DNA of 64,000 bases from Olsenella sp. An293 (GTDB lineage: Bacteria > Actinomycetota > Coriobacteriia > Coriobacteriales > Atopobiaceae), in the NCBI RefSeq assembly GCF_002159495.1, contig NZ_NFIT01000001.1, positions 62,001-126,000 on the forward strand, read 5' to 3'. Under the pieces are notes generated by a model, which saw only the letters and a list, made by a program, of their open reading frames with translations, made no database searches and was not told where the DNA came from. The translations under genes were made by a program, and so were the position numbers. Each line of letters begins with the position of its first letter. The stretch's first letter is position 1. Shown here piece after piece: positions 1 through 64,000 of the stretch.

Positions 1-1
1 C

Positions 2-1222
2 TACGCCATCGTCGCGTCCTGCATAGCGATAACGTTTCTCCCCTGCGCGCTCGTGCTGTCGTGCGCCGGCATCTTCTTCACGCCGGTCTCGCAGTACTTT
101 GGGGTGGCGACCGCGGAGTTCACGCTGTACTTCTCGGTGCTCAACATCGCCCAGATGCTCACCCTGCCCGTGGCCGGCAAGCTCCTCTCGCGCCTCGACG
201 CGCGGGCGGTGCTCTCCGCGGCCGTGGTGCTGTGCGCCCTCGGCCTCGCGGGCATGAGCCAGTGCCAGGCCATGTGGCAGTTCTACGTCTGCGGCGCGGT
301 CCTGGGCGTAGGCGTGTGCCCGCTGATCTACCTCTCCGTGCCCACGCTCGTGAACGCCTGGTGCGTCAAGCGCGTCGGCTTCTTCGTGGGCCTGTGCATG
401 GCGTTCACCGGCATCGGCGGCGTGGTCTTCAACCCCGTGGGCACGGCGCTGATCAACTCCGGCGCCGAGGGCTGGCGCACCGCCTACCTGGTCTTCGCCG
501 CGATCGTGGCGGTGGGTACGCTGCCGTTCACGCTGCTCGTGGTGCGCAGCCGGCCCGAGGACAAGGGCCTTGCCCCCTACGGCGCCGGCGAGGCGGCCGC
601 GGGCGACGGCGCGAAGGCCGAGCTCTCCGGCGTGCCCGCGGAGCGCGCCATGCGCATGCCGGCGTTCTTTGCCCTCGCTGCCTTCTGCGGCGTGATCACG
701 CTCAACCAGACCATCTACCAGTTCCTTGCCGGCTACGCCCAGTCCTTCGCCGACACCATGCCCGCCATCGCCGCCGCCTCCGGCATCGTGGCGAGCGCCG
801 CGATGGGCGGCCAGGCCGTGGGCAAGGTCGTGCTCGGCGCCGTGAACGACCGCTCCGTGCACGCCGGCGTGGTGCTGGGCATCGGGGCGGGCGTTGCCGG
901 CATCACGCTCATGTGGCTCTTCCCGGGCGCGCTCGCGCTGCTGCTCGTGGGCTCCTTCCTCTTTGGCGTGGTCTACGCGATGACCACCGTGCAGACGCCG
1001 CTGCTCGTGCGCACCGTCTTCGGCAGCGCCGACTACACCAACATCTACTCGCGCGTCTCGATGGTGGGCTCGCTCATGAGCGCCGTCGCCGCCGTGCTCT
1101 GGGGCCTGGTCGTGGACTCCGCGGGCGGCTACCCGCTGATGTTTGTCCTTGGCTACGGCTGCATGGCCGTGTGCCTCGTGCTCGCGCTCTTCTCGCTCAA
1201 GGCGAGGCCGCACGTGGCGTAA
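2..1222 (+). CDS. MFS transporter, 5' end outside the window
   Basis: The reading frame is already open at base 2, so the start lies upstream; 406 residues are visible. It is almost entirely hydrophobic, with about eleven membrane segments and a charged central loop (around residues 180-215) typical of the join between the two six-helix halves of the major facilitator superfamily. The visible part begins inside the first helix and shows glycine-rich helices like those of oxalate/formate-antiporter-type MFS proteins. The substrate cannot be read from the sequence. It converges with the MBL hydrolase gene and shares a hairpin terminator with it. Family assignment is firm; subfamily is a guess. 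Confidence 0.85.
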   Translation, partial: YAIVASCIAITFLPCALVLSCAGIFFTPVSQYFGVATAEFTLYFSVLNIAQMLTLPVAGKLLSRLDARAVLSAAVVLCALGLAGMSQCQAMWQFYVCGAVLGVGVCPLIYLSVPTLVNAWCVKRVGFFVGLCMAFTGIGGVVFNPVGTALINSGAEGWRTAYLVFAAIVAVGTLPFTLLVVRSRPEDKGLAPYGAGEAAAGDGAKAELSGVPAERAMRMPAFFALAAFCGVITLNQTIYQFLAGYAQSFADTMPAIAAASGIVASAAMGGQAVGKVVLGAVNDRSVHAGVVLGIGAGVAGITLMWLFPGALALLLVGSFLFGVVYAMTTVQTPLLVRTVFGSADYTNIYSRVSMVGSLMSAVAAVLWGLVVDSAGGYPLMFVLGYGCMAVCLVLALFSLKARPHVA

Positions 1223-1250
1223 CCGCCGAGCAGCTCGCACGTCCTCTCCC

Positions 1251-1278
1251 GCCCCGGGCGCCCCCTCACGCCCGGGGC
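1251..1278. terminator. Shared terminator between convergent genes
   Basis: A perfect 10-bp inverted repeat (gccccgggcg at 1251-1260, complement at 1269-1278) encloses an 8-base loop that contains the TGA stop of the MBL hydrolase gene on the minus strand. Followed by gctcttgt on the plus side. It lies 28 bases after the MFS stop, so it can serve both convergent genes. There is no long U tract. Confidence 0.5.
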
Positions 1279-2117
1279 GCTCTTGTGCCGCGCCTGCGCG
1301 GCGCCGGCAGCCCGCGCGTGATCACCGCACGGAAGTCCGGGCTGTCGACGTCGGCAGTGGGACACGGGCACAGGTGACAGGTGCCCTCCCACTCCGCGAC
1401 GTCGGCGTGGTGCCAGGCGATGCCGCGGTCCCGCTCGGCAAAGTCGGCGGCGGCGCGCCAGCTCGGCAGGTCCGCCTTGGTGAAGGCGTGGCGGTGGTGC
1501 CCCGTGAAGAAGCGCTCGAAGGGCAGGCCCTCCATCTTGTCGAGGGTCGCGCGCCACGCGGAGATGGGCAGAGACTCCTCGAAGCACAGGCACATGATCG
1601 GCGTCACGGCGTCTCCGGAGAGCAGCACCCCGAGCTCCGGGCAGAGGTATCCCATCGAGCCCGTGGTGTGCCCCGGAAGCGCCACGCAGCGCAGGGTGAG
1701 CCCGCCCAGGTCGAGCTCGTCGCCCTCCGCCACGTGCGTCACGCGCGGTCGGGCGCGCTCGGAGATCGCCCACGGGGCGTCGGCCAGGCGCGGGTCGGCG
1801 GCGACGCCGGCGGCGCGGTGCTCCGCGGCGAAGCGCTCCGTCTCGTCCCAGTGGCCGTCCTCCTCCGCCGGCATCATGACCTCGTCGAAGCGATACGCGC
1901 CGCCCACGTGGTCGGGATGGCGATGGGTGAGCAGGACGCGAGGCGTCCGGCCTCCCGCGAGCCCCTCGGCGACGGAGCGCACGTCGCCGAGGCCGAGCAT
2001 GGTGTCGACGAGCGCCGCCTCCCGCTCCCCCACCACGAGGTGCGCGAGAAAGCCCATCGGGTCGGCGAGGCGCCAGAGCCCGGGCTCGACCAGCTCTGAG
2101 GTGATGAGTCCGTCCAC
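1266..2117 (-). CDS. MBL-fold metallo-hydrolase
   Basis: A 283-residue metallo-beta-lactamase-fold enzyme. The metal-binding signature THRHPDH is seen near residue 65, followed by PGHTTGS and SGDAV, the usual later metal ligands, and HHRHAF near the end. These fit a one- or two-metal hydrolase of the glyoxalase II/thioesterase-like class; the substrate is unknown. The GTG start at 2117 was chosen because AAGGGAGAA sits 6 bases upstream and the conserved fold begins immediately after. The last about 45 residues are rich in Cys/His and then Arg and may be poorly conserved. A second, unrelated MBL protein lies at 59837-60928. Confidence 0.8.
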   Translation of the reverse strand: MDGLITSELVEPGLWRLADPMGFLAHLVVGEREAALVDTMLGLGDVRSVAEGLAGGRTPRVLLTHRHPDHVGGAYRFDEVMMPAEEDGHWDETERFAAEHRAAGVAADPRLADAPWAISERARPRVTHVAEGDELDLGGLTLRCVALPGHTTGSMGYLCPELGVLLSGDAVTPIMCLCFEESLPISAWRATLDKMEGLPFERFFTGHHRHAFTKADLPSWRAAADFAERDRGIAWHHADVAEWEGTCHLCPCPTADVDSPDFRAVITRGLPAPRRRGTRAPRA

Positions 2118-2167
2118 GGCTTCTCCCTTCGGACGGCGGGCAAAGGTCGAGGCGCCTTTGGCCCATG

Positions 2168-2200
2168 AGAAAAGACCCGCCGGCGCGGGGCGCGGGCGGG
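2168..2200 (-). terminator. Rho-independent terminator of the small membrane protein gene
   Basis: On the minus strand a GC-rich stem (cccgcc ... ggcggg, with a cgcgccccgcgcc interior) is followed by TCTTTTCTC. It lies 31 bases after the stop of the 169-residue membrane protein and before the MBL hydrolase start. Confidence 0.65.
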
Positions 2201-2230
2201 CCGTTGCGTTCGGCGCGGGGCAAGAAGAGC

Positions 2231-2740
2231 TTAGTGCATGTCGGGCGCGGGGTCGTTCATGAGGTTGCGGGCGATCTTCTCGGCCGGCTGGGCCCACAGC
2301 AGGGAGACGACGTAGCCCACGATCCAGCACTGGAAGAAGCTGCCGAGCAGCGCCATCGGGAACATCGAGATGGGCATGCCCTGCATGACGTTGGCGTTGA
2401 CGAAGGTGAGGATGACGGCGTTCACCACGACGTAGACGGTGTTCACGACGATGTTGAGCACCAGGCCAAACTTGATGCCGTCGGTGGGCTTGAGGCCGAA
2501 GGCGCCGGCAAAGGCAAAGCCCCACTTCTCGGCCGGGATGAACCAGCCGATGAAGAAGGAGATGACGTAGGCCATGACGATGTTGATGGCGGCGGTGGAC
2601 AGGAAGGCCGGCATGAAGGCCTCCTCGGGGACGCCGGCGGAGCTGATGCCGATGTAGCTCGCGACGAGCGAGATGCACACGGCGATGGGGATGTTGGTCA
2701 GAAGGACCTTCACAAGCTTGGTCGAGTTCTTCATGGGCAT
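2231..2740 (-). CDS. Small four-helix membrane protein of unknown function
   Basis: A 169-residue protein with four predicted membrane helices and short loops, beginning MPMKNSTKLVKVLL and ending with a polar tail. The ATG at 2740 is preceded by GGAGAGGTGA at good spacing; an ATG two codons later is possible. The layout, with paired helices and conserved Asn in the second half, resembles DUF2798-like or other small integral membrane families, but I cannot name a function. It stands alone between a promoter-sized gap (2741-2931) and its own terminator. Confidence 0.65.
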   Translation of the reverse strand: MPMKNSTKLVKVLLTNIPIAVCISLVASYIGISSAGVPEEAFMPAFLSTAAINIVMAYVISFFIGWFIPAEKWGFAFAGAFGLKPTDGIKFGLVLNIVVNTVYVVVNAVILTFVNANVMQGMPISMFPMALLGSFFQCWIVGYVVSLLWAQPAEKIARNLMNDPAPDMH

Positions 2741-2931
2741 GGCAGTCACCTCTCCGTTGATAGCCGCCCGACGCGGCATGCGCGTCGGAGCCCGGACCCC
2801 GTGCCCGGGCCTGTAACCCTTCGTGAAGACAGTATGGAGAGGGCGAGACGGCCGCCCAATGGATGCAAAACACAAAAGGCGGCGGGACAGCGGCCGTTCG
2901 TTGTGCCGATGCACAGGGAACGGCGGGGGCG

Positions 2932-3306
2932 CTACTGCGCGAGGACGACGGCCGTCGCCACGCCGCGCTCGTTGGTGATGGAGACGAGCAGCTCAGAGAC
3001 GCCTGCCTCGGCGAGCACCGGCGCGAGCGGCCCGTCGAGCGTGACGTGCGGGCAGCCGCTCTCGTCCTCGAGGGTCTCCACGCGGCGAAAGTCGAAGCCC
3101 TCCGCGGTGTGACGCGCGAGGGCCTTGAAGACGGCCTCCTTGACGGCGAACTTGCCTGCCAGGCAGGCGGCGGCGTCGTGGCGCGAGAAGGCCTGGGCGC
3201 GCTCGGCCTCGGTGAAGGTGCGCCGCGCGAAGGCGCCGCGCTCGTCGGCGACGAGCCGCGCCATCTCCTCGATGTCGACCGAGTCTATGCCGATTCCCCT
3301 GACCAT
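2932..3306 (-). CDS. acpS: Holo-[acyl-carrier-protein] synthase
   Basis: A 124-residue AcpS, which transfers 4'-phosphopantetheine from CoA to the serine of acyl carrier protein in the cytoplasm. Visible hallmarks are GIGIDSVDIEEM at the N-terminus, with the magnesium-binding Asp, and KFAVKEAVFKAL, with the second metal ligand Glu; SITNERGVATAVV is the usual C-terminal strand. Length matches the family (about 120). The ATG at 3306 has GGGGAGG 7 bases upstream. The exonuclease gene ends 23 bases before this start, so the two may be co-transcribed. Confidence 0.93.
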   Translation of the reverse strand: MVRGIGIDSVDIEEMARLVADERGAFARRTFTEAERAQAFSRHDAAACLAGKFAVKEAVFKALARHTAEGFDFRRVETLEDESGCPHVTLDGPLAPVLAEAGVSELLVSITNERGVATAVVLAQ

Positions 3307-3329
3307 GCTGGGCCTCCCCGACGCTCGCT

Positions 3330-4337
3330 TCACCCGAGCATGTTGCGGGCGGAGAACTCGGCCTGCACGGTGGCGAGCATGAGCTCCACGTCGTCGAGGC
3401 CGAGGTGTCGCTCGGACTCGCCGGGCTTGAGCGTGCCGCGGCGCAGCGCCCAGCTCTCGAGCGAGGCGGGGCGCATCTCGTGCGGCAGCGTGCGCGTCTC
3501 GGGGTCCACTCGACGGCAGATGTCGCGCGTGTCGATGGGCACCACGCGCCCCGCCTTGCGGGCCTCGGCGTAGCCGTCGATGTGCAGCATGAACCAGGAG
3601 TCCTCGAAGGCGGCGTTGTGCGCCATGAACGGGTAGGCGGTGAGCGCGGCGAGCAGCGCCCTCTGCACCTGGGCGTCCTCGCGGAAGGGGCGCCTCCCCT
3701 CGAGGTCGGACCACTCGATCTTGTGGATGTCCGCCAGCGGCACCCCCTTCTCGGCGTACATATCGGGCAGGCCGAAGTAGCCGGAGAACGGATCGTGGGG
3801 CTTGGCGTCCGGCCCCACGGTCATGAACTCGAGGCCCACGTTGATGATGTAGCCGCGCGCGGGGTCGCGGTCGGTGGTCTCGATGTCGATGCCCACGACC
3901 ATGCCGGAGACCGGGGCGTCCACCCAGGCCACGTTGAGGTCGCGCGCGTCCGGGCCGGAGAGTGCCGTGACCTTGGCGTCGGTGCGGTGCTGCAGCACCG
4001 CCACGGCGTGGATCAAATCGGCGTTGGAGAGGCCGCGCGCGAGGCTCGATGCGGAGACGTCGCGCAGCTTCTCGATGCCAAAGCGGTCGCAGACGTCGCG
4101 GTTGCGGTCGGCGAGCGAGCGCACGAGGTCATACGAGAACGGCTCGCGGCCCGCCGGCGCCTCGGCCCACGCGGAGCGCAGGACGCCCAGGGCCTCCTCG
4201 TTTCGGGCGCGCTCCGCGGAGAGGGAGGCGTCGTCCGTGAGAAAGCCCGGGAAGACGAAGGCGCTCGCGCACTCTATGGCTTGGCTGAGGTCCACCTGTC
4301 CCCGCTCTCGTCGACGTGAAAAGGGGTCGCCGGGCAT
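3330..4337 (-). CDS. DEDDh-type 3'-5' exonuclease family protein
   Basis: A 335-residue protein whose second half is a DnaQ/RNase T-like exonuclease domain. GIDIETTDRD near residue 150 carries the paired acidic residues (Exo I), MAHNAAFEDSWF is an Exo II-like motif and HLGLDDVELM supplies the His and final Asp (Exo III). The N-terminal about 140 residues have no recognised domain. It probably trims single-stranded nucleic acid 3' ends; a role in repair or RNA processing cannot be separated. Two starts are possible: ATG at 4337 (chosen, longest) or GTG at 4295 after GAGCGGGGACAG. It ends just upstream of acpS. Confidence 0.78.
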   Translation of the reverse strand: MPGDPFSRRRERGQVDLSQAIECASAFVFPGFLTDDASLSAERARNEEALGVLRSAWAEAPAGREPFSYDLVRSLADRNRDVCDRFGIEKLRDVSASSLARGLSNADLIHAVAVLQHRTDAKVTALSGPDARDLNVAWVDAPVSGMVVGIDIETTDRDPARGYIINVGLEFMTVGPDAKPHDPFSGYFGLPDMYAEKGVPLADIHKIEWSDLEGRRPFREDAQVQRALLAALTAYPFMAHNAAFEDSWFMLHIDGYAEARKAGRVVPIDTRDICRRVDPETRTLPHEMRPASLESWALRRGTLKPGESERHLGLDDVELMLATVQAEFSARNMLG

Positions 4338-4382
4338 GCCCGACGACCCACTAGGCTAGCACGTCGCGCGCCTCGCCCCGTC

Positions 4383-4409
4383 GTGGAAAAGGGACTGTCC
4401 CGTTTCCAC
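4383..4409. repeat. Palindrome with GGGAC core at the nitroreductase 3' end
   Basis: Arms gtggaaaagggac (4383-4395) and gtcccgtttccac (4397-4409) pair with one mismatch around a single central T. It lies one base after the nitroreductase stop and could act as a terminator. The GGGAC-n-GTCCC core recurs at the hisD 3' end (49736-49766) and, with the two halves exchanged, at the mnmA 3' end (13884-13916). Confidence 0.7.
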
Positions 4410-4410
4410 A

Positions 4411-4932
4411 CTACTCGGCGAAGAAGACGCGCCCGTCGTTTCTGGGCTTGGCCTCCGGCGTCTCGGCCGGGTAGCCCAGGATGCAGTGGCCGATGCCCTC
4501 GTAGTCGCCCTCGACGCCCAGCTCGGCGAGGATGGCCTTGCCCTCCGGCGTGTCGAACTCCTCGCGGGCGCGATGGATCCAGCAGCTGCCGAGCCCGAGC
4601 GCGTGCGCCGCGAGCATGAGGTTGCCCATGACGAGGCTGCCGTCGTAGACGCGGTTTGCCTGGTCGCACGGGGCGAGCACCACGAGCACGACCGGCGCGC
4701 CGTAGAACGGGTCGCGGCTGGGGTCGCCGATGACCTCGGCGTTCATGGCCGAGAGACGGTCGCGCAGCGCGCGATCGGTGACGGCGACGACGATGGGACC
4801 CTGGCGGTTCATGCCGCTCGCCGCCCACAGTCCCGCCTCGACGACCTGGTCGATCAGCTCGCGGGACGGCACCTCGTCGGTGTAGGCGCGGACGCTGCGA
4901 CGCTCCTTCATGGCCTGGATGACCTCGTTCAT
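4411..4932 (-). CDS. Nitroreductase family protein
   Basis: A 173-residue FMN-dependent nitroreductase-like protein. It opens with MKERRSVRAYTDE, the family's FMN-phosphate-binding RRSxRxY motif, and has the conserved WAASGMNRQG segment, a GLGSCWI motif and a C-terminal GYPAETPEAKPR typical of the short subfamily. It would reduce nitro or quinone compounds with NAD(P)H as a homodimer; the true substrate is unknown. The ATG at 4932 follows GGAGAAGGGGGAG. Divergent from the LtaS-like gene row that starts at 5141. Confidence 0.87.
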   Translation of the reverse strand: MNEVIQAMKERRSVRAYTDEVPSRELIDQVVEAGLWAASGMNRQGPIVVAVTDRALRDRLSAMNAEVIGDPSRDPFYGAPVVLVVLAPCDQANRVYDGSLVMGNLMLAAHALGLGSCWIHRAREEFDTPEGKAILAELGVEGDYEGIGHCILGYPAETPEAKPRNDGRVFFAE

Positions 4933-5140
4933 GGCTCCCCCTTCTCCGTATGGGACAGATCTCCGGGGTGTCCGCCCCACGTGCTGTCCGTCATCTCGGT
5001 TATGCCCCATCCTCGGGGTACCCCATTCGCGGGGACGACCCCGCCGGGAGAGAGCCCGCCCGAGACGCTCGCCCATCGAGCCTTCAAACCTATGCCGTAT
5101 CATAAGCCGTTTGTAAGCTCAATGTTCGAGAAGGATCGTC

Positions 5141-7264
5141 ATGCCCGCATCTCTTGCCGTCTGCCCGCTCCTCGCCCTCGCGCTGCTCGCCGGGGGCGCG
5201 TTTTTCCTCGTCCGCCACGAGGCCGCGCACGAGCGGCGGCCGCGCGGCGCGAGCCTGTGCTGGCTTTCCGCCCCCGCCCTCGCGCTCCTCTTTGCCGCCG
5301 TCTGGTGCCTGCTCGGCCTCTATCGGGGCGGCGTCGGCGAGCTTTTGGCCCTCGACGCCGCGGCGCTCGTCGCCGGCGCGGCGGCGCTCTTCCGCGACCG
5401 TCTGCTCGCCCTGCTCGACGGCACCCCCCACCCCCGCGCCGCGCGCCTGGGGCTCTCGGCCGCGGCGCTGCTCGTCTGCGCCTACCTCGGCCACCTCGCG
5501 CTCGAGCTCCCGTACAACTTCGTCGCCCTCGCCTTTGAGATCGAGCCCTTCTACGTGCTCCTCGAGACCGCGCTGATCGCGGGCATCCTGCTCTTCTTGC
5601 TGCTGCTGTTCCAGCGCAGCGGCGCGGGCCTCGCCCTCGGCGTGACGACGCTTTGGGTCGCCGGCCTCGCCCAGTTCTTCGTCAAGGAGTTCAAGGGGAC
5701 CGCCATCCTGCCGAGCGACCTGCTCGCCCTCGGCACCGCGGCGACGGTCAGCGGCGGCTACGTCTACGAGATCGACGGCCCCGTCCTTCTGGGGCTTTGC
5801 TGCGTCATGCTCGCCTGCGCCGTCGCGACGCTGTCCGTGACCCCGAGCCCCCGGCCGGGAAGGACCCGCGCCTTCCTGGTCCGCGCCCACGTCGCCGGCG
5901 CGCTCGTGGCGCTCGTGGCGCTGGGCGGCTGCATGGGGGTGCCGAGCTACGAGAAGCTCTTCGGCATGAAGCCGAACTACTGGAACATCCTCAGCAACTA
6001 CTGCCGCCGCGGCATGCTCACCACCTTCGTCACCCTCGTCCAGAACATGAGGATCGAGGTCCCCGAGGGCTACGACGACGCCTCCGCGGCCGAGCTCGAG
6101 GCGTCATACGCCCAGACCTATGACGAGGCCCGCGGCTCCTCCGAGGCGAGGACGGCCGCCGAGGCGCAGTTCTCCGAGGTGAGGCCCTCGGTGATCTGCA
6201 TCATGGACGAGGCCTTCTCCGACCTCTCCATCTACGAGGGCAAGGCCTGGGGCTACGAGGGCCCGAGCTTCTACAGCAACGTCTCGGCAGCCCTCATGCG
6301 CGGCTCGGCCGCGACCTCGGTGCTCGGCGCGGGCACCTGCAACTCCGAGTTCGAGCTGCTCACCGGCGTGGCCGTGCCCTACGTGGGCGACGGCAAGTAC
6401 CCCTACCAGCTCTACGACCTCAGCGAGTCCCCGAGCCTCGCCAAGCAGTTCTCCGAGCTCGGCTACGAGACCACCGCCATGCACCCCAACAACCCCAACA
6501 ACTGGAACCGCAGCGTGATCTACGAGCAGCTCGGGTTCGACCGCTTCCTGAGCTTTGAGGACTTCCCGCACCAGCCCGCACTGCACAACGGGGTGACCGA
6601 CGGCGTCACCTATGACAAGATCCTCGAGATCCTGGGGAGCAGCGACGAGCCGCAGTTCATCTTCGACGTGACCATGCAGAACCACGGCGGCTACGAGAAC
6701 GACGACATCCCCGAGGAGCTCTACGTCGACCGCCCCGTCGACGGCCTCGACGAGTCCTACCAGGCGCAGCTCAACGAGTACCTCTCCTGCATCGCGCAGT
6801 CCGACCGCGACCTCCAGAAGTTTCTCGCCACGCTCTGGAACCTCGACCGCCCCGTGGTGGTGGTCTTCTTTGGCGACCACCAGCCCTCCTTCGCCTCGGA
6901 GCTCAACGACCTCATCTACGCCGACGAGGACCCCGAGTCGCCCGAGCATATCGCCCGGACCTACCAGACGACCTATCTCATCTGGGCGAACTACGACGTC
7001 CTCGGCAACGACCAGGTCTCCCAGACGCTGGACGCCGGCGTCTCGACCCTCGGCGCGATGATGGCCGAGGCCATCGGCGCCCCGCTCACCGACTTCCAGA
7101 AGGCCCAGCTCGTGGCCACCGAGACCATGCCCATCCTGCACTCCGTGGGCGTCCACACGACAGACGGCTCGCTCATTCCCATCGACGACGTCGACGCGCT
7201 CCCCGAGGCCTATGACGACCTCGCGCGCATCACCTACCTCGAGTTCGCAAGCAACCTGGAGTAG
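5141..7264 (+). CDS. LTA synthase-like membrane sulfatase, copy 1
   Basis: A 707-residue polytopic protein with about eight N-terminal membrane helices (residues 1-270) followed by an extracellular alkaline-phosphatase/sulfatase-fold domain. Catalytic features match LtaS: an acidic metal site in IMDEAFSD (around 356-357), the nucleophile Thr399 in GTCNSEF and the metal-binding Asp579-His580 in FFGDHQPS. Such enzymes move phosphoglycerol or similar phospho-groups onto cell-surface glycolipids or polymers. The ATG has GAGAAGGAT upstream. It is followed after 30 and 24 bases by two paralogs, so a three-gene operon is likely. The acceptor polymer is not known. Confidence 0.88.
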   Translation: MPASLAVCPLLALALLAGGAFFLVRHEAAHERRPRGASLCWLSAPALALLFAAVWCLLGLYRGGVGELLALDAAALVAGAAALFRDRLLALLDGTPHPRAARLGLSAAALLVCAYLGHLALELPYNFVALAFEIEPFYVLLETALIAGILLFLLLLFQRSGAGLALGVTTLWVAGLAQFFVKEFKGTAILPSDLLALGTAATVSGGYVYEIDGPVLLGLCCVMLACAVATLSVTPSPRPGRTRAFLVRAHVAGALVALVALGGCMGVPSYEKLFGMKPNYWNILSNYCRRGMLTTFVTLVQNMRIEVPEGYDDASAAELEASYAQTYDEARGSSEARTAAEAQFSEVRPSVICIMDEAFSDLSIYEGKAWGYEGPSFYSNVSAALMRGSAATSVLGAGTCNSEFELLTGVAVPYVGDGKYPYQLYDLSESPSLAKQFSELGYETTAMHPNNPNNWNRSVIYEQLGFDRFLSFEDFPHQPALHNGVTDGVTYDKILEILGSSDEPQFIFDVTMQNHGGYENDDIPEELYVDRPVDGLDESYQAQLNEYLSCIAQSDRDLQKFLATLWNLDRPVVVVFFGDHQPSFASELNDLIYADEDPESPEHIARTYQTTYLIWANYDVLGNDQVSQTLDAGVSTLGAMMAEAIGAPLTDFQKAQLVATETMPILHSVGVHTTDGSLIPIDDVDALPEAYDDLARITYLEFASNLE

Positions 7265-7294
7265 CGCGCCGCGCGGCGCGAGAAAGAGGTCCCC

Positions 7295-9421
7295 ATGACC
7301 CCCCTGATCGCAATCCCGCTCTTCTCGCTCGCCCTGCTCGTCGCGGGCGCCGTCGTCGTCGCGCGACGCCTCCGCGGGCGCGAGGGACGCCTGGGAGAGC
7401 AGCTCGCTCGATCGATCGCGTGGCTGGTCGTGCCCGTCGCCGCGCTGCTCGCCGCCTGCTACTGGTGCGCGACGGGGCTCTACCTCGGTAGCTCCCGAGG
7501 GCTGATCGTCCTGAGCGCCGCGTCGCTCGCCGCCGGCGCCGTGTCGCTCTCCCGCGGCCGCGTCATGGAGTGGGTCGACGCCCTGGGGCGGCGCAGCCCC
7601 GAGGCGGCCGGCCCCGTGCGCGCCCTCATGGCCCTCGTCGCCGTGCTCGCCTGCACCGTGCTCGGGTTTCTTGCCATGGAGCTGCCCTACAACGTGGGGA
7701 CGCTCTCCGTGGCCCTCGGCTTTGCCGCCATCGAGATGAGCCTCATCCTCGGCGCCCTGCTCGTCCTGTTCTTCCTCTTCCAGCGCCACGGGGCGGGCCT
7801 TGCCCTGGGCGTCGGCCTCTGCTGGGTCATCGGCCTCGCGCAGTACTTCATCGCCAACTTCAAGGCCTCGGCCATCCTGCCCAACGACCTCTTCGTCCTG
7901 CAGACGGCCGCGGCCGTGAGCGGCAGCTACGTGTACTCGGTCAACGGCATGGTCCTGACGGGCCTGTGCTGCGTGGTGATCGCCTCCGCAATCTGCTCGC
8001 TGGTCGCCGCGACGCGCGCCGAGACGAGCCAGAGCCTGGTGAGAAGGACCGTCGTCAACCTCGCGTGCGCCCTCGCGGCCCTCACCGCGCTCTGGGCCGG
8101 CGTCACGATCCCCAACTACTTCGACGACCTCGGCGTGGGGATGGAGTACTGGTACTCGCTCGACTACTACAAGCGCCAGGGCTTCCTCACCACCTTCGTC
8201 GCCGTGGCGCAGGACCTCCCGATCGAGGTGCCCGAGGGCTACACGGACGCCGCGGCGGCCGAGACCGAGGCGTCCTACGTCGCCGCCTACGACGAGGGCG
8301 CCGGCGTCGAGGCGGGACGCACCGCGGCCGAGGAGCAGTTCGAGGAGCTGCGCCCCACCGTCATCTGCATCATGAACGAGACCTTCTCGGACATCTCCGT
8401 CTTTGACGGCGAGAGCTGGGGCTACGCCGGCCCGGAGCGCTTCAACTCCCGCGACGACGCCATCTTGGGTGGCGGCGTCTCGGTCTCCGTGCTCGGTGGC
8501 GGGACCTGCAACTCCGAGTTCGAGTTCCTCACGGGCGTGCCGCTGGCCTACGTGGGGGACGGCAAGTACCCCTACTCCCTCTACGACCTCTCGAGCGCCC
8601 CGAGCCTCGCCCGCCAGTTCTCCGAGCTCGGCTACAAGACCACGGCGCTGCACCCCAACTACGCGACCAACTGGAACCGCGACCGCGTCTACTCCATGCT
8701 CGGGTTCGACGAGTTCCTCTCGATCGAGGACTTCGAGGGGTCCGAGTGGTTCCACAGCGGCGTCTCGGACGCCGAGACCTACGACAAGGTCCTCGAGCTG
8801 CTCGAGCAAAGCGACGAGCCCCAGTTCGTCTTCGACGTGACCATGCAGAACCACTCCCCCTACGACCAGTGCAACCTCGGGGAGGTCCCGCAGTACAGCG
8901 TCGAGGGCCTGAGCCCCTACGACAACATGCGCGTCTCGGAGTACCTTGCCTGCATCGAGGAGTCCGACCGCGCCCTCGACGAGTTCCTCGCGGAGCTCGA
9001 GCAGCTCGACCGCCCCGTGGTGGTCCTGTTCTTCGGCGACCACCAGCCGGCGCTCTCCTCGATCCTCAACAACACGATCTACGCCGGCGAGCAGACGCTC
9101 GAGCACAGCCAGCGCACCCACGAGACGCGGTATCTCGTCTGGGCGAACTACGACGTCGCCGGCTCGACGAACGGCGAGAAGTGCGACACGAGCGTCTGCT
9201 ACCTCGCCGCCCTGCTCGCCGAGAAGATCGGCGTGCCGCTCACCGACTACCAGAAGACGCAGCTCGTCGCACGCGAGGAGCTGCCCTCGATCAGCCTCAT
9301 CGCCACCAAGCTCGCCGACGGCAGCGCGCTGCCCGCCGGGACGGACGCCTCGAGCCTCCCCGCCTCCTACCTCGACCTCTCGTACGTCGCGTACCTCGAG
9401 TTCGCGAGCAAGCTCAAGTAG
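7295..9421 (+). CDS. LTA synthase-like membrane sulfatase, copy 2
   Basis: A 708-residue paralog of the upstream gene, co-linear throughout. About eight membrane helices are followed by the sulfatase-fold domain with IMNETFSD (Glu362), the nucleophile Thr404 in GTCNSEF and Asp582-His583 in FFGDHQPA. All key residues are intact. The ATG at 7295 has AAAGAGGT 5 bases upstream. Divergence between copies is greatest in the membrane half and in the loops between catalytic motifs. This suggests the copies act on different lipids or substituents, but that is inference. Confidence 0.88.
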   Translation: MTPLIAIPLFSLALLVAGAVVVARRLRGREGRLGEQLARSIAWLVVPVAALLAACYWCATGLYLGSSRGLIVLSAASLAAGAVSLSRGRVMEWVDALGRRSPEAAGPVRALMALVAVLACTVLGFLAMELPYNVGTLSVALGFAAIEMSLILGALLVLFFLFQRHGAGLALGVGLCWVIGLAQYFIANFKASAILPNDLFVLQTAAAVSGSYVYSVNGMVLTGLCCVVIASAICSLVAATRAETSQSLVRRTVVNLACALAALTALWAGVTIPNYFDDLGVGMEYWYSLDYYKRQGFLTTFVAVAQDLPIEVPEGYTDAAAAETEASYVAAYDEGAGVEAGRTAAEEQFEELRPTVICIMNETFSDISVFDGESWGYAGPERFNSRDDAILGGGVSVSVLGGGTCNSEFEFLTGVPLAYVGDGKYPYSLYDLSSAPSLARQFSELGYKTTALHPNYATNWNRDRVYSMLGFDEFLSIEDFEGSEWFHSGVSDAETYDKVLELLEQSDEPQFVFDVTMQNHSPYDQCNLGEVPQYSVEGLSPYDNMRVSEYLACIEESDRALDEFLAELEQLDRPVVVLFFGDHQPALSSILNNTIYAGEQTLEHSQRTHETRYLVWANYDVAGSTNGEKCDTSVCYLAALLAEKIGVPLTDYQKTQLVAREELPSISLIATKLADGSALPAGTDASSLPASYLDLSYVAYLEFASKLK

Positions 9422-9445
9422 GTCAGGCGGGAGTGCGCAAGGCCC

Positions 9446-11605
9446 ATGCTCGAGCCCATCCCTCAGATCGCCGCGCTCGCACTGAGCGCGCTCGTCGCCG
9501 CCGCGGTCCTCGTGCCGCGGCGCAGGCTCGCACGCGCGAGGCCCGCCCATCTGCCCGACCTTCTCTGGCTCCTGCCGGCGGTGAGTGCGCTCTCCGCCGT
9601 GCTGGCCTGGTGCGGGGGCGGGCTCTACGAGAGCGCCTCCGACCCGCTCGCGCTCGCGCTGCTGTGCCTCGCGGCGCTGCTCGAGGGCGCCTGCGCCCTG
9701 CTGCGCAGGCAGGCCCTCGACGCCCTTGACGCCCTCCCGGGGGCGGACCGCCCCGCTCGGACGCGCCGGGAGGCCATACGCGCGGGCATCGCGCTCGTCG
9801 CGCTGCTCGGGTCCTGCGCGCTCGCGTGGCTCTCGCTCGAGCTCCCCTGGAACCCCGACCTCCTCCAGATCGACCCGTCCTTCTCGACCTTCGAGGTCCT
9901 TCTCGTCCTGGGGGCGCTCGCCTTCCTCTACTTTTTCTGCCAGCGACGGGGCGCGGGCATGGCCGTGGGCGTGGTCGCGCTCTCGCTCGTGGGCCTGGCG
10001 CAGTTCTTTGTCACGCGCTTCAAGTCCGCCTCGATCATGCCCGCCGACCTTCTCGCCCTCGGGACCGCCGCCGAGGTCAGCGGCGGCTACGCCTTCTCCG
10101 TGGACAGCTCCGTCGTCCTGGGCCTCGCCTGCGCGCTCGTGGCCGTGGGGCTCTGCGCGTTTGTCGCCCCCTCCCGCCCCTCCACGCCCGACGGCGCCTT
10201 TGGCAACGTCATGGGCAACGCCCTCGCCGCGCTCGCGGTCGCGAGCCTGCTTTGGTCGGGCGTGACCGCCGACCCGGGCAAGACGCTCGGGGTGGAGGTC
10301 GACTACTGGGACTCCGTCGGCTCCTACCGCGAGCACGGGTTTCTCCCCTCCTTCGTGAAGGTCGCGCAGGACCTGTCCATCGACCGCCCCGAGGGCTACT
10401 CCGACGCCGAAGCCGCCGAGCTCGAGGCGCGCTACGCCGCCGCCTACGACGAGGACGCCGAGAAGGGCGGTCGGCGCGAGGCCGCCACGCGTTAGTTCAA
10501 CGAGGAGCGCCCGAGCATCGTCTGCGTCATGGACGAGTCCTTCGCCGATCTCTCCTTCCTGGACGGGCTCGGCGTGGGCTACGAGGGGCCGGAGTTCTAC
10601 GCCAGCTGGCCGGGCGCCGCGCTGCGCGGGGACCTCGCGGTCTCGGTCCAGGGCGGCGGGACCTGCAACACCGAGTTCGAGTTCCTCACGGGGGTATCCC
10701 TCGCCTTTGTGGGCGGGGGCAGCTACCCCTACACGCTCTACGACCTCTCCGACGCCCCGAGCCTCCCCCGCCAGCTCGCGTCTCTTGGCTATAAGACGAC
10801 GGCCATCCATCCGGGCAAGGCGACCAACTGGAACCGGGCAAGCGTCTACGAGGAGCTCGGCTTCGACGAGTTCATCGACGTCGAGGACTTTGCGGGGGCG
10901 CGGCAGGTCCACGGCACCATCGCCGACGGCACGGCCTTCGACCGGACGCTCGAGGTGCTCGAGGAGGGCGAGGGCCCGCAGTTCGTCTTCTGCCTCACGA
11001 TCCAGAACCACGGCAGCTACCTGCAGGCCAACGTCGACGAGGCGCTGCGCCCCGGCTACTCCGTCGAGGGGCTCACGTCAAACCAGGTCTTCGCGCTCAA
11101 CGAGTACCTCGCCTGCGTGAGCTCGACAGACCGCGACCTCGAGCGCTTCGTGGGGCAGCTCGCCGAGCTCGACGAGCCGGTGGTCCTGGTCTTCTTTGGC
11201 GACCACCAGCCCAACATCACGCCCAGGCTCGTGGACGCCCTCTATCCCGGGGCGGACCGTCTCGAGAACGCGCTGAGGGCCCATCAGTCCACCTACGCGG
11301 TGTGGGCGAACTACCCGCTCGCGTCGGCTGCGGAGGACGACGGCGCACAGGCCGCCGGCGTCTGGGACGACGCGAGCCCCGCCTACCTCGCCGCGATGGT
11401 CCTCGACGCCATCGGCGCGCCGCTCACCGACTTCCAGAAGGTCCAGCTCGTCGCACGAGACGAGCTGCCGGCGATAAGCACCGTCGGGGCGCTCCTCGCG
11501 GACGGCGGCTGGGTCGCCGACGCGACCGCGTCCCCTCGCGCGGCGGGCGCCTACGAGGACCTCGCGACCATCACCTATCTCGAGTTCGCCCGGGCGGTCG
11601 AGTAG
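9446..11605 (+). pseudogene. LTA synthase-like membrane sulfatase, copy 3, interrupted by in-frame TAG
   Basis: A third tandem paralog, 719 codons plus stop if the internal stop is ignored. Codon 350 (10493-10495) is TAG; the frame stays open on both sides with no shift. Both intact copies have Gln at exactly this position (EEQFEE, EAQFSE versus R-stop-FNEE), so a single CAG to TAG change explains it. The break falls between the membrane half and the catalytic domain, whose residues (GTCNTEF nucleophile, FFGDHQPN) are intact. A downstream ATG at 10529 would give a soluble domain without an export signal. Probably a recent pseudogene; suppression or a sequencing error are alternatives. Confidence 0.8.
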
Positions 11606-11652
11606 CGCGGGCGGGCTCGGGACGGCTACGCTGAGCCCGGGCTTGGCGTATA

Positions 11653-11686
11653 CGAAAACAGCTCAGAGCGAACATGCTCTGAGCTG
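11653..11686 (-). terminator. Terminator after tRNA-Val
   Basis: Arms cagctcagagc and gctctgagctg (11659-11669, 11676-11686) form a perfect stem; on the minus strand it is followed by TTTTCG. It lies 8 bases downstream of the tRNA-Val 3' end. It could also help stop plus-strand transcription from the LtaS-like row. Confidence 0.75.
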
Positions 11687-11694
11687 CGAGAATT

Positions 11695-11769
11695 TGGTGG
11701 GCGCTACAAGATTTGAACTTGTGACCTCTTCCGTGTCAGGGAAGCGCTCTCCCCCTGAGCTAAGCGCCC
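11695..11769 (-). tRNA. tRNA-Val (GAC)
   Basis: Read on the minus strand, the 75-base gene has a seven-base acceptor stem GGGCGCT/AGCGCCC, D-arm TAGCTCAG, anticodon loop CTGACAC with anticodon GAC, T-arm with GTTCAAAT, and an encoded CCA. A leader of about 40 bases contains a small perfect hairpin (cgctgcg/cgcagcg) before the promoter. Confidence 0.95.
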
Positions 11770-11811
11770 TTATATTGTTCCCGCTGCGTTGGGGACCGCA
11801 GCGCGAGGGAT

Positions 11812-11841
11812 ATATTAGCAAGGATCGACCCAAGAGCGCAA
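11812..11841 (-). promoter_or_regulatory. Promoter of tRNA-Val
   Basis: Minus strand TTGCGC (11836-11841) and TAATAT (11812-11817) separated by 18 bases, about 40 bases upstream of the mature tRNA. The same TTGCGC -35 box occurs upstream of tRNA-Gly (17771) and tRNA-Leu (21127). Confidence 0.6.
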
Positions 11842-11883
11842 GCCCCATTTTGGACTTTTTTCTGGAGCCCGGGGCGAGGCGCT

Positions 11884-13281
11884 CTACTTCCCCTTCTCGG
11901 GGCCCGGCGCCTCGTCGGCCTCGGCGGCGGCCTTCTTCGCGGCGGCGGCAGCCTTGCCGGCGGCGATCCGCGCCTCGACGTCCGAGGCGCCCGCGGGCCT
12001 CTTGCCGGCGCCCGCCGCCCCGGCCTTCTTCTTGGCGCCCGGCTTCACGGTAACGCCGCCGCGCGCTGCCCCGCGCTTCTTGCCGCCCGAGCCCTTGCCG
12101 GTCACGAAGCCCCGCACGCGCTTCCAGACGCGCTTGGCGCGGCGGTTGATGGACTCGCCGCTCGTGGAGCGCAGTCCCATGCACGGCGCGGCGATGATCA
12201 CGGGCAGCAGATACTCGATCGCGCGCCAGATGACAAAGCCCGCGGTGAGGTGCACGCCGTACATGTCCTGGAAGAGGTAGGCAAAGCCCACCTCGGCGCC
12301 GCCCGCGCCGCCCGGCAGCGGCACCGCGTTGACGAGCAGCTCGAGCATGGAGCCGCTCGCCAGGCACACGAGGAAGTCCGCCGGCTCGCCGAAGGAGCGC
12401 AGCACGAAGTACGGCAGCGCGTACATGCAGCCCAGCTGCAGCAGCGTCACGCCCATCGTGGCAAGCATCTCGGGCACGTTCGCCGCCGCGCGCTTGAAGG
12501 CGCGGGAGAACTCCATGACCTGGGTGTTGACGACGTCATAGTACTTCTCGTACTTGTCGTCCTTGAGCCACTTGCGGCGGTTGGCGAAGCGCAACGCCCA
12601 GTTGCCGATGGCCATGACCGGCTTGGGCAGCAGGCACAGCGCCACGAACCCCGCCACCTGCACGACCTTGAAGCCAAAGAGAAAAAGGCCTATCAGCGTG
12701 ACGTCGCCGAAGGTCTCGTAGAAGTAGCTGCCGCAGAAGACGAGCATGATCGCGGCGAAGACGCCCTCGCCGGTCTCGTAGATGATGGTGCGCGTGAAGT
12801 TGAGGGCGCTCGCCGCGCCGGCCGACATGCCCGCGCGCGTGAGGCGGAAGATCTGGGCCGGAGGGGCGCCGGCGCTGTTGGGCGTGAGGCGCATGAAGAA
12901 GACGCCCGACGCCTCGACGCTCATGAGGTCGCGGATGCCCACCGGGCAGTCCGGGTCGGCCGCGACGGAGAGCACGTAGGCGAGGATGCCAAAGACGTAG
13001 TAGAACAGGAAGCAGATGACGCCCGCCACGATCCAGCTCATGTCCACGCCGGCGAGCGACGACACGAACTCGTCGACCTGACCGGTGAAGACGAGGTAGA
13101 GCGCATAGGCGACGGCGACGAAGCCTAGGAAGATGACGGTCTTGCGGACCTGTCCCATGGACTTCTTGTCCGCCGCGCTGTCCTCGGCGGAGACCGAGCG
13201 CACGGCGGAGACCTTCAGGGCGACCTTCTTGGGCGCCTTGGCCTGAGCTTTGGTGTCCTGATCTTCCTGACCTGCTGTCAC
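11884..13281 (-). CDS. LPG synthase/MprF-type flippase-domain membrane protein
   Basis: A 465-residue protein. After a charged N-terminal tail (about 40 residues) it has about eight membrane helices covering residues 45-370, with features of the lysylphosphatidylglycerol synthase transmembrane family (PF03706): a PNSAGAPPAQIFRL motif and the glycine-rich PLPGGAGGAEVGF near residue 330. Only the membrane domain is present; there is no aminoacyl-transfer domain. The C-terminal 75 residues are a Lys/Ala/Gly-rich, low-complexity cytosolic tail. Proteins of this kind are thought to move lipids across the membrane; the lipid is unknown. The GTG start is preceded by CTGGAG. It converges with the LtaS-like row. 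Confidence 0.82.
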   Translation of the reverse strand: MTAGQEDQDTKAQAKAPKKVALKVSAVRSVSAEDSAADKKSMGQVRKTVIFLGFVAVAYALYLVFTGQVDEFVSSLAGVDMSWIVAGVICFLFYYVFGILAYVLSVAADPDCPVGIRDLMSVEASGVFFMRLTPNSAGAPPAQIFRLTRAGMSAGAASALNFTRTIIYETGEGVFAAIMLVFCGSYFYETFGDVTLIGLFLFGFKVVQVAGFVALCLLPKPVMAIGNWALRFANRRKWLKDDKYEKYYDVVNTQVMEFSRAFKRAAANVPEMLATMGVTLLQLGCMYALPYFVLRSFGEPADFLVCLASGSMLELLVNAVPLPGGAGGAEVGFAYLFQDMYGVHLTAGFVIWRAIEYLLPVIIAAPCMGLRSTSGESINRRAKRVWKRVRGFVTGKGSGGKKRGAARGGVTVKPGAKKKAGAAGAGKRPAGASDVEARIAAGKAAAAAKKAAAEADEAPGPEKGK

Positions 13282-13380
13282 GCGCGCTCCAGTTGACGTG
13301 CCGACAAGAACCGTCCCTCCAGTGTAGCGCCCCGGGGGCTCCCCGGGTGCCGCGGGACGGCGACGGGGCCGAGTCTCCGG

Positions 13381-13860
13381 CTATTCTCCCTCTCTCCAGC
13401 CCTTGCCCACGTCAACCCAGCCGCGCGCTCCCGAGGCGAGCTCGAGCTCGTCGCAGGTGAGCTCGACGGCGGAGTTGGAGCTGCCCGCCGCGGGCCAGAC
13501 CGTCTCGAAGCGGCGCAGGGACTCGTCGAGGTAGACGTTCACGCCCTCGTTGACGCCGAAGGGGCAGACGCCGCCCACGGCATGTCCCACGAGCTCCGCG
13601 GCCTGCTCGGCGGTGAGCATCTTGGCCTTGGTGTGGAAGGTCGCCTTGAACGCCTGGTTGTTAACGCGGGCGTCGCCGGCGAAGAGGATGAGCGTGGGCG
13701 TCTCCCCGACCATGAAGCTGAGCGTCTTGGCGATGCGCGCGGGCTCCACGCCCACCGCCGCCGCGGCGAGCTCCACCGTGGCGCTCGAGACGTCGAACTC
13801 GCGGACCCTCTCGGCCAGGCCGAACCGCGCGAGGTGCGCGCGGGCGCGCTCTATGGACAT
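13381..13860 (-). CDS. YbaK/EbsC-type aminoacyl-tRNA deacylase-like protein
   Basis: A 159-residue protein of the YbaK/ProX editing-domain fold, which hydrolyses mischarged tRNAs in trans. Key visible elements are the catalytic-type Lys in RIAKTLSFMVG, the loop GHAVGGVCPFGVNEGVNVYLD (first 20 residues quoted loosely; glycine-rich GGVCPFG is the family hallmark) and SSNSAVELTCDEL near the end. It is clearly different from the second YbaK at 56166-56663. The ATG at 13860 is unusual: its ribosome-binding site is embedded in a run of ten G on the coding strand, 4 bases from the start, so the run's length may affect expression. mnmA ends 58 bases upstream. Confidence 0.83.
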   Translation of the reverse strand: MSIERARAHLARFGLAERVREFDVSSATVELAAAAVGVEPARIAKTLSFMVGETPTLILFAGDARVNNQAFKATFHTKAKMLTAEQAAELVGHAVGGVCPFGVNEGVNVYLDESLRRFETVWPAAGSSNSAVELTCDELELASGARGWVDVGKGWREGE

Positions 13861-13864
13861 GGCT

Positions 13865-13874
13865 CCCCCCCCCC
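13865..13874 (-). promoter_or_regulatory. Ten-G homopolymer in the ribosome-binding site of the YbaK-like gene
   Basis: Plus-strand C10 at 13865-13874, i.e. G10 on the coding strand, ends 4 bases before the ATG at 13860 and contains the only Shine-Dalgarno-like sequence. Mononucleotide runs of this length slip readily during replication. Confidence 0.6.
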
Positions 13875-13883
13875 TCCGAGCAT

Positions 13884-13916
13884 GTGTCACATGTCCCATT
13901 TGGGGACATGTGACAC
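13884..13916. repeat. Perfect 14-bp palindrome at the mnmA 3' end
   Basis: Arms gtgtcacatgtccc (13884-13897) and gggacatgtgacac (13903-13916) enclose attg-type 5-base loop. It starts two bases after the mnmA stop and precedes the YbaK-like gene. It can act as a terminator hairpin but lacks a T tract on either strand, and shares the GTCCC/GGGAC element with palindromes at 4383 and 49736. Confidence 0.75.
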
Positions 13917-13918
13917 GC

Positions 13919-14998
13919 TCACCGCACGATGCCGCCGCCGAGGCAGCGAATGCCATCGTAGAGCACCGCAGACTGCCCGGGGGCCACGCGGCGGACGGGT
14001 TCGTCAAAGCGCAACACGGGGCCGCCCTCGGCAAGCTCGAGGTGAGTCTCGCGCAGCTCGCCGGTGTGCCGGGTCCTCACGAGGTAGCGTCCCGGCTCCG
14101 GCGGCTCGCCGGAGATCCAGCGCGCGTCCTCGAGCGAGACCTCGCGCGTGAGAAGCGCCGGGCTGTCGTGGTCCGCCGTGACGTACACGACGTTTGCGTC
14201 CACGTCGGTCGACACCACGTAGCGGGCGGGGCCGCCGCCGAGGTCGAGCCCCTTGCGCTGCCCCACCGTGAAGAGAAACGCCCCGTCATGGCGGCCGAGC
14301 ACCCTCCCGGTCTCCCACTCCACGACGTCGCCGGCGCGGCGCTCGAGGGCGTCGAGCAGAAAGGTTCGGATGCCGACCGGCCCCACGAAGCAGATGCCGT
14401 CAGAGTCCGGCTTGCCCTCCACGCCAAGGCCCCGCTCGGCGCACATGCGCCGGACCTCGGCCTTGTTCGCCACCTCGCCCACGGGCAGCAGCGCCCGGGA
14501 GAGCGCCTCCTCGTCCACGCGCCACAAAAAGTAGGTCTGGTCCTTGTGCTCGTCGAGGGCGCGCAGAAGGATCGTGCGACCGTCCTTTGCGCGCGCCACG
14601 CGGCCGTAGTGGCCCGTCGCCACGAAGTCGGCCCCCTCGGCGAGGGCCCGGTCGAGGAAGGTCCCGAACTTGATCGTCTGGTTGCACATGACGTCGGGGT
14701 TGGGCGTGCGGCCGTGCGCGTAGGCGTCCACGAGGTAGTCCACGACCGTCGCCTGGTACTCGGCCTCGCAGTCCCAGACCTCGAGGTCGATCCCGAGCGT
14801 CACGGCCACGCGCTCGGCGTCGGCCAGGTCGTCCGCCCACGGGCAGCGAAAGCCGGGCAGGTCGCGCGACCAGTTGCGCATGTAGACGGCTGTGACGTCA
14901 TAGCCCTGCTCCAGCAGCAGCGCGCAGGCGAGCGCGGAGTCCACCCCGCCCGAGAGGCCGCAGAAGACGCGCGCGCCGCGACGGGTGCCCCGGGTCAC
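13919..14998 (-). CDS. mnmA: tRNA-specific 2-thiouridylase MnmA
   Basis: A 359-residue PP-loop enzyme that adenylates U34 of tRNA-Lys/Glu/Gln and inserts sulfur. Visible: the PP-loop GLSGGVDSA near the N-terminus, the catalytic Cys in NPDVMCNQTIKFG, the second (persulfide) Cys in DSDGICFVG, TGHYGR and the C-terminal beta domain. The GTG at 14998 was chosen because it overlaps the cysteine desulfurase stop as GTGA and gives the usual family length; an in-frame GTG four codons upstream is possible. The overlap with the sulfur-donating desulfurase gene fits direct sulfur relay. Confidence 0.93.
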   Translation of the reverse strand: MTRGTRRGARVFCGLSGGVDSALACALLLEQGYDVTAVYMRNWSRDLPGFRCPWADDLADAERVAVTLGIDLEVWDCEAEYQATVVDYLVDAYAHGRTPNPDVMCNQTIKFGTFLDRALAEGADFVATGHYGRVARAKDGRTILLRALDEHKDQTYFLWRVDEEALSRALLPVGEVANKAEVRRMCAERGLGVEGKPDSDGICFVGPVGIRTFLLDALERRAGDVVEWETGRVLGRHDGAFLFTVGQRKGLDLGGGPARYVVSTDVDANVVYVTADHDSPALLTREVSLEDARWISGEPPEPGRYLVRTRHTGELRETHLELAEGGPVLRFDEPVRRVAPGQSAVLYDGIRCLGGGIVR

Positions 14999-16278
14999 CT
15001 CGCACACCGCCCGTTTTGGGGGCCAAAGCCCGGCTCGTTTTGGGCGTCGTGCGAGGTCGCCCCGCGCCACCCCTCCAGCAGCGCCGCCACGCGGGACGCC
15101 TGGGCGGCGTCGTCGAGCCCGAGACGCGCCGCCTCGGCGCGCACGGCCTCCCCGATCGCCGCGGCGGCGTAGTCGACGTCCCGCTCGGTCGTGGGGCGCC
15201 CCAGCGTGAGACGCAGGCTCCCCTCGGCGAGCGGGCGCGGCATGCCGATGGCCTCGAGCACGTGGCTCACGCGCATGCGGCTCGCCGCGCAGGCCGAGCC
15301 CGTGCCCGCCGAGACCCCCGCGCGCTCGAGCGCGATCACGAGCCGCCGCGCCTCGATGCCCGCGAACGACACGTGCAAAAGGCCCGGCAGCCGGCGCTTG
15401 GGGTTGCGCGGCCCCGAGACCACCGCCCAGCCCACGCGCTCGTGGATGCCGGTGCGCAGGCGCTCACGCAGCGCAGCGAGGCGGCGGGTCTCCTCGGAAC
15501 GACGCTCGCAGGCGAGCTCCAGCGCCCGGGCAAACCCCACGATGCCCGCGACGTTCTCCGTGCCTGAGCGCACGCCGCCCTCCTGCCCGCCGCCATAGAC
15601 GAGCGGGCGCAGCCGCACGTCGTCGGAGGCCCAGAGCAGGCCCACCTGCTTGGGGCCGTAGATCTTGGCGGCGGAGAGCGTGAGCAGGTCCACGCCCAGC
15701 GAGCTCACGTTCACCGAGAGGGCGCCCGCAGCCTGGGAGGCGTCCGTGTGCAGGTAGATGGGCACGCCCTCCCCCGCCTCGAGGCGACGCGCCCGCTCGG
15801 CAGCGACCACGCGCGCGACCTCACGCACGGGCTGGACGCAGCCGATCTCGCCGTTGGCGAGCTCGATCGAGACGAGCTCGGTCTCGGGCCGGATCGCGCG
15901 GGCAACGGCGGAGGGGTCCACCAGGCCGTCGGCGCCCACGCGCACCGTGCGCCGGGCGTGCGTCCCCGCGCAGGCGAGCACGCTCTCGTGCTCGATCGCG
16001 TCGACGACCACGTGGCCCTCGACGGCGGCGAAGGCGAGGTTGTTGGCCTCCGTCGCGCCGGCCGTGAAGACGAGGTTGTCAGGCCGGGCGCCGATGAGGC
16101 GGGCTATGGAGCCGCGGGCGCGCTCGACGTCGTCGCGGGCCTCGCGGGCGCGCGCGTAGGGCGCGGAGGGGTTCCAGAACCGCTCCGTCAGATAGGGCAG
16201 CATCGCGGCGGCGACCTCCGGGTCCACCGGCGTCGCGGCGGCATAGTCGAGGTATACCTCTCGCTTCGGCGCGGCCAT
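14995..16278 (-). CDS. Cysteine desulfurase (NifS/IscS family)
   Basis: A 427-residue PLP enzyme that removes sulfur from cysteine and holds it as a persulfide. The N-terminus MAAPKREVYLDYAAATPVD is typical; HTDASQAAG and LSAAKIYGPKQVG carry the cofactor Asp-Gln and the Schiff-base Lys; SAGTGSACAA holds the active Cys on its loop. The loop is long, as in the IscS-like group. The C-terminus is extended by about 40 residues and overlaps the mnmA start, so the main partner is probably MnmA. The ATG at 16278 has GACGAGGTG upstream and is 2 bases after the preceding gene's stop. Confidence 0.92.
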   Translation of the reverse strand: MAAPKREVYLDYAAATPVDPEVAAAMLPYLTERFWNPSAPYARAREARDDVERARGSIARLIGARPDNLVFTAGATEANNLAFAAVEGHVVVDAIEHESVLACAGTHARRTVRVGADGLVDPSAVARAIRPETELVSIELANGEIGCVQPVREVARVVAAERARRLEAGEGVPIYLHTDASQAAGALSVNVSSLGVDLLTLSAAKIYGPKQVGLLWASDDVRLRPLVYGGGQEGGVRSGTENVAGIVGFARALELACERRSEETRRLAALRERLRTGIHERVGWAVVSGPRNPKRRLPGLLHVSFAGIEARRLVIALERAGVSAGTGSACAASRMRVSHVLEAIGMPRPLAEGSLRLTLGRPTTERDVDYAAAAIGEAVRAEAARLGLDDAAQASRVAALLEGWRGATSHDAQNEPGFGPQNGRCAR

Positions 16279-16280
16279 GC

Positions 16281-17253
16281 TCACACCTCGTCCTTCTTCG
16301 GCCCGTCCCCGACCTCGTCGAGGATGATGTCGCCGTTCTCGTCGACCTTGTCGCGGGCGTCCCCGATCTTGAGGTTCTCGAAGCGCCCGGCGATGAACTC
16401 GTCGGAATAGTTGGTGTCGACCCACTGCTCGAAGGCGTTGGCCGGGGGCACGCCCGCGTCGCGCTCCGCCTTGCGGTCAAAGCACACGAGCGTCATCACG
16501 ACGTCGGCCACGAGGTAGATCGCCACGAGCGTGACGAAGACGGCCTGGCGGCGCGTGGTGGGCATGCCAATCTGATAGAGCAGGCGCGGCATGACGGCGC
16601 GGCTCCACGTGAGGCCGAGAAGCCCCCAGAAGGCCAAAAACCGCCACGCCACCCACTGGGTGATGTGGTCGGGCAGGTGCAGGTAGGTCCACGACTCCGC
16701 GTCGAAGAAGGTGGACATGGACCAGCCGGTGAGCTGCTCGAGCACGCCCCCCCACCACAGCGGAGACGACAAACACCTGCCAGGCGCGCGCCCCGCGGCC
16801 GCGCAGAAAGAAGCTCAGCAGCGTGAGCAGCACCGCGCCCAGGCCGTAGAGGGGCGAGAAGGGCCCCCACACCAGGCCCACGCGGTTTTCGGTGAGGCCA
16901 GCCGTGGCGAGCATCCAGACCTCCTCGATGAGCAGGCCCGCCATGGACCCCAGGAAGAAGATGATGACGATCTGGTACCAGCCGAGGTGAAGGTGGTCGA
17001 GGTACTCGTCGACCGCGGCGGCGGAGGCGCGCCAGCGGGCGAACAGGCGGGAGAGCCCGCGGGCGCGACCGGCCCGGGCGAGCTCGCGCTCGAGGGCGTC
17101 CTCGGACTCCTCCAGGGCCGCCTCGGCGCGCTCGACGTCGTCCTCGTCGAGCTGGTCGCCCCGAGAGAGCCACTCCCAGAAGTAGACCACGACGCGGACG
17201 AACCCCTGGATCACCGCAAAGAGAAAGACGACGAAGATGAGCGAGAGAAACAT
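16281..17253 (-). pseudogene. Putative ABC-transporter type IV membrane protein, frameshifted at a G7 run
   Basis: Two overlapping frames together encode one protein of the PF06541 'putative ABC-transporter type IV' family. The first part (from ATG 17253 after CTGGAGG) has an N-terminal helix, a charged coiled-coil-like linker, then the family core WGPFSPLYGLGAVLL. The second part continues with VLEQLTGWSM, the expected glutamate-containing helix, a WRFLAFWGLLG helix and an acidic tail. They join at coding-strand G7 (16747-16753); six G would restore VVGGVLEQLTG. So this is a one-base insertion: an assembly error, a true null, or a phase-variable gene. Function unknown; it precedes the cysteine desulfurase by 2 bases. 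Confidence 0.72.
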
Positions 17254-17304
17254 GTGCCTCCAGGCTGCCGGCAAACGCTCGGGTCCAACGGACCTCAGGA
17301 TAAC

Positions 17305-17331
17305 AAAAAGGGCCGGTCAATGACCGGCCCT
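17305..17331 (-). terminator. Terminator of the first tRNA-Gly gene
   Basis: Minus strand AGGGCCGGTC-ATT-GACCGGCCCT followed by TTTTTG, 10 bases after the tRNA 3' end. A strong canonical intrinsic terminator. Confidence 0.88.
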
Positions 17332-17340
17332 GGGCTCTCA

Positions 17341-17416
17341 TGGAGCGGGCTACGGGGTTCGAACCCGCGACCTCCACCTTGGCAAGGTGGCGCGCTACCA
17401 ACTGCGCTAAGCCCGC
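17341..17416 (-). tRNA. tRNA-Gly (GCC), distal copy
   Basis: 76 bases on the minus strand. Acceptor GCGGGCT/AGCCCGC, anticodon stem CCACC/GGTGG with loop TTGCCAA (anticodon GCC), T-loop GTTCGAA, encoded CCA. Identical to the copy at 17659-17734. Confidence 0.96.
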
Positions 17417-17429
17417 GACGCAAGGAGAT

Positions 17430-17458
17430 ATACTACGCGAGGTCCTTCTCGATTGCAA
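17430..17458 (-). promoter_or_regulatory. Promoter of the distal tRNA-Gly gene
   Basis: Minus strand TTGCAA (17453-17458), 17-base spacer, TAGTAT (17430-17435); it lies 14 bases upstream of the tRNA 5' end. Confidence 0.65.
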
Positions 17459-17513
17459 GGGCTTTTTTCTCCCACCCGGGACGTGACGGCCCGCGCGGGA
17501 GGACGTGCCATCG

Positions 17514-17538
17514 AAAAGGGCGCCCCGGAGGGCGCCCG
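17514..17538 (-). terminator. Terminator of tRNA-Cys
   Basis: Minus strand GGGCGCCCTCCGGGGCGCCC followed by TTTTC, starting 9 bases after the tRNA-Cys 3' end. Confidence 0.8.
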
Positions 17539-17546
17539 TCAGGTCT

Positions 17547-17620
17547 TGGAGGCGAAGCCCGGATTCGAACCGGGGGTCAGGGCTTTGCAGGCCCGTGCCT
17601 TACCACTTGGCCACTTCGCC
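17547..17620 (-). tRNA. tRNA-Cys (GCA)
   Basis: 74 bases on the minus strand. Acceptor GGCGAAG/CTTCGCC, anticodon loop CTGCAAA with anticodon GCA, T-loop GTTCGAA, discriminator T and encoded CCA. No separate promoter is obvious in the 38 bases before it, so it is probably reached by read-through from the proximal tRNA-Gly. Confidence 0.95.
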
Positions 17621-17624
17621 GTAT

Positions 17625-17649
17625 GAAAAAGGCCGAACGTATCCGGCCT
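17625..17649 (-). terminator. Weak terminator between tRNA-Gly and tRNA-Cys
   Basis: Minus strand AGGCCG ... CGGCCT followed by TTTTC between the proximal tRNA-Gly and tRNA-Cys. The stem is only 6 bp with an 8-base loop, so partial read-through is likely; it may also be a processing signal. Confidence 0.6.
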
Positions 17650-17658
17650 GAGCTCGCA

Positions 17659-17734
17659 TGGAGCGGGCTACGGGGTTCGAACCCGCGACCTCCACCTTGG
17701 CAAGGTGGCGCGCTACCAACTGCGCTAAGCCCGC
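17659..17734 (-). tRNA. tRNA-Gly (GCC), proximal copy
   Basis: 76 bases on the minus strand, identical base for base to the gene at 17341-17416, with anticodon GCC and encoded CCA. It is the first of the Gly-Cys-Gly run. Confidence 0.96.
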
Positions 17735-17747
17735 AAGTGCGAGGAAT

Positions 17748-17776
17748 ATAATACGGTCCGCCGTGGCTCCGCGCAA
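17748..17776 (-). promoter_or_regulatory. Promoter of the tRNA-Gly/Cys run
   Basis: Minus strand TTGCGC (17771-17776), exact 17-base spacer, TATTAT (17748-17753), 14 bases upstream of the tRNA 5' end. Confidence 0.7.
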
Positions 17777-17815
17777 GCGCGATGTTGGGCAGTCATGGAG
17801 GAAATGTGAAGGGCC

Positions 17816-18586
17816 CTATGCGCGCAGGTCCGCAGCTGCGGAAACGGCCGACGCGTCGTCGAAGAGCTTCACGAGGCGCACCACCGTGCCCTCGCCGGCG
17901 CTCTTGTGGGCGATGCTCACCGAGTCGGCGAGCAGCCGCATGAGGCGGATGCCCCTGCCCCGCTCCGAGAAGGGCCCCGCCTCGGGGGGCTCCTCGTCGT
18001 CGGGCAGCTCGAAGCCCTCGCCGCAGTCGGCGACGTCGATGGTGACGCGGTCGGGATAGGCGGCGACCGTGGCCAGCACGCCGCCCCCGCAGGTGTGGTC
18101 GACCGCGTTTCCCAGCGCCTCCCCGGAGGCGAGCGTCATGTCGAAGACCTCGTCGGGGGTGAAGGGAAGCGAGGAGAGCAGCTCGCCCACGCGCTCGCGG
18201 GCCTCCCTCAGCGAGGCGGGCTCGACGCGAAACGTCGTGCGCCACTCGGGCAGGACCGAGGGGTCGAGCGCGACGACGGCGCGCCGCTCCCCCGCTCGCG
18301 AGACGGGCATGTAGTCGAAGACCCTCATGCGGCGCAGCGCCTGATAGGCCTGGGGCGAGACGTTCATGAGCGAGAGCAGCCCGCCGGCGCCGCGCATGCG
18401 GCGCAGCTCGGTCAGGATGAGGCCCATCCCCGCGGAGTCGACGTAGCGCGCCCCCGCCATGTTGAGGAAGATGCGCCGACAGCCGCCCGAGACCAGCCGG
18501 TCGATGCGTCTGCGCAGGGCGGGCACCGTCCGCACGTCGAGGTCGCCCTCGACCGTCACCAGGGCTATGTTGACCATGTCAGGCAT
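17816..18586 (-). CDS. STAS-domain/anti-sigma kinase (HATPase) fusion protein
   Basis: A 256-residue two-domain regulator. Residues about 5-105 form a STAS anti-sigma-factor-antagonist domain with the phosphorylatable serine in YVDSAGMGLI. Residues about 125-250 are an RsbW/SpoIIAB-like ATPase with N-box EALGNAVDH, G1-box DVADCGEGF and G2-box GRGIRLMRL. Normally these are separate partner-switching proteins (antagonist and kinase). The gene follows the SpoIIE-type phosphatase by 48 bases, giving a compact phosphatase/switch pair. No sigma factor is adjacent. The start is uncertain: ATG 18586 (chosen), ATG 18577 or TTG 18604. Confidence 0.85.
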   Translation of the reverse strand: MPDMVNIALVTVEGDLDVRTVPALRRRIDRLVSGGCRRIFLNMAGARYVDSAGMGLILTELRRMRGAGGLLSLMNVSPQAYQALRRMRVFDYMPVSRAGERRAVVALDPSVLPEWRTTFRVEPASLREARERVGELLSSLPFTPDEVFDMTLASGEALGNAVDHTCGGGVLATVAAYPDRVTIDVADCGEGFELPDDEEPPEAGPFSERGRGIRLMRLLADSVSIAHKSAGEGTVVRLVKLFDDASAVSAAADLRA

Positions 18587-18634
18587 GGTGATGTTATTCC
18601 CCAAACCGGGCGGGCTCTAACGCCCGGGACGGCC

Positions 18635-20929
18635 TCAATCGCCGCGCGAGGCCGTCAGCCCCGCATGCGCGGCGCCCTTCTCGCCCGGGCCCGCGCCGAC
18701 CCCTCCCGGAAGGCCGTCGAAGCGCAGCGCCATCATGGCGACGTCGTCCTCGAGGCTGTGGCCCGTGAAGTCGTCGAGCGTCGAGAGCAGCCGTCCCACG
18801 AAGCCCTCGAAGGGCTTGCCGTCGGCGGACTCGCGCATCACCATGTCGCGCAGCCCCTCCTCGCCGAAGAAGGCGCCCGAGGGGTCGCGCGCCTCCGTCG
18901 TGCCGTCGGTGTAGAGCAAGAGCACGTCGCCAGGGTCAAAGCTCACGACGCCGTCCTGGTAGGAGATGTCGTGGAAGGCGCCCACGACGCCCGACTGGAC
19001 GTCCAGGATGGAGATCTCCTGGGCGTCGGAGCGGATGAACAGCGCCGGGGGATGGCCCGCCGAGCAGTAGCGCATGGTGCCCGTCGCCAGGTCGATGATG
19101 CCCACGAACAGCGTCGCGAACGTCTCGAGGCGCGAGAAGCCCAGAAGGAAGTCGTTGAGCGAGCGCACCATGCGCGCGGGCGCCAGGCCCTCCCAGGCAT
19201 AGGCTCCCAGCGCCGTCTTGACGGCGGCCGAGACCGACGCGGCCTCCACCCCCTTGCCCGAGACGTCCCCCATGATCACGCAGGCGCGGTGGTCCGGCAG
19301 GCGGATGAGGTCGTAGAAGTCCCCGCCCACCGAGGCCGCCTTGGTCGCCGAGGAGTAGACCGCCTGGGCGGTGAGCCCCTCGACCTTCTGGAGCTCGTTT
19401 CTCATACCCGTCTGGAGCGCCTGGGAGATGCGCTTCTCCTGCTCGCGCGCCACCGCGCCTCGGGCGATGTCGCGCACGTCGACGGCGAGCTCGCGCAGAA
19501 ACTCGAGTTCCAGCTCGTCGAAGGGCTCGGCGCCGTCCGGTCGCAGCGCCATGCCGCAGAGACGGTTGCCCTCGAGCGCGCCGAAGTCGATGACGGCGCC
19601 CAGACACGGCTCGCCGAGGTCGCGCAGATAGGTGTTCAACGGCGAGTCTGGCACGATGGGCGCGACCGCCACGCCGTCGACCAGGTACGAGGCGACGAAG
19701 TCGTCAAGGTCCAGCGGCAGCTCCCGCGTCCCCGTGAGCGGCAGGTCGGCCACGACGATGCGCTGCGAGGCGTTCACGCGCATGCGGACGACCGCCGCCT
19801 CGAGCTCGTCTCCCACCTCGGCGAGGACGTCGAAGAAGCGCGCGGCGGCGCCCTCGTCCCCGTCGCCGACGTAGGAGAGCAGCTCCTCGCGGACGTCCGT
19901 GGCAAGCGCCGCGAGGCGGTCCGCCCTCTGGGCCCGGAAGGTGGTGAAGGCGCCGGCGAGCTGCACGGAGAGATAGTGCGCCACGGAGTCGAGCAGGCGC
20001 GCGTCCTCCTTGGCCACAGGGCGCAGGCGCCTCCAGCCCACCTCGATGATCGCGATGACCTGCCCGCCAAACCACACCGGCACGGGGATGAAGCTCGTGA
20101 ACGGCGGCAGCAGGGCGCTCTTCATGCGCAGCACCTCGTGCGTGTCCTCGTTGACGACCTCGCGCGTGGTGAGCCTGCCTTGCCTCAGGGCGTCCCCGGT
20201 TGGCGGGCACACCCTCAGGCGCACCGCCCTCCCCTCGCGGATGGCGAGCCGCTCGACGCTGCGGCCAAAGGGCATGAAGCGCGCGATCTTCTCGCCCGCC
20301 AGCCCGCTCGAGACGCCGCGCAGGTGAAAGCCGTCCGACTCGGCGAGGTAGACGATCGTGCCGTCCGCCTCCATGGTCTGCGTGAGCTCCTCGAGCACGC
20401 GCTCGAACAGGTCCGCGATGTCGGTGGAGTCGATGGTGTCGAGCACGATCTTGAGCGTGCCGGAGAGGCGATGGTTGGCGCGGCGCAGGTCGTCGAGGGC
20501 GCGCTCGCCCTCGCGCCCCGCGCGGGCGTCCTCGTCGGCGGCGAGGGCCACGAGCAGGTAGGTCTCCCCGGGGGCGTTCACGGCGTCGCAGCGCACGCGC
20601 ACGGAGACGAGGCGCCCCGAGGCGCCCGCGCAGTCCACGAGCGCCATCGAGCCGTCCAGGGGAAAGGTGAGGTCCGCCGGGTCGAAGGGGGCCACGAGGG
20701 GGTCGGGCTCGTCGGAGGCGGGGAAGAGCAGCCGCACGTCCGCGCCCACCTGGCCGCGCTCCGGGCCGAAGAGCTCCGCCGCCTCGTCGTTGACGAGAAG
20801 GACGCGGCCCGCCCCGTCGAAGACGAGGACGGCCTCGCAGGTGAGCTGAAGGAGCCGCGAGAGCGTTCCGACGAGGCTCCCCTCGCCGATGCCCTCGACG
20901 CGGCGAACGCTGAGTGCCGACCTCGTCAT
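18635..20929 (-). CDS. PP2C-type serine phosphatase with PAS and GAF-like sensor regions
   Basis: A 764-residue SpoIIE/RsbU-type phosphatase. Residues about 20-125 look like a PAS domain (LTCEAVLVFDGAGRVLLVND). Residues about 165-340 and 350-510 look like two GAF-type sensor domains. Residues about 540-740 are the PP2C catalytic domain with GGDFYDL, GDVSGKGVEA, LLLYTDGTTEA and a final DDVAMMALR, all metal-binding acidic residues in place. It likely dephosphorylates the STAS serine of the next gene's product in response to a cytosolic signal; there are no membrane helices. The ATG at 20929 has AGGGGG upstream. Confidence 0.9.
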   Translation of the reverse strand: MTRSALSVRRVEGIGEGSLVGTLSRLLQLTCEAVLVFDGAGRVLLVNDEAAELFGPERGQVGADVRLLFPASDEPDPLVAPFDPADLTFPLDGSMALVDCAGASGRLVSVRVRCDAVNAPGETYLLVALAADEDARAGREGERALDDLRRANHRLSGTLKIVLDTIDSTDIADLFERVLEELTQTMEADGTIVYLAESDGFHLRGVSSGLAGEKIARFMPFGRSVERLAIREGRAVRLRVCPPTGDALRQGRLTTREVVNEDTHEVLRMKSALLPPFTSFIPVPVWFGGQVIAIIEVGWRRLRPVAKEDARLLDSVAHYLSVQLAGAFTTFRAQRADRLAALATDVREELLSYVGDGDEGAAARFFDVLAEVGDELEAAVVRMRVNASQRIVVADLPLTGTRELPLDLDDFVASYLVDGVAVAPIVPDSPLNTYLRDLGEPCLGAVIDFGALEGNRLCGMALRPDGAEPFDELELEFLRELAVDVRDIARGAVAREQEKRISQALQTGMRNELQKVEGLTAQAVYSSATKAASVGGDFYDLIRLPDHRACVIMGDVSGKGVEAASVSAAVKTALGAYAWEGLAPARMVRSLNDFLLGFSRLETFATLFVGIIDLATGTMRYCSAGHPPALFIRSDAQEISILDVQSGVVGAFHDISYQDGVVSFDPGDVLLLYTDGTTEARDPSGAFFGEEGLRDMVMRESADGKPFEGFVGRLLSTLDDFTGHSLEDDVAMMALRFDGLPGGVGAGPGEKGAAHAGLTASRGD

Positions 20930-20951
20930 GCGCGCCCCCTGTCGAGATACG

Positions 20952-20977
20952 AAAAGCGGGTCCCCGAGGGGACCCGC
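20952..20977 (-). terminator. Terminator of tRNA-Leu
   Basis: Minus strand GCGGGTCCCCTCGGGGACCCGC followed by TTTTCG, 9 bases after the tRNA-Leu 3' end. Confidence 0.87.
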
Positions 20978-20986
20978 GTTCTTTCG

Positions 20987-21077
20987 TGGTGTCGGAGGCG
21001 GGACTTGAACCCGCACGACCTTTTAGTCAGTCACTAGCACCTCAAGCTAGCGCGTCTGCCAATTCCGCCACTCCGAC
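20987..21077 (-). tRNA. tRNA-Leu (GAG)
   Basis: 91 bases on the minus strand with the long variable arm of a class II tRNA. Acceptor GTCGGAG/CTCCGAC, anticodon stem CTAGC/GCTAG, loop TTGAGGT with anticodon GAG, T-loop GTTCAAG, encoded CCA. Confidence 0.96.
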
Positions 21078-21103
21078 GTGCACTGCGCTTTCGCGCAAGG
21101 AGT

Positions 21104-21132
21104 AGTATGCACTACCGCGCGGCGCGGCGCAA
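21104..21132 (-). promoter_or_regulatory. Promoter of tRNA-Leu
   Basis: Minus strand TTGCGC (21127-21132), exact 17-base spacer, CATACT (21104-21109), 27 bases upstream of the tRNA. Confidence 0.6.
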
Positions 21133-21178
21133 GTCCCAATTTCAAAAACTTTGGAGCCGCCGCCGTGACTGCCCGGTG

Positions 21179-21205
21179 AAAAATAAAGCGGCCCCGAGGG
21201 GCCGC
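21179..21205 (-). terminator. Terminator after secG
   Basis: Minus strand GCGGCCCCTCGGGGCCGC followed by TTTATTTTTC, 23 bases after the secG stop. A canonical intrinsic terminator. Confidence 0.87.
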
Positions 21206-21227
21206 CGGCAACGCCTGTGGGACTTCC

Positions 21228-21479
21228 CTAGCCGAGGGTGCCCGTGGGGAAGGTCAGCGCCATCACGAGCACACAGACGATGAAGACCGTGGAGGTGATC
21301 ACCGTGAGGCGGTTGAGGTTCTTCTCGAGCACGCCCGAGCCGGTGCCGGAGTTGTAGAGGGACGAGGCGATCATGTCGGAGACGCCGGTGCCCTTGCCGG
21401 AGTGCATGAGGACGAGGATGACGGTGAGCGCGCCGGACAGGAACAGCAGGACCGTCAGGATGATGTTGAGCGGGTTCAC
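21228..21479 (-). CDS. secG: Preprotein translocase subunit SecG
   Basis: An 83-residue SecG, part of the SecYEG protein-export channel. It has two membrane helices (about residues 3-25 and 58-78), and between them the conserved loop LMHSGKGTGVSDMIAS. The GTG at 21479 is preceded by AAGGAGCTCATCCC and gives the typical length. It is the last gene in the gap-pgk-tpiA neighbourhood, its common place in actinobacteria, but a terminator separates it from tpiA. Confidence 0.92.
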   Translation of the reverse strand: MNPLNIILTVLLFLSGALTVILVLMHSGKGTGVSDMIASSLYNSGTGSGVLEKNLNRLTVITSTVFIVCVLVMALTFPTGTLG

Positions 21480-21534
21480 GGGATGAGCTCCTTCTGGGGA
21501 CAGATGCATAACAGCTTGCTATGGTAACACAAGA

Positions 21535-21558
21535 GGACCCGAGCTCTCGCCCGGGTCC
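21535..21558 (-). terminator. Terminator after tpiA
   Basis: Minus strand GGACCCGGGCGAGAGCTCGGGTCC followed by TCTTGTGTT, about 30 bases after the tpiA stop and 55 bases before secG. Confidence 0.7.
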
Positions 21559-21590
21559 CCTTCTTCACATCTGCCGAGAGGGGCGACAGA

Positions 21591-22358
21591 CTAGGCCATC
21601 GCGCTCTTCACCATGGCGGCGAAGCTGTCGGCCTTGAGGGAGGCGCCGCCGACGAGCGCGCCGTCGACGTCCTCCTTCTCCAGGAAGCCCGCGATGTTCT
21701 CGGGCTTGGCGGAACCGCCGTAGAGCACGCGGATGCCCTGGGCGATCTCCTCTCCGAAGACCTCGACGAGGGTGGCACGGATGGCGCCGCAGACCTCCTG
21801 GGCGTCGTCGGCCGTGGCGGTCTTGCCGGTGCCGATGGCCCAGATGGGCTCGTAGGCGATCACGTACTTGGAGGGGTCGGTGATCTCGAGGCCCTCGGTG
21901 TCCTTCTTGATCTGGTCGACGACGAACTCGACATGCTTGCCGGCCTCGCGGATCTCGAGGGACTCGCCGCAGCAGGAGATGGGCACGATGCCGTGAGCCA
22001 TGAGGGCCTTGGCCTTCTTGTTCACGTCCTCGTCCGTCTCGCCGAAGTAGTCGCGACGCTCGGAGTGGCCGATGATGCAGTGGGTGGCACCCACGGCCTC
22101 GAGCATGTTGGGAGCGGTCTCGCCGGTGTAGGCGCCGGACTCCTCCCAGTAGACGTTCTGGGCGCCGAGCGCGAACGGCGCGCTCGTCTGCTCGATGACC
22201 TCGGAGACGCCCTTGAGGTCGACGGCGGGCGGGCAGACGACGACGTCGACGTCGCCGGTGCCGTCCTTGAGCTCATCGGCAAGGCCCTGGGCGAGGACGA
22301 CGCCCTCGCTCCAGGTCTTGTTCATCTTCCAGTTGCCAGCGATCATCCTCTTACGCAT
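21591..22358 (-). CDS. tpiA: Triosephosphate isomerase
   Basis: A 255-residue TIM-barrel enzyme interconverting dihydroxyacetone phosphate and glyceraldehyde 3-phosphate. Active-site residues are visible: Asn/Lys in AGNWKMNKT, the electrophilic His in GHSERRDYF, the catalytic Glu in [13 protein letters not shown] and the phosphate loop [10 protein letters not shown]. The ATG at 22358 overlaps the pgk stop by 8 bases (ATGCGTAAG contains the TAA), so the two are translationally coupled. GGAGG lies 9 bases upstream. Confidence 0.96.
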
Positions 22359-23541
22359 CGAGAAGCGCCTCCACTCCAGGAAGGGCCTTGCCCTCGACGA
22401 GCTCCATGGAAGCGCCACCGCCGGTGGAGATCCAGCTCATCTTGTCGGCCAGGCCGAACTTGTTGATGGCCGCGACGGAGTCGCCGCCGCCGATGATCGA
22501 GGTGCAGTCGGAGTCCGCGATGGCGCGGGCGACGGCCTCGGTGCCGTGGGCGAAGTTGTCGAACTCGAAGACGCCCATCGGGCCGTTCCAGAAGACGGTC
22601 TTGGCGGCCTTGACGGCGTCGGCGTAGAGCTTCTCGGTCTCGGGGCCGATGTCCATGCCCTCGCGGTCATCGGGGATGGCGTCGGAGGCCACGACCTCCG
22701 GCACGGCGTCCTCGCCGAAGTGGTCGGCGACGCGGTTGTCGATCGGGAGCAGGATCTTGACGCCCTTCTCCTCGGCCTTCTTCAGCATCTCGCCGGCGCG
22801 CTCGACCCAGTCCTCCTCCTTGAGGGACATGCCGACGGACATGCCCTGGGCGAGGAAGAAGGTGTAGGCCATGCCGCCGCCGATGATCAGGGTGTCGGCG
22901 GAGTCGATGAGGTGATCGAGGACGCCGATCTTGGAGGACACCTTGGAGCCGCCGACGATGGCGACGAAGGGACGCTCGGGCTCGGCAAAGATCGAGGTCA
23001 GGGTGTCGACCTCCTTCTCGAGCAGGAAGCCGGCGTAGGCGGGGAGATACGCGGCGGGACCCACGACGGAGCCCTGGGCGCGGTGCGCGGTGCCGAAGGC
23101 GTCGAGCACGAAGATGTCGCCGTAGGAGGCGAGGATCTTGGCGATCTCGGGGTCGTTCTTCTTCTCGCGCTTGTCAAAGCGGACGTTCTCGAGGACGAGG
23201 ATCTCGCCGTCCTGTAGGGCGTCGACGGCGGCCTTGGCCTTCTCGCCATAGGTGTCGTCGACGAACTTCACGTCATAGCCGGTGAGCTCGGCGAGCTTGT
23301 CGGCGGCCGGCTTGAGGGAGAACTGGGGCTCGGGGCCGTCGCCCTTGGGGCGGCCGAGGTGGCTCATGAGGATGATCTTGGCGCCCTTGTCCTTGAGGTA
23401 CTCGATGGTGGGGATGGCGGCGCGCACGCGGGTGTCGTCGGTCACGACGCCGTCCTTCAGGGGCACGTTGAAGTCAACGCGCATCAGGACGCGCTTGCCC
23501 GCGACGTCGGCGTCGCGGACCGTCTTCTTGGTGAAGGCCAT
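22351..23541 (-). CDS. pgk: Phosphoglycerate kinase
   Basis: A 396-residue two-domain kinase making ATP from 1,3-bisphosphoglycerate. The N-domain shows [14 protein letters not shown] and [11 protein letters not shown]; the C-domain shows [23 protein letters not shown] and the nucleotide loop IGGGDSVAA. Full length, all motifs normal. The ATG has TAGGAG upstream. It follows gap after 104 bases that contain a short GC hairpin (23573-23598), and overlaps tpiA. Confidence 0.96.
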
Positions 23542-23572
23542 GTTCACTCCTAGCGACTGTGGGTCTGATGGT

Positions 23573-23598
23573 AAAGAAAAGGGGCGCGGCCGCGGCCC
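23573..23598 (-). terminator. Possible attenuator hairpin between gap and pgk
   Basis: Minus strand GGGCCGCG-GC-CGCGCCCC (one mismatch) followed by TTTTCTTT. It may reduce read-through from gap into pgk, or be a processing site that uncouples their levels. Confidence 0.45.
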
Positions 23599-23645
23599 GT
23601 GAGCTGCAAACCGCACCCCTCTGCGAAAAGCCTCTGAGGCGAGAA

Positions 23646-24671
23646 CTACGCGACGAACTTCTCGAAGTACTTGATGGTGCGGACCATCTGAGAGGTGTAG
23701 GAGTTCTCGTTGTCGTACCAAGAGGTGACCTGAACGAGGCTCTGGCCGTTGCCGAGATCCTGGACCATGGTCTGAGTGGCGTCGAAGATCGAGCCGTGGG
23801 TCTCGCCGATGATGTCGGAGGAAACGATGTCGTCCTCGTTGTAGGCGAAGGTCTCGGGGATGCTCTCGGCGTACGCCTTCATGGCAGCGTTGACCTCGTC
23901 GACGGTGACCTTCTTGTCAACGACGCAGTAGAGGTTGGTGATGGAGCCGGTGGGCGTCGGGACGCGCTGGGCGGCACCGATCAGCTTGCCGTTAAGCTCC
24001 GGGAGAACCAGGCCGATGGCCTTGGCGGCACCCGTGGAGTTGGGGACGATGTTCTGAGCGCAGGCGCGGGAGCGACGCTTGTTGCCCTTGCGCTGCGGGC
24101 CGTCGAGCGGCATCTGGTCGCCGGTGTAGGCGTGAATGGTGGTCATGATGCCGGAGACGATCGGCGCGAAGTCGTTGAGACCCTTGGCCATCGGGGCGAG
24201 GCAGTTGGTGGTGCAGGAAGCCGCGGAGATGATGTTGTCATCGGCGGTCAGCTGCTCGTGGTTGACGTTGTAGACGATCGTGGGGAGGTCGTTGCCCGCG
24301 GGAGCGGAGATGACGACCTTCTTGGCGCCGGCGTCGATGTGAGCCTGAGCCTTGGCCTTGGAGGTGTAGAAGCCGGTGCACTCGAGGACGACGTCAACGC
24401 CGAGCTCGCCCCAGGGGAGCTTGGAGGCGTCGGCCTCCTTGTAGATGGTGATCTTCTTGCCGTCGACGGTGATGGAGTCCTCGCCGGCCTCGACCTTGTG
24501 GTCGCGAGCGTAGTTGCCCTGCGTGGTGTCATACTTCAGGAGGTACGCGAGCATGTCGGGGGAGGTGAGGTCGTTGATGGCGACGATCTCGGAGCCCTCG
24601 TGACCGAACATCTGACGGAAAGCCAGACGGCCGATGCGACCAAAGCCGTTGATAGCAACCTTTACTGCCAT
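23646..24671 (-). CDS. gap: Glyceraldehyde-3-phosphate dehydrogenase, type I
   Basis: A 341-residue NAD-dependent enzyme that oxidises and phosphorylates glyceraldehyde 3-phosphate. Visible: NAD-binding INGFGRIGR, the catalytic Cys in [12 protein letters not shown], the catalytic His region [10 protein letters not shown], and [12 protein letters not shown]. One oddity is the [16 protein letters not shown] segment, slightly longer and more basic than the usual DLRRARAAA. The codon choice is more biased than in neighbours, fitting high expression. The ATG has GAAAGGAG upstream. Confidence 0.96.
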
Positions 24672-24820
24672 GCTTTCTCCTTTCACGGGGCCGACGGGGC
24701 TTCTCCCCGGCGGACCAAAGCACACATGGGCATGACGCCCTTGCCACCCGATAGTGTACCCCACACGCGCCGGCGCGTATCCCCAAAACTGAACGGCGGC
24801 GGGATTTAAGCCGTGGGCGC

Positions 24821-25828
24821 TCAGATTTGCACCGCCGACGTGGGATTGTTCCCGGACCCGAGCGAGTCTGCGGGCGAGGTGGCGGCTCTGCTCGCCTCCC
24901 CCTCCGCCTCCTCGACGATCTCCTGGAGGCGCAGCACCCGGTGATACATCGCGGACTTCGATGCCGGCGGATCGAGCTCCTCCCCCAGCGCGGCGAGCGA
25001 GAGCTCGGGGTGGGCGCGTCGCGCCGCACAGAAGGAGCGCAGGGCGGGCGGCAGCGCGGCGAGCCCCACGCTGCGCTCCGCGCGCTCGATGAGGTCGAGC
25101 TGGGAGGCGGCAGCGCCCGTCGAGCGGGCCTGGTTGGCCATCTCCGCGTTGACGCGCCGATTGACGTCGTTTTTGACGGACTTCTTCGCGCGGGCCACCT
25201 CGACGACGCGCGCCATGCGCCGCGCGCCCATCGCCCGCAGGAGCGCGATGACGTCGTCGTAGCTCTTGAGATAGATCGCGTAGGCGCCGCGCCGGCGGTT
25301 CACGCGCGCGGAGACGCCGAAGGAGTCGATCAGCGCCGCGAGGTCGCGCGCGAAGTCCTCACCCGTGACCGCGATCTCCAGGTGGAAGTCCCCGCGCGGG
25401 TCGGCGATGAAGCCGCCGGCCATGAAGGCGCCGCGCACGAAGGCCTCGCGCGCCGGGCGGGTGCCCAGCAGCGCGGCGGGCGCGCCGGTGGCGAGCCCGC
25501 GCCCGGGCACGAGGATGCCCAGGCGCACGAGGTCCGCCGCGAGCTCGTCCTGCTCGGGCATCTCGATGAGGTAGTTGCGCGTCTTGTGCAGCACCGAGCG
25601 GCGCACGGTGAGCGAGGTCTCGAGGTCGAAGAGCTTGTGCGTGAGCTTGATGACCGTGCGCGCCACCGCGCCCGTCTCCGTGGCGATGCGGATCGAGTAG
25701 CGCCCCGAGCCCCGAAACGACATCGTGCCGCACACGCGGATGAGGGCGGAGAGCTGGGCGAGCTCGCATGCCGGCATGGGCGCCTCGACGCGCGAGAGCT
25801 CGTCTTTGACCTCGGCGGTGAACGACAT
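24821..25828 (-). CDS. whiA: DNA-binding regulator WhiA
   Basis: A 335-residue WhiA: an N-terminal LAGLIDADG-endonuclease-like fold ([14 protein letters not shown], residues 1-200, without the catalytic acids) followed by a C-terminal helix-turn-helix ([28 protein letters not shown]). WhiA controls division and sporulation-type genes in actinobacteria and DNA segregation in Bacillus. The start is one base after the rapZ stop, with the ribosome-binding site inside rapZ. The usual neighbour yvcK is missing. The C-terminal 25 residues are a Ser/Ala-rich tail. Confidence 0.94.
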
Positions 25829-25829
25829 G

Positions 25830-26756
25830 CTAGCTCGTCCTCACGTTGGCGAGCGAAAGGTCGCGGTGCGACAGGCTCACGTGGTAGCCGCCCTTCTCGA
25901 GGTAGGCGGCCGTGGCCGAGGCGATGGCGACGCTCCTGTGCTGGCCGCCCGTGCACCCCACCGCGATGGAGAGGTGGCTCTTGCCCTCGGCGACGTAGCC
26001 CGGCATCGCGACGTCGAGCAGGCTGTACCAGGCCTCGAGGAACCTCTCGGTGGTGGGGTTTTGCAGGACGAAGTCGGCGACCAGCCGGTCGTTGCCGGTA
26101 AGCGTGCGCATCTGCGGGTCGTAGAAGGGATTGGGCAGGAAGCGCACGTCGATCATGAGGTCGGCCTCGACGGGCATGCCGTGCTTGAAGCCAAAGGAGA
26201 AGACCGAGACCTCCATGAGCTGCTGGTCGGAGAGCTCCGAGAAGGCGCGGCGCAGGCGGGTGCGCAGCGCGCTCGTACGCAGGCGGCTCGTGTCAATGAC
26301 GAGGTCGGCGGTGTCGCGGATGCCTGCGAGCTGCGCGCGCTCGCGCTCGATGGCCGTGGCGACGCCCTCCCCCGGCGCGGCGAGCGGGTGACGGCGGCGG
26401 TTCTCGTCGTAGCGGCGCATGAGGACGTCGTCGGTGGTGTCGAGAAAGACCACGCTGACCGTGAGCTCGTGCTCGCGGAGCTGCTTGATCGAGTCGGAGA
26501 ACTCGTCGAAGAGGCCCTGGGAGCGCAGGTCGCAGGTCACGGCGAGGTGCCGGCCCACGCCCGAGTTGATGCCCACGAGCTCGGCGAGCTGCAGAAGCAG
26601 CCGCGGCGGCAGGTTGTCGATGCAGAAGTAGCCCATGTCCTCGAAGACGTGCAGCGCCTGCGTGCGCCCCGAGCCGGACATGCCCGTGATCACCACGACG
26701 TCCGGCACGCGCGCCGCGCTCTCGGCCGCTCGCATCCGCTGGCTCGCGTCTGGCAT
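25830..26756 (-). CDS. rapZ: RNase adapter / nucleotide-binding protein RapZ
   Basis: A 308-residue P-loop protein (YvcJ/RapZ family). It shows Walker A GMSGSGRT, GYFCIDNLPP, the DTSRLR segment, the RFLPNPFYDP motif and the family's C-terminal GCTGGQHRSV. RapZ senses amino-sugar phosphates in E. coli and guides small-RNA decay; in Gram-positives its role is less clear. It is interesting here because an amino-sugar (sialic acid) block lies just upstream. Directly followed by whiA. Confidence 0.94.
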   Translation of the reverse strand: MPDASQRMRAAESAARVPDVVVITGMSGSGRTQALHVFEDMGYFCIDNLPPRLLLQLAELVGINSGVGRHLAVTCDLRSQGLFDEFSDSIKQLREHELTVSVVFLDTTDDVLMRRYDENRRRHPLAAPGEGVATAIERERAQLAGIRDTADLVIDTSRLRTSALRTRLRRAFSELSDQQLMEVSVFSFGFKHGMPVEADLMIDVRFLPNPFYDPQMRTLTGNDRLVADFVLQNPTTERFLEAWYSLLDVAMPGYVAEGKSHLSIAVGCTGGQHRSVAIASATAAYLEKGGYHVSLSHRDLSLANVRTS

Positions 26757-26804
26757 GGTCTCTCCCCTCGACGTCCCTCTCGCCAGTATACGGCAGGCGG
26801 GCGG

Positions 26805-27707
26805 CTACGACCTAGCGAGCAGCGCCTCCACCTCCGGCCGAGTGGCCAGGTGGTCGGAAAACGCGCTGGCAGAGCCGGTGGCAAGAGCCATGCGGAAGGC
26901 GTCCTCGTAGCTGCCGGTCTCCATGAGGCCCGCGAGGAACCCCGCCACGGAGGAGTCGCCGGCGCCCACGGAGTTGACCACGGTGCCGCGCGCGGCCGGA
27001 CTCTGGTGCACGGCGCCCGTCTCGTCCACGAGCACGCCCCCCTCCCCCGCCATCGAGACCAGCACGTTGGCGGCGCCCACCTCCTGAAGCTTCCGGGCGT
27101 ACGGCACGACCTCGTCGCGCGTGCGCAGCGTGACCCCAAAGATGTCCCCGAGCTCGTGGTTGTTGGGCTTCACGAGGAAGGGGCGGTACGGAAGGACGCG
27201 CGTGAGCAGGTCGCGCTCGGCATCCACGACGATGCAGACGCCGCGGCCGGCGAGGCGCGCCATGATGCGCTCGTACAGGTCGTGCGGAAGCGTCGCCGGC
27301 ACGGAACCGGAGATGACGAGCGTGTCGCCGTCGCCCAGCGCGTCCAGCTTGGCGAGAAGAACCTCGACGTCCTTCTCGGCGATTCTTGGCCCCATGCCGT
27401 TGAGCTCGGTCTCCTCGGCGGACTTGACCTTGACGTTGATGCGGGTCATGCCCTCTTCGACGCGGATGAAGTCGGCGTCGACGCCCGCCTCGGCGCAGAG
27501 GCGGCAGAGCTCGTCGCCCGTGAAGCCCGCGACGAAGCCGAGCGCGCGGCTCTTGTGCCCGAGGTTGCCGAGCACGATGGAGACGTTCACGCCCTTGCCG
27601 CCCGGGAGCACCTGCTCGTAGGCGGTGCGGTTGATCGCGCCCAGGCGCATGTCGTCCACGCGGACGATGTAGTCCAGCGACGGGTTGAACGTGACGGTGC
27701 AGATCAC
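26805..27707 (-). CDS. PfkB-family sugar-phosphate kinase (1-phosphofructokinase-like)
   Basis: A 300-residue ribokinase-fold kinase. It shows PGGKGVNVSIVLGNLG near residue 35, VKPNNHELG, and the catalytic/anion-hole GAGDSSVAGF near residue 250. The start MICTVTFNPSLDY is characteristic of the FruK/LacC subgroup, which phosphorylates fructose 1-phosphate or tagatose 6-phosphate. The GTG start overlaps the DeoR stop as GTGA with GGAGGTG upstream. There is no PTS permease gene nearby, so the substrate is uncertain. Last gene of the Gfo/Idh-DeoR-kinase operon. Confidence 0.88.
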   Translation of the reverse strand: MICTVTFNPSLDYIVRVDDMRLGAINRTAYEQVLPGGKGVNVSIVLGNLGHKSRALGFVAGFTGDELCRLCAEAGVDADFIRVEEGMTRINVKVKSAEETELNGMGPRIAEKDVEVLLAKLDALGDGDTLVISGSVPATLPHDLYERIMARLAGRGVCIVVDAERDLLTRVLPYRPFLVKPNNHELGDIFGVTLRTRDEVVPYARKLQEVGAANVLVSMAGEGGVLVDETGAVHQSPAARGTVVNSVGAGDSSVAGFLAGLMETGSYEDAFRMALATGSASAFSDHLATRPEVEALLARS

Positions 27708-28453
27708 AGCGACACCTCCATGACGTTGTCGAAGCTCCGATACTCGGCGGGGACGTCCCCGCAGGTGACGATCGTGGCGTCGCAGAAGTCCGCGAACGTG
27801 ACGAGGCTCGTGCGGCCGAGCTTGGAGGCGTCGGCGAGCACGTAGCGCCGCGTGGCGCGCGCCATCGACGCCCGCTTGACCATGGCCTCGTTGGGCTCGG
27901 GCGTGGTGAGACCCGCCTCCGGCGTGATGCCGTTGGAGCCCCAGAACCCCAGCGTGAAGTGGAGGCGCGAGAGGGCGTCGAGGGCGCCGGGACCCACGAG
28001 CGCCTCGGTCGCGCTCTTGAGCTCGCCGCCGAGCACCGTCACCGAGAGCCCGCGGGCCGCCAGGCGGATGGCGTGGGAGACCGAGTCGGTCACGTAGCCC
28101 GCGCGCGTGGGCGGCAGCAGATCGAGCAGGATCTCCGTGGTGGAGCCGGCGTCGAGGTAGACGAAATCATCGGGTCCCACGAGCGAGGCGGCGTGCGCGC
28201 AGATGGCGCGCTTCTCCTCGTCGTGCAGGCCGTGGCGCTCCCCCAATGTGAGGTCGCGCGTGAGATGCGCCGACTCGCGGGTGGTGGCGCCGCCGTGGAC
28301 CTTGACAAGCTGGTGCGCCTGGTCGAGCTTGTCGAGGTCGCGGCGGATGGTGGACTCGGAGGTCTCGAGCGCGGCGGCGAGCTCCGGCACGGTGACGGTC
28401 CCGCGCAGGCGCACCATCTCGACGATGCGCGCGTGGCGCTCTGCGGTCAGCAT
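27704..28453 (-). CDS. DeoR-family transcriptional regulator
   Basis: A 249-residue repressor with an N-terminal winged helix (RHARIVEMVRLRGTVTVPELAAAL ... SESTIRRDLDKL; quoted in part) and a C-terminal sugar-phosphate-sensing domain (YLDAGSTTEILLDLL, VLGGELKSAT, and ADASKLGRTS). Such proteins sense phosphorylated sugars, here possibly the substrate or product of the adjacent kinase. The ATG has GAGGAGGCG upstream. It overlaps the kinase gene by 4 bases and follows the oxidoreductase by 5. The phased TGCGCA repeats at 29581-29686, upstream of the operon, are its most likely operator. Confidence 0.92.
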   Translation of the reverse strand: MLTAERHARIVEMVRLRGTVTVPELAAALETSESTIRRDLDKLDQAHQLVKVHGGATTRESAHLTRDLTLGERHGLHDEEKRAICAHAASLVGPDDFVYLDAGSTTEILLDLLPPTRAGYVTDSVSHAIRLAARGLSVTVLGGELKSATEALVGPGALDALSRLHFTLGFWGSNGITPEAGLTTPEPNEAMVKRASMARATRRYVLADASKLGRTSLVTFADFCDATIVTCGDVPAEYRSFDNVMEVSL

Positions 28454-28458
28454 GGGGC

Positions 28459-29541
28459 TCACGCCTCCTCGGGGTAGGTGACGCCCCAGGAGCGGCGCAC
28501 GTCGGTCATGAGGCGCATGACGTCGGAGGCGGTGTCGATGAGGCCCGCGGCCCGGGCGTCGCCGGCGACGGCGCGCTCGAGGTCGGCCATCTCGTAGCAG
28601 AGCGCGTAGCCCTCGACGCCGGCGGACACGGTCTCGCGGCGGCCGTCTGCGGTCCACACGATCTGGGCGGTGTCGGCGCGCGGGTACTCCATGATCTCGA
28701 CGTAGCACTTGTCGAAGCTGAGCACGGCGCGCTTGGGCTGCTTGGAGTGGAGCGTGAGCGAGACCACGCCGATCTGGCCCTCCTGGTTGCGGCAGACGAT
28801 GCCGCCCGCCACGTCCACGCCCGTCTCGCAGAGGTTGCCGAGCGAGAGCACCTCGGTGGGCTGGCTCTCCATGAAGAGGCGCATGATGCTGAGCGCATAG
28901 ACGCCGATGTCGAGCATCGCGCCGCCGGCGAGGTTGATGTTGTAGAAGCGGTTGGTGAGGTCGCCGTACTCCTTAAAGGAGCCAAAGTTGACCTGCGCGA
29001 GGTTCATGCGACCGAACTCGCCGGCGTCCGCGCGACGGCGTAGCTCCCGGTAGAGCGGCATGTGCAGGATCGTGGTGGCGTCCATCAGCACGACGCCCGC
29101 GGCGGCCGCGAGGGCGCGGGCCTCGTCGAGCTCCTCGGAGTTGAGGGTGATGGACTTTTCGCAGAGCACGTGCTTGCCCGCGGCGAGCGCTCCGCGCAGG
29201 TAGGTGATGTGCGTGTTGTGCGGGGTGGTGATGTAGACGGCGTCGACCTCGGGGTCGGCGTAGAGCTCCTCGAAGGAGTCGTAGACCTTCTCGACGTGGT
29301 GCTTCTCGGCAAAGGCGACTGCCTTCTCGCGAGTGCGGTTGGCGACGCCGTGCAGGCGGCGGCCGGCGAGCGCGAGCGAGGTCGCCATCTGGCTGGCGAT
29401 GACGCCGCAGCCGATGACCGCCCAGCGGAGCTGCGGTGCGGCGAAGACATCGTCGGGGAACGGGCGGTTCTCGATGGCCTCGAAGGCGGCGGCTGCAGCG
29501 GCCGCGGAGTCGAGCGGGGCGTTCTTCTCGGTATCTGACAT
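28459..29541 (-). CDS. Gfo/Idh/MocA-family oxidoreductase
   Basis: A 360-residue NAD(P)-dependent sugar or cyclitol dehydrogenase-like protein. The Rossmann start WAVIGCGVIASQM lies at residue about 40 after an Ala-rich leader. The catalytic motif is CEKSIT, where most relatives have EKP: the Lys is kept and Pro is replaced by Ser, as in dihydrodiol-dehydrogenase-like members. GGAMLDIGVYALS is the substrate-domain motif. Its substrate is unknown. First gene of an operon with DeoR and the PfkB kinase, next to sialic acid genes; a role in modified sialic or other sugar metabolism is possible but unproven. Confidence 0.85.
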   Translation of the reverse strand: MSDTEKNAPLDSAAAAAAAFEAIENRPFPDDVFAAPQLRWAVIGCGVIASQMATSLALAGRRLHGVANRTREKAVAFAEKHHVEKVYDSFEELYADPEVDAVYITTPHNTHITYLRGALAAGKHVLCEKSITLNSEELDEARALAAAAGVVLMDATTILHMPLYRELRRRADAGEFGRMNLAQVNFGSFKEYGDLTNRFYNINLAGGAMLDIGVYALSIMRLFMESQPTEVLSLGNLCETGVDVAGGIVCRNQEGQIGVVSLTLHSKQPKRAVLSFDKCYVEIMEYPRADTAQIVWTADGRRETVSAGVEGYALCYEMADLERAVAGDARAAGLIDTASDVMRLMTDVRRSWGVTYPEEA

Positions 29542-29580
29542 GGGTCCTCCCTCTCTGGGCTTCTGGGCTGATTTCATTTT

Positions 29581-29686
29581 CGCGCAACTTCAGTCATGTT
29601 TGCGCATCTTTGCGCATTATAACGGAAAACGGTAGGATATCACGCGTAAGCGCTCATTTCTGCGCAGTTTTGCGCATGTTCGCGCA
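29581..29686. promoter_or_regulatory. Phased TGCGCA operator array upstream of the Gfo/Idh-DeoR operon
   Basis: Six hexamers, TGCGCA at 29601, 29611, 29661 and 29671 and CGCGCA at 29581 and 29681, all start at positions one more than a multiple of ten, so all lie on the same face of the helix. Two clusters (29581-29616 and 29661-29686) flank a minus-strand TATAAT (29617-29622), a likely -10 box for the oxidoreductase gene at 29541. No good -35 is seen. DeoR-family repressors often bind short direct repeats with this spacing. Confidence 0.6.
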
Positions 29687-29756
29687 GATTCATGCGGCTA
29701 TGATCGTGACCTTGTCGATAAGAACGCTGAGCGGACGCTCGTACGTTTGTGAGAGG

Positions 29757-29998
29757 GTGCGGCGTCCGGACGGTTCTGGGTGGGAAAGCGTCCGGAATCC
29801 GCATGTCCCTGAGAAGGGTGCGGCGTCCGGACGGTTTGTCGAGAAGAACCGTCCGGAACGCGCACCCAGAGAGGAAGGATGCGGCGTGTGGACGGTTCAC
29901 AGGGCAAAACCGTCCACACGCCGCTCGCTCTTCTCAACCCAAAGAAAACGTGCCGGTTCCGGACGGTCTGAGGCTGAAAACCGTCCGGAATCGGCACG
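29757..29998. repeat. Array of four related hairpins, mostly 61-bp period
   Basis: This gene-free stretch (29542-30029) holds four hairpin units starting at 29757, 29818, 29879 and 29950. Each has a 17-20 bp stem carrying the core GGACGGT/ACCGTCC and a 10-12 base loop. Units 1, 2 and 4 carry TCCGGACGG; unit 3 has TGTGGACGG with the matching change CCGTCCACA on the other arm, making a perfect 17-bp stem (29881-29897/29908-29924). Compensatory changes show that pairing is conserved. No protein-coding signal is credible here. Confidence 0.8.
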
Positions 29999-30029
29999 AA
30001 CCGGTCACGCGCCGGCGAGAAGGACGCCC

Positions 30030-30716
30030 CTACTCGATCGCGGCCTTGAACCACTTGGTGAGGGAGGTGGGGTGCGTGATGCCCGTGCCCACGACCACGG
30101 CCCAGGCGCCGGCGTCAATGGCGGTCTTGCCGTCGGCGGGCGTGTGGACGTGACCCTCGCAGATGATCGGGTAGTCGGGGAACTCCGAGGTGGCCTGCCT
30201 GAGCAGCGGCACGTCGGGGCCGTCGTCCATCGTGGTGTCGATGGCGGCCTTGTTGTGGGAGAGCGTGGTGGAGACGAGGTCGCAGCCGCAGGCCACGGCG
30301 TTGCGGATGTCGTCGATGGTCATGCAGTCGGCCATGATGAGGACGTCGGACTGCTCGCGGATGGCCTTGACGGTCTCCTCGAAGGTGCGCCCGTCCGGGC
30401 GCGGGCGGTCGGTGGCGTCGAGGGCCACCACGTCGGCGCCGGCGTTGACGCAGGCCATCGCGTGACGCAGGGTCGGGGTGATGTAGACGCCCTCGTGACC
30501 CTCCTTCCACAGGCCGATCACGGGGATCTCGACGCGACCCTTGATGGCGGCGATGTCGGAGAGGCCCTGGCAGCGGATGGCGGCGGCGCCGCCGAGCTCG
30601 CAGGCGCGGGCCATCTGGGCCATGGTCTCGGGGTGGCGCAGCGGCTCGCCGGGATAGGCCTGGACGGAGACGATGAGCTTGCCCTTGAGGGACTGGACGA
30701 GCGGTGAGATGGGCAT
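30030..30716 (-). CDS. nanE: N-acylglucosamine-6-phosphate 2-epimerase NanE
   Basis: A 228-residue TIM-barrel enzyme that converts N-acetylmannosamine 6-phosphate to N-acetylglucosamine 6-phosphate in sialic acid breakdown. Visible: KGKLIVSVQAYPGEPL, RCQGLSDI, GLWKEGHEGVYITP with the catalytic Lys, VALDATDRPRPDG, IMADCMTIDD and the C-terminal GTGITHPTSLTKWF. Full length. The ATG has TAAGGAGG upstream. It lies 127 bases after the nanK stop, separated by a large inverted repeat. Confidence 0.94.
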   Translation of the reverse strand: MPISPLVQSLKGKLIVSVQAYPGEPLRHPETMAQMARACELGGAAAIRCQGLSDIAAIKGRVEIPVIGLWKEGHEGVYITPTLRHAMACVNAGADVVALDATDRPRPDGRTFEETVKAIREQSDVLIMADCMTIDDIRNAVACGCDLVSTTLSHNKAAIDTTMDDGPDVPLLRQATSEFPDYPIICEGHVHTPADGKTAIDAGAWAVVVGTGITHPTSLTKWFKAAIE

Positions 30717-30729
30717 GGTTCCTCCTTAG

Positions 30730-30834
30730 GATGTGACAATTAGGACAGGTTACATTGTCACATCGTCAAACGCTGCTCGATTCCGGGCCCCTGGAGGGGG
30801 ATGTGACAATTAAACCTGTCCTAATTGTCACATC
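30730..30834. repeat. 105-bp inverted-repeat element between nanK and nanE
   Basis: A perfect 22-bp inverted repeat (30730-30751 and 30813-30834, beginning GATGTGACAATTAGG) bounds the element, and each end also contains its own smaller dyad ending ATTGTCACATC (30754-30764) or starting GATGTGACAATTA (30800-30812). It has the architecture of a small non-autonomous element and lies in the ribosome-binding-site-proximal leader of nanE. Confidence 0.75.
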
Positions 30835-30843
30835 CCCCGGGGG

Positions 30844-31809
30844 TTAGTCGGAGACCTCCGCGTAGCCGGAGGCCACGAAGTTCTCGGCCGCGCCGATCAG
30901 CGGCGCGTCGCCGCCGAGCTCGCCGCCCACGATGGGCGTGGTGGCGACGGGCGGCATGGCCTGGCCCTTGAAGGCCTCGGCCATGGCGTCGGACCAGTCC
31001 GGGCCGCACTGGGCCACGGAGCCCGAGAGGATCACGACGTCCGGGTCGAGCATGTTGCACATGCTGCCGAGCACCTCGCCGAGGGCGCGGCCCGCACGGG
31101 CCTCGGCCGCCTTGGCGTTGGCGTCGCCCGCGGCGGCGCGGCGGTCGATCTCGGCACCGTCGATCGGCGTGCCGTCGGGCAGGGTCTCGTCCCCGCCCAG
31201 GCGCACGTACTCGCGGATGATGCCGGGGCCTGCCGCGATGGGCTCGAGGTGGCCGGTCGCGCCACAGGAGCAGGGCACGTCGGCGGCCGCGGGGCAGCAG
31301 ACGTGGCCGATGTGGCCGGCCTCGTCGTGCGCGCCGAGCATGATCTTGCCGTACTCGACGAAGGCGCCGCCGATACCGGTGCCCACGGCGGCCACCAGGC
31401 AGCTCTTCTTGTCGCGGCCGCCACCCCAGCGGGCCTCGCCGAGGGCGTGGGCGTGGACGTCGTTCAGGACGCGGCAGGGCAGGCCCGTGGCCGCGGTGAC
31501 CTCGGCGCCCAGGCGGGTGCCGCCCCAGCCGGGCATGAGCTCGTTGGCGAAGGTGATGTCGCCGTTTCTGGGGTTGACCACGCCTGCGGAGGAGATGCCC
31601 ACGCCCACGGGCTTCTCGTCCGCGCGCTCGATAGCGGACTTGACCTGCTCAAGCACGGTGGCGAGCACGTGGGCGCCGCCCTCCATGGCCTCGGTGGGAA
31701 CCTTCTGGACCTTCTCGATGACCGGCGCCTCACCGCCGAGGGTCACCAGCCCGCACGCGATCTTGGTGCCGCCGATGTCGACGGCGACGATGGTCTGGGT
31801 CTCAGCCAT
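30844..31809 (-). CDS. nanK: ROK-family sugar kinase, probable N-acetylmannosamine kinase
   Basis: A 321-residue ROK kinase: ATP loop VDIGGTKIACG at the N-terminus, catalytic Asp in RVLNDVHAHALGEARWG, GTGIGGAFVEYG, and the zinc motif region GHIGHVCC...PCSCGATGHLE. The usual zinc signature is CxCGxxGCxE; here the third Cys is His, which can still bind zinc. Position between nanA (10 bases) and nanE argues for N-acetylmannosamine; on sequence alone it could be a glucokinase. The ATG has GGGAGG upstream. Confidence 0.85.
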   Translation of the reverse strand: MAETQTIVAVDIGGTKIACGLVTLGGEAPVIEKVQKVPTEAMEGGAHVLATVLEQVKSAIERADEKPVGVGISSAGVVNPRNGDITFANELMPGWGGTRLGAEVTAATGLPCRVLNDVHAHALGEARWGGGRDKKSCLVAAVGTGIGGAFVEYGKIMLGAHDEAGHIGHVCCPAAADVPCSCGATGHLEPIAAGPGIIREYVRLGGDETLPDGTPIDGAEIDRRAAAGDANAKAAEARAGRALGEVLGSMCNMLDPDVVILSGSVAQCGPDWSDAMAEAFKGQAMPPVATTPIVGGELGGDAPLIGAAENFVASGYAEVSD

Positions 31810-31819
31810 GGGAACCTCC

Positions 31820-32740
31820 CTAGAGAAGCCCGTTGTCGACGAGGACCTTCTTGATGGCCTCGACGTTGGCGCCCTCGAGGGCCTTGACCGGGCGCGGCAT
31901 GGTGTTGGAGTCAAAGATGCCGAGCAGCATGAGGGCGGTCTTGAAGGCGCCCACGCCGCCCGCGTAGCCCTGGACGCCGGTCGTGACGTCAAAGATGTGG
32001 GAGATCTCGTTGACGCGGTCCTGCTCCTTCTTGACCGTGGCCCAGTCGCCGGCCTCGGCGGCCTTCCACATGCGGACGTAGCCGCCCGGTTCGACGTTGG
32101 CAAGGCCCGGGACCGAACCGTCCGCGCCGGAGAGGTACGCGCCGTCGACCACGATCTCGTGGCCGGTGAGCAGGGACAGCGGATGCCCCGCCTTCTCGTT
32201 CTCCTGGCAGAGGTAGCGGAAGGAGATGTCGTCGCCGGAGGAGTCCTTGACGCCGGCGAGCACGCCCTCGCGGCCGAGCTTGACGAGCAGCGGCCACGGG
32301 AGCTTGGTGTGGACGCAGACCGGGATGTCGTAGGCAAAGATCGGCAGGTCGAGCTCCTCGTGCAGGATGCGGAAGTGCTCCTCGACCTCGGTCATGCCGC
32401 CGAGGGCGTAGAAGGGCGCGGTGGCGACGAGCGCGTCGGCGCCGAGCTCCTGGGCGACCTTGCCGTGCTCGAGCACGCGCTCGGTCTCGGTGTCGATGAT
32501 GCCCACCAGGACGGGCACGCGGTGGTCGACGATGCGGATGGCCTCGGTGATGATCTGGCGTCGGCGCTCGTCGGTGGAGAAGACGACCTCGCCGGAGGAG
32601 CCGAGGAAGAACAGGCCGTCGACGCCGGCGTCGATCATGTAGTTGATGAGGCGCTCGAAGGACGGGACGTCGAGCTCGTGGTCGGGCGTGTCGGGGACGA
32701 CGACGGGCGGGACGACGCCTCTGATCTTGAAGTCTGCCAT
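31820..32740 (-). CDS. nanA: N-acetylneuraminate lyase (DapA/NanA family)
   Basis: A 306-residue class I aldolase that splits N-acetylneuraminate to pyruvate and N-acetylmannosamine. Features are GSSGE (pyruvate carboxylate loop), the Tyr in FAYDIPV and the Schiff-base Lys in GVKDSSGD. The family also contains dihydrodipicolinate synthase and other aldolases; NanE and NanK next door support NanA. The ATG has AGAAAGGA upstream. A strong terminator 105 bases upstream separates it from the transporter genes, so nanA-nanK-nanE probably has its own promoter. Confidence 0.86.
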   Translation of the reverse strand: MADFKIRGVVPPVVVPDTPDHELDVPSFERLINYMIDAGVDGLFFLGSSGEVVFSTDERRRQIITEAIRIVDHRVPVLVGIIDTETERVLEHGKVAQELGADALVATAPFYALGGMTEVEEHFRILHEELDLPIFAYDIPVCVHTKLPWPLLVKLGREGVLAGVKDSSGDDISFRYLCQENEKAGHPLSLLTGHEIVVDGAYLSGADGSVPGLANVEPGGYVRMWKAAEAGDWATVKKEQDRVNEISHIFDVTTGVQGYAGGVGAFKTALMLLGIFDSNTMPRPVKALEGANVEAIKKVLVDNGLL

Positions 32741-32846
32741 GCTGATCCTTTCTCGTGAGCGGCGGGGGGATACCGCCGAGCGATGGATGGAGCACTCAGA
32801 TGCTACGGCACGGAGGGCGAGAAGAACGCGCCGCCGGCCGATTTCG

Positions 32847-32876
32847 AAAAGCGGGCGCGCCCGGAGGCGCGCCCGC
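32847..32876 (-). terminator. Terminator of the sialic acid transporter operon
   Basis: Minus strand GCGGGCGCGCCTCCGGGCGCGCCCGC followed by TTTTCG, 17 bases after the stop of the last transporter gene. Confidence 0.88.
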
Positions 32877-32893
32877 ATCCGAACGGGTGTGAC

Positions 32894-33718
32894 CTACTTG
32901 CCCAGGTTGGGGTGGAGCAGCGAGGGGGCCGCGCCCAGGAGCGTCTTGGTGTAGGCGTCCTGCGGGTCCTCGAAGATCTGCTTCGCGGGGCCCTGCTCCA
33001 TGATCTGGCCGTGGTTCATGACGACGATGCGGTCGGAGATGTAGCGCTCCGTCTGGATGTCGTGGCTGATGAAGACCATGGCGAGGCCGAGCTCCTTCTT
33101 GAGGTCCGTGAGCAGGTTCAGAATCTGCGCGCGGACGGAGACGTCGAGGGCCGACGTGGGCTCGTCGGCGATGATGACGTCAGGCTGGAGGGAGAGCGCT
33201 CGCGCGATGGCGACGCGCTGGCGCTGGCCGCCGGAGAGCTGGCCGGGCAGCGCGTACATCGCCGATGACGGCAGGCCGACGATGCCGAGCAGCTCGTTGA
33301 CGCGGGCCTCGCGCTCGTCCTCGGAGCCGACCTTGTGGACGATCAGCGGGTCGAGCAGCTGGTCGTGCACGGACATGCGCGGGTTCAGGGCCGTGGCCGG
33401 GTTCTGGAACACGACGGAGACCACGCGGCCGATCTTCTTGCGGAGCTCGGCGGTGCGCTTGGTGACGTCGTCGCCCTTGAAGTAGACGTGGCCGTCGGTC
33501 GGCGACTGAAGGCCGCACATGACGTTGGCCGTGGTGGACTTGCCGCAGCCGGACTCGCCGACGATGCCGATCGTCTCGCCGGGCATGAGCTTGAGCGTCA
33601 GGCCGTTGACGGCGTGCACGAGGTTGGGGTGGAACAGCGAGCCCGTGCGGGACTTGAACGTGACCGAGATGTTGTCCAGGAAGATGATGGGCGTCTGCTC
33701 GGTGTTCTTCTCCGCCAT
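32894..33718 (-). CDS. Peptide/sialic acid-type ABC transporter ATP-binding protein (OppF/SatD-like)
   Basis: A 274-residue ABC ATPase with Walker A GESGCGKSTTAN, Q-loop FQNPATALNP, signature LSGGQRQRVAIARAL, Walker B DVIIADEPTSALD and the H-loop His in FISHDIQTE. The C-terminal HPNLGK tail resembles the OppF oligopeptide-binding (PF08352) region. The ATG directly follows the previous stop (TAGATG). It pairs with the ATPase half of the fused protein upstream to power import. Confidence 0.92.
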   Translation of the reverse strand: MAEKNTEQTPIIFLDNISVTFKSRTGSLFHPNLVHAVNGLTLKLMPGETIGIVGESGCGKSTTANVMCGLQSPTDGHVYFKGDDVTKRTAELRKKIGRVVSVVFQNPATALNPRMSVHDQLLDPLIVHKVGSEDEREARVNELLGIVGLPSSAMYALPGQLSGGQRQRVAIARALSLQPDVIIADEPTSALDVSVRAQILNLLTDLKKELGLAMVFISHDIQTERYISDRIVVMNHGQIMEQGPAKQIFEDPQDAYTKTLLGAAPSLLHPNLGK

Positions 33719-35740
33719 CTACCTCACCTCCAGACGGGAAACGAGACCGTTCTTGGCGAGCTCCTCGTCGGGGATCTCCGAGACGAGATGGTGCTCGGCG
33801 CCGGGAACGGGCTTGAGGATGGGATGGACGTCGAGTCCCACCGTCGGGTGGCTCGAGCGCGGGGCGAAGCGGTCGCCCTTGGGGAAGTCCGCGGGGCTCG
33901 GGACGGAGCCGGGGACCTGGTGCAGACGGCTGCCGTCGTGCGCCTCGATGGAGAGGACGGCGCCGAGCAGGCCCTGGGTATACTCGTGGATCGGGTTGGT
34001 GAGCAGCTCCTTGGTGGGGGCGGACTCGATGACCTGGCCGGCGTACATGACGGTGATCTCGGAGGCGACCTCGGCGACGAGCGCCAGGTCGTGGGACACG
34101 AAGATCATCGCGAAGCCGAGCTGCTTCTGAAGGTCGTTCAGGAGCTTGATGACCTGCTTCTGGACCGTCACGTCAAGGGCCGTGGTGGGCTCGTCGCAGA
34201 TCACCAGCGACGGGTTGCGCGTGAGCGCCATGGCGATGATGACGCGCTGGCACTGGCCGCCGGAGAGCTCGTGCGGGTAGGACTCGAGCGTGCGCTTGGG
34301 GTCGAGGCCGACGAGCTCGAGGAGCTCCTCGGCGCTGCGGGTGCCGCCGCGGCTCGTGAGCTGCTTCATCTGCGCGGAGATGAGCATGGAGGGGTTGAGC
34401 GAGGACAGGGAGTCCTGGTAGACCATCGCGAGCTCGTGGCCCAGCAGCTTGCGGTGCTCCTCCTTGGAGAGCTTGAGCAGGTCCTGGCCCTTGTAGAGGA
34501 TCTGGCCCTCGATGCGGGCGCTGTCGGGCAGCAGGTTCATGATGGTCTTGGTGGTGATGGACTTGCCGCAGCCGGACTCGCCGACGAGCGCCATGCACTG
34601 GCCGGGACGGACGTCGAAGGAGACGTTGTCGACCACGTGGACGTCGCCGTGGCGCGGGAAGCCGATCGAGAGGTTCTTGACCTGGAGGATCGGCTCGACC
34701 GAGTAGTCGGGCACGCGGCGGTCGGTGCGGGCGAGCTCCACCTCGCGAAGGGCCCCGAGGCGACGGGCGAGGGAGTCGGCCTGTTCCTTGTAGGCGCGGA
34801 CGGGGTCGGCGACGAGGAGGTCGGCCTCGCGACGGCTGTCGGCGTTCTCGTTGGAGACGGGCGCGGACGGGGCGGCGGCCATGGCGTCGGTCAGGCCCTC
34901 GGACAGGATGTTGAGGGCAAGGCAGGTGACCATGATCGCGATGCCCGGGAACAGGGCCTGCCACCAGCGGCCGAGCAGGACGCCGTCACGCGCGGAGGAC
35001 AGGATGTTGCCCCACGTGGGCGTGGGCTCGGCGATGCCGGCGCCGATGAAGGTCAGGGACGCCTCGAAGATGATGGCGTCGGCGACGAGGGTCACCGTGA
35101 AGACCATGATCGGAGCGATGCAGTTGCGCAGGACGTGCTTCATGAGGATCCACGGGGCGCGGGCGCCGGAGACGATGACCGCGCGGACGTAGTCCTCGCC
35201 GTACTCGGACACCACGTTGGCGCGAACGATGCGCGCGATCTGCGGCGTGTACATGAAGCCGATCGAGAAGATGATGGCCGGGACGGAGTTGCCCAGGATG
35301 AGCACCAGGATGGCCGCGAGGGCGATGCCCGGGATGGACATGATGACGTCGAGCACGCGCATGATGACCTCGGAGACGGCCTTGCGCGCGACGGCCGCGA
35401 CGGCGCCGATGATGGAGCCGAGGACGAGCGCGAACGCGGTGGCGCCGAAGCCGATCACGAGCGAGTACTGGCCGCCGTAGAGCATGCGGGAGAGGATGTC
35501 TCGGCCGGCGTTGTCCGTGCCGAAGAGGTAGGTCCCGTCGGGCGGCTGGTAGGCCTTGGTGATCTCAAGCGGGTCATGCGGGGCGATGACCGGTGCCAGG
35601 ATGGCGGACAGCGCCACGAGGACGAGAAGGACGAGCGAGATCTTGCTCGGGACGCTCATGTTCTTGAGGCCGTGGAACTTGGCGCCCTTGGACGCGGCCT
35701 TCTCGAGCTGAGCGGTCTTGTTCTCTCTGATCTTAGTCAT
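33719..35740 (-). CDS. Fused ABC permease and ATP-binding protein (SatC/SiaG-like)
   Basis: A 673-residue fusion. Residues about 30-280 are a DppC-type permease with about six helices (FGTDNAGRDILSRM and the EAA-like loop GEDYVRAVIVSGARAPWILMK, given in part). Residues about 345-600 are an OppD-type ATPase with Walker A GESGCGKSITTK, signature LSGGQCQRVIIAMAL and DEPTTALD; a further 70-residue tail carries the OppD C-terminal motif. The same permease-ATPase fusion is described for SatC and corynebacterial SiaG sialic acid systems, supporting substrate assignment. It lies between the DppB-like permease (5 bases) and the OppF-like ATPase. Confidence 0.9.
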   Translation of the reverse strand: MTKIRENKTAQLEKAASKGAKFHGLKNMSVPSKISLVLLVLVALSAILAPVIAPHDPLEITKAYQPPDGTYLFGTDNAGRDILSRMLYGGQYSLVIGFGATAFALVLGSIIGAVAAVARKAVSEVIMRVLDVIMSIPGIALAAILVLILGNSVPAIIFSIGFMYTPQIARIVRANVVSEYGEDYVRAVIVSGARAPWILMKHVLRNCIAPIMVFTVTLVADAIIFEASLTFIGAGIAEPTPTWGNILSSARDGVLLGRWWQALFPGIAIMVTCLALNILSEGLTDAMAAAPSAPVSNENADSRREADLLVADPVRAYKEQADSLARRLGALREVELARTDRRVPDYSVEPILQVKNLSIGFPRHGDVHVVDNVSFDVRPGQCMALVGESGCGKSITTKTIMNLLPDSARIEGQILYKGQDLLKLSKEEHRKLLGHELAMVYQDSLSSLNPSMLISAQMKQLTSRGGTRSAEELLELVGLDPKRTLESYPHELSGGQCQRVIIAMALTRNPSLVICDEPTTALDVTVQKQVIKLLNDLQKQLGFAMIFVSHDLALVAEVASEITVMYAGQVIESAPTKELLTNPIHEYTQGLLGAVLSIEAHDGSRLHQVPGSVPSPADFPKGDRFAPRSSHPTVGLDVHPILKPVPGAEHHLVSEIPDEELAKNGLVSRLEVR

Positions 35741-35745
35741 GGGGC

Positions 35746-36711
35746 CTACACCGTCCTAATGCGCGGGTTGATCAGCAGGTAGAGCATGTCAACCACGATG
35801 TTGATGATGACGAAGGCCAGAGCCACGACCACGACGACGCCCTGGACGAGCATGATCTCGCCGCCGGTGATGCCCTGCTGGATGAGGGTGCCCATACCCG
35901 GGAGGGCAAAGATGACCTCGATGACGACCGCGCCGCCCATGAGGTAGCCGATCTTGAGGCCGAGGGTGGTGACGGGCGTGATGAGGGCGTTGCGCAGAAC
36001 GTTCTTGGCGATGACGACGTTCTCGGGGATGCCCGAGCCGCGAGCCGTCTGCACGTAGTCCTTGTCGAGCTCCTCGACCATGGCGGTGCGCACGATGCGC
36101 GTCATCTGGCCGATGACCGGGAAGGCCAGGGCGATGGCGGGCATGATCATGCGGCCGAAGTAGCCGCCGGGGTTGGTGAAGATGTCGGGGAGCGCGCCGG
36201 AGGACGGGAAGACGCGCGTGAGCCCGGCCATGGTCACCAGAAGGATGAGCAGGACCGCCAGCCAGAAGGACGGCGTCGCGATGCCTGCGATCGATATCAC
36301 TCGGATTATCTGGTCGGGCCACTTGTCACGGTAGAGCGCCGATATGACGCCGAGCGTGAACGAGAAGACCGCGGCGATTAGAAGGCCGAAGAAGGTGAGC
36401 TGCATCGTGATCGGCAGGGCCGACGCGATGGCGGTGGCGACGGGGGTCTGGCGGCTGCCGTAGGTGCCCAGGTCGCCCTGGACGAGGCCGCCGATGTAGT
36501 CGACGTAGCGGACCGGCCACGGGTCGTTCATGCCGTGCTCGTCCATGTACTCAGCGACGGCCTCCGGCGACGCGCCCTCGCCCAGGACGGTGCGCGCGGG
36601 GATGGAGGGGTCGGTGAAGGACATGAGGAAGAACACGAGCAGGGTGACGCCCAGGGCCATGATCGGCAGCGCGATGATGCGCCGGCCGACAAGGCGCAGA
36701 AGGTTGTTCAT
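35746..36711 (-). CDS. ABC transporter permease (DppB/SatB-like)
   Basis: A 321-residue integral membrane permease with about six helices and the typical DppB features: N-terminal RRIIALPIMALGVTLLVF, PVRYVDYIGGLVQGDLG, and the EAA loop DYVQTARGSGIPENVVIAKN (20 residues). It forms the channel with the permease half of the fused protein. Its ATG has GAGAGGAGAGGG upstream and follows the substrate-binding protein gene after a 121-base gap with a hairpin. Confidence 0.92.
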   Translation of the reverse strand: MNNLLRLVGRRIIALPIMALGVTLLVFFLMSFTDPSIPARTVLGEGASPEAVAEYMDEHGMNDPWPVRYVDYIGGLVQGDLGTYGSRQTPVATAIASALPITMQLTFFGLLIAAVFSFTLGVISALYRDKWPDQIIRVISIAGIATPSFWLAVLLILLVTMAGLTRVFPSSGALPDIFTNPGGYFGRMIMPAIALAFPVIGQMTRIVRTAMVEELDKDYVQTARGSGIPENVVIAKNVLRNALITPVTTLGLKIGYLMGGAVVIEVIFALPGMGTLIQQGITGGEIMLVQGVVVVVALAFVIINIVVDMLYLLINPRIRTV

Positions 36712-36742
36712 ACCCTCTCCTCTCTCAATGCCTGCAGTACAG

Positions 36743-36778
36743 AGAGGGGCCCGAGCGAACCTTGGCCCGGACCCCTCG
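36743..36778 (-). terminator. Hairpin between substrate-binding protein and permease genes
   Basis: Stem gaggggcccg (36743-36752) against cccggacccctc (36767-36778) with one mismatch, about 55 bases after the binding-protein stop. There is no U tract, so it more likely stabilises the upstream message or causes partial termination, keeping the binding protein in excess, as is common in such operons. Confidence 0.5.
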
Positions 36779-36832
36779 AACGTCCTTGTTGATCCCCAGC
36801 CTTTCAGTGGGGAACGGAAACGTTGCTCGAGG

Positions 36833-38443
36833 CTACGCGCTGACCGTCTTGCAGCCGATGAAGTTCATGCCCGTGGTGCCGATGCCCGCGAAGCCCTCGA
36901 TGGCAGTGCCGGTCGGGGAGGCGGAGGCGTCGGCCCAGGAGGCGGTGACGGTCTGGACGTGAATCAGCGGGTAGAGAACCGCGTTGTCGGCGATGAGGTC
37001 GTAGACCTGCTTCCAGGTGGCCTGCTGCTCGTCGCCGGACTGGCCGAGGGCGGCGGTCATGAGCTCGCGGATCTGCTTGAACTCGTCGGAGCTGCCCCAG
37101 CCGGTACGGGTCTGCTGCCAGACGTTGTCACCGTACCACCAGTTGAGGAGCAGGTCGGGGTCGGCGCCCCAGCAGGACGGGTCGCCCGGGGCGATCAGGA
37201 TGTCGAAGTCGTCCGTGCCGCCGTCGATGGCCGCGTAGGTGGCCGCGGAGGTCTCCTCGGCGATCTCGCAGTTGAAGCCGAGGGCGTCGAGGTCCTGCTT
37301 GGCCTGGGTGGCCATGCCGGAGGCCTGGGTGTTGTCCGTGCAGCGGATCTTGAGGGCGCCCGGGGTCACGCCGGCCTCGTCGAGCAGGCTCTTGGCCTTC
37401 TCCTGGTCATAGGTGTAGACCGTCGCGGCCTCCTGGAAGTTGGGGAAGTCCTTGGGGATGTAGGAGGACGCGGTGGCGGCGAGGCCGTTGAAGATGTTGT
37501 CGATCATCTTGTCGGTGTTGATCGCGTACATCACGGCCTGGCGGGCGACCTTGTTGTCCCACGGCGCCTTGGTGGTGTTGAACATGATGAAGCGGGTGCC
37601 GAAGCCCTGGACCTGGTCGACCTTGCAGCCGGCGGACTCGATGAGGTCGATGGCGTCGGCGGTGACGGACTCCATGACGAGCGTGGTGCCCTGCTGCTGG
37701 GCGGTCATGCGGGCGGTGGCGTCGACGAGGATGTCGTAGTGCAGGCCGGCGTCCTCGGCCGGGAAGGAGCCGTTGTAGTTGGGGTTGGGGACGAGGTCGA
37801 CGGTGTTGTCCGTGATGGCGTCGTACATCCAGGGGCCGGAGCCGACGGGCTGCTGGGAGAGCTCGTCGTCAGAGGTGCCCGCGGGGAAGACGCGAACGAG
37901 CGCCAGGCGCTCCTTGAGGAGCGAGAAGTTCGCGATGGCGGTCTTCACGGTAATGGTGGTGTCGTCGGTGGCCTCGAGGGAGTCGATCGGGGCGAGGAAC
38001 GCGCCGTAGGTGGCGTCGGCCTTGGTGCGGTCGAAGGCCTCGACGACGTCGGCGGCGGTCACGGCGTTGCCGTTGGAGAACGCGGCGCCCTCGCGGATGG
38101 TGACGGTGAAGGTGGTATCGTCGACCTGCTCCGGGTCGCCGGTGGCGAGCTCGGGGAAGGTGGAGTAGTCGTGCGGGTCGGTGCCGTAGAGGCCCTCGAG
38201 GACGTGCCAGTTGGAGCCCAGGCAGAAGGCCGAGGAGGTCTTCGTCGGGTTGTACTCGGACGGAGCGTAGGCGGAGCCGGCCGTGATGGTGCCGCCGCCA
38301 GAGGTGGTCTCGCCGCCCTCGTCGCCGGTGGAGTCGGCGGGCGCGTCGCCGTTGTTGCACGCGGCGAGCGCGAGCGCGGACGCCGCGGCGGTCCCACCAA
38401 GGAACGCACGACGAGACACGGCGCTGTTCATGAGCTTCTTCAT
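36833..38443 (-). CDS. Family-5 extracellular solute-binding lipoprotein (SatA-like)
   Basis: A 536-residue substrate-binding protein. The N-terminus has a signal with paired arginines (SRRAFLGG) and a lipobox ALAAC at about residue 28, followed by an acidic/Gly-rich linker. The rest is an SBP_bac_5 fold (peptide/nickel-like), the fold used by SatA sialic acid binding proteins. The twin arginine suggests Tat export, unusual but known for this family in actinobacteria. ATG 38443 has AAAAGGAAG upstream. First gene of the four-gene transporter operon. Peptides are an alternative substrate. Confidence 0.88.
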   Translation of the reverse strand: MKKLMNSAVSRRAFLGGTAAASALALAACNNGDAPADSTGDEGGETTSGGGTITAGSAYAPSEYNPTKTSSAFCLGSNWHVLEGLYGTDPHDYSTFPELATGDPEQVDDTTFTVTIREGAAFSNGNAVTAADVVEAFDRTKADATYGAFLAPIDSLEATDDTTITVKTAIANFSLLKERLALVRVFPAGTSDDELSQQPVGSGPWMYDAITDNTVDLVPNPNYNGSFPAEDAGLHYDILVDATARMTAQQQGTTLVMESVTADAIDLIESAGCKVDQVQGFGTRFIMFNTTKAPWDNKVARQAVMYAINTDKMIDNIFNGLAATASSYIPKDFPNFQEAATVYTYDQEKAKSLLDEAGVTPGALKIRCTDNTQASGMATQAKQDLDALGFNCEIAEETSAATYAAIDGGTDDFDILIAPGDPSCWGADPDLLLNWWYGDNVWQQTRTGWGSSDEFKQIRELMTAALGQSGDEQQATWKQVYDLIADNAVLYPLIHVQTVTASWADASASPTGTAIEGFAGIGTTGMNFIGCKTVSA

Positions 38444-38715
38444 GGTGTCTTCCTTTTCTCCTCCTGCGACCGCCTCGTGGCGGCGGTCGTCCCTTGTTGT
38501 CCTATTGTGCGCGACCCCCTGCGCAACATCACTCATAGAACCGACTAACGGACGGATTAATGCCCCCAAACGGTTGGGCGTATGTAATCAGCCTGTAAAT
38601 CTGGTATGGTGGTTACATTCTCTTTCCTCACCGCAATATCCTGCTCCCATTCAAAGAAGCCCAGTTAATCTGAGGTATATGGAATCGTTCTCAGTTCTAG
38701 TTCTTCTCGATTTTT

Positions 38716-38745
38716 CAGGAACTGGTATCTATGTAAGTTCCTGAA
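38716..38745. repeat. 9-bp palindrome spanning the uvrC stop
   Basis: Arms tcaggaact (38716-38724) and agttcctga (38737-38745) flank a 12-base loop that contains the uvrC stop codon. On the minus strand it is followed by AAAAATC rather than T. The remaining gap to 38443 is AT-richer than its surroundings and probably carries the transporter promoter, but I cannot place a clear -35/-10 pair. Confidence 0.55.
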
Positions 38746-40654
38746 GGGCCTGATAGACGGCTCGGGCCACCTCGGTTGGTATGCCCTGCGTCGCGGCGAT
38801 CTCCTCCTCGCTCGCGGCGCGCAGGCGCTTGAGCGAGCCAAAGCGGCGCATGAGGGCGCGCTTGCGCTTGGGGCCCACCCCGGGCACGTCGTCGAGGACC
38901 GACGTCGTCATCGCCTTGTCGCGTAGCTCCCGGTGGAAGGTGATCGCGAAGCGGTGGGACTCGTCGCGCACCTGCTTGATCAGGTAGAGCGAGGGCGAGC
39001 CGCTCGGCAGCACCACCGGCGTCTCGTCCCACGGCACGAAGAGCTCCTCGTCGGACTTGGCCAGGCCGCAGACCGGGATGTCGAGCCCCAGGCTCTCGAG
39101 CTGGGCCATCGCGGCAGTGAGCTGCGGCTTGCCGCCGTCGACCACGAGCAGGTCGGGACGGCTGCCAAAGCGCTCGTCGGCCATGCGCTCCGGGGCGTAG
39201 CGCCGTCCCAGCACCTCGGACATCGAGACGAAGTCGTTGGCCTCGGTGAGCGGCGTCTGGATCTTGAAGCGGCGGTACTGCGCCTTGTCGGGCCGGCCGT
39301 TGGTGAAGACCACCATCGAGGCCACGGTGAAGTGCCCGTGCAGCGTCGAGATGTCGAAGCACTCGATGCGCATGGGCGGCGCGTCGAGGGCCAGCGCGCT
39401 CTCGAGCTGCAGCAGGGCCTGGTTGGTGCGCTCGTCGGCATATCCCGTGCGCACCATGTAGCGCATGAGCGCGTGCCGGGCGTTCTCCGAGGCCATGTCG
39501 AGCAGGCGGCGCTTCTCGCCGCGCTGCGGTCGGTGCAGGCGCACGGCGCGCCCGCCCTTCTCGGCGAGCCACTGGGAAACGACCTCGGCGTCGCCGAGCT
39601 CGCAGGGAAGGTCGACCTCGGAGGGGACGTCGGCCGTCTCGTCGTAGTAGCGCTTGACGAAGCCCCCCACGAGCTCCTCCTCGGAGACGTCGAGGCCCTT
39701 GTCGAGGATGAACTCGGCCGAGCGCACCGTCCGGCCCTCGCGCACCACGAAGACGCAGGCGCAGCTGATGGTCTCCTCGCGGTAGAAGCCAAAGAGGTCG
39801 AGGCTCACGCTCGAGGGGAAGACCACCTGCTGGCGGTCGTCGAGCGCGTCGAGGTTGTCGAGGCGCGCCTTGATGCGGCCGGCGCGCTCGAAGTCGAGGT
39901 CCGCCGCCGCCGCGCGCATCTGCTCGGCGAGCTCGCCCACGATCTCCGAGCGGTTGCCGCGGAGGAACCGCTCGACCTGGCTCACGTGGCGCGCGTACTC
40001 CACGGTGTCGATCATGCCGGCGCACACGCCCGGGCCGCGCCCCACGTGGTAGTCGAAGCACGGGCGGCACTTCTCGGCGAGCATGAGGTTGGCGACGGAA
40101 GCCTGGTCGGGGTCACGCTCGAGCAGGCGCTTGGCACGCTTCCACTCCGCGCAGGTGGCAAGGCATATGGGCACCACCTTGCGCAGGGTGTCGATGGTCT
40201 CTCGGGCGGCGCGGGCGTCGGTGTAGGGGCCAAAGTAGCGCGTGCCCTTGCGGTGCTTCTCGCGCGTGTACTTGATCGCGGGGAAGACGTCGGACTCGGT
40301 GATGGCGATGAACGGGTAGGACTTGTCGTCCTTGTAGTCCACGTTGAAGTAGGGGTGGTACTGCGCGATGAGGTTGCGCTCCAGGACGAGCGCCTCGTGC
40401 TCGGAGCCCACCACCACGTAGTCGAAGGACCTCACGACCTGCATCATGAGCGGGATCTTCTCGCGCTCGTCCTGCAGGGTCACGTACTGGCGCATGCGGG
40501 CGCGCAGGTTCTTGGCCTTGCCCACGTAGACGACCTCGCCGCGGCCGTCCTTCCAGAGGTAGCAGCCGGGCTCGGTGGGGACCCGCGCGACCTGCTCGGA
40601 AAGGGTCGGCTCCACGCGGGCGCCGCCGGCGGGGCTGTCCGGGGCCTCGCTCAC
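38729..40654 (-). CDS. uvrC: Excinuclease ABC subunit C
   Basis: A 641-residue UvrC, which makes both incisions in nucleotide excision repair with UvrA and UvrB. Domains: GIY-YIG nuclease (PGCYLWKDGRGEVVYVGKAK, residues about 25-100), a Cys-rich segment, the UvrB-interacting UVR motif (about 225-260), the RNase H-like second nuclease (IECFDIS, VVDGGKPQL) and C-terminal helix-hairpin-helices (VPGVGPKRKRALM). The GTG at 40654 overlaps the ATP-grasp gene's stop as GTGA. UvrA is at 56668-59541; uvrB is not in the window. Confidence 0.95.
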   Translation of the reverse strand: MSEAPDSPAGGARVEPTLSEQVARVPTEPGCYLWKDGRGEVVYVGKAKNLRARMRQYVTLQDEREKIPLMMQVVRSFDYVVVGSEHEALVLERNLIAQYHPYFNVDYKDDKSYPFIAITESDVFPAIKYTREKHRKGTRYFGPYTDARAARETIDTLRKVVPICLATCAEWKRAKRLLERDPDQASVANLMLAEKCRPCFDYHVGRGPGVCAGMIDTVEYARHVSQVERFLRGNRSEIVGELAEQMRAAAADLDFERAGRIKARLDNLDALDDRQQVVFPSSVSLDLFGFYREETISCACVFVVREGRTVRSAEFILDKGLDVSEEELVGGFVKRYYDETADVPSEVDLPCELGDAEVVSQWLAEKGGRAVRLHRPQRGEKRRLLDMASENARHALMRYMVRTGYADERTNQALLQLESALALDAPPMRIECFDISTLHGHFTVASMVVFTNGRPDKAQYRRFKIQTPLTEANDFVSMSEVLGRRYAPERMADERFGSRPDLLVVDGGKPQLTAAMAQLESLGLDIPVCGLAKSDEELFVPWDETPVVLPSGSPSLYLIKQVRDESHRFAITFHRELRDKAMTTSVLDDVPGVGPKRKRALMRRFGSLKRLRAASEEEIAATQGIPTEVARAVYQALQELT

Positions 40655-41919
40655 GAGACGTCCCCGTGCGGGAGGTACTTCTCGAACTTCTGGACTTGGT
40701 GGAAGTAGTTGACGTAGGCCCAGAGGCGCTGCGCGAGCGAGTCGTGCCCGCCACGCCAGTGAAGCGCGAAGCTCGCCGTCTTGTCGCGGTAGGCGGCAAG
40801 GACGCGGTCCTTGAGGGGGCCGGCCGGCATGCAGCGCTCGATCACCTTGCGCGGGACGGCCACGTAGGCCCAGTCCTCGCGGGGCGCGACGGGCGCGGGC
40901 GTGCGGCCGAGCACGACGTCTTCCACCTGGATGCGCGCAAAGTTGACGCCCGCGAGCAGGACGAACCAGGAGCTGCGCCCGGGACGGGCGTTCATCTCGA
41001 GGAACTTGAACTCGCCGGTGCGCACGTCCCACTTGGCGTCGAAGGTCCCCATGCCGTGGTAGCCCACGCGCTTGACGAAGCGGGCCGCGGCGGCCTCCAC
41101 CTCGGCGTTGCGCTCCGGGACGATGGCCACCGCGTTGCCGATGGCGCCGGGGTGATGGTCCTCCAGCCCCACGTGGCCGCAGATCGAGAAGACCACGTCC
41201 GAGTTGGCGTCCGCGTAGAGGTAGATGGCGTACATGTGGGAGTCCCCGCCGGGGATGAACTCCTGGACGATGAGGCTCTCGTCGTAGCAGGAGCGCTTGA
41301 GCTCGTCGAAGATGCGGCGCAGCTCCTCGGGCGTCTCCACGATGAAGATCTTCTGCTTGCCGGGGAACTCCGCGTAGTGATAGGCGGCCGAGTTGGACGG
41401 CTTGGCCACGAGCGGGTAGGCGAAGCCGGAGTCGTCCGCCTGGGCGGCGGGGTCGGCGCAGTCGAGCAGGCGCGTCTTGGGGTAGGGCACGCCCACCTCC
41501 TCGCACACGCGGTAGAAGTTCTCCTTCTGCGTGACGAAGTCCAGCACGTCAAAGTCCACGACGGGCGTGTAGAACCAGCGCTCGAGCTCGGACTTGTGCT
41601 GCGAGACGATGCGCGCGTAGAAGTCCCCGCAGGTCACGAGGAACGGCACGCGCCCGGCGGCGCAGAGCTCCTCCCCCAGCTCGGCGAGCGTGGCGAGAAG
41701 GACCTCGGGCTCGTCGAAGCCCTCGACGACGCGGTACTCCGCGAAGCGCGTGCGCGAGATGGACTTGATGTCGGAGCTGCCGTAGATGATCGCCCGTGCG
41801 CCGTACGCCTCGCGGAAGGCGCGGACGTAGGCGTAGGCGGAGTAGTCCGCGCCGAGGATGACGGGCTGGATGGTCGAGGCGAGGTCCTTCTCGGCGACGT
41901 GCTCTGGTCTGGTTGCCAT
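40651..41919 (-). CDS. ATP-grasp carboxylate-amine ligase-like protein
   Basis: A 422-residue ATP-grasp protein. Visible: an N-terminal Rossmann-like domain (PVILGADYSAYAYVRAF), ATP-binding lysine in YPLVAKPSNSAAYH, the segment SLIVQEFIPGGDSHMYA, and the metal-binding FLEMNARPGRSS. It resembles uncharacterised carboxylate-amine ligases and D-aspartate ligases, which make cell-wall cross-bridges or small peptides. Substrates cannot be inferred. It sits between hisE (17 bases) and uvrC (overlap), so it is likely co-transcribed with hisI-hisE. Confidence 0.8.
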   Translation of the reverse strand: MATRPEHVAEKDLASTIQPVILGADYSAYAYVRAFREAYGARAIIYGSSDIKSISRTRFAEYRVVEGFDEPEVLLATLAELGEELCAAGRVPFLVTCGDFYARIVSQHKSELERWFYTPVVDFDVLDFVTQKENFYRVCEEVGVPYPKTRLLDCADPAAQADDSGFAYPLVAKPSNSAAYHYAEFPGKQKIFIVETPEELRRIFDELKRSCYDESLIVQEFIPGGDSHMYAIYLYADANSDVVFSICGHVGLEDHHPGAIGNAVAIVPERNAEVEAAAARFVKRVGYHGMGTFDAKWDVRTGEFKFLEMNARPGRSSWFVLLAGVNFARIQVEDVVLGRTPAPVAPREDWAYVAVPRKVIERCMPAGPLKDRVLAAYRDKTASFALHWRGGHDSLAQRLWAYVNYFHQVQKFEKYLPHGDVS

Positions 41920-41936
41920 GTTGTTCCTATCTGGGC

Positions 41937-42254
41937 CTAGCGGTGGCGGGCGTCGAGCTCGCCGGCGAGCTCCGCGACGGTGACGCCGTGGCGCTCGAGG
42001 GTGACGAGCAGGTGGTAGACGAGGTCGGCGGCCTCGTAGCGGATGTGGTCGTGGTCGCGGTCCTTGCAGGCGAGCGCGACCTCGGTGGCCTCCTCGGTGA
42101 CCTTCTTGAGGAGGGTGTCCTCAGGCCCCTGCAGCAGGCGGGCGGTATAGGACGTCTCCGGCGAGGCGTCGCGGCGGGCGTGGATGACGGCGGCGAGCCC
42201 GGTGAGCGTCTCGCCGATATCGCCGTCGTGCACGTTGGCGGTTCTCTCCCCCAT
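41937..42254 (-). CDS. hisE: Phosphoribosyl-ATP diphosphatase
   Basis: A 105-residue MazG-like HisE that removes pyrophosphate from phosphoribosyl-ATP, the second step of histidine synthesis. The helical motif KKVTEEATEVALACKDRD carries the metal-binding Glu residues and EAADLVYHLLV the Asp. Its ATG at 42254 is preceded by GGGGGATA, and hisI ends 10 bases upstream. hisE and hisI are separate here, not fused. Confidence 0.94.
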   Translation of the reverse strand: MGERTANVHDGDIGETLTGLAAVIHARRDASPETSYTARLLQGPEDTLLKKVTEEATEVALACKDRDHDHIRYEAADLVYHLLVTLERHGVTVAELAGELDARHR

Positions 42255-42264
42255 TGGTATCCCC

Positions 42265-42675
42265 CTAGCGGTCGTCGCCCTCCGCCGGCGCGGCGGCGAG
42301 CTCGCGGTAGAAGCAGCTGCGGTGGCCGGTGTGGCAGGCCGGGCCCGGCGAGTCCACCTCGACGAGCAGCGTGTCGGCGTCGCAGTCCACGAGCACGCGG
42401 CGCACCCGCTGGACGTTGCCGCTGGTGGCGCCCTTGTTCCAGAGCTCACGCCGGCTGCGGCTCCAGAACCAGGTGGTGCCGGTCTCGAGGGTGAGGCGAA
42501 GCGACTCCTCGCTCATCCACGCGACCATGAGCACCTCGCCGGTGCCGGCCTGCTGCACGACGGCGGGCACGAGGCCTCGCTCGTCGAAGCGCACGACCGC
42601 GTCGGCGAGCGTCACGGGCTCGAGCCGCTCGCCGGCGTAGGTATACTGAGGCTCCTGCTGGGGCGTCTGTGACAC
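42265..42675 (-). CDS. hisI: Phosphoribosyl-AMP cyclohydrolase
   Basis: A 136-residue HisI, opening the adenine ring in the third step of histidine synthesis. Metal and substrate motifs are intact: [23 protein letters not shown] and the zinc Cys-containing [13 protein letters not shown]. The GTG start at 42675 follows GGAGGACCC. Divergent from the flavoprotein at 42735, with only 59 bases between the two starts. The intergenic region contains CACTTTACT, which also occurs upstream of hisZG. Confidence 0.94.
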
Positions 42676-42734
42676 GGGTCCTCCTCGGTCCTTGCTGCCC
42701 CATCACTTTACTACACGGCAGCGAAGGGGTTGCG

Positions 42735-44306
42735 ATGGCTCACGCGACGGAAACCGAGTCGTTCGACGTGCTCGTGGTGGGCGCCGGCATCGCGGGGTGC
42801 GAGGCCGCGCTCGCCGCCGCCGAGGCCGGCGCGCGCGTGGCGCTCGCGAGCGCGGCAGACACGTTCTCCGGGTCGAGCTTCTTTCCCGGCACGTGGGGGC
42901 TCGGCCTGGTGGGGCCGGCGGACGATAAGGACGAGGCGGACTTCGTCGAGACGATCCTCGAGGTGGGGCGCGGCATGGCGCTGCCGGGGCTCGCGTCCGC
43001 GCTCGTGCGCGGCGTCGCCGCGGCCGTGGGGCGGCTCGAGGAGCGCGGCGTCGAGCTTCAGCAGGCGGAGCGCCCCGAGGAGCGCGACTTCATCCCCTGC
43101 TTCGACCGTCGATGCCGCAGCTGGCACGGCCTCGGCCGAGCGTCGTACCGAGCCGCGACCGAGGCTGCGCTTCGGGCGGCTGGCGTCACGGCGCTCCCCT
43201 TCCACGAGCTGCTCGACCTCGTCGAGATGGACGGGCGCGTCTGCGGCGCCGTGCTCTTCGACGTGCGGTCGGGGGCGGAGCGCGTCGTGGGTGCCGGCGC
43301 CGTGGTCCTGGCGACGGGCGGCTTCGGCGGGCTCTTCTCGCGCACGCTCACGATGCCCGACGTCACCGGCACCGCCGCCGCGGTGGCGCTGCGCCACGGG
43401 GCGCGCCTGGTGAACGTCGAGTTCATCCAGATCATGCCCGGCCTCGTGGAGCCGGTCCGCGGCGTGGTCTTCAACGAGCGGACCTTCCGCTACGCGCGCG
43501 TCGAGGGGCTCGACGCGCCGGGCGCCGCGGGGCTGCTCGACACGCGCGGCGGGCACGGGCCCTTCACCGCGAGCCTGCCCGACCGCGTCGTGGACTTCGC
43601 GGTCGCGGCGGCAGGGGCGCGCGGGGCGGCCGTGTCCTACGACCTGCCGGAGAAGCTGCCGGAGTTCATGCAGACCTACTTCGACTGGTTCGAGGACGCC
43701 TTCGGGCGCCGCCCGGACGGGGGCCTGCGGATCGCCCCGTACGCGCATGCCTCCAACGGCGGCATCCTCGCGGACGAGCGGGGCGCGACCGGCGTCCCGG
43801 GCCTCTTCGCCTGCGGCGAGGCCACGGGCGGCATGCACGGAGCCGACCGGATCGGCGGCCTCTCGAGCGCAAACGGCCTGGTCTTCGGCCACGCCGCCGG
43901 GCGAGCCGCCGCCGGCGATGCCGCCGCAACCCGCGTCACCGCACCCAACGCCGCCGCCCACGCCGTGAAGGCACGGTCCCCTCTCGGCGTCCCGGAGCGG
44001 GAGGGGCTTCTCGCGCTGCGGCACGCCATGGACGAGCGCTGCCTGCTCGGGCGCACCGCGGAGGAACTGCAGGCGATGGGCCGCCTGCTCGACGAGCTGG
44101 ACAGGGACAGCGCGCGGACCGGGTCCCGGCGCCTTGCCAACGCCGCCCTCTCGGCCCGCGCCCTCGTGACCGCCATGCTCGCGCGGACGGAGAGCCGCGG
44201 CGCCCACCACCGCGCGGACTTCCCCGAAGAGGACCCTGACCAGGCCCGCCCGCTCGTGATTCGCCTGGGCTCGGACGGCCGGCCCGTGGCGGAGCCGCTC
44301 GGCTAA
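42735..44306 (+). CDS. FAD-binding flavoprotein of the fumarate reductase/L-aspartate oxidase type
   Basis: A 523-residue cytosolic flavoprotein: FAD-binding VVGAGIAGCEAALAAAEAG at the N-terminus, ATGGFGG, and the C-terminal FAD motif GLFACGEATGGMHGADRIGG. It belongs to the FAD_binding_2 fold with NadB and fumarate reductase flavoproteins, but substrate-binding residues are not clearly those of NadB, and no nadA/nadC genes accompany it. It has no export signal. Its start (ATG 42735 after GAAGGGG) is well supported. It is the only plus-strand gene inside the his region and splits hisF from hisI. Confidence 0.82.
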   Translation: MAHATETESFDVLVVGAGIAGCEAALAAAEAGARVALASAADTFSGSSFFPGTWGLGLVGPADDKDEADFVETILEVGRGMALPGLASALVRGVAAAVGRLEERGVELQQAERPEERDFIPCFDRRCRSWHGLGRASYRAATEAALRAAGVTALPFHELLDLVEMDGRVCGAVLFDVRSGAERVVGAGAVVLATGGFGGLFSRTLTMPDVTGTAAAVALRHGARLVNVEFIQIMPGLVEPVRGVVFNERTFRYARVEGLDAPGAAGLLDTRGGHGPFTASLPDRVVDFAVAAAGARGAAVSYDLPEKLPEFMQTYFDWFEDAFGRRPDGGLRIAPYAHASNGGILADERGATGVPGLFACGEATGGMHGADRIGGLSSANGLVFGHAAGRAAAGDAAATRVTAPNAAAHAVKARSPLGVPEREGLLALRHAMDERCLLGRTAEELQAMGRLLDELDRDSARTGSRRLANAALSARALVTAMLARTESRGAHHRADFPEEDPDQARPLVIRLGSDGRPVAEPLG

Positions 44307-44330
44307 GGGCCGGAACCCGACGAGGGGCGC

Positions 44331-44450
44331 CGTTGTAGGCAGTTTTTTCGATGGCCCCCAGTATCGGGCGCATTTCACGCGAAAAGGCGCAGGTAGACGG
44401 CTTGTTCAAAAGGGGCTACTCGGAGCCCCTTCCAAAAACTGCCTACAACG
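44331..44450. repeat. 120-bp inverted-repeat element between the flavoprotein and hisF
   Basis: A perfect 17-bp terminal inverted repeat (CGTTGTAGGCAGTTTTT at 44331-44347, complement at 44434-44450) encloses an internal hairpin and short direct repeats. It sits between two convergent stop codons. No coding capacity. It has the size and structure of a miniature mobile element but no visible target-site duplication. Confidence 0.7.
44408..44430 (-). terminator. Probable hisF terminator inside the repeat element
   Basis: Minus strand AGGGGCT-CCGAGT-AGCCCCT followed by TTTTG, about 32 bases after the hisF stop. Confidence 0.7.
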
Positions 44451-44461
44451 CGGGGCGGGCC

Positions 44462-45229
44462 CTAGAAGTCCAGGCGGACGGGGATGCCCTGGCCGGCCAT
44501 GTACTCCTTGACCTGGCGGATGGTGAACGTGCCAAAGTGGAAGACGCTCGCAGCGAGCACGGCGTCGGCCTCGCCCTCGATGATGCCCTCGGCAAAGTGC
44601 TCGAGCGTGCCGACGCCGCCCGACGCGATCACCGGGATCGGCACGGCGCGCGCCACCGCGCGGGTGAGCGCGAGGTCAAAGCCGTCCTTGGTGCCGTCGC
44701 GGTCCATGCTCGTGAGCAGGATCTCCCCGGCGCCGCGACGCGCGGCCTCCTCCGCCCAGGCGACGGCGTCGATGCCCGTGGCGACGCGCCCTCCCGCGAG
44801 ATAGACCTCCCACTTGTCCGCCGCTCCCACGCGCTTGGCGTCGATCGCACAGATGACGGCCTGCGAGCCAAAGGCCGTGGCCGCCGCGGTGATGAGGCTC
44901 GGGTCCTTGACGGCGGCGGAGTTGAGCGAGACCTTGTCCGCGCCGGCGGCGATCATCTCGCGGCAGGAGGCCACGTCGCGAAAGCCCCCGCCCACCGTGT
45001 AGGGGATGCGCAGCTCGGCCGAGGCGCGGCTGGCCAGGCCGATCTTGGTGGCGCGGTCGTCAGAGGTCGCGGTGATGTCGAGGAAGACCACCTCGTCGGC
45101 GCCCTCGGCGTCGTAGCGGCGCGCGAGCTCCACGGGGTCGCCCGCGTCGCGCAGGCCCACGAAGTTGACGCCCTTCACCACGCGTCCGTCCTTGACGTCC
45201 AGGCAGGGGATGACTCGCTTTGTCAGCAT
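44462..45229 (-). CDS. hisF: Imidazole glycerol phosphate synthase subunit HisF
   Basis: A 255-residue TIM-barrel cyclase that, with the glutaminase HisH, makes imidazole glycerol phosphate and AICAR. The catalytic Asp residues are in [12 protein letters not shown] and [15 protein letters not shown], phosphate loops in VGGGFRD and ASGGVGT. ATG 45229 has AAAGGACCA upstream. It is separated from the main his operon by 230 bases holding a strong inverted repeat (45257-45341), and a TATGAT (complement at 45365-45370) suggests a private promoter. Confidence 0.95.
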
Positions 45230-45256
45230 GGGTGGTCCTTTCGGTTGCCGGGGCCC

Positions 45257-45341
45257 GGGTCCGCCGTCCTTCTCGCAGGGCCCAGCGCTCACTGCGTTCG
45301 CTCGCTGCGCGATTCGCCCTGCCGAGAAGGACGGCGGACCC
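45257..45341. repeat. 85-bp inverted repeat upstream of hisF
   Basis: A perfect 19-bp inverted repeat (45257-45275 and 45323-45341, GGGTCCGCCGTCCTTCTCG and complement) continues inward as cagggc/gccctg after a one-base offset. The loop, rich in gcgctc/gctgcgc, can pair further. It lies 28-112 bases upstream of the hisF start, so a transcript would carry a very stable leader structure. Confidence 0.72.
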
Positions 45342-45459
45342 CCGGGCGAACGGAGGACGTTGCAATCATAGTTGGACTTCGGGGGTCCCTGGGGCTGGAG
45401 GCTCTTCTCGCCCCGAGGTGTTTACACGGGATGGCGGGGGCTGTCGTCCCCCGGCGAGG

Positions 45460-46647
45460 CTAACGACCACGGCGCGACCACGCGCGCAGCGCCCAGCCCA
45501 CCGGACCGGGCTGGAAGCGCCGCCCGACGTCGATCAGGCGCGCGGGGATGTCGATCCCCTGGGGGCAGTGGCGCGCGCACGCGCCGCAGCGGACGCAGTT
45601 GCTCACGAGCTTGGGCGCGCTCGTGCGCACCGCGCTCGCGGTGAAGTACTGCGAGAGCCCCGTGAACCACCCGTGCGCGAAGCTCGCGTTGTAGGCCGAG
45701 AAGCACCCGGGGATGTTGATGCCCTGCGGGCACGGCATGCAGTAGTTGCACCCCGTGCAGGGGACGCGGTTGGTTCGGGCGAACTCCTCGACCACGCGGG
45801 CGATGACCTCGTGCTGCGCGGGCGTGAGCGAACCCGGCAGGGCGCGGCACGCCACGGCGGCGTTCTCCTCGACCTGCTCGGGCGCGGCCATGCCGGAGAG
45901 CAGCATCGTCACCTCGGGGTGGTCCCACACCCAGGAGAGGCCCCAGGCGGCGGGCGTCTCCAGGCCGGGCGCGGCCGCGGCGTCGAGGATGCGCCGCGCG
46001 CGGTCGGGCAGCTTGTCGGCGAGGCGCCCGCCCAGCAGGGGTTCCATGACAAAGACGGCGAGACCGCGCGCAGCGGCGGCGCGCAGGCCCGCGGTGCCCG
46101 CCTGGTACTGCTCGCCCGCGTAGTTGTACTGGATCTGGCAGAAGTCCCAGTCGTAGGCGTCCAGCAGGACGGGAAAGTCACCCGCGCTGCCGTGATAGGA
46201 GAAGCCGGTCTGGCGGATGCGGCCGGCGGCGCGCTGGCGGGCCACCCAGTCCTCGATGCCCAGGTCGCGCAGGCGCTCCCACTGCGCGGGGCTCGTGACG
46301 TTGTGGATCAGGTAGTAGTCCACGCGGTCCGTGCGCAGGCGGCGGAGCTGTTCGTCGAAGATGCGGTCGAGGTCGGCGGTCGCGCGCACGGAGCCGTGCG
46401 GCAGCTTGGTGGCGAGAAGCACGCGGTCGCGCAGGCCAAGCTCGTCGAGGGCGGCGCCCACGCAGGCCTCGTTGCCCGGGTAGAGGTAGGCGGTGTCCAG
46501 GTAGTTGATGCCGCGCTCGACGGCACAGGCGATGATGGCGCGGGCGCGCTCGGGATCGGGGCGGCCGGGCGGGCCCGGAAGGCGCATGCACCCGAGGCCG
46601 AGCGCCGATATGCGGTCCCCGTTGCGCGGGTTGGTGCGGTACTGCAT
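45460..46647 (-). CDS. Aldo/keto reductase with C-terminal 4Fe-4S ferredoxin domain
   Basis: A 395-residue protein. Residues 1-about 275 form an AKR barrel with the catalytic Asp-Tyr (LDTAYLYPG), Lys (LATKLPHGS) and His (YLIHNV). The rest contains two ferredoxin-type clusters, CTGCNYCMPCPQGINIP and CVRCGACARHCPQGIDIP, predicting one or two 4Fe-4S centres. Similar proteins are common in anaerobes, but their substrates are poorly known. It starts 2 bases after hisA, inside the his operon, which may be a functional link or simple hitchhiking. Confidence 0.88.
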   Translation of the reverse strand: MQYRTNPRNGDRISALGLGCMRLPGPPGRPDPERARAIIACAVERGINYLDTAYLYPGNEACVGAALDELGLRDRVLLATKLPHGSVRATADLDRIFDEQLRRLRTDRVDYYLIHNVTSPAQWERLRDLGIEDWVARQRAAGRIRQTGFSYHGSAGDFPVLLDAYDWDFCQIQYNYAGEQYQAGTAGLRAAAARGLAVFVMEPLLGGRLADKLPDRARRILDAAAAPGLETPAAWGLSWVWDHPEVTMLLSGMAAPEQVEENAAVACRALPGSLTPAQHEVIARVVEEFARTNRVPCTGCNYCMPCPQGINIPGCFSAYNASFAHGWFTGLSQYFTASAVRTSAPKLVSNCVRCGACARHCPQGIDIPARLIDVGRRFQPGPVGWALRAWSRRGR

Positions 46648-46649
46648 GG

Positions 46650-47387
46650 CTACCCCGCGCAGGCCGCGAGCGCGTCCTCGAGCGAGAAGGACCCCTCGTA
46701 GAGGGCGCGCCCGGTGATGGCGCCCTCGATCACGCCCGGCCCGAGCGCCGCCAGCGCCCGCAGGTCGTCCAGGCCCGCGATGCCGCCCGAGGCGACCACG
46801 GGAAAGCCCGCGACCTCGGCCACGTGGCGGTACGCCTCGGCGTCCACGCCGCAGCGCATGCCGTCGCGCGCGACGTCGGTGAAGACGAGGTGGCGATACC
46901 CCAGCTCGGCGAGGCGCGCCACGAGCTCGTCTGCGGAGAGCGCCGCGCCCTCGCGCCAGCCGTTCACGCGCACCTCTCCCCCGCGGGCGGCCACGTCGGC
47001 CACCACGAGCTCGCCGAAGCGCCGCGCCGCCTCCGCGGCGAAGGCCGGGTCGCGCACCAGCGCGGTGCCGATGGCAATCCGTCGCACGCCGAGCCCCGCC
47101 AGCCGCTCCACGGCGGCGAGGTCGCGCACGCCTCCGCCGGCGTCCACCGAGATGCCGGGCACGGCACAGATAGCGCGGATCGCGGCGTCGTTGGCCGCGC
47201 GGGCCGCGGCGTCTTCCTCGAGCGTGGCGGAGAGGTCGACCACGTGCACCCAGCGCGCCCCGGCGTCGCGGAACCTCTCGGCCACCGCGGCGGGGTCGCT
47301 CGAGTAGACGTCCATGTGGGCGCGCTCGCCGCGCGCCAGGCGCACGACGCGGCCTCCCACCAGATCGATCGCGGGAAACAGGATCAT
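46650..47387 (-). CDS. hisA: ProFAR isomerase HisA
   Basis: A 245-residue TIM-barrel isomerase for the fourth step of histidine synthesis. Catalytic Asp residues appear in FPAIDLVGGRVVRL and FTDVARDGM; VDAGGGVRD and ASGGIAGL are phosphate-binding loops. In actinobacteria HisA may double as the tryptophan-pathway PriA; whether that is so here cannot be decided from the window. It overlaps hisH by an ATGA. Confidence 0.93.
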   Translation of the reverse strand: MILFPAIDLVGGRVVRLARGERAHMDVYSSDPAAVAERFRDAGARWVHVVDLSATLEEDAAARAANDAAIRAICAVPGISVDAGGGVRDLAAVERLAGLGVRRIAIGTALVRDPAFAAEAARRFGELVVADVAARGGEVRVNGWREGAALSADELVARLAELGYRHLVFTDVARDGMRCGVDAEAYRHVAEVAGFPVVASGGIAGLDDLRALAALGPGVIEGAITGRALYEGSFSLEDALAACAG

Positions 47388-48046
47388 GCGCCACCCCCGA
47401 CCACGCCGACGAAGCCCTCGAGGATCGCGCGGCCCACCGCCGAGCTCTTCTCGGGGTGGAACTGCACGCCAAAGACGTTGTCCGCCCAGACGGCGCTCGC
47501 GAAGCTGCGCACGTAGTGCGTGCGCGCCGCCACCACGTCGCCCGGGACGTCGTCGGCGAGCGCGAAGGAGTGCGTGAAGTAGACGTTTGCCCCCTCGGGC
47601 ACGGCCGAGAAGAGCGGGCACCCGCGGCCGTGCTCGGTCAGGTGGACCTGGTCCCAGCCCACGTGCGGGACCTTGAGGCGCGACGACTCCAGGCGCGTGG
47701 CCGAGCCGGCGATCACGCCCAGGCCGCCCGTCCACGAGCCGTCGTCCGTCTCGTTGCCGCGCTCGAAGAGCAGCTGCAGGCCCAGGCAGATGCCGAGGAA
47801 CGGCACGCCGCGGCCGAGCGCGTCGAGGACGGCCTCGGCCTCGCCAGACGCGCGCAGGTAGGCCATGGCGTCGCCGAAGCTGCCCACGCCGGGCAGCACC
47901 ACGCCGGACGCGGCCCTGATGACGGCGGGGTCGTCGGAGACCACGGCGCTGCCGCCCGCCTCCGCAAGCCCGCGCTCGACCGAGCTCAGGTTGCCCTTGT
48001 GATAGTCCACGATGACGATCGGGCGGGCGCCGACGGCGGGCGCCAT
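47384..48046 (-). CDS. hisH: Imidazole glycerol phosphate synthase glutaminase subunit HisH
   Basis: A 220-residue class I glutamine amidotransferase that delivers ammonia to HisF. The triad is visible: nucleophile Cys in FLGICLGLQLL, His and Glu in VQFHPEKSS. Oxyanion strand LPGVGSFGDAM. ATG 48046 shares one base with the hisB stop (TGATG) and has GGGGAG 6 bases upstream; the adjacent GTG at 48049 is an alternative. Confidence 0.94.
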   Translation of the reverse strand: MAPAVGARPIVIVDYHKGNLSSVERGLAEAGGSAVVSDDPAVIRAASGVVLPGVGSFGDAMAYLRASGEAEAVLDALGRGVPFLGICLGLQLLFERGNETDDGSWTGGLGVIAGSATRLESSRLKVPHVGWDQVHLTEHGRGCPLFSAVPEGANVYFTHSFALADDVPGDVVAARTHYVRSFASAVWADNVFGVQFHPEKSSAVGRAILEGFVGVVGGGA

Positions 48047-48633
48047 CACAGGCTCCCCTTGGTGGACGGCACGCCGTCGACGCGCGGGTCGGGCTCGACG
48101 GCCTCGCGCAGGGCACGCGCCGCCGCCTTGAACGTCGCCTCGAGGATGTGGTGGGCGTTGGACCCGCAGACCAGGCGCAGGTGCAGCGTGACGCCCGCCT
48201 CGCGCGCGAGGCCCGCGAAGAACTCGTGGCCGAGCTCGGTGTCGAAGGCCCCCACCTTGGCGGGCCCGATGGGCACGTCCCAGTAGAGCTCGCCGCGGCC
48301 GGAGACGTCCACGGCGGCCATGACGAGCGCCTCGTCGAGCGGCACCATGACCGAACCAAAGCGGCGGATGCCGCGCTTGTCGCCGAGCGCCTCGCGCAGG
48401 GCCTGGCCGAGCACGATGCCGGTGTCCTCGACGGTGTGGTGGTCGTCGACCTCGAGGTCGCCCTTCACGCGGACGGTGAGGTCGATGAGCGAGTGGCGCG
48501 CGAGCGCGGTGAGCATGTGGTCGAAAAATCCCACGCCGGTCTCGACGTCGGCGACGCCGGTCCCGTCGAGGTCGACGGACAGCCCGATGTCGGTCTCGGC
48601 GGTGGCGCGGACGGCCTTGGCGGTCCTTGTCAT
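48046..48633 (-). CDS. hisB: Imidazoleglycerol-phosphate dehydratase
   Basis: A 195-residue monofunctional HisB that dehydrates imidazole glycerol phosphate using manganese. Metal-binding motifs DDHHTVED and SNAHHILEA are intact, as is GFFDHML. There is no fused histidinol-phosphate phosphatase, and no separate phosphatase (hisN/hisK/hisJ) is in the window. The ATG overlaps the hisC stop as ATGA. Confidence 0.95.
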
Positions 48634-49721
48634 GATTCCTCCCTCACAAGCGTCGCGAGCGCGTCGAGAAGAGCGTCGTTCTCCTCGCGCGTGCCCACGG
48701 AGAGCCTGAGACATCCCTCGAGCCCCGGCGCGGCGCTGAAGTCGCGCACCAGGACGGAGTGCTCGTCGCGCAGGCGCCGGCGCACCTCGGCGGCGCGCGG
48801 CACGCGCACGAGCACGAAGTTGGCGGACGAGGGCCACGTCCGGACGCCGGGAAGCTCCGAAAGCCCCGCGGCCAGCCGCTCGCGCTCGGCCACGATGTCG
48901 GCGACCGTCCCGGCGAGCGCCTCCCGGCAGCGCAGCGCCGCGAGGCCCGCCGCCTGGGCGAGCACGTCAACGGAGTATATCTGACGCACGGCCCCGAGGA
49001 CGTCCACGACCGCCGGGTCCGCCACGAGATAGCCCACGCGCGCGCCCGCCAGGCCAAAGGCCTTGGAGAGGGTCCGCAGCACCATGAGGCGGGGCTCGGA
49101 GGCGACCCACCCCACGACGCTCGAGCCCTCGGGGGCAAACTCGACGTAGGCCTCGTCGACCATGACCAGGGCGTCGGTCTCGTCGAGCAGGCGGCGCACG
49201 ACGGCCGGGTCGAGCAGGTCGCCCGTGGGGTTGTTGGGCGAGGTCACAAACACCAGGTCGGCGCCTGCCGCGGCGGCCACGAGCGCGTCGGCGTCCACCG
49301 AGAAGTCCTCCGCGTCGCGCCAGACGCGCTCGACCGCGGTCTCGCACATCGCGGCGAAGTTGGCGTACTCCGAGAAGTCCGGCGGGCACGTGACGAGCGT
49401 CCGCCCCGGCCCGCCAAAGGCAAAGAGCAGGTTGAAGAGCAGCTCGTCGCCGCCGTTGCCCACGCAGACGCTCCCGCGGGCGACCCCGTGGCGCTCGGCG
49501 ATCGCGTCGCGCAGCTCGTTTGCCATGGGGTCCGGGTAGCGGTTGAGCGGCGTGGCGAGAAGGGCGGCGTCGATCGCGGCGCGGACCTCCTCCGGCAGCG
49601 CGTGGGTGTTCTCGTTGGCCGAGAGGTTGACGCGGCAGGGCGAGAAGGCCGGGTCGTACGGCTCGAAGCCGGCGAGCGCGGGCCGCAGGCGGGCGGCGAG
49701 GTCGAGGTTCTTCTCGGCCAT
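48630..49721 (-). CDS. hisC: Histidinol-phosphate aminotransferase
   Basis: A 363-residue PLP enzyme. Visible: [14 protein letters not shown], substrate/cofactor [27 protein letters not shown] with the cofactor Asp and Tyr, and the Schiff-base Lys in [16 protein letters not shown]. Typical length. ATG 49721 follows GGAGGTGTGAG; that site lies inside the end of hisD, whose stop is one base before this ATG. Confidence 0.94.
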
Positions 49722-49722
49722 C

Positions 49723-51120
49723 TCACACCTCCGACCTGCTAGTTGGGGACTGTCCCCAACTAGCAGAACTGGCGGGGGCGGCGAGGTCGGAGGGCCAGGC
49801 GACGCGGTGGACGTCGTCCACGTCAAACGAGGCGCCCTCGGCGAGGCGCCGGCGCAGGCCCACGGAGAGGGCGTGCGCCCAGAGCCCCTCGGACTGCGCG
49901 AGCGTCTGCGCCGCGGGGGCGTCGGCGAGCAGGCCCTCGGGCGTGTAGCAGATCACGCTCGAGCGCTTTTGGAAGTCGTAGACGCCCAGGGGGTTGGAGA
50001 AGCGCGCGGTGCCGCCGGTGGGCAGCGTGTGGTTGGGGCCGGCCACGTAGTCGCCCAGGGGCTCGGAGCTCCAGGCGCCCACGAAGATCGCGCCGGCGTT
50101 GCGCACGCGGCCGAGAAGCGCCATGGCGTCCTCGCAGTGCAGCTCGAGGTGCTCGGGAGCCACCACGTTGACGGCGTCGACGGCCGCCTCCAGGCTCTCG
50201 GCCACCACGATCACGCCGCGGTCGTCGAGCGAGGCGCGGGTGATCTCCTCGCGCGGGCTCTGGGCGACGAGGCGCTCGGCGGCGGCGAGCACGCGGTCGG
50301 GCAGCTCCGGGTCGCAGGTCACGAGGTAGCAGCTCGCCATAGGGTCGTGCTCGGCCTGGGCCATGAGGTCGGCGGCCACCACCACGGGGTCGGCCGTGGC
50401 GTCGGCGAGCACGCACACCTCGGAGGGGCCGGCCACCATGTCGATGCCCACGTCCCCGGAGACGAGGCGCTTGGCGGCGGCCACGTAGGCGTTGCCGGGA
50501 CCCACGATCTTGTCGACCGCCGGGATGGACTCGGTGCCGTACGCCACGGCGGCCACGGCCTGGGCTCCGCCCACGGCGTAGACCTCGTCCACGCCCGCGA
50601 GCGCGGCGGCGGCGAGCGTGTAGGGGTTGAGGCCGCCGCCCGCCTGCGGCGGGGTCACCATCACCACGCGTGGCACGCCCGCGACCTTGGCGGGGATGGT
50701 GTCCATGAGGACGGTCGAGGGGTACTGCGCGCGGCCGCCCGGCACGTAGACGGCGGCCGAGGCCACGGGCGTCACCTGCACGCCGAGGATCGTGCCGTCG
50801 GCGCGCGCCGTGAACCAGGACTGCTCGCGCTCGCGCTCGTGGAAGTCGCGAATCTGGTCGCGCGCCTGGGTGAGGGCGGCGAGAAACTCCTGCGGAACGG
50901 CCTCGAGCGCGGCGGCGAGCGCCTCGTCGGGCACGCGGAAGGCGTCCGGGCAGGCGCCGTCGAAGCGCACGCAGAGCTCGCGCACCGCCACGTCGCCGCG
51001 GGCGCGCACGTCCGCCACGATCTTCTCGGCCGCCTCCATGACCTCGGCGGGCAGGGCGCCCGCGCGGTTGAGGTCGGCCTGCGTGAGGCGGCGTCCCCCC
51101 TCGAGCACGACGGTCCTCAT
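49723..51120 (-). CDS. hisD: Histidinol dehydrogenase with palindrome-encoded C-terminal tail
   Basis: A 465-residue enzyme catalysing the last two steps of histidine synthesis with NAD and zinc. Metal ligands lie in [13 protein letters not shown] and [20 protein letters not shown] (20 residues); [10 protein letters not shown] and [10 protein letters not shown] are family motifs. The last about 35 residues are not typical: they run through a perfect 15-bp palindrome (49736-49766) that encodes ASWGQSPTS. The tail thus looks acquired, by insertion of the palindrome near the original stop. ATG 51120 overlaps hisZG as ATGA. Confidence 0.93.
49736..49766. repeat. Perfect 15-bp palindrome inside the hisD 3' end
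   Basis: Arms ctgctagttggggac (49736-49750) and its complement (49752-49766) around a single T. It is within the hisD reading frame and 15 bases upstream of the hisC start region. The core GGGACTGTCCC also occurs at 4391-4401. Confidence 0.82.
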
Positions 51121-52787
51121 GACTCACTCCCCTTCCTCGCGACCTCGGCGAGACGCGCGGCGAGGTCGCGGATCCTTCGGTCGCAGCGATAGGCGGCGGG
51201 CCCGGCGAAGAAGCGCGCGGTGCACTCCATGACCTCGTCGACGATCACGAGGTCGTTCTCGGCGAGCGTGGTGCCCGTCGCCGTGATGTCCACGATGCGG
51301 TCGGCCATGCCCACGATCGGGCCGAGCTCGATGTTGCCGTGCAGCGTCACGATGTCGACCTGCTGCCCGATGGAATCGTAGTACTGCTGCGTGATGCGCG
51401 GGTACTTGGTCGCCACGCGGACGGCGCCGCGCCAAGCGTAGTTGCGCGCCGCCTCACCGGCCTTGTCGCGCGGCTCGGCCACCACGAAGCGACAGCCGCC
51501 GTAGCGCAGGTCCACGAGCTGGAGCAGGTCGAGCCCCGCCTCGATGAGCGAGTCCTTGCCGCAGACGCCGCAGTCGGCGCCTCCCCGGCCCACGAAGGCC
51601 GGCGCGTCCTGGGCGCGCACGATCACGTACTCGACGTCGCCCTCGCGGATGACGAGCTTGCGCCCGGGGTCCGCGAGCTCGGCGGTGGGCAGGCCCGCCG
51701 CGGCGAGGGCGGCGACGGTCTCTTTGAACAGCGACCCCTTGGGCACGGCGATGCGGATGGGCCGAGCGGCCACGTTGACGCCCGGCGTCACCACGCCCGA
51801 CTCGCCCGGCTCGCCGAGGACCTCCTGGAGGCGCTCGAGCGAGAGGGCAAAGCCGCAGGCCGCAAGGCCCGGACGGCCGAGGTTGGCGAGCACCGCGTCG
51901 TAGCGCCCGCCCGAGGCGAGGCTCGCGGCGATGCCCTCGGCGTAGCCCTTGAAGATGATGCCGGTGTAGTAGTCGAAGGAGTTGATGATCGAGAAGTCGA
52001 AGGAGAGGCGCCCGGCCGAGAAGAGGTCGGCGAGCTTGGAGGCGAGGGCCGAGAGCTCGGCGGTGCCGCGGGACTCGACGGGCACGCCCGCGTCGGCGAG
52101 AAGGACGTCGAGCCGCTCGATGACCTCGGGGCCGCCGCCCATGCGCACGACCTCGTGCAGGGCGCGGGCGGCCGCGGGCGGAAGGTCCGGCGTGGCGTCA
52201 ATGAGCTCGCCGAGGGTCACGAGGTCCGAGTCATGGACGAGGGCGAGCACCTCCTCGCGAAACTCCGGCGTGGGCGCGCAGGCGTCGAGCAGCGCCGTGA
52301 GCGGCACCACCGAGCCAAAGACCACGCGCCAGTCCGGCACCTCGAGCGCGCCGAGCGCCTCGGCGAGCAGCCGCACGACCTCGACCTCGGCGGCGGCGCC
52401 GTCCTCGCAGACGAGCTCGACGCCGAGCTGCGTGAACTGGCGGGGCTGGCCGCGCAGGCTCGGCTCCTCGCGCACCACCGGCGCGTTGTAGCGAAAGCGT
52501 GCCGGGAGCTGGCCGGCGTCCACGCGGCCGGCAACGAGGCGGGCGACGGGCAGGGTGAGGTCGGGGCGGAGCATGAGCAGCGTGCCGTCCTCGTCGAAGA
52601 GCTGGAAGGCCGAGTCGCGCACGCGGGCGCCGCGCTCGAGGGCGGAGCGGTCCTCGAGCAGCGGGGTCTCGACGGGAAGGTAGCCATGCATGGCAAAGGT
52701 GTTGCGCACGATGCCGGAGATGCGCTCGCGGGCGAGCGCCTCGCGGGGAAGGATGTCGCGGAAGCCGCGGGGAGTTGCTGCAATCAC
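51117..52787 (-). CDS. hisZG: Fused ATP phosphoribosyltransferase: HisZ regulatory part plus HisG catalytic part
   Basis: A 556-residue fusion performing the first committed step of histidine synthesis, joining PRPP and ATP. Residues 1 to about 330 are HisZ, a catalytically dead histidyl-tRNA synthetase (ATPRGFRDILP, PDLTLPVARL, GGRYDAVLANLGRP). From about residue 343 it is short-form HisG (IAVPKGSLFKETV, VGRGGADCGVCGKDSL, and the PRPP loop TATGTTLAEND). Short HisG normally needs a separate HisZ; here both are in one chain. The GTG start has AGAGAGGA upstream. First gene of the his operon; overlaps hisD as ATGA. Confidence 0.93.
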   Translation of the reverse strand: MIAATPRGFRDILPREALARERISGIVRNTFAMHGYLPVETPLLEDRSALERGARVRDSAFQLFDEDGTLLMLRPDLTLPVARLVAGRVDAGQLPARFRYNAPVVREEPSLRGQPRQFTQLGVELVCEDGAAAEVEVVRLLAEALGALEVPDWRVVFGSVVPLTALLDACAPTPEFREEVLALVHDSDLVTLGELIDATPDLPPAAARALHEVVRMGGGPEVIERLDVLLADAGVPVESRGTAELSALASKLADLFSAGRLSFDFSIINSFDYYTGIIFKGYAEGIAASLASGGRYDAVLANLGRPGLAACGFALSLERLQEVLGEPGESGVVTPGVNVAARPIRIAVPKGSLFKETVAALAAAGLPTAELADPGRKLVIREGDVEYVIVRAQDAPAFVGRGGADCGVCGKDSLIEAGLDLLQLVDLRYGGCRFVVAEPRDKAGEAARNYAWRGAVRVATKYPRITQQYYDSIGQQVDIVTLHGNIELGPIVGMADRIVDITATGTTLAENDLVIVDEVMECTARFFAGPAAYRCDRRIRDLAARLAEVARKGSES

Positions 52788-52835
52788 GGGGGTCCTCTCT
52801 CTTCTCGCCGTGACGTCTGCCGTGTGGGGCAGGGC

Positions 52836-52855
52836 TACTTTAGCACAGTAAAGTG
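52836..52855. promoter_or_regulatory. Candidate his operator upstream of hisZG
   Basis: A dyad, TACTTTA (52836-52842), six bases, TAAAGTG (52849-52855), 49 bases upstream of hisZG. Its half CACTTTACT is repeated at 42704-42712 in the hisI leader. On the minus strand TAAAGT could double as a weak -10. The regulator is not identified. Confidence 0.45.
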
Positions 52856-52906
52856 GGTTGGCCGGAGTGTTTTCCCGCGCGAAACACGGCGGGCGGGGCG
52901 GGGCTC

Positions 52907-53197
52907 GCTTAACGATCGCGGGCCGTCGCCCGACGGGGCCCTCTTGCTTACTGATCGACGGTCATCGCAGGGCGAGGGCTTCTCTTGCTTACTATTCGCG
53001 GATCGTCGCGCGTTCGGCGCTGAGCGTGCTTACGGATCGCCGCACATCGCAGCCAATCGGGCCGAGAAGGGCCCTGTGAAGGTCCGCTGCATGCGACGAG
53101 CCGGGTTTCGTAAGCGCGCAGCCGGCAGATGCTGCGACGGTCGGGGTTTAGTAAGCACATCCACGGCCAGAGCTGCGACGGGCGGGGTTTCGTAAGC
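52907..53197. repeat. Seven copies of a 23-bp motif in two facing arrays with exact dyad symmetry
   Basis: Plus-strand copies start at 52907, 52946, 52987 and 53028; minus-strand copies end at 53115, 53156 and 53197. Spacing is 39, 41, 41 and 41, 41 bases. All seven share GCTTA at positions 1-5, C at 11, G at 15, C at 18 and TCGC at 20-23, aligned without gaps. The midpoint of every mirrored pair is 53071.5, which is exactly the centre of a GGGCCC (53069-53074). The rest of the gene-free stretch (52788-53461) holds no credible gene; 53240-53400 is extremely GC-rich. Confidence 0.85.
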
Positions 53198-53461
53198 GTC
53201 ACAGGGCAATCGCCGCTCGCGCAGAGACGAAAAGGGCCGCGAATCGCGCGACGGCCCCCAATCTCGGCACGCTCCGCGGCGCCGCGCGCCCCAAGGCGCC
53301 GCCCGCGGCCCCGACGCGACCGCCCGCCGAGCGCGCCGAGCCTCGCGAGCATCACACAGGGCCCCCGACCAGCGGGCGAAGCTCCCAGCAAGCTCGGAGG
53401 CAGACGGGCTGCAGCCCCTCCCTGCTACGCTCGGCGTCCACAGCCGAGGAGAGGAGAGGAC

Positions 53462-53890
53462 ATGGCACTGCACTGGCCGGACGCGCGCGTCGCCGTGAGG
53501 TTCGAGCGAGAGGCGAGAGACGACGAGAGGGACTATCCGCCCGACACCATCGTCGTGGTCATGAGGCCCGACCAGGTGGACGACGCGGGCTTCGTGCGCG
53601 AGATGCGCCGGATCGTGGCGACCCGCTCGATCGAGCGCGAGTACGAGCGGCGCACGGACGTCACGAGGGAGCGCGACGAGCGGGGGCTCGAGCGGGAGGT
53701 CACCGACGAGGAGCGCCGCTTCGTGAGCAACTTCCTCGGCGACGATGACGAGCTCGACGAGGACGGCCTCCCGGAGTTCCTCGACGACCTGCTCGACGAG
53801 ACGCTCGGGGTGTCTCCCTGGACGCCCTGGCAGGGCACGGCGACGCACCTCGTCATCGGGCGCTGCGACCAGGTGATCGTGGGCGGATAG
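53462..53890 (+). CDS. Acidic protein of unknown function
   Basis: A 142-residue soluble protein that I do not recognise. It begins MALHWPDARVAVRFEREARD, has a highly charged middle (about 50-80, Arg/Glu-rich and probably helical), an acidic cluster (DDDELDEDGLPEFLDDLLDE, about 92-111) and a more hydrophobic C-terminus. The start is well supported by GAGGAGAGGAGAGGAC upstream. It is monocistronic, preceded by the symmetric 41-bp repeat arrays and followed by a terminator shared with murJ. Codon use is like that of its neighbours, so it is probably a real gene. Confidence 0.62.
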   Translation: MALHWPDARVAVRFEREARDDERDYPPDTIVVVMRPDQVDDAGFVREMRRIVATRSIEREYERRTDVTRERDERGLEREVTDEERRFVSNFLGDDDELDEDGLPEFLDDLLDETLGVSPWTPWQGTATHLVIGRCDQVIVGG

Positions 53891-53916
53891 CGCGCCTCAG
53901 GCGCAAGGGCCTCCCG

Positions 53917-53942
53917 GCGGGCGGCGGCGACTCGCCGCCCGC
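53917..53942. terminator. Shared terminator between the acidic protein gene and murJ
   Basis: A perfect 10-bp stem GCGGGCGGCG (53917-53926) and CGCCGCCCGC (53933-53942) with a 6-base loop, between two convergent stop codons; no T tract. Confidence 0.6.
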
Positions 53943-53949
53943 ACCCGCG

Positions 53950-55617
53950 CTAGCGGCGCAGCAGCCGGCCGGCGAGGCGACCGATCATGGCCGCCTCGGG
54001 GACCTTGAGCGCGAGCGCCGCGCCGTAGGTCACGATCAGCGCCGGCACGCCCGCCGCGACGCAGTAGCCGAGGGAGCGGAGCATGGTGCCCGTGCAGTCG
54101 CCGAGGGTCGAGTTGAGCAGGCGCAGGAGCACGGCACCCACGACGGCGCCCGCAAGGCCAAGCGCGACCGCGCGCAGGGCCGAGGCGAGCACGCCGCCCA
54201 GGCCGATGGGGCCGAGGGTGCGCCGCAGGCTCGCAAGCATCACGACGCACAGCGTCACGAAGAACAGCGTCGACGAGAACGCCACGAAGTCGAGGCCAAA
54301 GACCGGCGTGAGCGCGAGCAGGGCCACGACCTGCACCACGGCGGCGATCGCGTTGGCCACCGCGCACAGGACCATCCGGCGCATGGCGGAGGCGACCTTC
54401 TGCAGGTACATGTAGACGGCGTAGGCCGGCAGCGAGATCGCGTAGGCGCAGAGGTAGGAGGCCGTCATGGCGAGCGCGTCGGGCGTGAAGCTGCCGGCGG
54501 CCAGGATCGAGATGAGGGGGACGGAGAACACGATGAGGTAGAGCATGAAGGGCACCGAGAAGAACAGGATCTGGCCCGACCCCGAGACGATCCCGCGCGT
54601 GAAGGACGCGCGGTCCCCCTTGGCCCAGCTGTCCGAGAGCTCGGTGAACATGGCCGTGGTGATGGGCACCGTGAGGATGGAGTAGGGCAGCGTGTACCAC
54701 AGGCGCGAGTAGTAGGTGATCGAGGCGCCCGTCGGCACCACCGAGAGCGCCGAGGAGGACTGCACCGACGTGGTCACGAACGACGCCACCACCACGGCGA
54801 GCGACGGCACGCCGATCCGCAGGGTCTCCTTGAGCAGCGGGTCGTGGAGGTCGATGCCAAAGCGCAGACGGATCCCGTGGCGCAGCATCGGCGGGATCTG
54901 CAGGACGACCTGCACCGCCACGCCCAGCGGGTTGCCGAGCGCCAGGACGAGCAGCGCGAGCTCGGGGCTCGTCTCGGCGAGCGCGGCGTAGATGAGGAAG
55001 GAGGCCGTGGTCACGAAGTTGTTGAAGATCGGCGCGGCCTGGCCCCAGAAGTAGTCGCGCTCGGCGTTGAGCACGCCCGAGAAGATCGAGGAGAGCGCGT
55101 AGAGCACGACCTCGATGACAAAGAACCGGAAGAAGTACACCGTGAGGTCGAAGTCGAACTCGTCGGTGGCCGAGAAGGACTGCGTGTAGACCATCTGCGC
55201 AGCGAAGACAAATCCCAGCACGGCGACCGCGCCCATGGCGACGAGCACGATCGAGACGAGGTTGGAGGTGTAGGCGCTCGCCCCCTCCGTCCCCGCGCGC
55301 TTCTTGACCGTCATGTAGACGGGCAGGAAGGCGGTGGTGAGCATGCCGGCCGCCACGAGCTCGTAGAGCTGGTTCGGCAGGTTGTTGGCGATGGAGTAGC
55401 AGCTCGCCATCACGGTGACGCCGATGGCGTACGCCTGGCCCCAGGTGCGCATGAAGCCGGTGAGCCGGCTCACGACCACCAGCGCGCTCATGAGCGCTGC
55501 GCTGCGGCCGACCTGCTCCTGGGTGCTCGCCTCGGCGCGCTCCGCCGTCTTGGGTGCCGCGGGGGCCCCGCTCCCCTGCCTCAGGTGCCTTGGCTGGTAG
55601 CCGGACGTTGCGCCCAC
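53950..55617 (-). CDS. murJ: Lipid II flippase MurJ/MviN family protein
   Basis: A 555-residue polytopic protein with about fourteen membrane helices after a polar, Gln/Ala-rich N-terminal tail of about 40 residues. It shows the MurJ motifs SRLTGFMRTWGQAYAIG and NNLPNQLYELVAAGMLTTAF (20 residues), and the conserved GVLNAERDYFWGQAAP loop. MurJ moves lipid II across the membrane for peptidoglycan synthesis. The GTG at 55617 has GAGGGAGGGCG upstream. Other MOP-family flippases are less likely given these motifs. Confidence 0.88.
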   Translation of the reverse strand: MGATSGYQPRHLRQGSGAPAAPKTAERAEASTQEQVGRSAALMSALVVVSRLTGFMRTWGQAYAIGVTVMASCYSIANNLPNQLYELVAAGMLTTAFLPVYMTVKKRAGTEGASAYTSNLVSIVLVAMGAVAVLGFVFAAQMVYTQSFSATDEFDFDLTVYFFRFFVIEVVLYALSSIFSGVLNAERDYFWGQAAPIFNNFVTTASFLIYAALAETSPELALLVLALGNPLGVAVQVVLQIPPMLRHGIRLRFGIDLHDPLLKETLRIGVPSLAVVVASFVTTSVQSSSALSVVPTGASITYYSRLWYTLPYSILTVPITTAMFTELSDSWAKGDRASFTRGIVSGSGQILFFSVPFMLYLIVFSVPLISILAAGSFTPDALAMTASYLCAYAISLPAYAVYMYLQKVASAMRRMVLCAVANAIAAVVQVVALLALTPVFGLDFVAFSSTLFFVTLCVVMLASLRRTLGPIGLGGVLASALRAVALGLAGAVVGAVLLRLLNSTLGDCTGTMLRSLGYCVAAGVPALIVTYGAALALKVPEAAMIGRLAGRLLRR

Positions 55618-55729
55618 TTCGCGCCCTCCCTCACATCGCTGACAGACAACTTTTTGATTCTCTCACCGTCCGGCGAGAAGGACGCGCGACGCTCGCGATT
55701 CCGCTCCGTATCACCACAGGGAGAGACAG

Positions 55730-55757
55730 TTTGTGTTGAATTGTTTTGTTATACAAT
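55730..55757 (+). promoter_or_regulatory. AT-rich promoter with overlapping dyad before the small ORF/CopG pair
   Basis: TTTGTG (55730-55735) and TACAAT (55752-55757) are spaced 16 bases. The dyad ATTGT (55740-55744) ... ACAAT (55753-55757) overlaps the -10 box, as expected for auto-repression by a ribbon-helix-helix protein. This stretch is much richer in A/T than its surroundings. Confidence 0.5.
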
Positions 55758-55771
55758 ATGGGGGAGCAGTC

Positions 55772-55861
55772 ATGCTCAAAGACGGCACGACGCTGATCTA
55801 TCACGCCATGACGCCGCCCTCGAAGAGGATGCTGAAGGAGCTGAGGGGGTCGCAGCGATGA
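55772..55861 (+). CDS. 29-residue ORF overlapping the CopG-type gene
   Basis: A short reading frame, beginning MLKDGTTLIYHAM and ending KELRGSQR, with GGGGGAG 6 bases upstream. Its TGA overlaps the next ATG as ATGA. It could be a leader peptide for translational coupling, a very small basic toxin-like peptide, or the remnant of a longer toxin. No family recognised. Confidence 0.45.
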   Translation: MLKDGTTLIYHAMTPPSKRMLKELRGSQR

Positions 55862-56124
55862 GCTACATCACCAAAGACGGCATCGAGCTGAGCGAGGAGA
55901 CCCTCGACGAGCTCGCCGAGCACTTCGAGCGCGGCGAGCTGCCCGGCCGGGTCCGTCGCGTCCTTGTGGGGCGTCCGCGGATCAGCCTCGAGCAGCTCAA
56001 GCTCATTGGGGCGAAGGTCCCCGAGTCACTCGTCGACGCATTCGACCGAAAGGCCTCAGCCCATGGGCAGACGCGTTCCCAGCGCATCCGCCAGCTCATT
56101 GAGCGCGACGTCTCCGAGGCGTGA
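55858..56124 (+). CDS. CopG/ribbon-helix-helix family protein, antitoxin-like
   Basis: An 88-residue protein. The N-terminal half (residues 1-45) is acidic with the pattern KDGIELSEETLDELAEHFERG; the C-terminal half is a ribbon-helix-helix: strand LKLIGAKVPESL, then DAFDRKASAHGQTRSQRIRQL, given in part. This architecture is seen in antitoxins and small repressors. The start at 55858 overlaps the 29-residue ORF. A recognisable toxin is not next to it: downstream is a convergent YbaK gene. Confidence 0.75.
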   Translation: MSYITKDGIELSEETLDELAEHFERGELPGRVRRVLVGRPRISLEQLKLIGAKVPESLVDAFDRKASAHGQTRSQRIRQLIERDVSEA

Positions 56125-56165
56125 GGCAGACGACTCGCCGCGGCAGGCCCCCTGGTGCCGGATCG

Positions 56166-56663
56166 TCAGCGGACGAGGTCGGCGAGGACGGCGTCGCAGA
56201 AGAGCGCGAGGTCGTCCGGCGCCAGCACGAGCGAGAGCCCGCGCCGGCCGCCGGAGACGTGGATCTTGTCGAAGAGCTGCGCCGTCTCGTCGATGAGCGT
56301 GGGGAAGCGCCTCTTCATGCCCACCGGCGAGCAGCCGCCGCGCACGTATCCCGTGACCGGCTCGAGGTCGCGCACGTGCATCAGCGAGAGGCTCTTCTCG
56401 CCTGCCGCCGCGGCCGCCTTCTTGAGGTCGAGCTCGTCGGCCACGGGGATGCAGCAGACCACGTGGCCGCCCGACGGCGCCACGCAGACGAGCGTCTTGA
56501 AGCTCGCGGCGGGGTCCTCCCCCAGGCGCTGCGCGATGTGCAGGCCCAGCTCGCTCGAGGTGTCCGTCTCGTCCACCTCGTAGGTCTCGTACTCAAAGGG
56601 CACGCCGGCAGCCTCGAGCTCGCGCATGGCGTTGGTCTTCTGGAGCTTCTCGCGCCGCGCCAT
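56166..56663 (-). CDS. ybaK: Cys-tRNA(Pro) deacylase, YbaK type
   Basis: A 165-residue trans-editing enzyme that removes cysteine mischarged on tRNA-Pro. Typical features: KTNAMRELEAAGVPFEYETYE at the start (first 20 residues matter), the Lys in AASFKTLVCVAPSGG, VADELDLKKAA, and GYVRGGCSPVGMKRRFPT with the catalytic-site loop. It starts 5 bases after the uvrA stop, its ribosome-binding site (GGGGGAG) lying in the uvrA end, so they are co-transcribed. Distinct from the YbaK-like gene at 13381-13860. Confidence 0.92.
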   Translation of the reverse strand: MARREKLQKTNAMRELEAAGVPFEYETYEVDETDTSSELGLHIAQRLGEDPAASFKTLVCVAPSGGHVVCCIPVADELDLKKAAAAAGEKSLSLMHVRDLEPVTGYVRGGCSPVGMKRRFPTLIDETAQLFDKIHVSGGRRGLSLVLAPDDLALFCDAVLADLVR

Positions 56664-56667
56664 CGCG

Positions 56668-59541
<2,874 letters not shown>

Positions 59542-59593
59542 GGGACCCTCCTCGAATGTGCCGGTTGACCGACCTTCGATTGTAGCCCGTGGG

Positions 59594-59657
59594 GGGCTGG
59601 GGGCATTCCTCCGGGAGGTGCGCTGCGCGAAACCTCCCTACGGAATGCCCCCAGCCC
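59594..59657. repeat. 64-bp hairpin element upstream of uvrA
   Basis: A perfect 16-bp outer stem (GGGCTGGGGGCATTCC at 59594-59609, complement at 59642-59657) and an inner stem GGGAGGT/ACCTCCC. Its 59627-59645 segment is the exact reverse complement of 59775-59793 in the second element. Confidence 0.8.
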
Positions 59658-59757
59658 ATCGCAGCCCACCTTTAGGTAAACCGCGACGCCGAGGTGGCAC
59701 GCCGGGCGCCACGAGCCGGACCTCTTCCGTCGTCGCTGCTCGCTGCGGAGAATTGGT

Positions 59758-59832
59758 TGCCGGGGGCGCTCTTGTTCCGTAGGGAGGTTTCGCTCAGCGC
59801 ACTTCCTGAAGGAACACCGGCAGGCCCCCGGT
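59758..59832. repeat. Second, inverted and diverged copy of the hairpin element
   Basis: Outer arms CCGGGGGC/GCCCCCGG and inner arms GTTCC...GGAAC and GGAGGT/ACTTCC. In the first copy the equivalent inner pair is ATTCC/GGAAT, so an A-T pair is replaced by G-C with pairing kept. The two elements and the about 100 bases between them fill the 59542-59836 gap. Confidence 0.75.
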
Positions 59833-59836
59833 AGGC

Positions 59837-60928
59837 TTACTCCGCAGCGAAGTAGCGGCTCACGCCGGCGGCGTCGGGCTCGCGGCGGACGGCGCCCGTG
59901 GCCACGAGGTGGTCGAGATGCGCGATGCTCTCGGACACGAGGAACCACCGCGTCAGGGCCGGGGTCTCGGCCCAGCGGTCGAAGGGCGCGCGCCAGCCCA
60001 TGGCCGGCACGAGCTCGTAGCCCGTGCTTCCCGGGCGCTCCTCGATCGCCGCCAGCGCGCGGGCGCTGCGCCGCTCGTGATGGCCCGCGTTTGCGACGCA
60101 GCGCTCGGCGACGCTCCCCTCCTGCAGGCCGTGGCCCATGTAGGCGTGCTCGATGCCGCGGTCGGCGAGCGCTCGCAGGGTGCGAAGCTGCTCGCCGATC
60201 GGGTCCTCGCCCTCGTCCCAGAAGCCGATGCAGGTCGAGCACAGAAACAGGACCGCGTCGCCGAGAAACGCCGTGCGCGTCTCCGGCTCCCAGAGCACGC
60301 ACTGCCCGACCGTGTGCCCGGGCGCCGACACGACCTCGAAGGCCCATCGCCCGAGCCGCACCGCCTCGCCGGGCGCCACCGTGCCAAACGCGATCTTCTC
60401 GTTCTCGAAGTTGACCACGTGGTCCCAGATGACGTCCGCGAGCTCGGCGGCCTCCGCGTCGGAGGCGCCCTCCGCGCACATGCGGGCCGCCATCCCGTCG
60501 CGCCACGCGGGCACGGCGAAGCGGCGCATGTCCGCGAGGACCCCCTCCGGGACGAGCACGCGCGCGCCGGCCTCGGCGAGCTCGCGCGCGAGCCCCACGT
60601 GATCGATATGGGCGTGCGTGCAGAAGAGCGTCGTGGGCGTCTCCGCCGGGTCCACGCCCAGCCCCAGCAGCGCGCGCATGAGGCGCGTGTCGTTGAGCGG
60701 GTCGGGCGTCCCGGCGTCCACCACGAGCGCCTCGCCGCCGTCCAGCACCACGAAGGCGTTGACCGAGGGCAGGAAGGTGTCGTGCATGAGCAGCTCGACG
60801 CGCCAGACCTCCGGGGCGTCGAGCACGCGCCGGCAGGTGAAGCCGTCCTCGTCGAGCGTGAAGCAGTTGGCCCCGCAGCCCTGGCCCCAGTCGTCGCCGG
60901 CGGCGAGCGGCGCGTCGGCGCTAGTCAA
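59837..60928 (-). CDS. MBL-fold metallo-hydrolase
   Basis: A 363-residue metallo-beta-lactamase-fold protein with the signature THAHIDHVG near residue 105, APGHTVGQ and FLGDAV as later metal sites, and MGHGLQEG. An N-terminal extension (about 45 residues) with WGQGCGANCF and a C-terminal helical domain resemble RNase Z/ glyoxalase-like hydrolases of unknown substrate. The TTG at 60928 overlaps the preceding stop and has GAAGGTG 5 bases upstream; translational coupling to the YhcH/NanQ gene is likely. Confidence 0.8.
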   Translation of the reverse strand: MTSADAPLAAGDDWGQGCGANCFTLDEDGFTCRRVLDAPEVWRVELLMHDTFLPSVNAFVVLDGGEALVVDAGTPDPLNDTRLMRALLGLGVDPAETPTTLFCTHAHIDHVGLARELAEAGARVLVPEGVLADMRRFAVPAWRDGMAARMCAEGASDAEAAELADVIWDHVVNFENEKIAFGTVAPGEAVRLGRWAFEVVSAPGHTVGQCVLWEPETRTAFLGDAVLFLCSTCIGFWDEGEDPIGEQLRTLRALADRGIEHAYMGHGLQEGSVAERCVANAGHHERRSARALAAIEERPGSTGYELVPAMGWRAPFDRWAETPALTRWFLVSESIAHLDHLVATGAVRREPDAAGVSRYFAAE

Positions 60929-61379
60929 CGAGCACCTTCACGCAGATCTTCTTGAGCGGCGCGGGCTCGCCCGGGCAGCAGCCCGGCTTGTGGGCGTCGC
61001 AGGGGGGCGTGACCACGAACTCGCCCTCGCGCAGGGTCACCCAGCCCTCGCGGTCGCCGGGGGTGTAGAGGCCAAAGTCGTCCGCCTCGGAGAACTCGCC
61101 GACCGGCGCGCACTCCGCGACCGGGGCCACGCCCAGGAGCTCGGTGCCGCTGATGACGTAGTGGATGTCGGCGTAGCGACGGTGCGCCTCGTAGTTCTTC
61201 TCGCCCGCGGGGACGGTGGTGATCTCCTGGACGTTGGCAAAGACCTCGTCGCCCATGACGTCGTGGCGGCCGGGCTCCAGCTCGGCGAGGTCCGGGCGCG
61301 CGAGGAACTCCAGGGCCCTCTGGTAGCGCTCCTGGGACAGGTCGTTTGCGGCGGCGCTGGCGAGCGACGTGAAGATCAT
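60921..61379 (-). CDS. YhcH/YjgK/YiaL (DUF386) family protein, NanQ-like
   Basis: A 152-residue cupin-like protein. Visible: VFANVQEITTVPAGEKNYEAHRRYADIHYVISG (only the RRYADIHYVISG part is diagnostic), DREGWVTLREGEFVVTPPCDAHKPG and the final KKICVKVLVD. In E. coli the nan-operon member NanQ (YhcH) speeds anomer interconversion of sialic acid. Here the gene is 30 kb from the nan genes, so its role in sialic acid use is plausible, not shown. ATG 61379 has GAGGGGAG upstream. It overlaps the MBL hydrolase gene by 8 bases. Confidence 0.85.
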   Translation of the reverse strand: MIFTSLASAAANDLSQERYQRALEFLARPDLAELEPGRHDVMGDEVFANVQEITTVPAGEKNYEAHRRYADIHYVISGTELLGVAPVAECAPVGEFSEADDFGLYTPGDREGWVTLREGEFVVTPPCDAHKPGCCPGEPAPLKKICVKVLVD

Positions 61380-61455
61380 GGCTGACTCCCCTCTCGTTGC
61401 GGCGCCCTGCGCGCCGTTTGCAACAGTATGGGCCATAGCCGGGCCCGCGCTTGGG

Positions 61456-61461
61456 TAGAAT
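61456..61461 (+). promoter_or_regulatory. Candidate -10 box for the Mrp-type ATPase gene
   Basis: TAGAAT, 51 bases upstream of the ATG at 61512, in the divergent gap (61380-61511). No convincing -35 is visible, so this is weak. Confidence 0.3.
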
Positions 61462-61511
61462 CGAGACGTTGCGCACAGGCGCCGGCGTACGGCGCAGGAG
61501 AGAGGAACAGC

Positions 61512-62387
61512 ATGGAAGCAAGCGATCAGGAGAAGCTCCGCCAGGAGGTCGACGAGGTGCTGCACGGCAGCAGGCAGCCCCAGGGCCCGGAGCAGTTCCC
61601 CCAGAACGACTACTCGAACGTCCGCCACGTCATCGGCGTGGTCTCGGGCAAGGGCGGCGTGGGCAAGTCGCTCGTGTGCGGCGCGCTGGCCGTCGAGCTC
61701 GCCCGCCGCGGCGCCAAGGTCGGCATCCTCGACGCGGACGTCACCGGCCCCTCGATCCCCCGCATGATGGGCCTCGCCGGGGCGCGCGCCCGCGGCGTGG
61801 ACGAGCTCATCGTCCCCGTGCTCACCAAGGGCGGCATCAAGGTCATGAGCGCCAACCTCGTCCTGGAGAACGAGACCGACCCCGTCATCTGGCGCGGGCC
61901 CGTGGTCGCCGGCGCCATCAAGCAGTTCTGGGAGGACTGCGCCTGGGGCGAGCTCGACTACCTGCTCGTGGACATGCCCCCGGGGACCGGCGACGTGCCG
62001 CTCACCGTCTTCCAGTCCCTGCCGGTCGACGGCATCGTGATCGTGAGCTCGCCGCAGGACCTCGTGCAGATGGTCGTGGGCAAGGCCGTGAACATGGCCA
62101 ACATGATGCAGGTGCCCGTGCTGGGCATCGTGGAGAACATGGCCTACGTCGAGTGCCCGCAGTGCGGCGAGAAGATCTACCCCTTCGGGCCGAGCCGCCT
62201 GCAGCAGACCGCCGAGGCCTTCGAGATCGAGGCGCTGGGCCAGCTGCCCATCGACCCCAAGATCGCCGCGGCGTGCGACGCCGGCACCTTCGAGGACGAG
62301 CTGCCCGCGGGCACGCTCTCCGAGGCCGTCGACACGGTGGTCCGCACGGCGGAGTTCGTGGACGCGCTGCGCGGCCAGGACGCGTAG
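61512..62387 (+). CDS. Mrp/NBP35-family iron-sulfur carrier ATPase
   Basis: A 291-residue P-loop ATPase (ApbC/Mrp type) that binds and hands over Fe-S clusters. Walker A VVSGKGGVGKS (deviant, with both lysines), switch ILDADVTGPSIPRMMG, DMPPGTGDVPLT and the bridging CxxC in VECPQCGEKIYPFG are all intact. Typical length. The ATG has GGAGAGAGGAACAGC upstream. Divergent from the YhcH/NanQ gene and followed after one base by the HI0933-type flavoprotein. Confidence 0.92.
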   Translation: MEASDQEKLRQEVDEVLHGSRQPQGPEQFPQNDYSNVRHVIGVVSGKGGVGKSLVCGALAVELARRGAKVGILDADVTGPSIPRMMGLAGARARGVDELIVPVLTKGGIKVMSANLVLENETDPVIWRGPVVAGAIKQFWEDCAWGELDYLLVDMPPGTGDVPLTVFQSLPVDGIVIVSSPQDLVQMVVGKAVNMANMMQVPVLGIVENMAYVECPQCGEKIYPFGPSRLQQTAEAFEIEALGQLPIDPKIAAACDAGTFEDELPAGTLSEAVDTVVRTAEFVDALRGQDA

Positions 62388-62388
62388 C

Positions 62389-63612
62389 TTGGCGCGCGGG
62401 CAGAGAAGGACCTCGAGGTCGCAGGCGCGCGAGGAGGCGCTCGCCGCAGCGGCGGCGGTGCGCGTCCCCGAGCGCTGCGACGTCGCCGTGGTCGGCGGCG
62501 GGGCCGCGGGCCTCGCCGCCGCGATCGCGGCCGCCGAGGCCGGGGCGAGCGTGGTGGTTCTGGAGCGCGCGCTCGCGTGCGGGCGCTCCATTCTGGCCAC
62601 GGGCAACGGCCGCTGCAACTTCATGAACGCCGCGCTGTGCGGGCCCGCGCCCGCGTGGGAGCGCTACAACGACCCCTCGTTCGTGGCGACGACCTGCGGC
62701 CCGCGCTTTGGCGACGACGTGCTCGCGTTCTTCGAGGAGTGCGGGCTCGCCTGGGCCGAGGAGGAGGGCGGGCGGCTCTACCCGCTCTCGCGGCAGGCGT
62801 CCTCCGTGCGCGAGGTGCTGCTCTCGCGGGCCCGCCGGGCCGGCGTGGTGCTGGCGCCGGCGCGCGAGGTCGTGGACGTCTCGATGTCTCGCCGTGAGGT
62901 TCGCACGTCGCCCCTTTTTGAGCCCGATTCGAGGTCAAAAACGGGACTTATGCGAACCTCGCTCGTCCTGGCGGCGGGCGGCGGCGAGGGGGTCACGAGC
63001 TCGATCGGTCTTGCGCGCGCGCCGTACGAGCCCGTGCTCTGCTCGCTCGCCTGCTCGGCGCCCGCGGGCGTGGCGCTCGAGGGGCTCGACGGGCGCCGCG
63101 CGCACGTGGTCGCGCGTCTGGTCCGGGACGGCGCCGAGGTGGCCCGCGAGACCGGCGAGGTGCTCTTCCGCAGCTACGGGCTCTCGGGCATCGTGGTGTT
63201 TGACCTCTCGCGAGTCGTGCTTCCCGGGGACGTGGTCGCGCTCGACCTCACCGGCGGGCTCGACCGCGAGCTCGCGCGCGGCCTCGGGCGCGCGGCGGGC
63301 AGCTGCGCGGGCGTGCTCGATCCCGTGATTGCGGCAGCCCTTGGGCCTGATGCGCTCGAGAAGGCCTTTGACCTGCGCTTTGTTGTGCAGGGTCCCGCCG
63401 AGCCAGAGCGTGCGCAGGTGACGCGCGGCGGGCTTTTGTGCTCGCAGTTCCGCCCGGAGACGCTCGAGGCGCGCGAGGCGTCGGGCCTATTCGCCTGCGG
63501 CGAGGCGCTGAACGTCGACGGCGCGTGCGGCGGGTACAACCTCGCCTGGGCGTGGAAGAGCGGCCTCGTCGCCGGGCGCGCCGCCGCGGAGTCCGCCGGG
63601 AGCCGCGCCTGA
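62389..63612 (+). CDS. HI0933/BaiN-type flavoprotein with a palindromic insertion
   Basis: A 407-residue FAD protein of the aminoacetone-oxidase-like HI0933 family: FAD loop VVGGGAAGLAAAIAAAEAGA at about residue 30, GNGRCNFMN, and the C-terminal GLFACGEALNVDGACGGYNL (20 residues). Residues about 170-190 (RTSPLFEPDSRSKTGLMRTS) are encoded by a 65-bp palindromic element (62896-62960) and replace what is usually a short link before the second dinucleotide motif LAAGG. The TTG start at 62389 is one base after the mrp stop; a GTG at 62458 is possible. Confidence 0.87.
   Translation: MARGQRRTSRSQAREEALAAAAAVRVPERCDVAVVGGGAAGLAAAIAAAEAGASVVVLERALACGRSILATGNGRCNFMNAALCGPAPAWERYNDPSFVATTCGPRFGDDVLAFFEECGLAWAEEEGGRLYPLSRQASSVREVLLSRARRAGVVLAPAREVVDVSMSRREVRTSPLFEPDSRSKTGLMRTSLVLAAGGGEGVTSSIGLARAPYEPVLCSLACSAPAGVALEGLDGRRAHVVARLVRDGAEVARETGEVLFRSYGLSGIVVFDLSRVVLPGDVVALDLTGGLDRELARGLGRAAGSCAGVLDPVIAAALGPDALEKAFDLRFVVQGPAEPERAQVTRGGLLCSQFRPETLEAREASGLFACGEALNVDGACGGYNLAWAWKSGLVAGRAAAESAGSRA
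62896..62960. repeat. 65-bp palindromic element inside the HI0933-type coding sequence
   Basis: Perfect 10-bp ends gaggttcgca (62896-62905) and tgcgaacctc (62951-62960), an internal unpaired bulge, then a second paired block (ccc-tttttga against tcaaaaa-ggg) around a 9-base loop. The frame stays open through it. Confidence 0.78.
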
Positions 63613-63660
63613 CGGGACGTGGGACAATAGGCATGACAACCTACGCGTGAAAGGACGCCC

Positions 63661-64000
63661 ATGCTCGAGGTCTCCGGGATCCGCATACCCCTCTCCACGC
63701 TCGACGGCACCGACGCGCGAGAGCTCGCCGCATGCCGCAGGGCCGTCGCGCGCAAGCTGCGCGTGGGCGAGAAGGACCTCGGGTCCGTCGAGCGCAGGCG
63801 CCGCTCGATCGATGCCCGCAAGCGCGGGGACGTGCACCTCACGTTCACGCTGCGCGTCGAGCTCGCGGGCGGACCGGGCGCCGAGCAGGCCCTTCTCGCC
63901 CGCCTCGCCAAGAAGCGGGCAAACAAGAACGTGCGCGTCGTGGACGAGCGCCCCTTCGGCTTCCCGGAGCGCGTCGAGCGTCGCGACGCACCGCGCCCGG
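63661..64000 (+). CDS. FAD-dependent dehydrogenase (COG2509 type), 3' end outside the window
   Basis: 113 codons are visible. The N-terminal domain matches the start of large uncharacterised FAD-dependent dehydrogenases: IRIPLSTLDGTDARELAACR, KLRVGEKDLGSVERRRRSID (20 residues), ARKRGDVHLTFTLRVEL. In that family this alpha/beta domain precedes the FAD-binding half, which would lie beyond base 64000. The ATG at 63661 has GAAAGGACGCCC upstream. It follows the HI0933-type gene by 48 bases. Confidence 0.72.
   Translation, partial: MLEVSGIRIPLSTLDGTDARELAACRRAVARKLRVGEKDLGSVERRRRSIDARKRGDVHLTFTLRVELAGGPGAEQALLARLAKKRANKNVRVVDERPFGFPERVERRDAPRP

Follow-up and report, generated by a model that had tools for sequence, protein, structure and literature searches.

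Dispersed intergenic arrays of a two-part DNA site, with converging arms and helically phased gaps, in Olsenella and relatives

The mirrored array of short sites in Olsenella sp. An293 belongs to a dispersed family of intergenic arrays. Its arrays have a common motif, arms that converge in nearly all cases, and an arm-to-arm gap that is quantised by the helical repeat of DNA. The arrays are dispersed over many loci, the second half of the site differs between species, the motif core is constrained, and arrays have been gained and lost between relatives. An unidentified protein probably binds the sites and folds the DNA into a loop, an inference for which there are no binding data.

The window array and its setting

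We scanned the window, that is, the whole 64,000-nt stretch of DNA analysed here, and found seven exact copies of GCTTANNNNNCNNNGNNNNTCGC with no mismatch between 52907 and 53197. The site pattern is GCTTAN5CN3GN4TCGC, over 23 positions. The chance expectation for the window is 0.09 copies, and none of 100 dinucleotide shuffles contained seven or more. Four copies lie on the plus strand, from the outermost (L4, 52907-52929) through L3 (52946-52968) and L2 (52987-53009) to the innermost (L1, 53028-53050), and three on the minus strand, from the innermost (R1, 53093-53115) through R2 (53134-53156) to the outermost (R3, 53175-53197), with 5' ends at 53115, 53156 and 53197. This is the set of seven gap-free copies, four pointing right and three left, that the preliminary description had reported. 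Allowing two mismatches gave 28 matches compared to 30.9 expected, indicating that the window has no weaker copies above chance.

The mirrored pairs 53028/53115, 52987/53156 and 52946/53197 have a common midpoint, 53071.5, which is the centre of GGGCCC (53069-53074) in the middle of the 42-bp segment between the facing arms (53051-53092). Given the 41-bp period, one common midpoint fixes the midpoints of the remaining pairs. It had been claimed that every mirrored pair has this midpoint and that the copies are spaced at 41 bp. Both claims hold for the three pairs and for four of the five in-arm steps, but not for the copy at 52907, which is 39 bp from the next copy and has no mirror partner. 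The claimed centring on GGGCCC is true of the window array, but GGGCCC was absent or off-centre in the other array centres that we inspected by eye, and it looks incidental. What does hold for the centre of an array is a helical phase in the distance between its arms. That distance in the window array is 87 bp (first base to first base), near 4 + 8 x 10.5 = 88.

The array is located between divergent genes, 120 bp from hisZ. The gene to its left (51117-52787, minus strand) is a single open frame of 556 amino acids in which we recognise a HisZ-like and a HisG-like part, and near full-length matches to it were present in 30 of the 31 genomes of the genus. The gene to the right encodes an acidic protein and, by our reading, starts near 53462 on the plus strand. 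A palindrome, ACTTTAGCACAGTAAAGT, is upstream of hisZ at 52837-52854; versions of it were found in nine of the 12 hisZ upstream regions that were read, and we take it to resemble a TrpR/HisR-type operator. There was also a second dispersed motif, TTCTTCTCGCC / GGCGAGAAGAA, with four occurrences in the window (TTCTTCTCGCC at 27351, 32816, 58235 and 61195) compared to 0.02 expected, and present in many array centres. Its core, CTTCTCGCC, occurred at 3.6 per kb in arrays, 1.6 per kb in other intergenic DNA and 0.5 per kb in genes, a sevenfold difference between arrays and genes.

A dispersed family and its geometry

In the host's own genome (G000), the exact pattern was present 30 times, compared to once for a reversed control, and with one mismatch there were 59 copies compared to 30 for the control. 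The copies form ten loci with at least two copies, plus strays. Six of the ten loci are two-armed and convergent, with GCTTA on the outside and gaps of 77 or 87 bp; three are one-armed, and one has two divergent copies. A further array, at C14:7221-7348, carries another second half, CATCCGG. Three of the arrays (L003, L013 and L020), all near contig ends, are 69-83% alike over 250-420 bp. For L003 and L020 the likeness continues into flanking sequence, and at least these two are therefore parts of a larger duplication. L013 and L020 are near genes that we read as resembling those for repeat-type surface proteins.

Arrays were found across much of the genus. A sequence-only model built from 70 copy pairs (R1) had matches in 23 of the 31 genus genomes at E <= 0.01, three of which (G041, G013 and G012) had a single weak match each (E 0.002-0.007). 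At E <= 0.001, 20 of 140 genomes of the family matched, all of them among those 31; the model found nothing in the 109 genomes from other genera of the family. The pair pattern was likewise limited to the genus (11 of 140 family genomes and eight of 297 order genomes). A looser search, for three GCTTA at 41-42 bp with the second half ignored, gave 12 of the 297 order genomes. Eight of these are from the genus, including four (G018, G016, G006 and G001) that the pair pattern had missed. A ninth, G088, is from another genus of the same family; it has 31 triples in the same layout with another half-site, and we count it as a member. The other three, G106 and G031 (one triple each) and G193 (two), were rejected because the reversed control gives one to three hits in each of twelve genomes. 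Two loci of G193, which is from another family (L349 and L350), have clusters of TGCTTAGCAAC at steps of 31, 41 and 83 bp in a diverging layout, perhaps a distant relative of the arrays or a separate phased repeat.

Some species of the genus (G009, G002, G011 and G044) had no arrays by the searches used, so that either the genus can do without the function or the motif of these species has drifted out of reach. A search with the whole array as DNA in 40 genomes (the host and 39 relatives) returned only the array's own genome and one chance-like piece of 28 bp, because the sites are degenerate. Scanning a wider collection for tandem pairs gave at least 108 stretches; among the 80 matches listed, 14 were titled Olsenella, Thermophilibacter or Atopobiaceae, and those of the others that were inspected, for the most part short-period repeats of GCTTATT/GCTTATC alongside a few tandem repeats of different kinds, were dropped. 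In viral contigs, the pattern matched once, in a short-period repeat, and two other motif types did not match.

We examined 99 arrays in detail. Ninety-three are two-armed and all of these converge, five are one-armed, and one (L029) consists of two divergent single copies. Copies number from one to six per arm and usually follow each other at steps of 41-42 bp, such that sites of ~25 bp are separated by 16-17 bp. Steps off the ideal phase do exist (37, 39, 40, 45, 125 and 196 bp). The searches themselves account in part for the in-arm period of 41-42 bp in relatives, whereas no spacing rule entered into the selection of arm-to-arm gaps.

The gap between the arms is quantised by the helical repeat. 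The 93 gaps span 57-202 bp and lie near 4 + 10.5n (R = 0.903 at 10.5 bp, with a best period of 10.53 bp). They cluster at 57, 67, 77, 88, 99, 109, 120, 130, 141, 151, 162, 184, 193 and 202 bp, each within 2.5 bp of the rule. When the gaps were jittered by up to 5 bp either way in 10,000 control sets, the highest R was 0.35. Leaving out nine arrays of G040 that are orthologous to arrays of G004 gave 84 gaps with R = 0.904 (Rayleigh p ~1.6e-30), and the 30 distinct gap values gave R = 0.845. A missed inner copy adds 41-42 bp and leaves the phase unchanged, so the number of distinct gaps overstates their independence. All four phase classes (57, 67, 77 and 88 bp and the series at +42 bp) are present, however, and the rule therefore does not come from missed copies alone. 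By our arithmetic, the offset of ~4 bp means that the GCTTA pentamers of the two arms have their centres on one face of the helix. The claim that the copies face one side of the DNA is strengthened by the quantised gap, a test that the preliminary description did not have.

Arrays with other second-half types followed a similar rule. Fifteen gaps, five of them from another genus, had R = 0.83 at 10.5 bp with an offset of 4.15. R was higher (0.92) at 10.25 bp, because most values are 66-68 or 77-78, and the period is poorly fixed by this set. Three of the 15 gaps are inflated by degenerate inner copies that were not counted. Some genomes have favoured layouts: 27 of the 30 arrays in G004 and G040 have a stereotyped two-plus-two arrangement with gaps of 121, 131, 141 or 152 bp, and ten of 24 gaps in G042 are 67-68 bp.

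The arrays are intergenic and show no preferred orientation of the flanking genes. Seventy-eight of the 99 have a predicted gene on each side and overlap neither; a crude gene caller drew an open frame across another 20, including that of the window, and one has no right neighbour. These 21 were left out of the orientation count, in which the flanking genes of the 78 were codirectional in 41, convergent in 20 and divergent in 17, compared to 43, 28 and 27 for other gaps of at least 150 bp (p = 0.50). The preference for upstream or divergent positions that would mark promoter operators was not seen (divergent at 17 of 78 arrays compared to 27 of 98 background gaps). Of 195 neighbouring predicted proteins, 131 had no homologue among the others. 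One family of ~370 amino acids is encoded beside arrays in four species (L333 1151-2239, L265 3543-4658, L293 3509-4621 and L328 121-1203), with arrays on both sides of the gene in G006 and G017. From the neighbouring rubrerythrin and glycogen genes, as we read them, its loci are at least partly orthologous. The family matched no Pfam, NCBIfam or PADLOC family at cut-off and had only chance-level hits in a PDB sequence search, and its structure model was too poor for use (mean pLDDT 41.7). We regard it as a weak lead only.

Half-sites, constraint, and gain and loss

The site has two halves that evolve differently. The array consensus, YGCTTAVGRWWYSSSGGYCGTYGCR, is asymmetric. Its GCTTA half varies little (G017 often has GGTTA instead). 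The second half is TCGC in the host, TTGC in G042, G004 and G040, TTATGGC in G019, CRTCCGG in G006, G018 and G016, TTGGAGGG in G001 and CCTCATGTGGAT-like in G088. Among the matches listed, most of these genomes have one predominant type; G021 and G042 are mixed, and the host also has the CATCCGG type, in one array or more. Outside the core, the likeness of copies was 0.59 between arrays of one genome and 0.48 between genomes, a comparison that used copies found with a motif demanding the TYGC type. That each site has two conserved blocks, of which one stays fixed and the other drifts, suggests two partners or a single protein that reads DNA with two of its parts.

The region upstream of hisZ illustrates these differences. 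The host and G006 both have an array there, of different types, and G018 and G016 (95 and 94% HisZ identity) have none. Among 30 hisZ loci, only those of the host and G006 had an array close upstream, within the limits of a scan that used the TYGC-type motif; only 12 upstream regions were inspected by eye, and it was this inspection that revealed the G006 array. G041 has two motif matches ~1 kb upstream of hisZ.

The motif core is more constrained than the DNA between sites. In the nine orthologous array pairs of G004 and G040, identity was 317/333 (95%) in the core and 274/323 (85%) in the spacers (Fisher p = 1e-5). Elsewhere in the motif it was 513/592, and for the centre 715/827; in the flanks it was 881/1080 over the closest 60 bp and 4764/5220 further out, where genes begin. 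Both members of each pair were found by the motif, and identity of the core is therefore somewhat favoured.

Arrays have also been gained and lost between these two genomes. G040 has an array between hisA and hisF, which by our reading overlap in G004. An array that is intact in G004 is reduced in G040 to the first copy and its spacer, and two others of G004 (L283 and L291) are absent from G040, with other sequence in place of L291. Twelve arrays of the two genomes had no ortholog among the loci compared. We examined seven, of which four (L291, L294, L283 and L309) could be aligned with the alternative site and three (L282, L281 and L302) gave no interpretable site. None of the four alignments was clean, and there was no visible target duplication and no constant outer boundary.

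Two loci contain other repeats or insertions. The site in G040 that corresponds to an array of G004 (L353, G040:C1:405991-406235) has two other palindrome-like repeats of ~45 bp, of the type GGTAACG..CGTCCAAAACGTTACC. In G001, an IS481-family insertion sequence (L341 810-2247, contig C4) lies inside an array, with CTTAAG on each side within a GCTTAAG half-site.

Possible function and comparison with known systems

Based on these results, we favour, with some confidence, the view that the arrays are intergenic cis-acting DNA, bound by one or two sequence-specific proteins, whose arms meet through a short loop that folds the DNA locally. Binding and looping are inferred, and the architectural role is the least certain part, with no observation that ties the arrays to chromosome position or expression. 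One protein or a pair of proteins would read a bipartite site of ~25 bp, made of the near-constant GCTTA half and the fast-changing second half. Sites repeated every 41-42 bp, or four helical turns, place bound copies on one face of the DNA. The distance between the facing arms amounts to a fixed phase plus whole helical turns; a 10.5-bp rule over gaps of up to ~200 bp implies that both arms must show the same face across torsionally stiff DNA. In the simplest arrangement, the protein would coat each arm, and the arms would touch through a short, torsionally stiff loop. Such a complex may act locally, as an architectural or nucleoid-organising site and not as the operator of particular genes; alternatively, the site may persist through a binding protein of its own, much as REP sequences do through theirs. 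No binding protein has been identified. The multi-site nucleoprotein element suggested in the preliminary description is supported to this extent, with protein binding itself only inferred.

Alternatively, each array could provide the ends of a MITE-like element, small, mobile and non-autonomous, with tandem transposase-binding sites in each arm, as in Tn7/Mu-type ends, and a helper transposase elsewhere. An unknown mobile family had been proposed for the window array, and the dispersal of the copies, the gains and losses between close species (the hisA/hisF array and the remnant in G040) and the likeness of L003, L013 and L020 all fit that idea. The comparison revealed neither a clean site of insertion nor a duplicated target, and no gene that could be a partner. 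Mobile ends are not expected to impose a helical rule on an inner gap of up to ~200 bp, and the number of copies per arm varies from one to six; moreover, the four aligned sites showed neither a constant outer boundary nor a clean empty site, and the extension of the L003/L020 likeness into the flank marks at least that pair as a larger duplication. No autonomous element with shared terminal inverted repeats was seen in the array loci examined. PF09299 (the Mu/TnsB-type transposase C domain) was found in none of the 31 genomes, but also in none of 14 control genomes. We consider mobile ends unlikely. A dispersed regulon, in which one transcription factor controls adjacent genes through the arrays as its operators, seems more doubtful still. 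Repressors typically have a bipartite site, cooperativity on one face of the DNA and looping, and the window array is suitably placed, between divergent genes and close to hisZ. Against a regulon, the orientation of flanking genes is that of the background, convergent pairs included, the neighbours are mostly unrelated to one another (their functions were not classed), and, within the limits of that scan, only two of the 30 hisZ loci have an array close upstream.

We see very little room for the arrays acting as RNA, with mirrored copies pairing in a transcript or in a cruciform hairpin. Inverted copies are able to pair, and folding z-scores were -2.5 for the window and -7.3 for L052. Mirror partners were slightly more alike than non-partners (0.620 compared to 0.608), which is not significant in the 82 arrays compared (p = 0.078), and the arms are often unequal in copy number or have one-sided changes in spacing that would shift a hairpin. 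The 10.5-bp rule, in addition, is a property of double-stranded DNA. Decayed coding sequence or chance can be given practically no credence. Long shadow reading frames do run through the array region, but the copies far exceed the chance expectation, a period of 41 bp is not divisible by three, and the layout recurs at many loci; the genome counts against the control, the matches in the genus and the 99 arrays rule out a coding repeat or a chance origin. The preliminary description would have been refuted by absence of the motif from close relatives together with decay from coding sequence, and neither was found. Instead, the mirrored array recurs beside other genes, at the ten loci of the host's genome and in relatives.

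Returning to the loop-forming arrays that we favour, a broader claim can be made only tentatively: that they represent an undescribed class of chromosomal nucleoprotein site in Coriobacteriia, with tens of helix-phased arrays per genome and a rapidly re-specifying binder, for which GCTTA stays fixed and the other half changes wholesale between species. If this is true, each lineage runs a private version of one DNA-folding device. The half-site changes between species provide a natural series in which to follow a DNA-binding protein and scores of its targets as they change together. Few dispersed repeats reveal selection on geometry from their sequence alone, and the sharp helical rule makes the two-arm loop model directly testable.

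Arrays of this kind appear to be undescribed in the literature on these bacteria, their class or Collinsella, judging from titles only and with partial coverage, among which none describes them. They are not CRISPRs, whose repeats are near-identical, run one way and alternate with longer unique spacers: the array copies are degenerate (~0.6 identity outside the core) and mirrored, with 16-17 bp between 25-bp sites. The ends of Tn7, Mu and Tn552-type elements have several asymmetric binding sites of 22-23 bp per end, with the ends inverted. The inverted multi-site arms of the arrays are similar, but we found no transposase, cargo or fixed end, and the inner distance is helically phased. Loops of the lac type depend on helical phase. 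Short DNA-protein loops of a few helical turns underlie lac-like repression, according to the portion of the source available (PMC5081198); lac-type loops join two operators near one promoter, whereas the arrays are dispersed and have multi-copy arms.

Three families of intergenic repeats were also compared. BOX elements of pneumococcus are, like the arrays, composite and intergenic with a variable number of tandem modules, but in the excerpts available they are bounded by terminal inverted repeats, duplicate their target and have a predicted RNA structure (PMC3049150); the arrays gave no such evidence. STAR elements of staphylococci, as described in the accessible part of the source, are repeats of a short motif with variable spacers of 40-44 bp, intergenic and of unknown function, at loci that are stable while repeat number varies (PMC3532100). 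The 99 arrays likewise have a short motif that recurs, with regular, variable spacers, across many loci between genes. STAR elements are 14-bp direct repeats from another phylum, with another motif, and that part of the source mentions neither mirrored arms nor a helical rule (PMC3532100). Their motif, T(G/A/T)TGTTG(G/T)GGCCC(C/A), is by eye unlike the array consensus, and the arrays are not STAR elements. As far as sequence features and a partly available source allow, STAR elements would be nearest in kind. REP/BIME sequences, in the sections of the sources available, are abundant, intergenic and species-specific, occur in opposite orientations at regular spacing, have proposed protein-binding and chromosome-organising roles, and co-evolve with a cognate protein, the RAYT transposases (PMC2817692; PMC3733652). 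The arrays share these traits, those that involve a protein only by inference, and are not themselves REP/BIME, which require a palindromic unit of 20-40 bp; the array site is asymmetric and set in two converging arms. On what those sections contain, REP/BIME sequences are nearest to the arrays in evolutionary behaviour.
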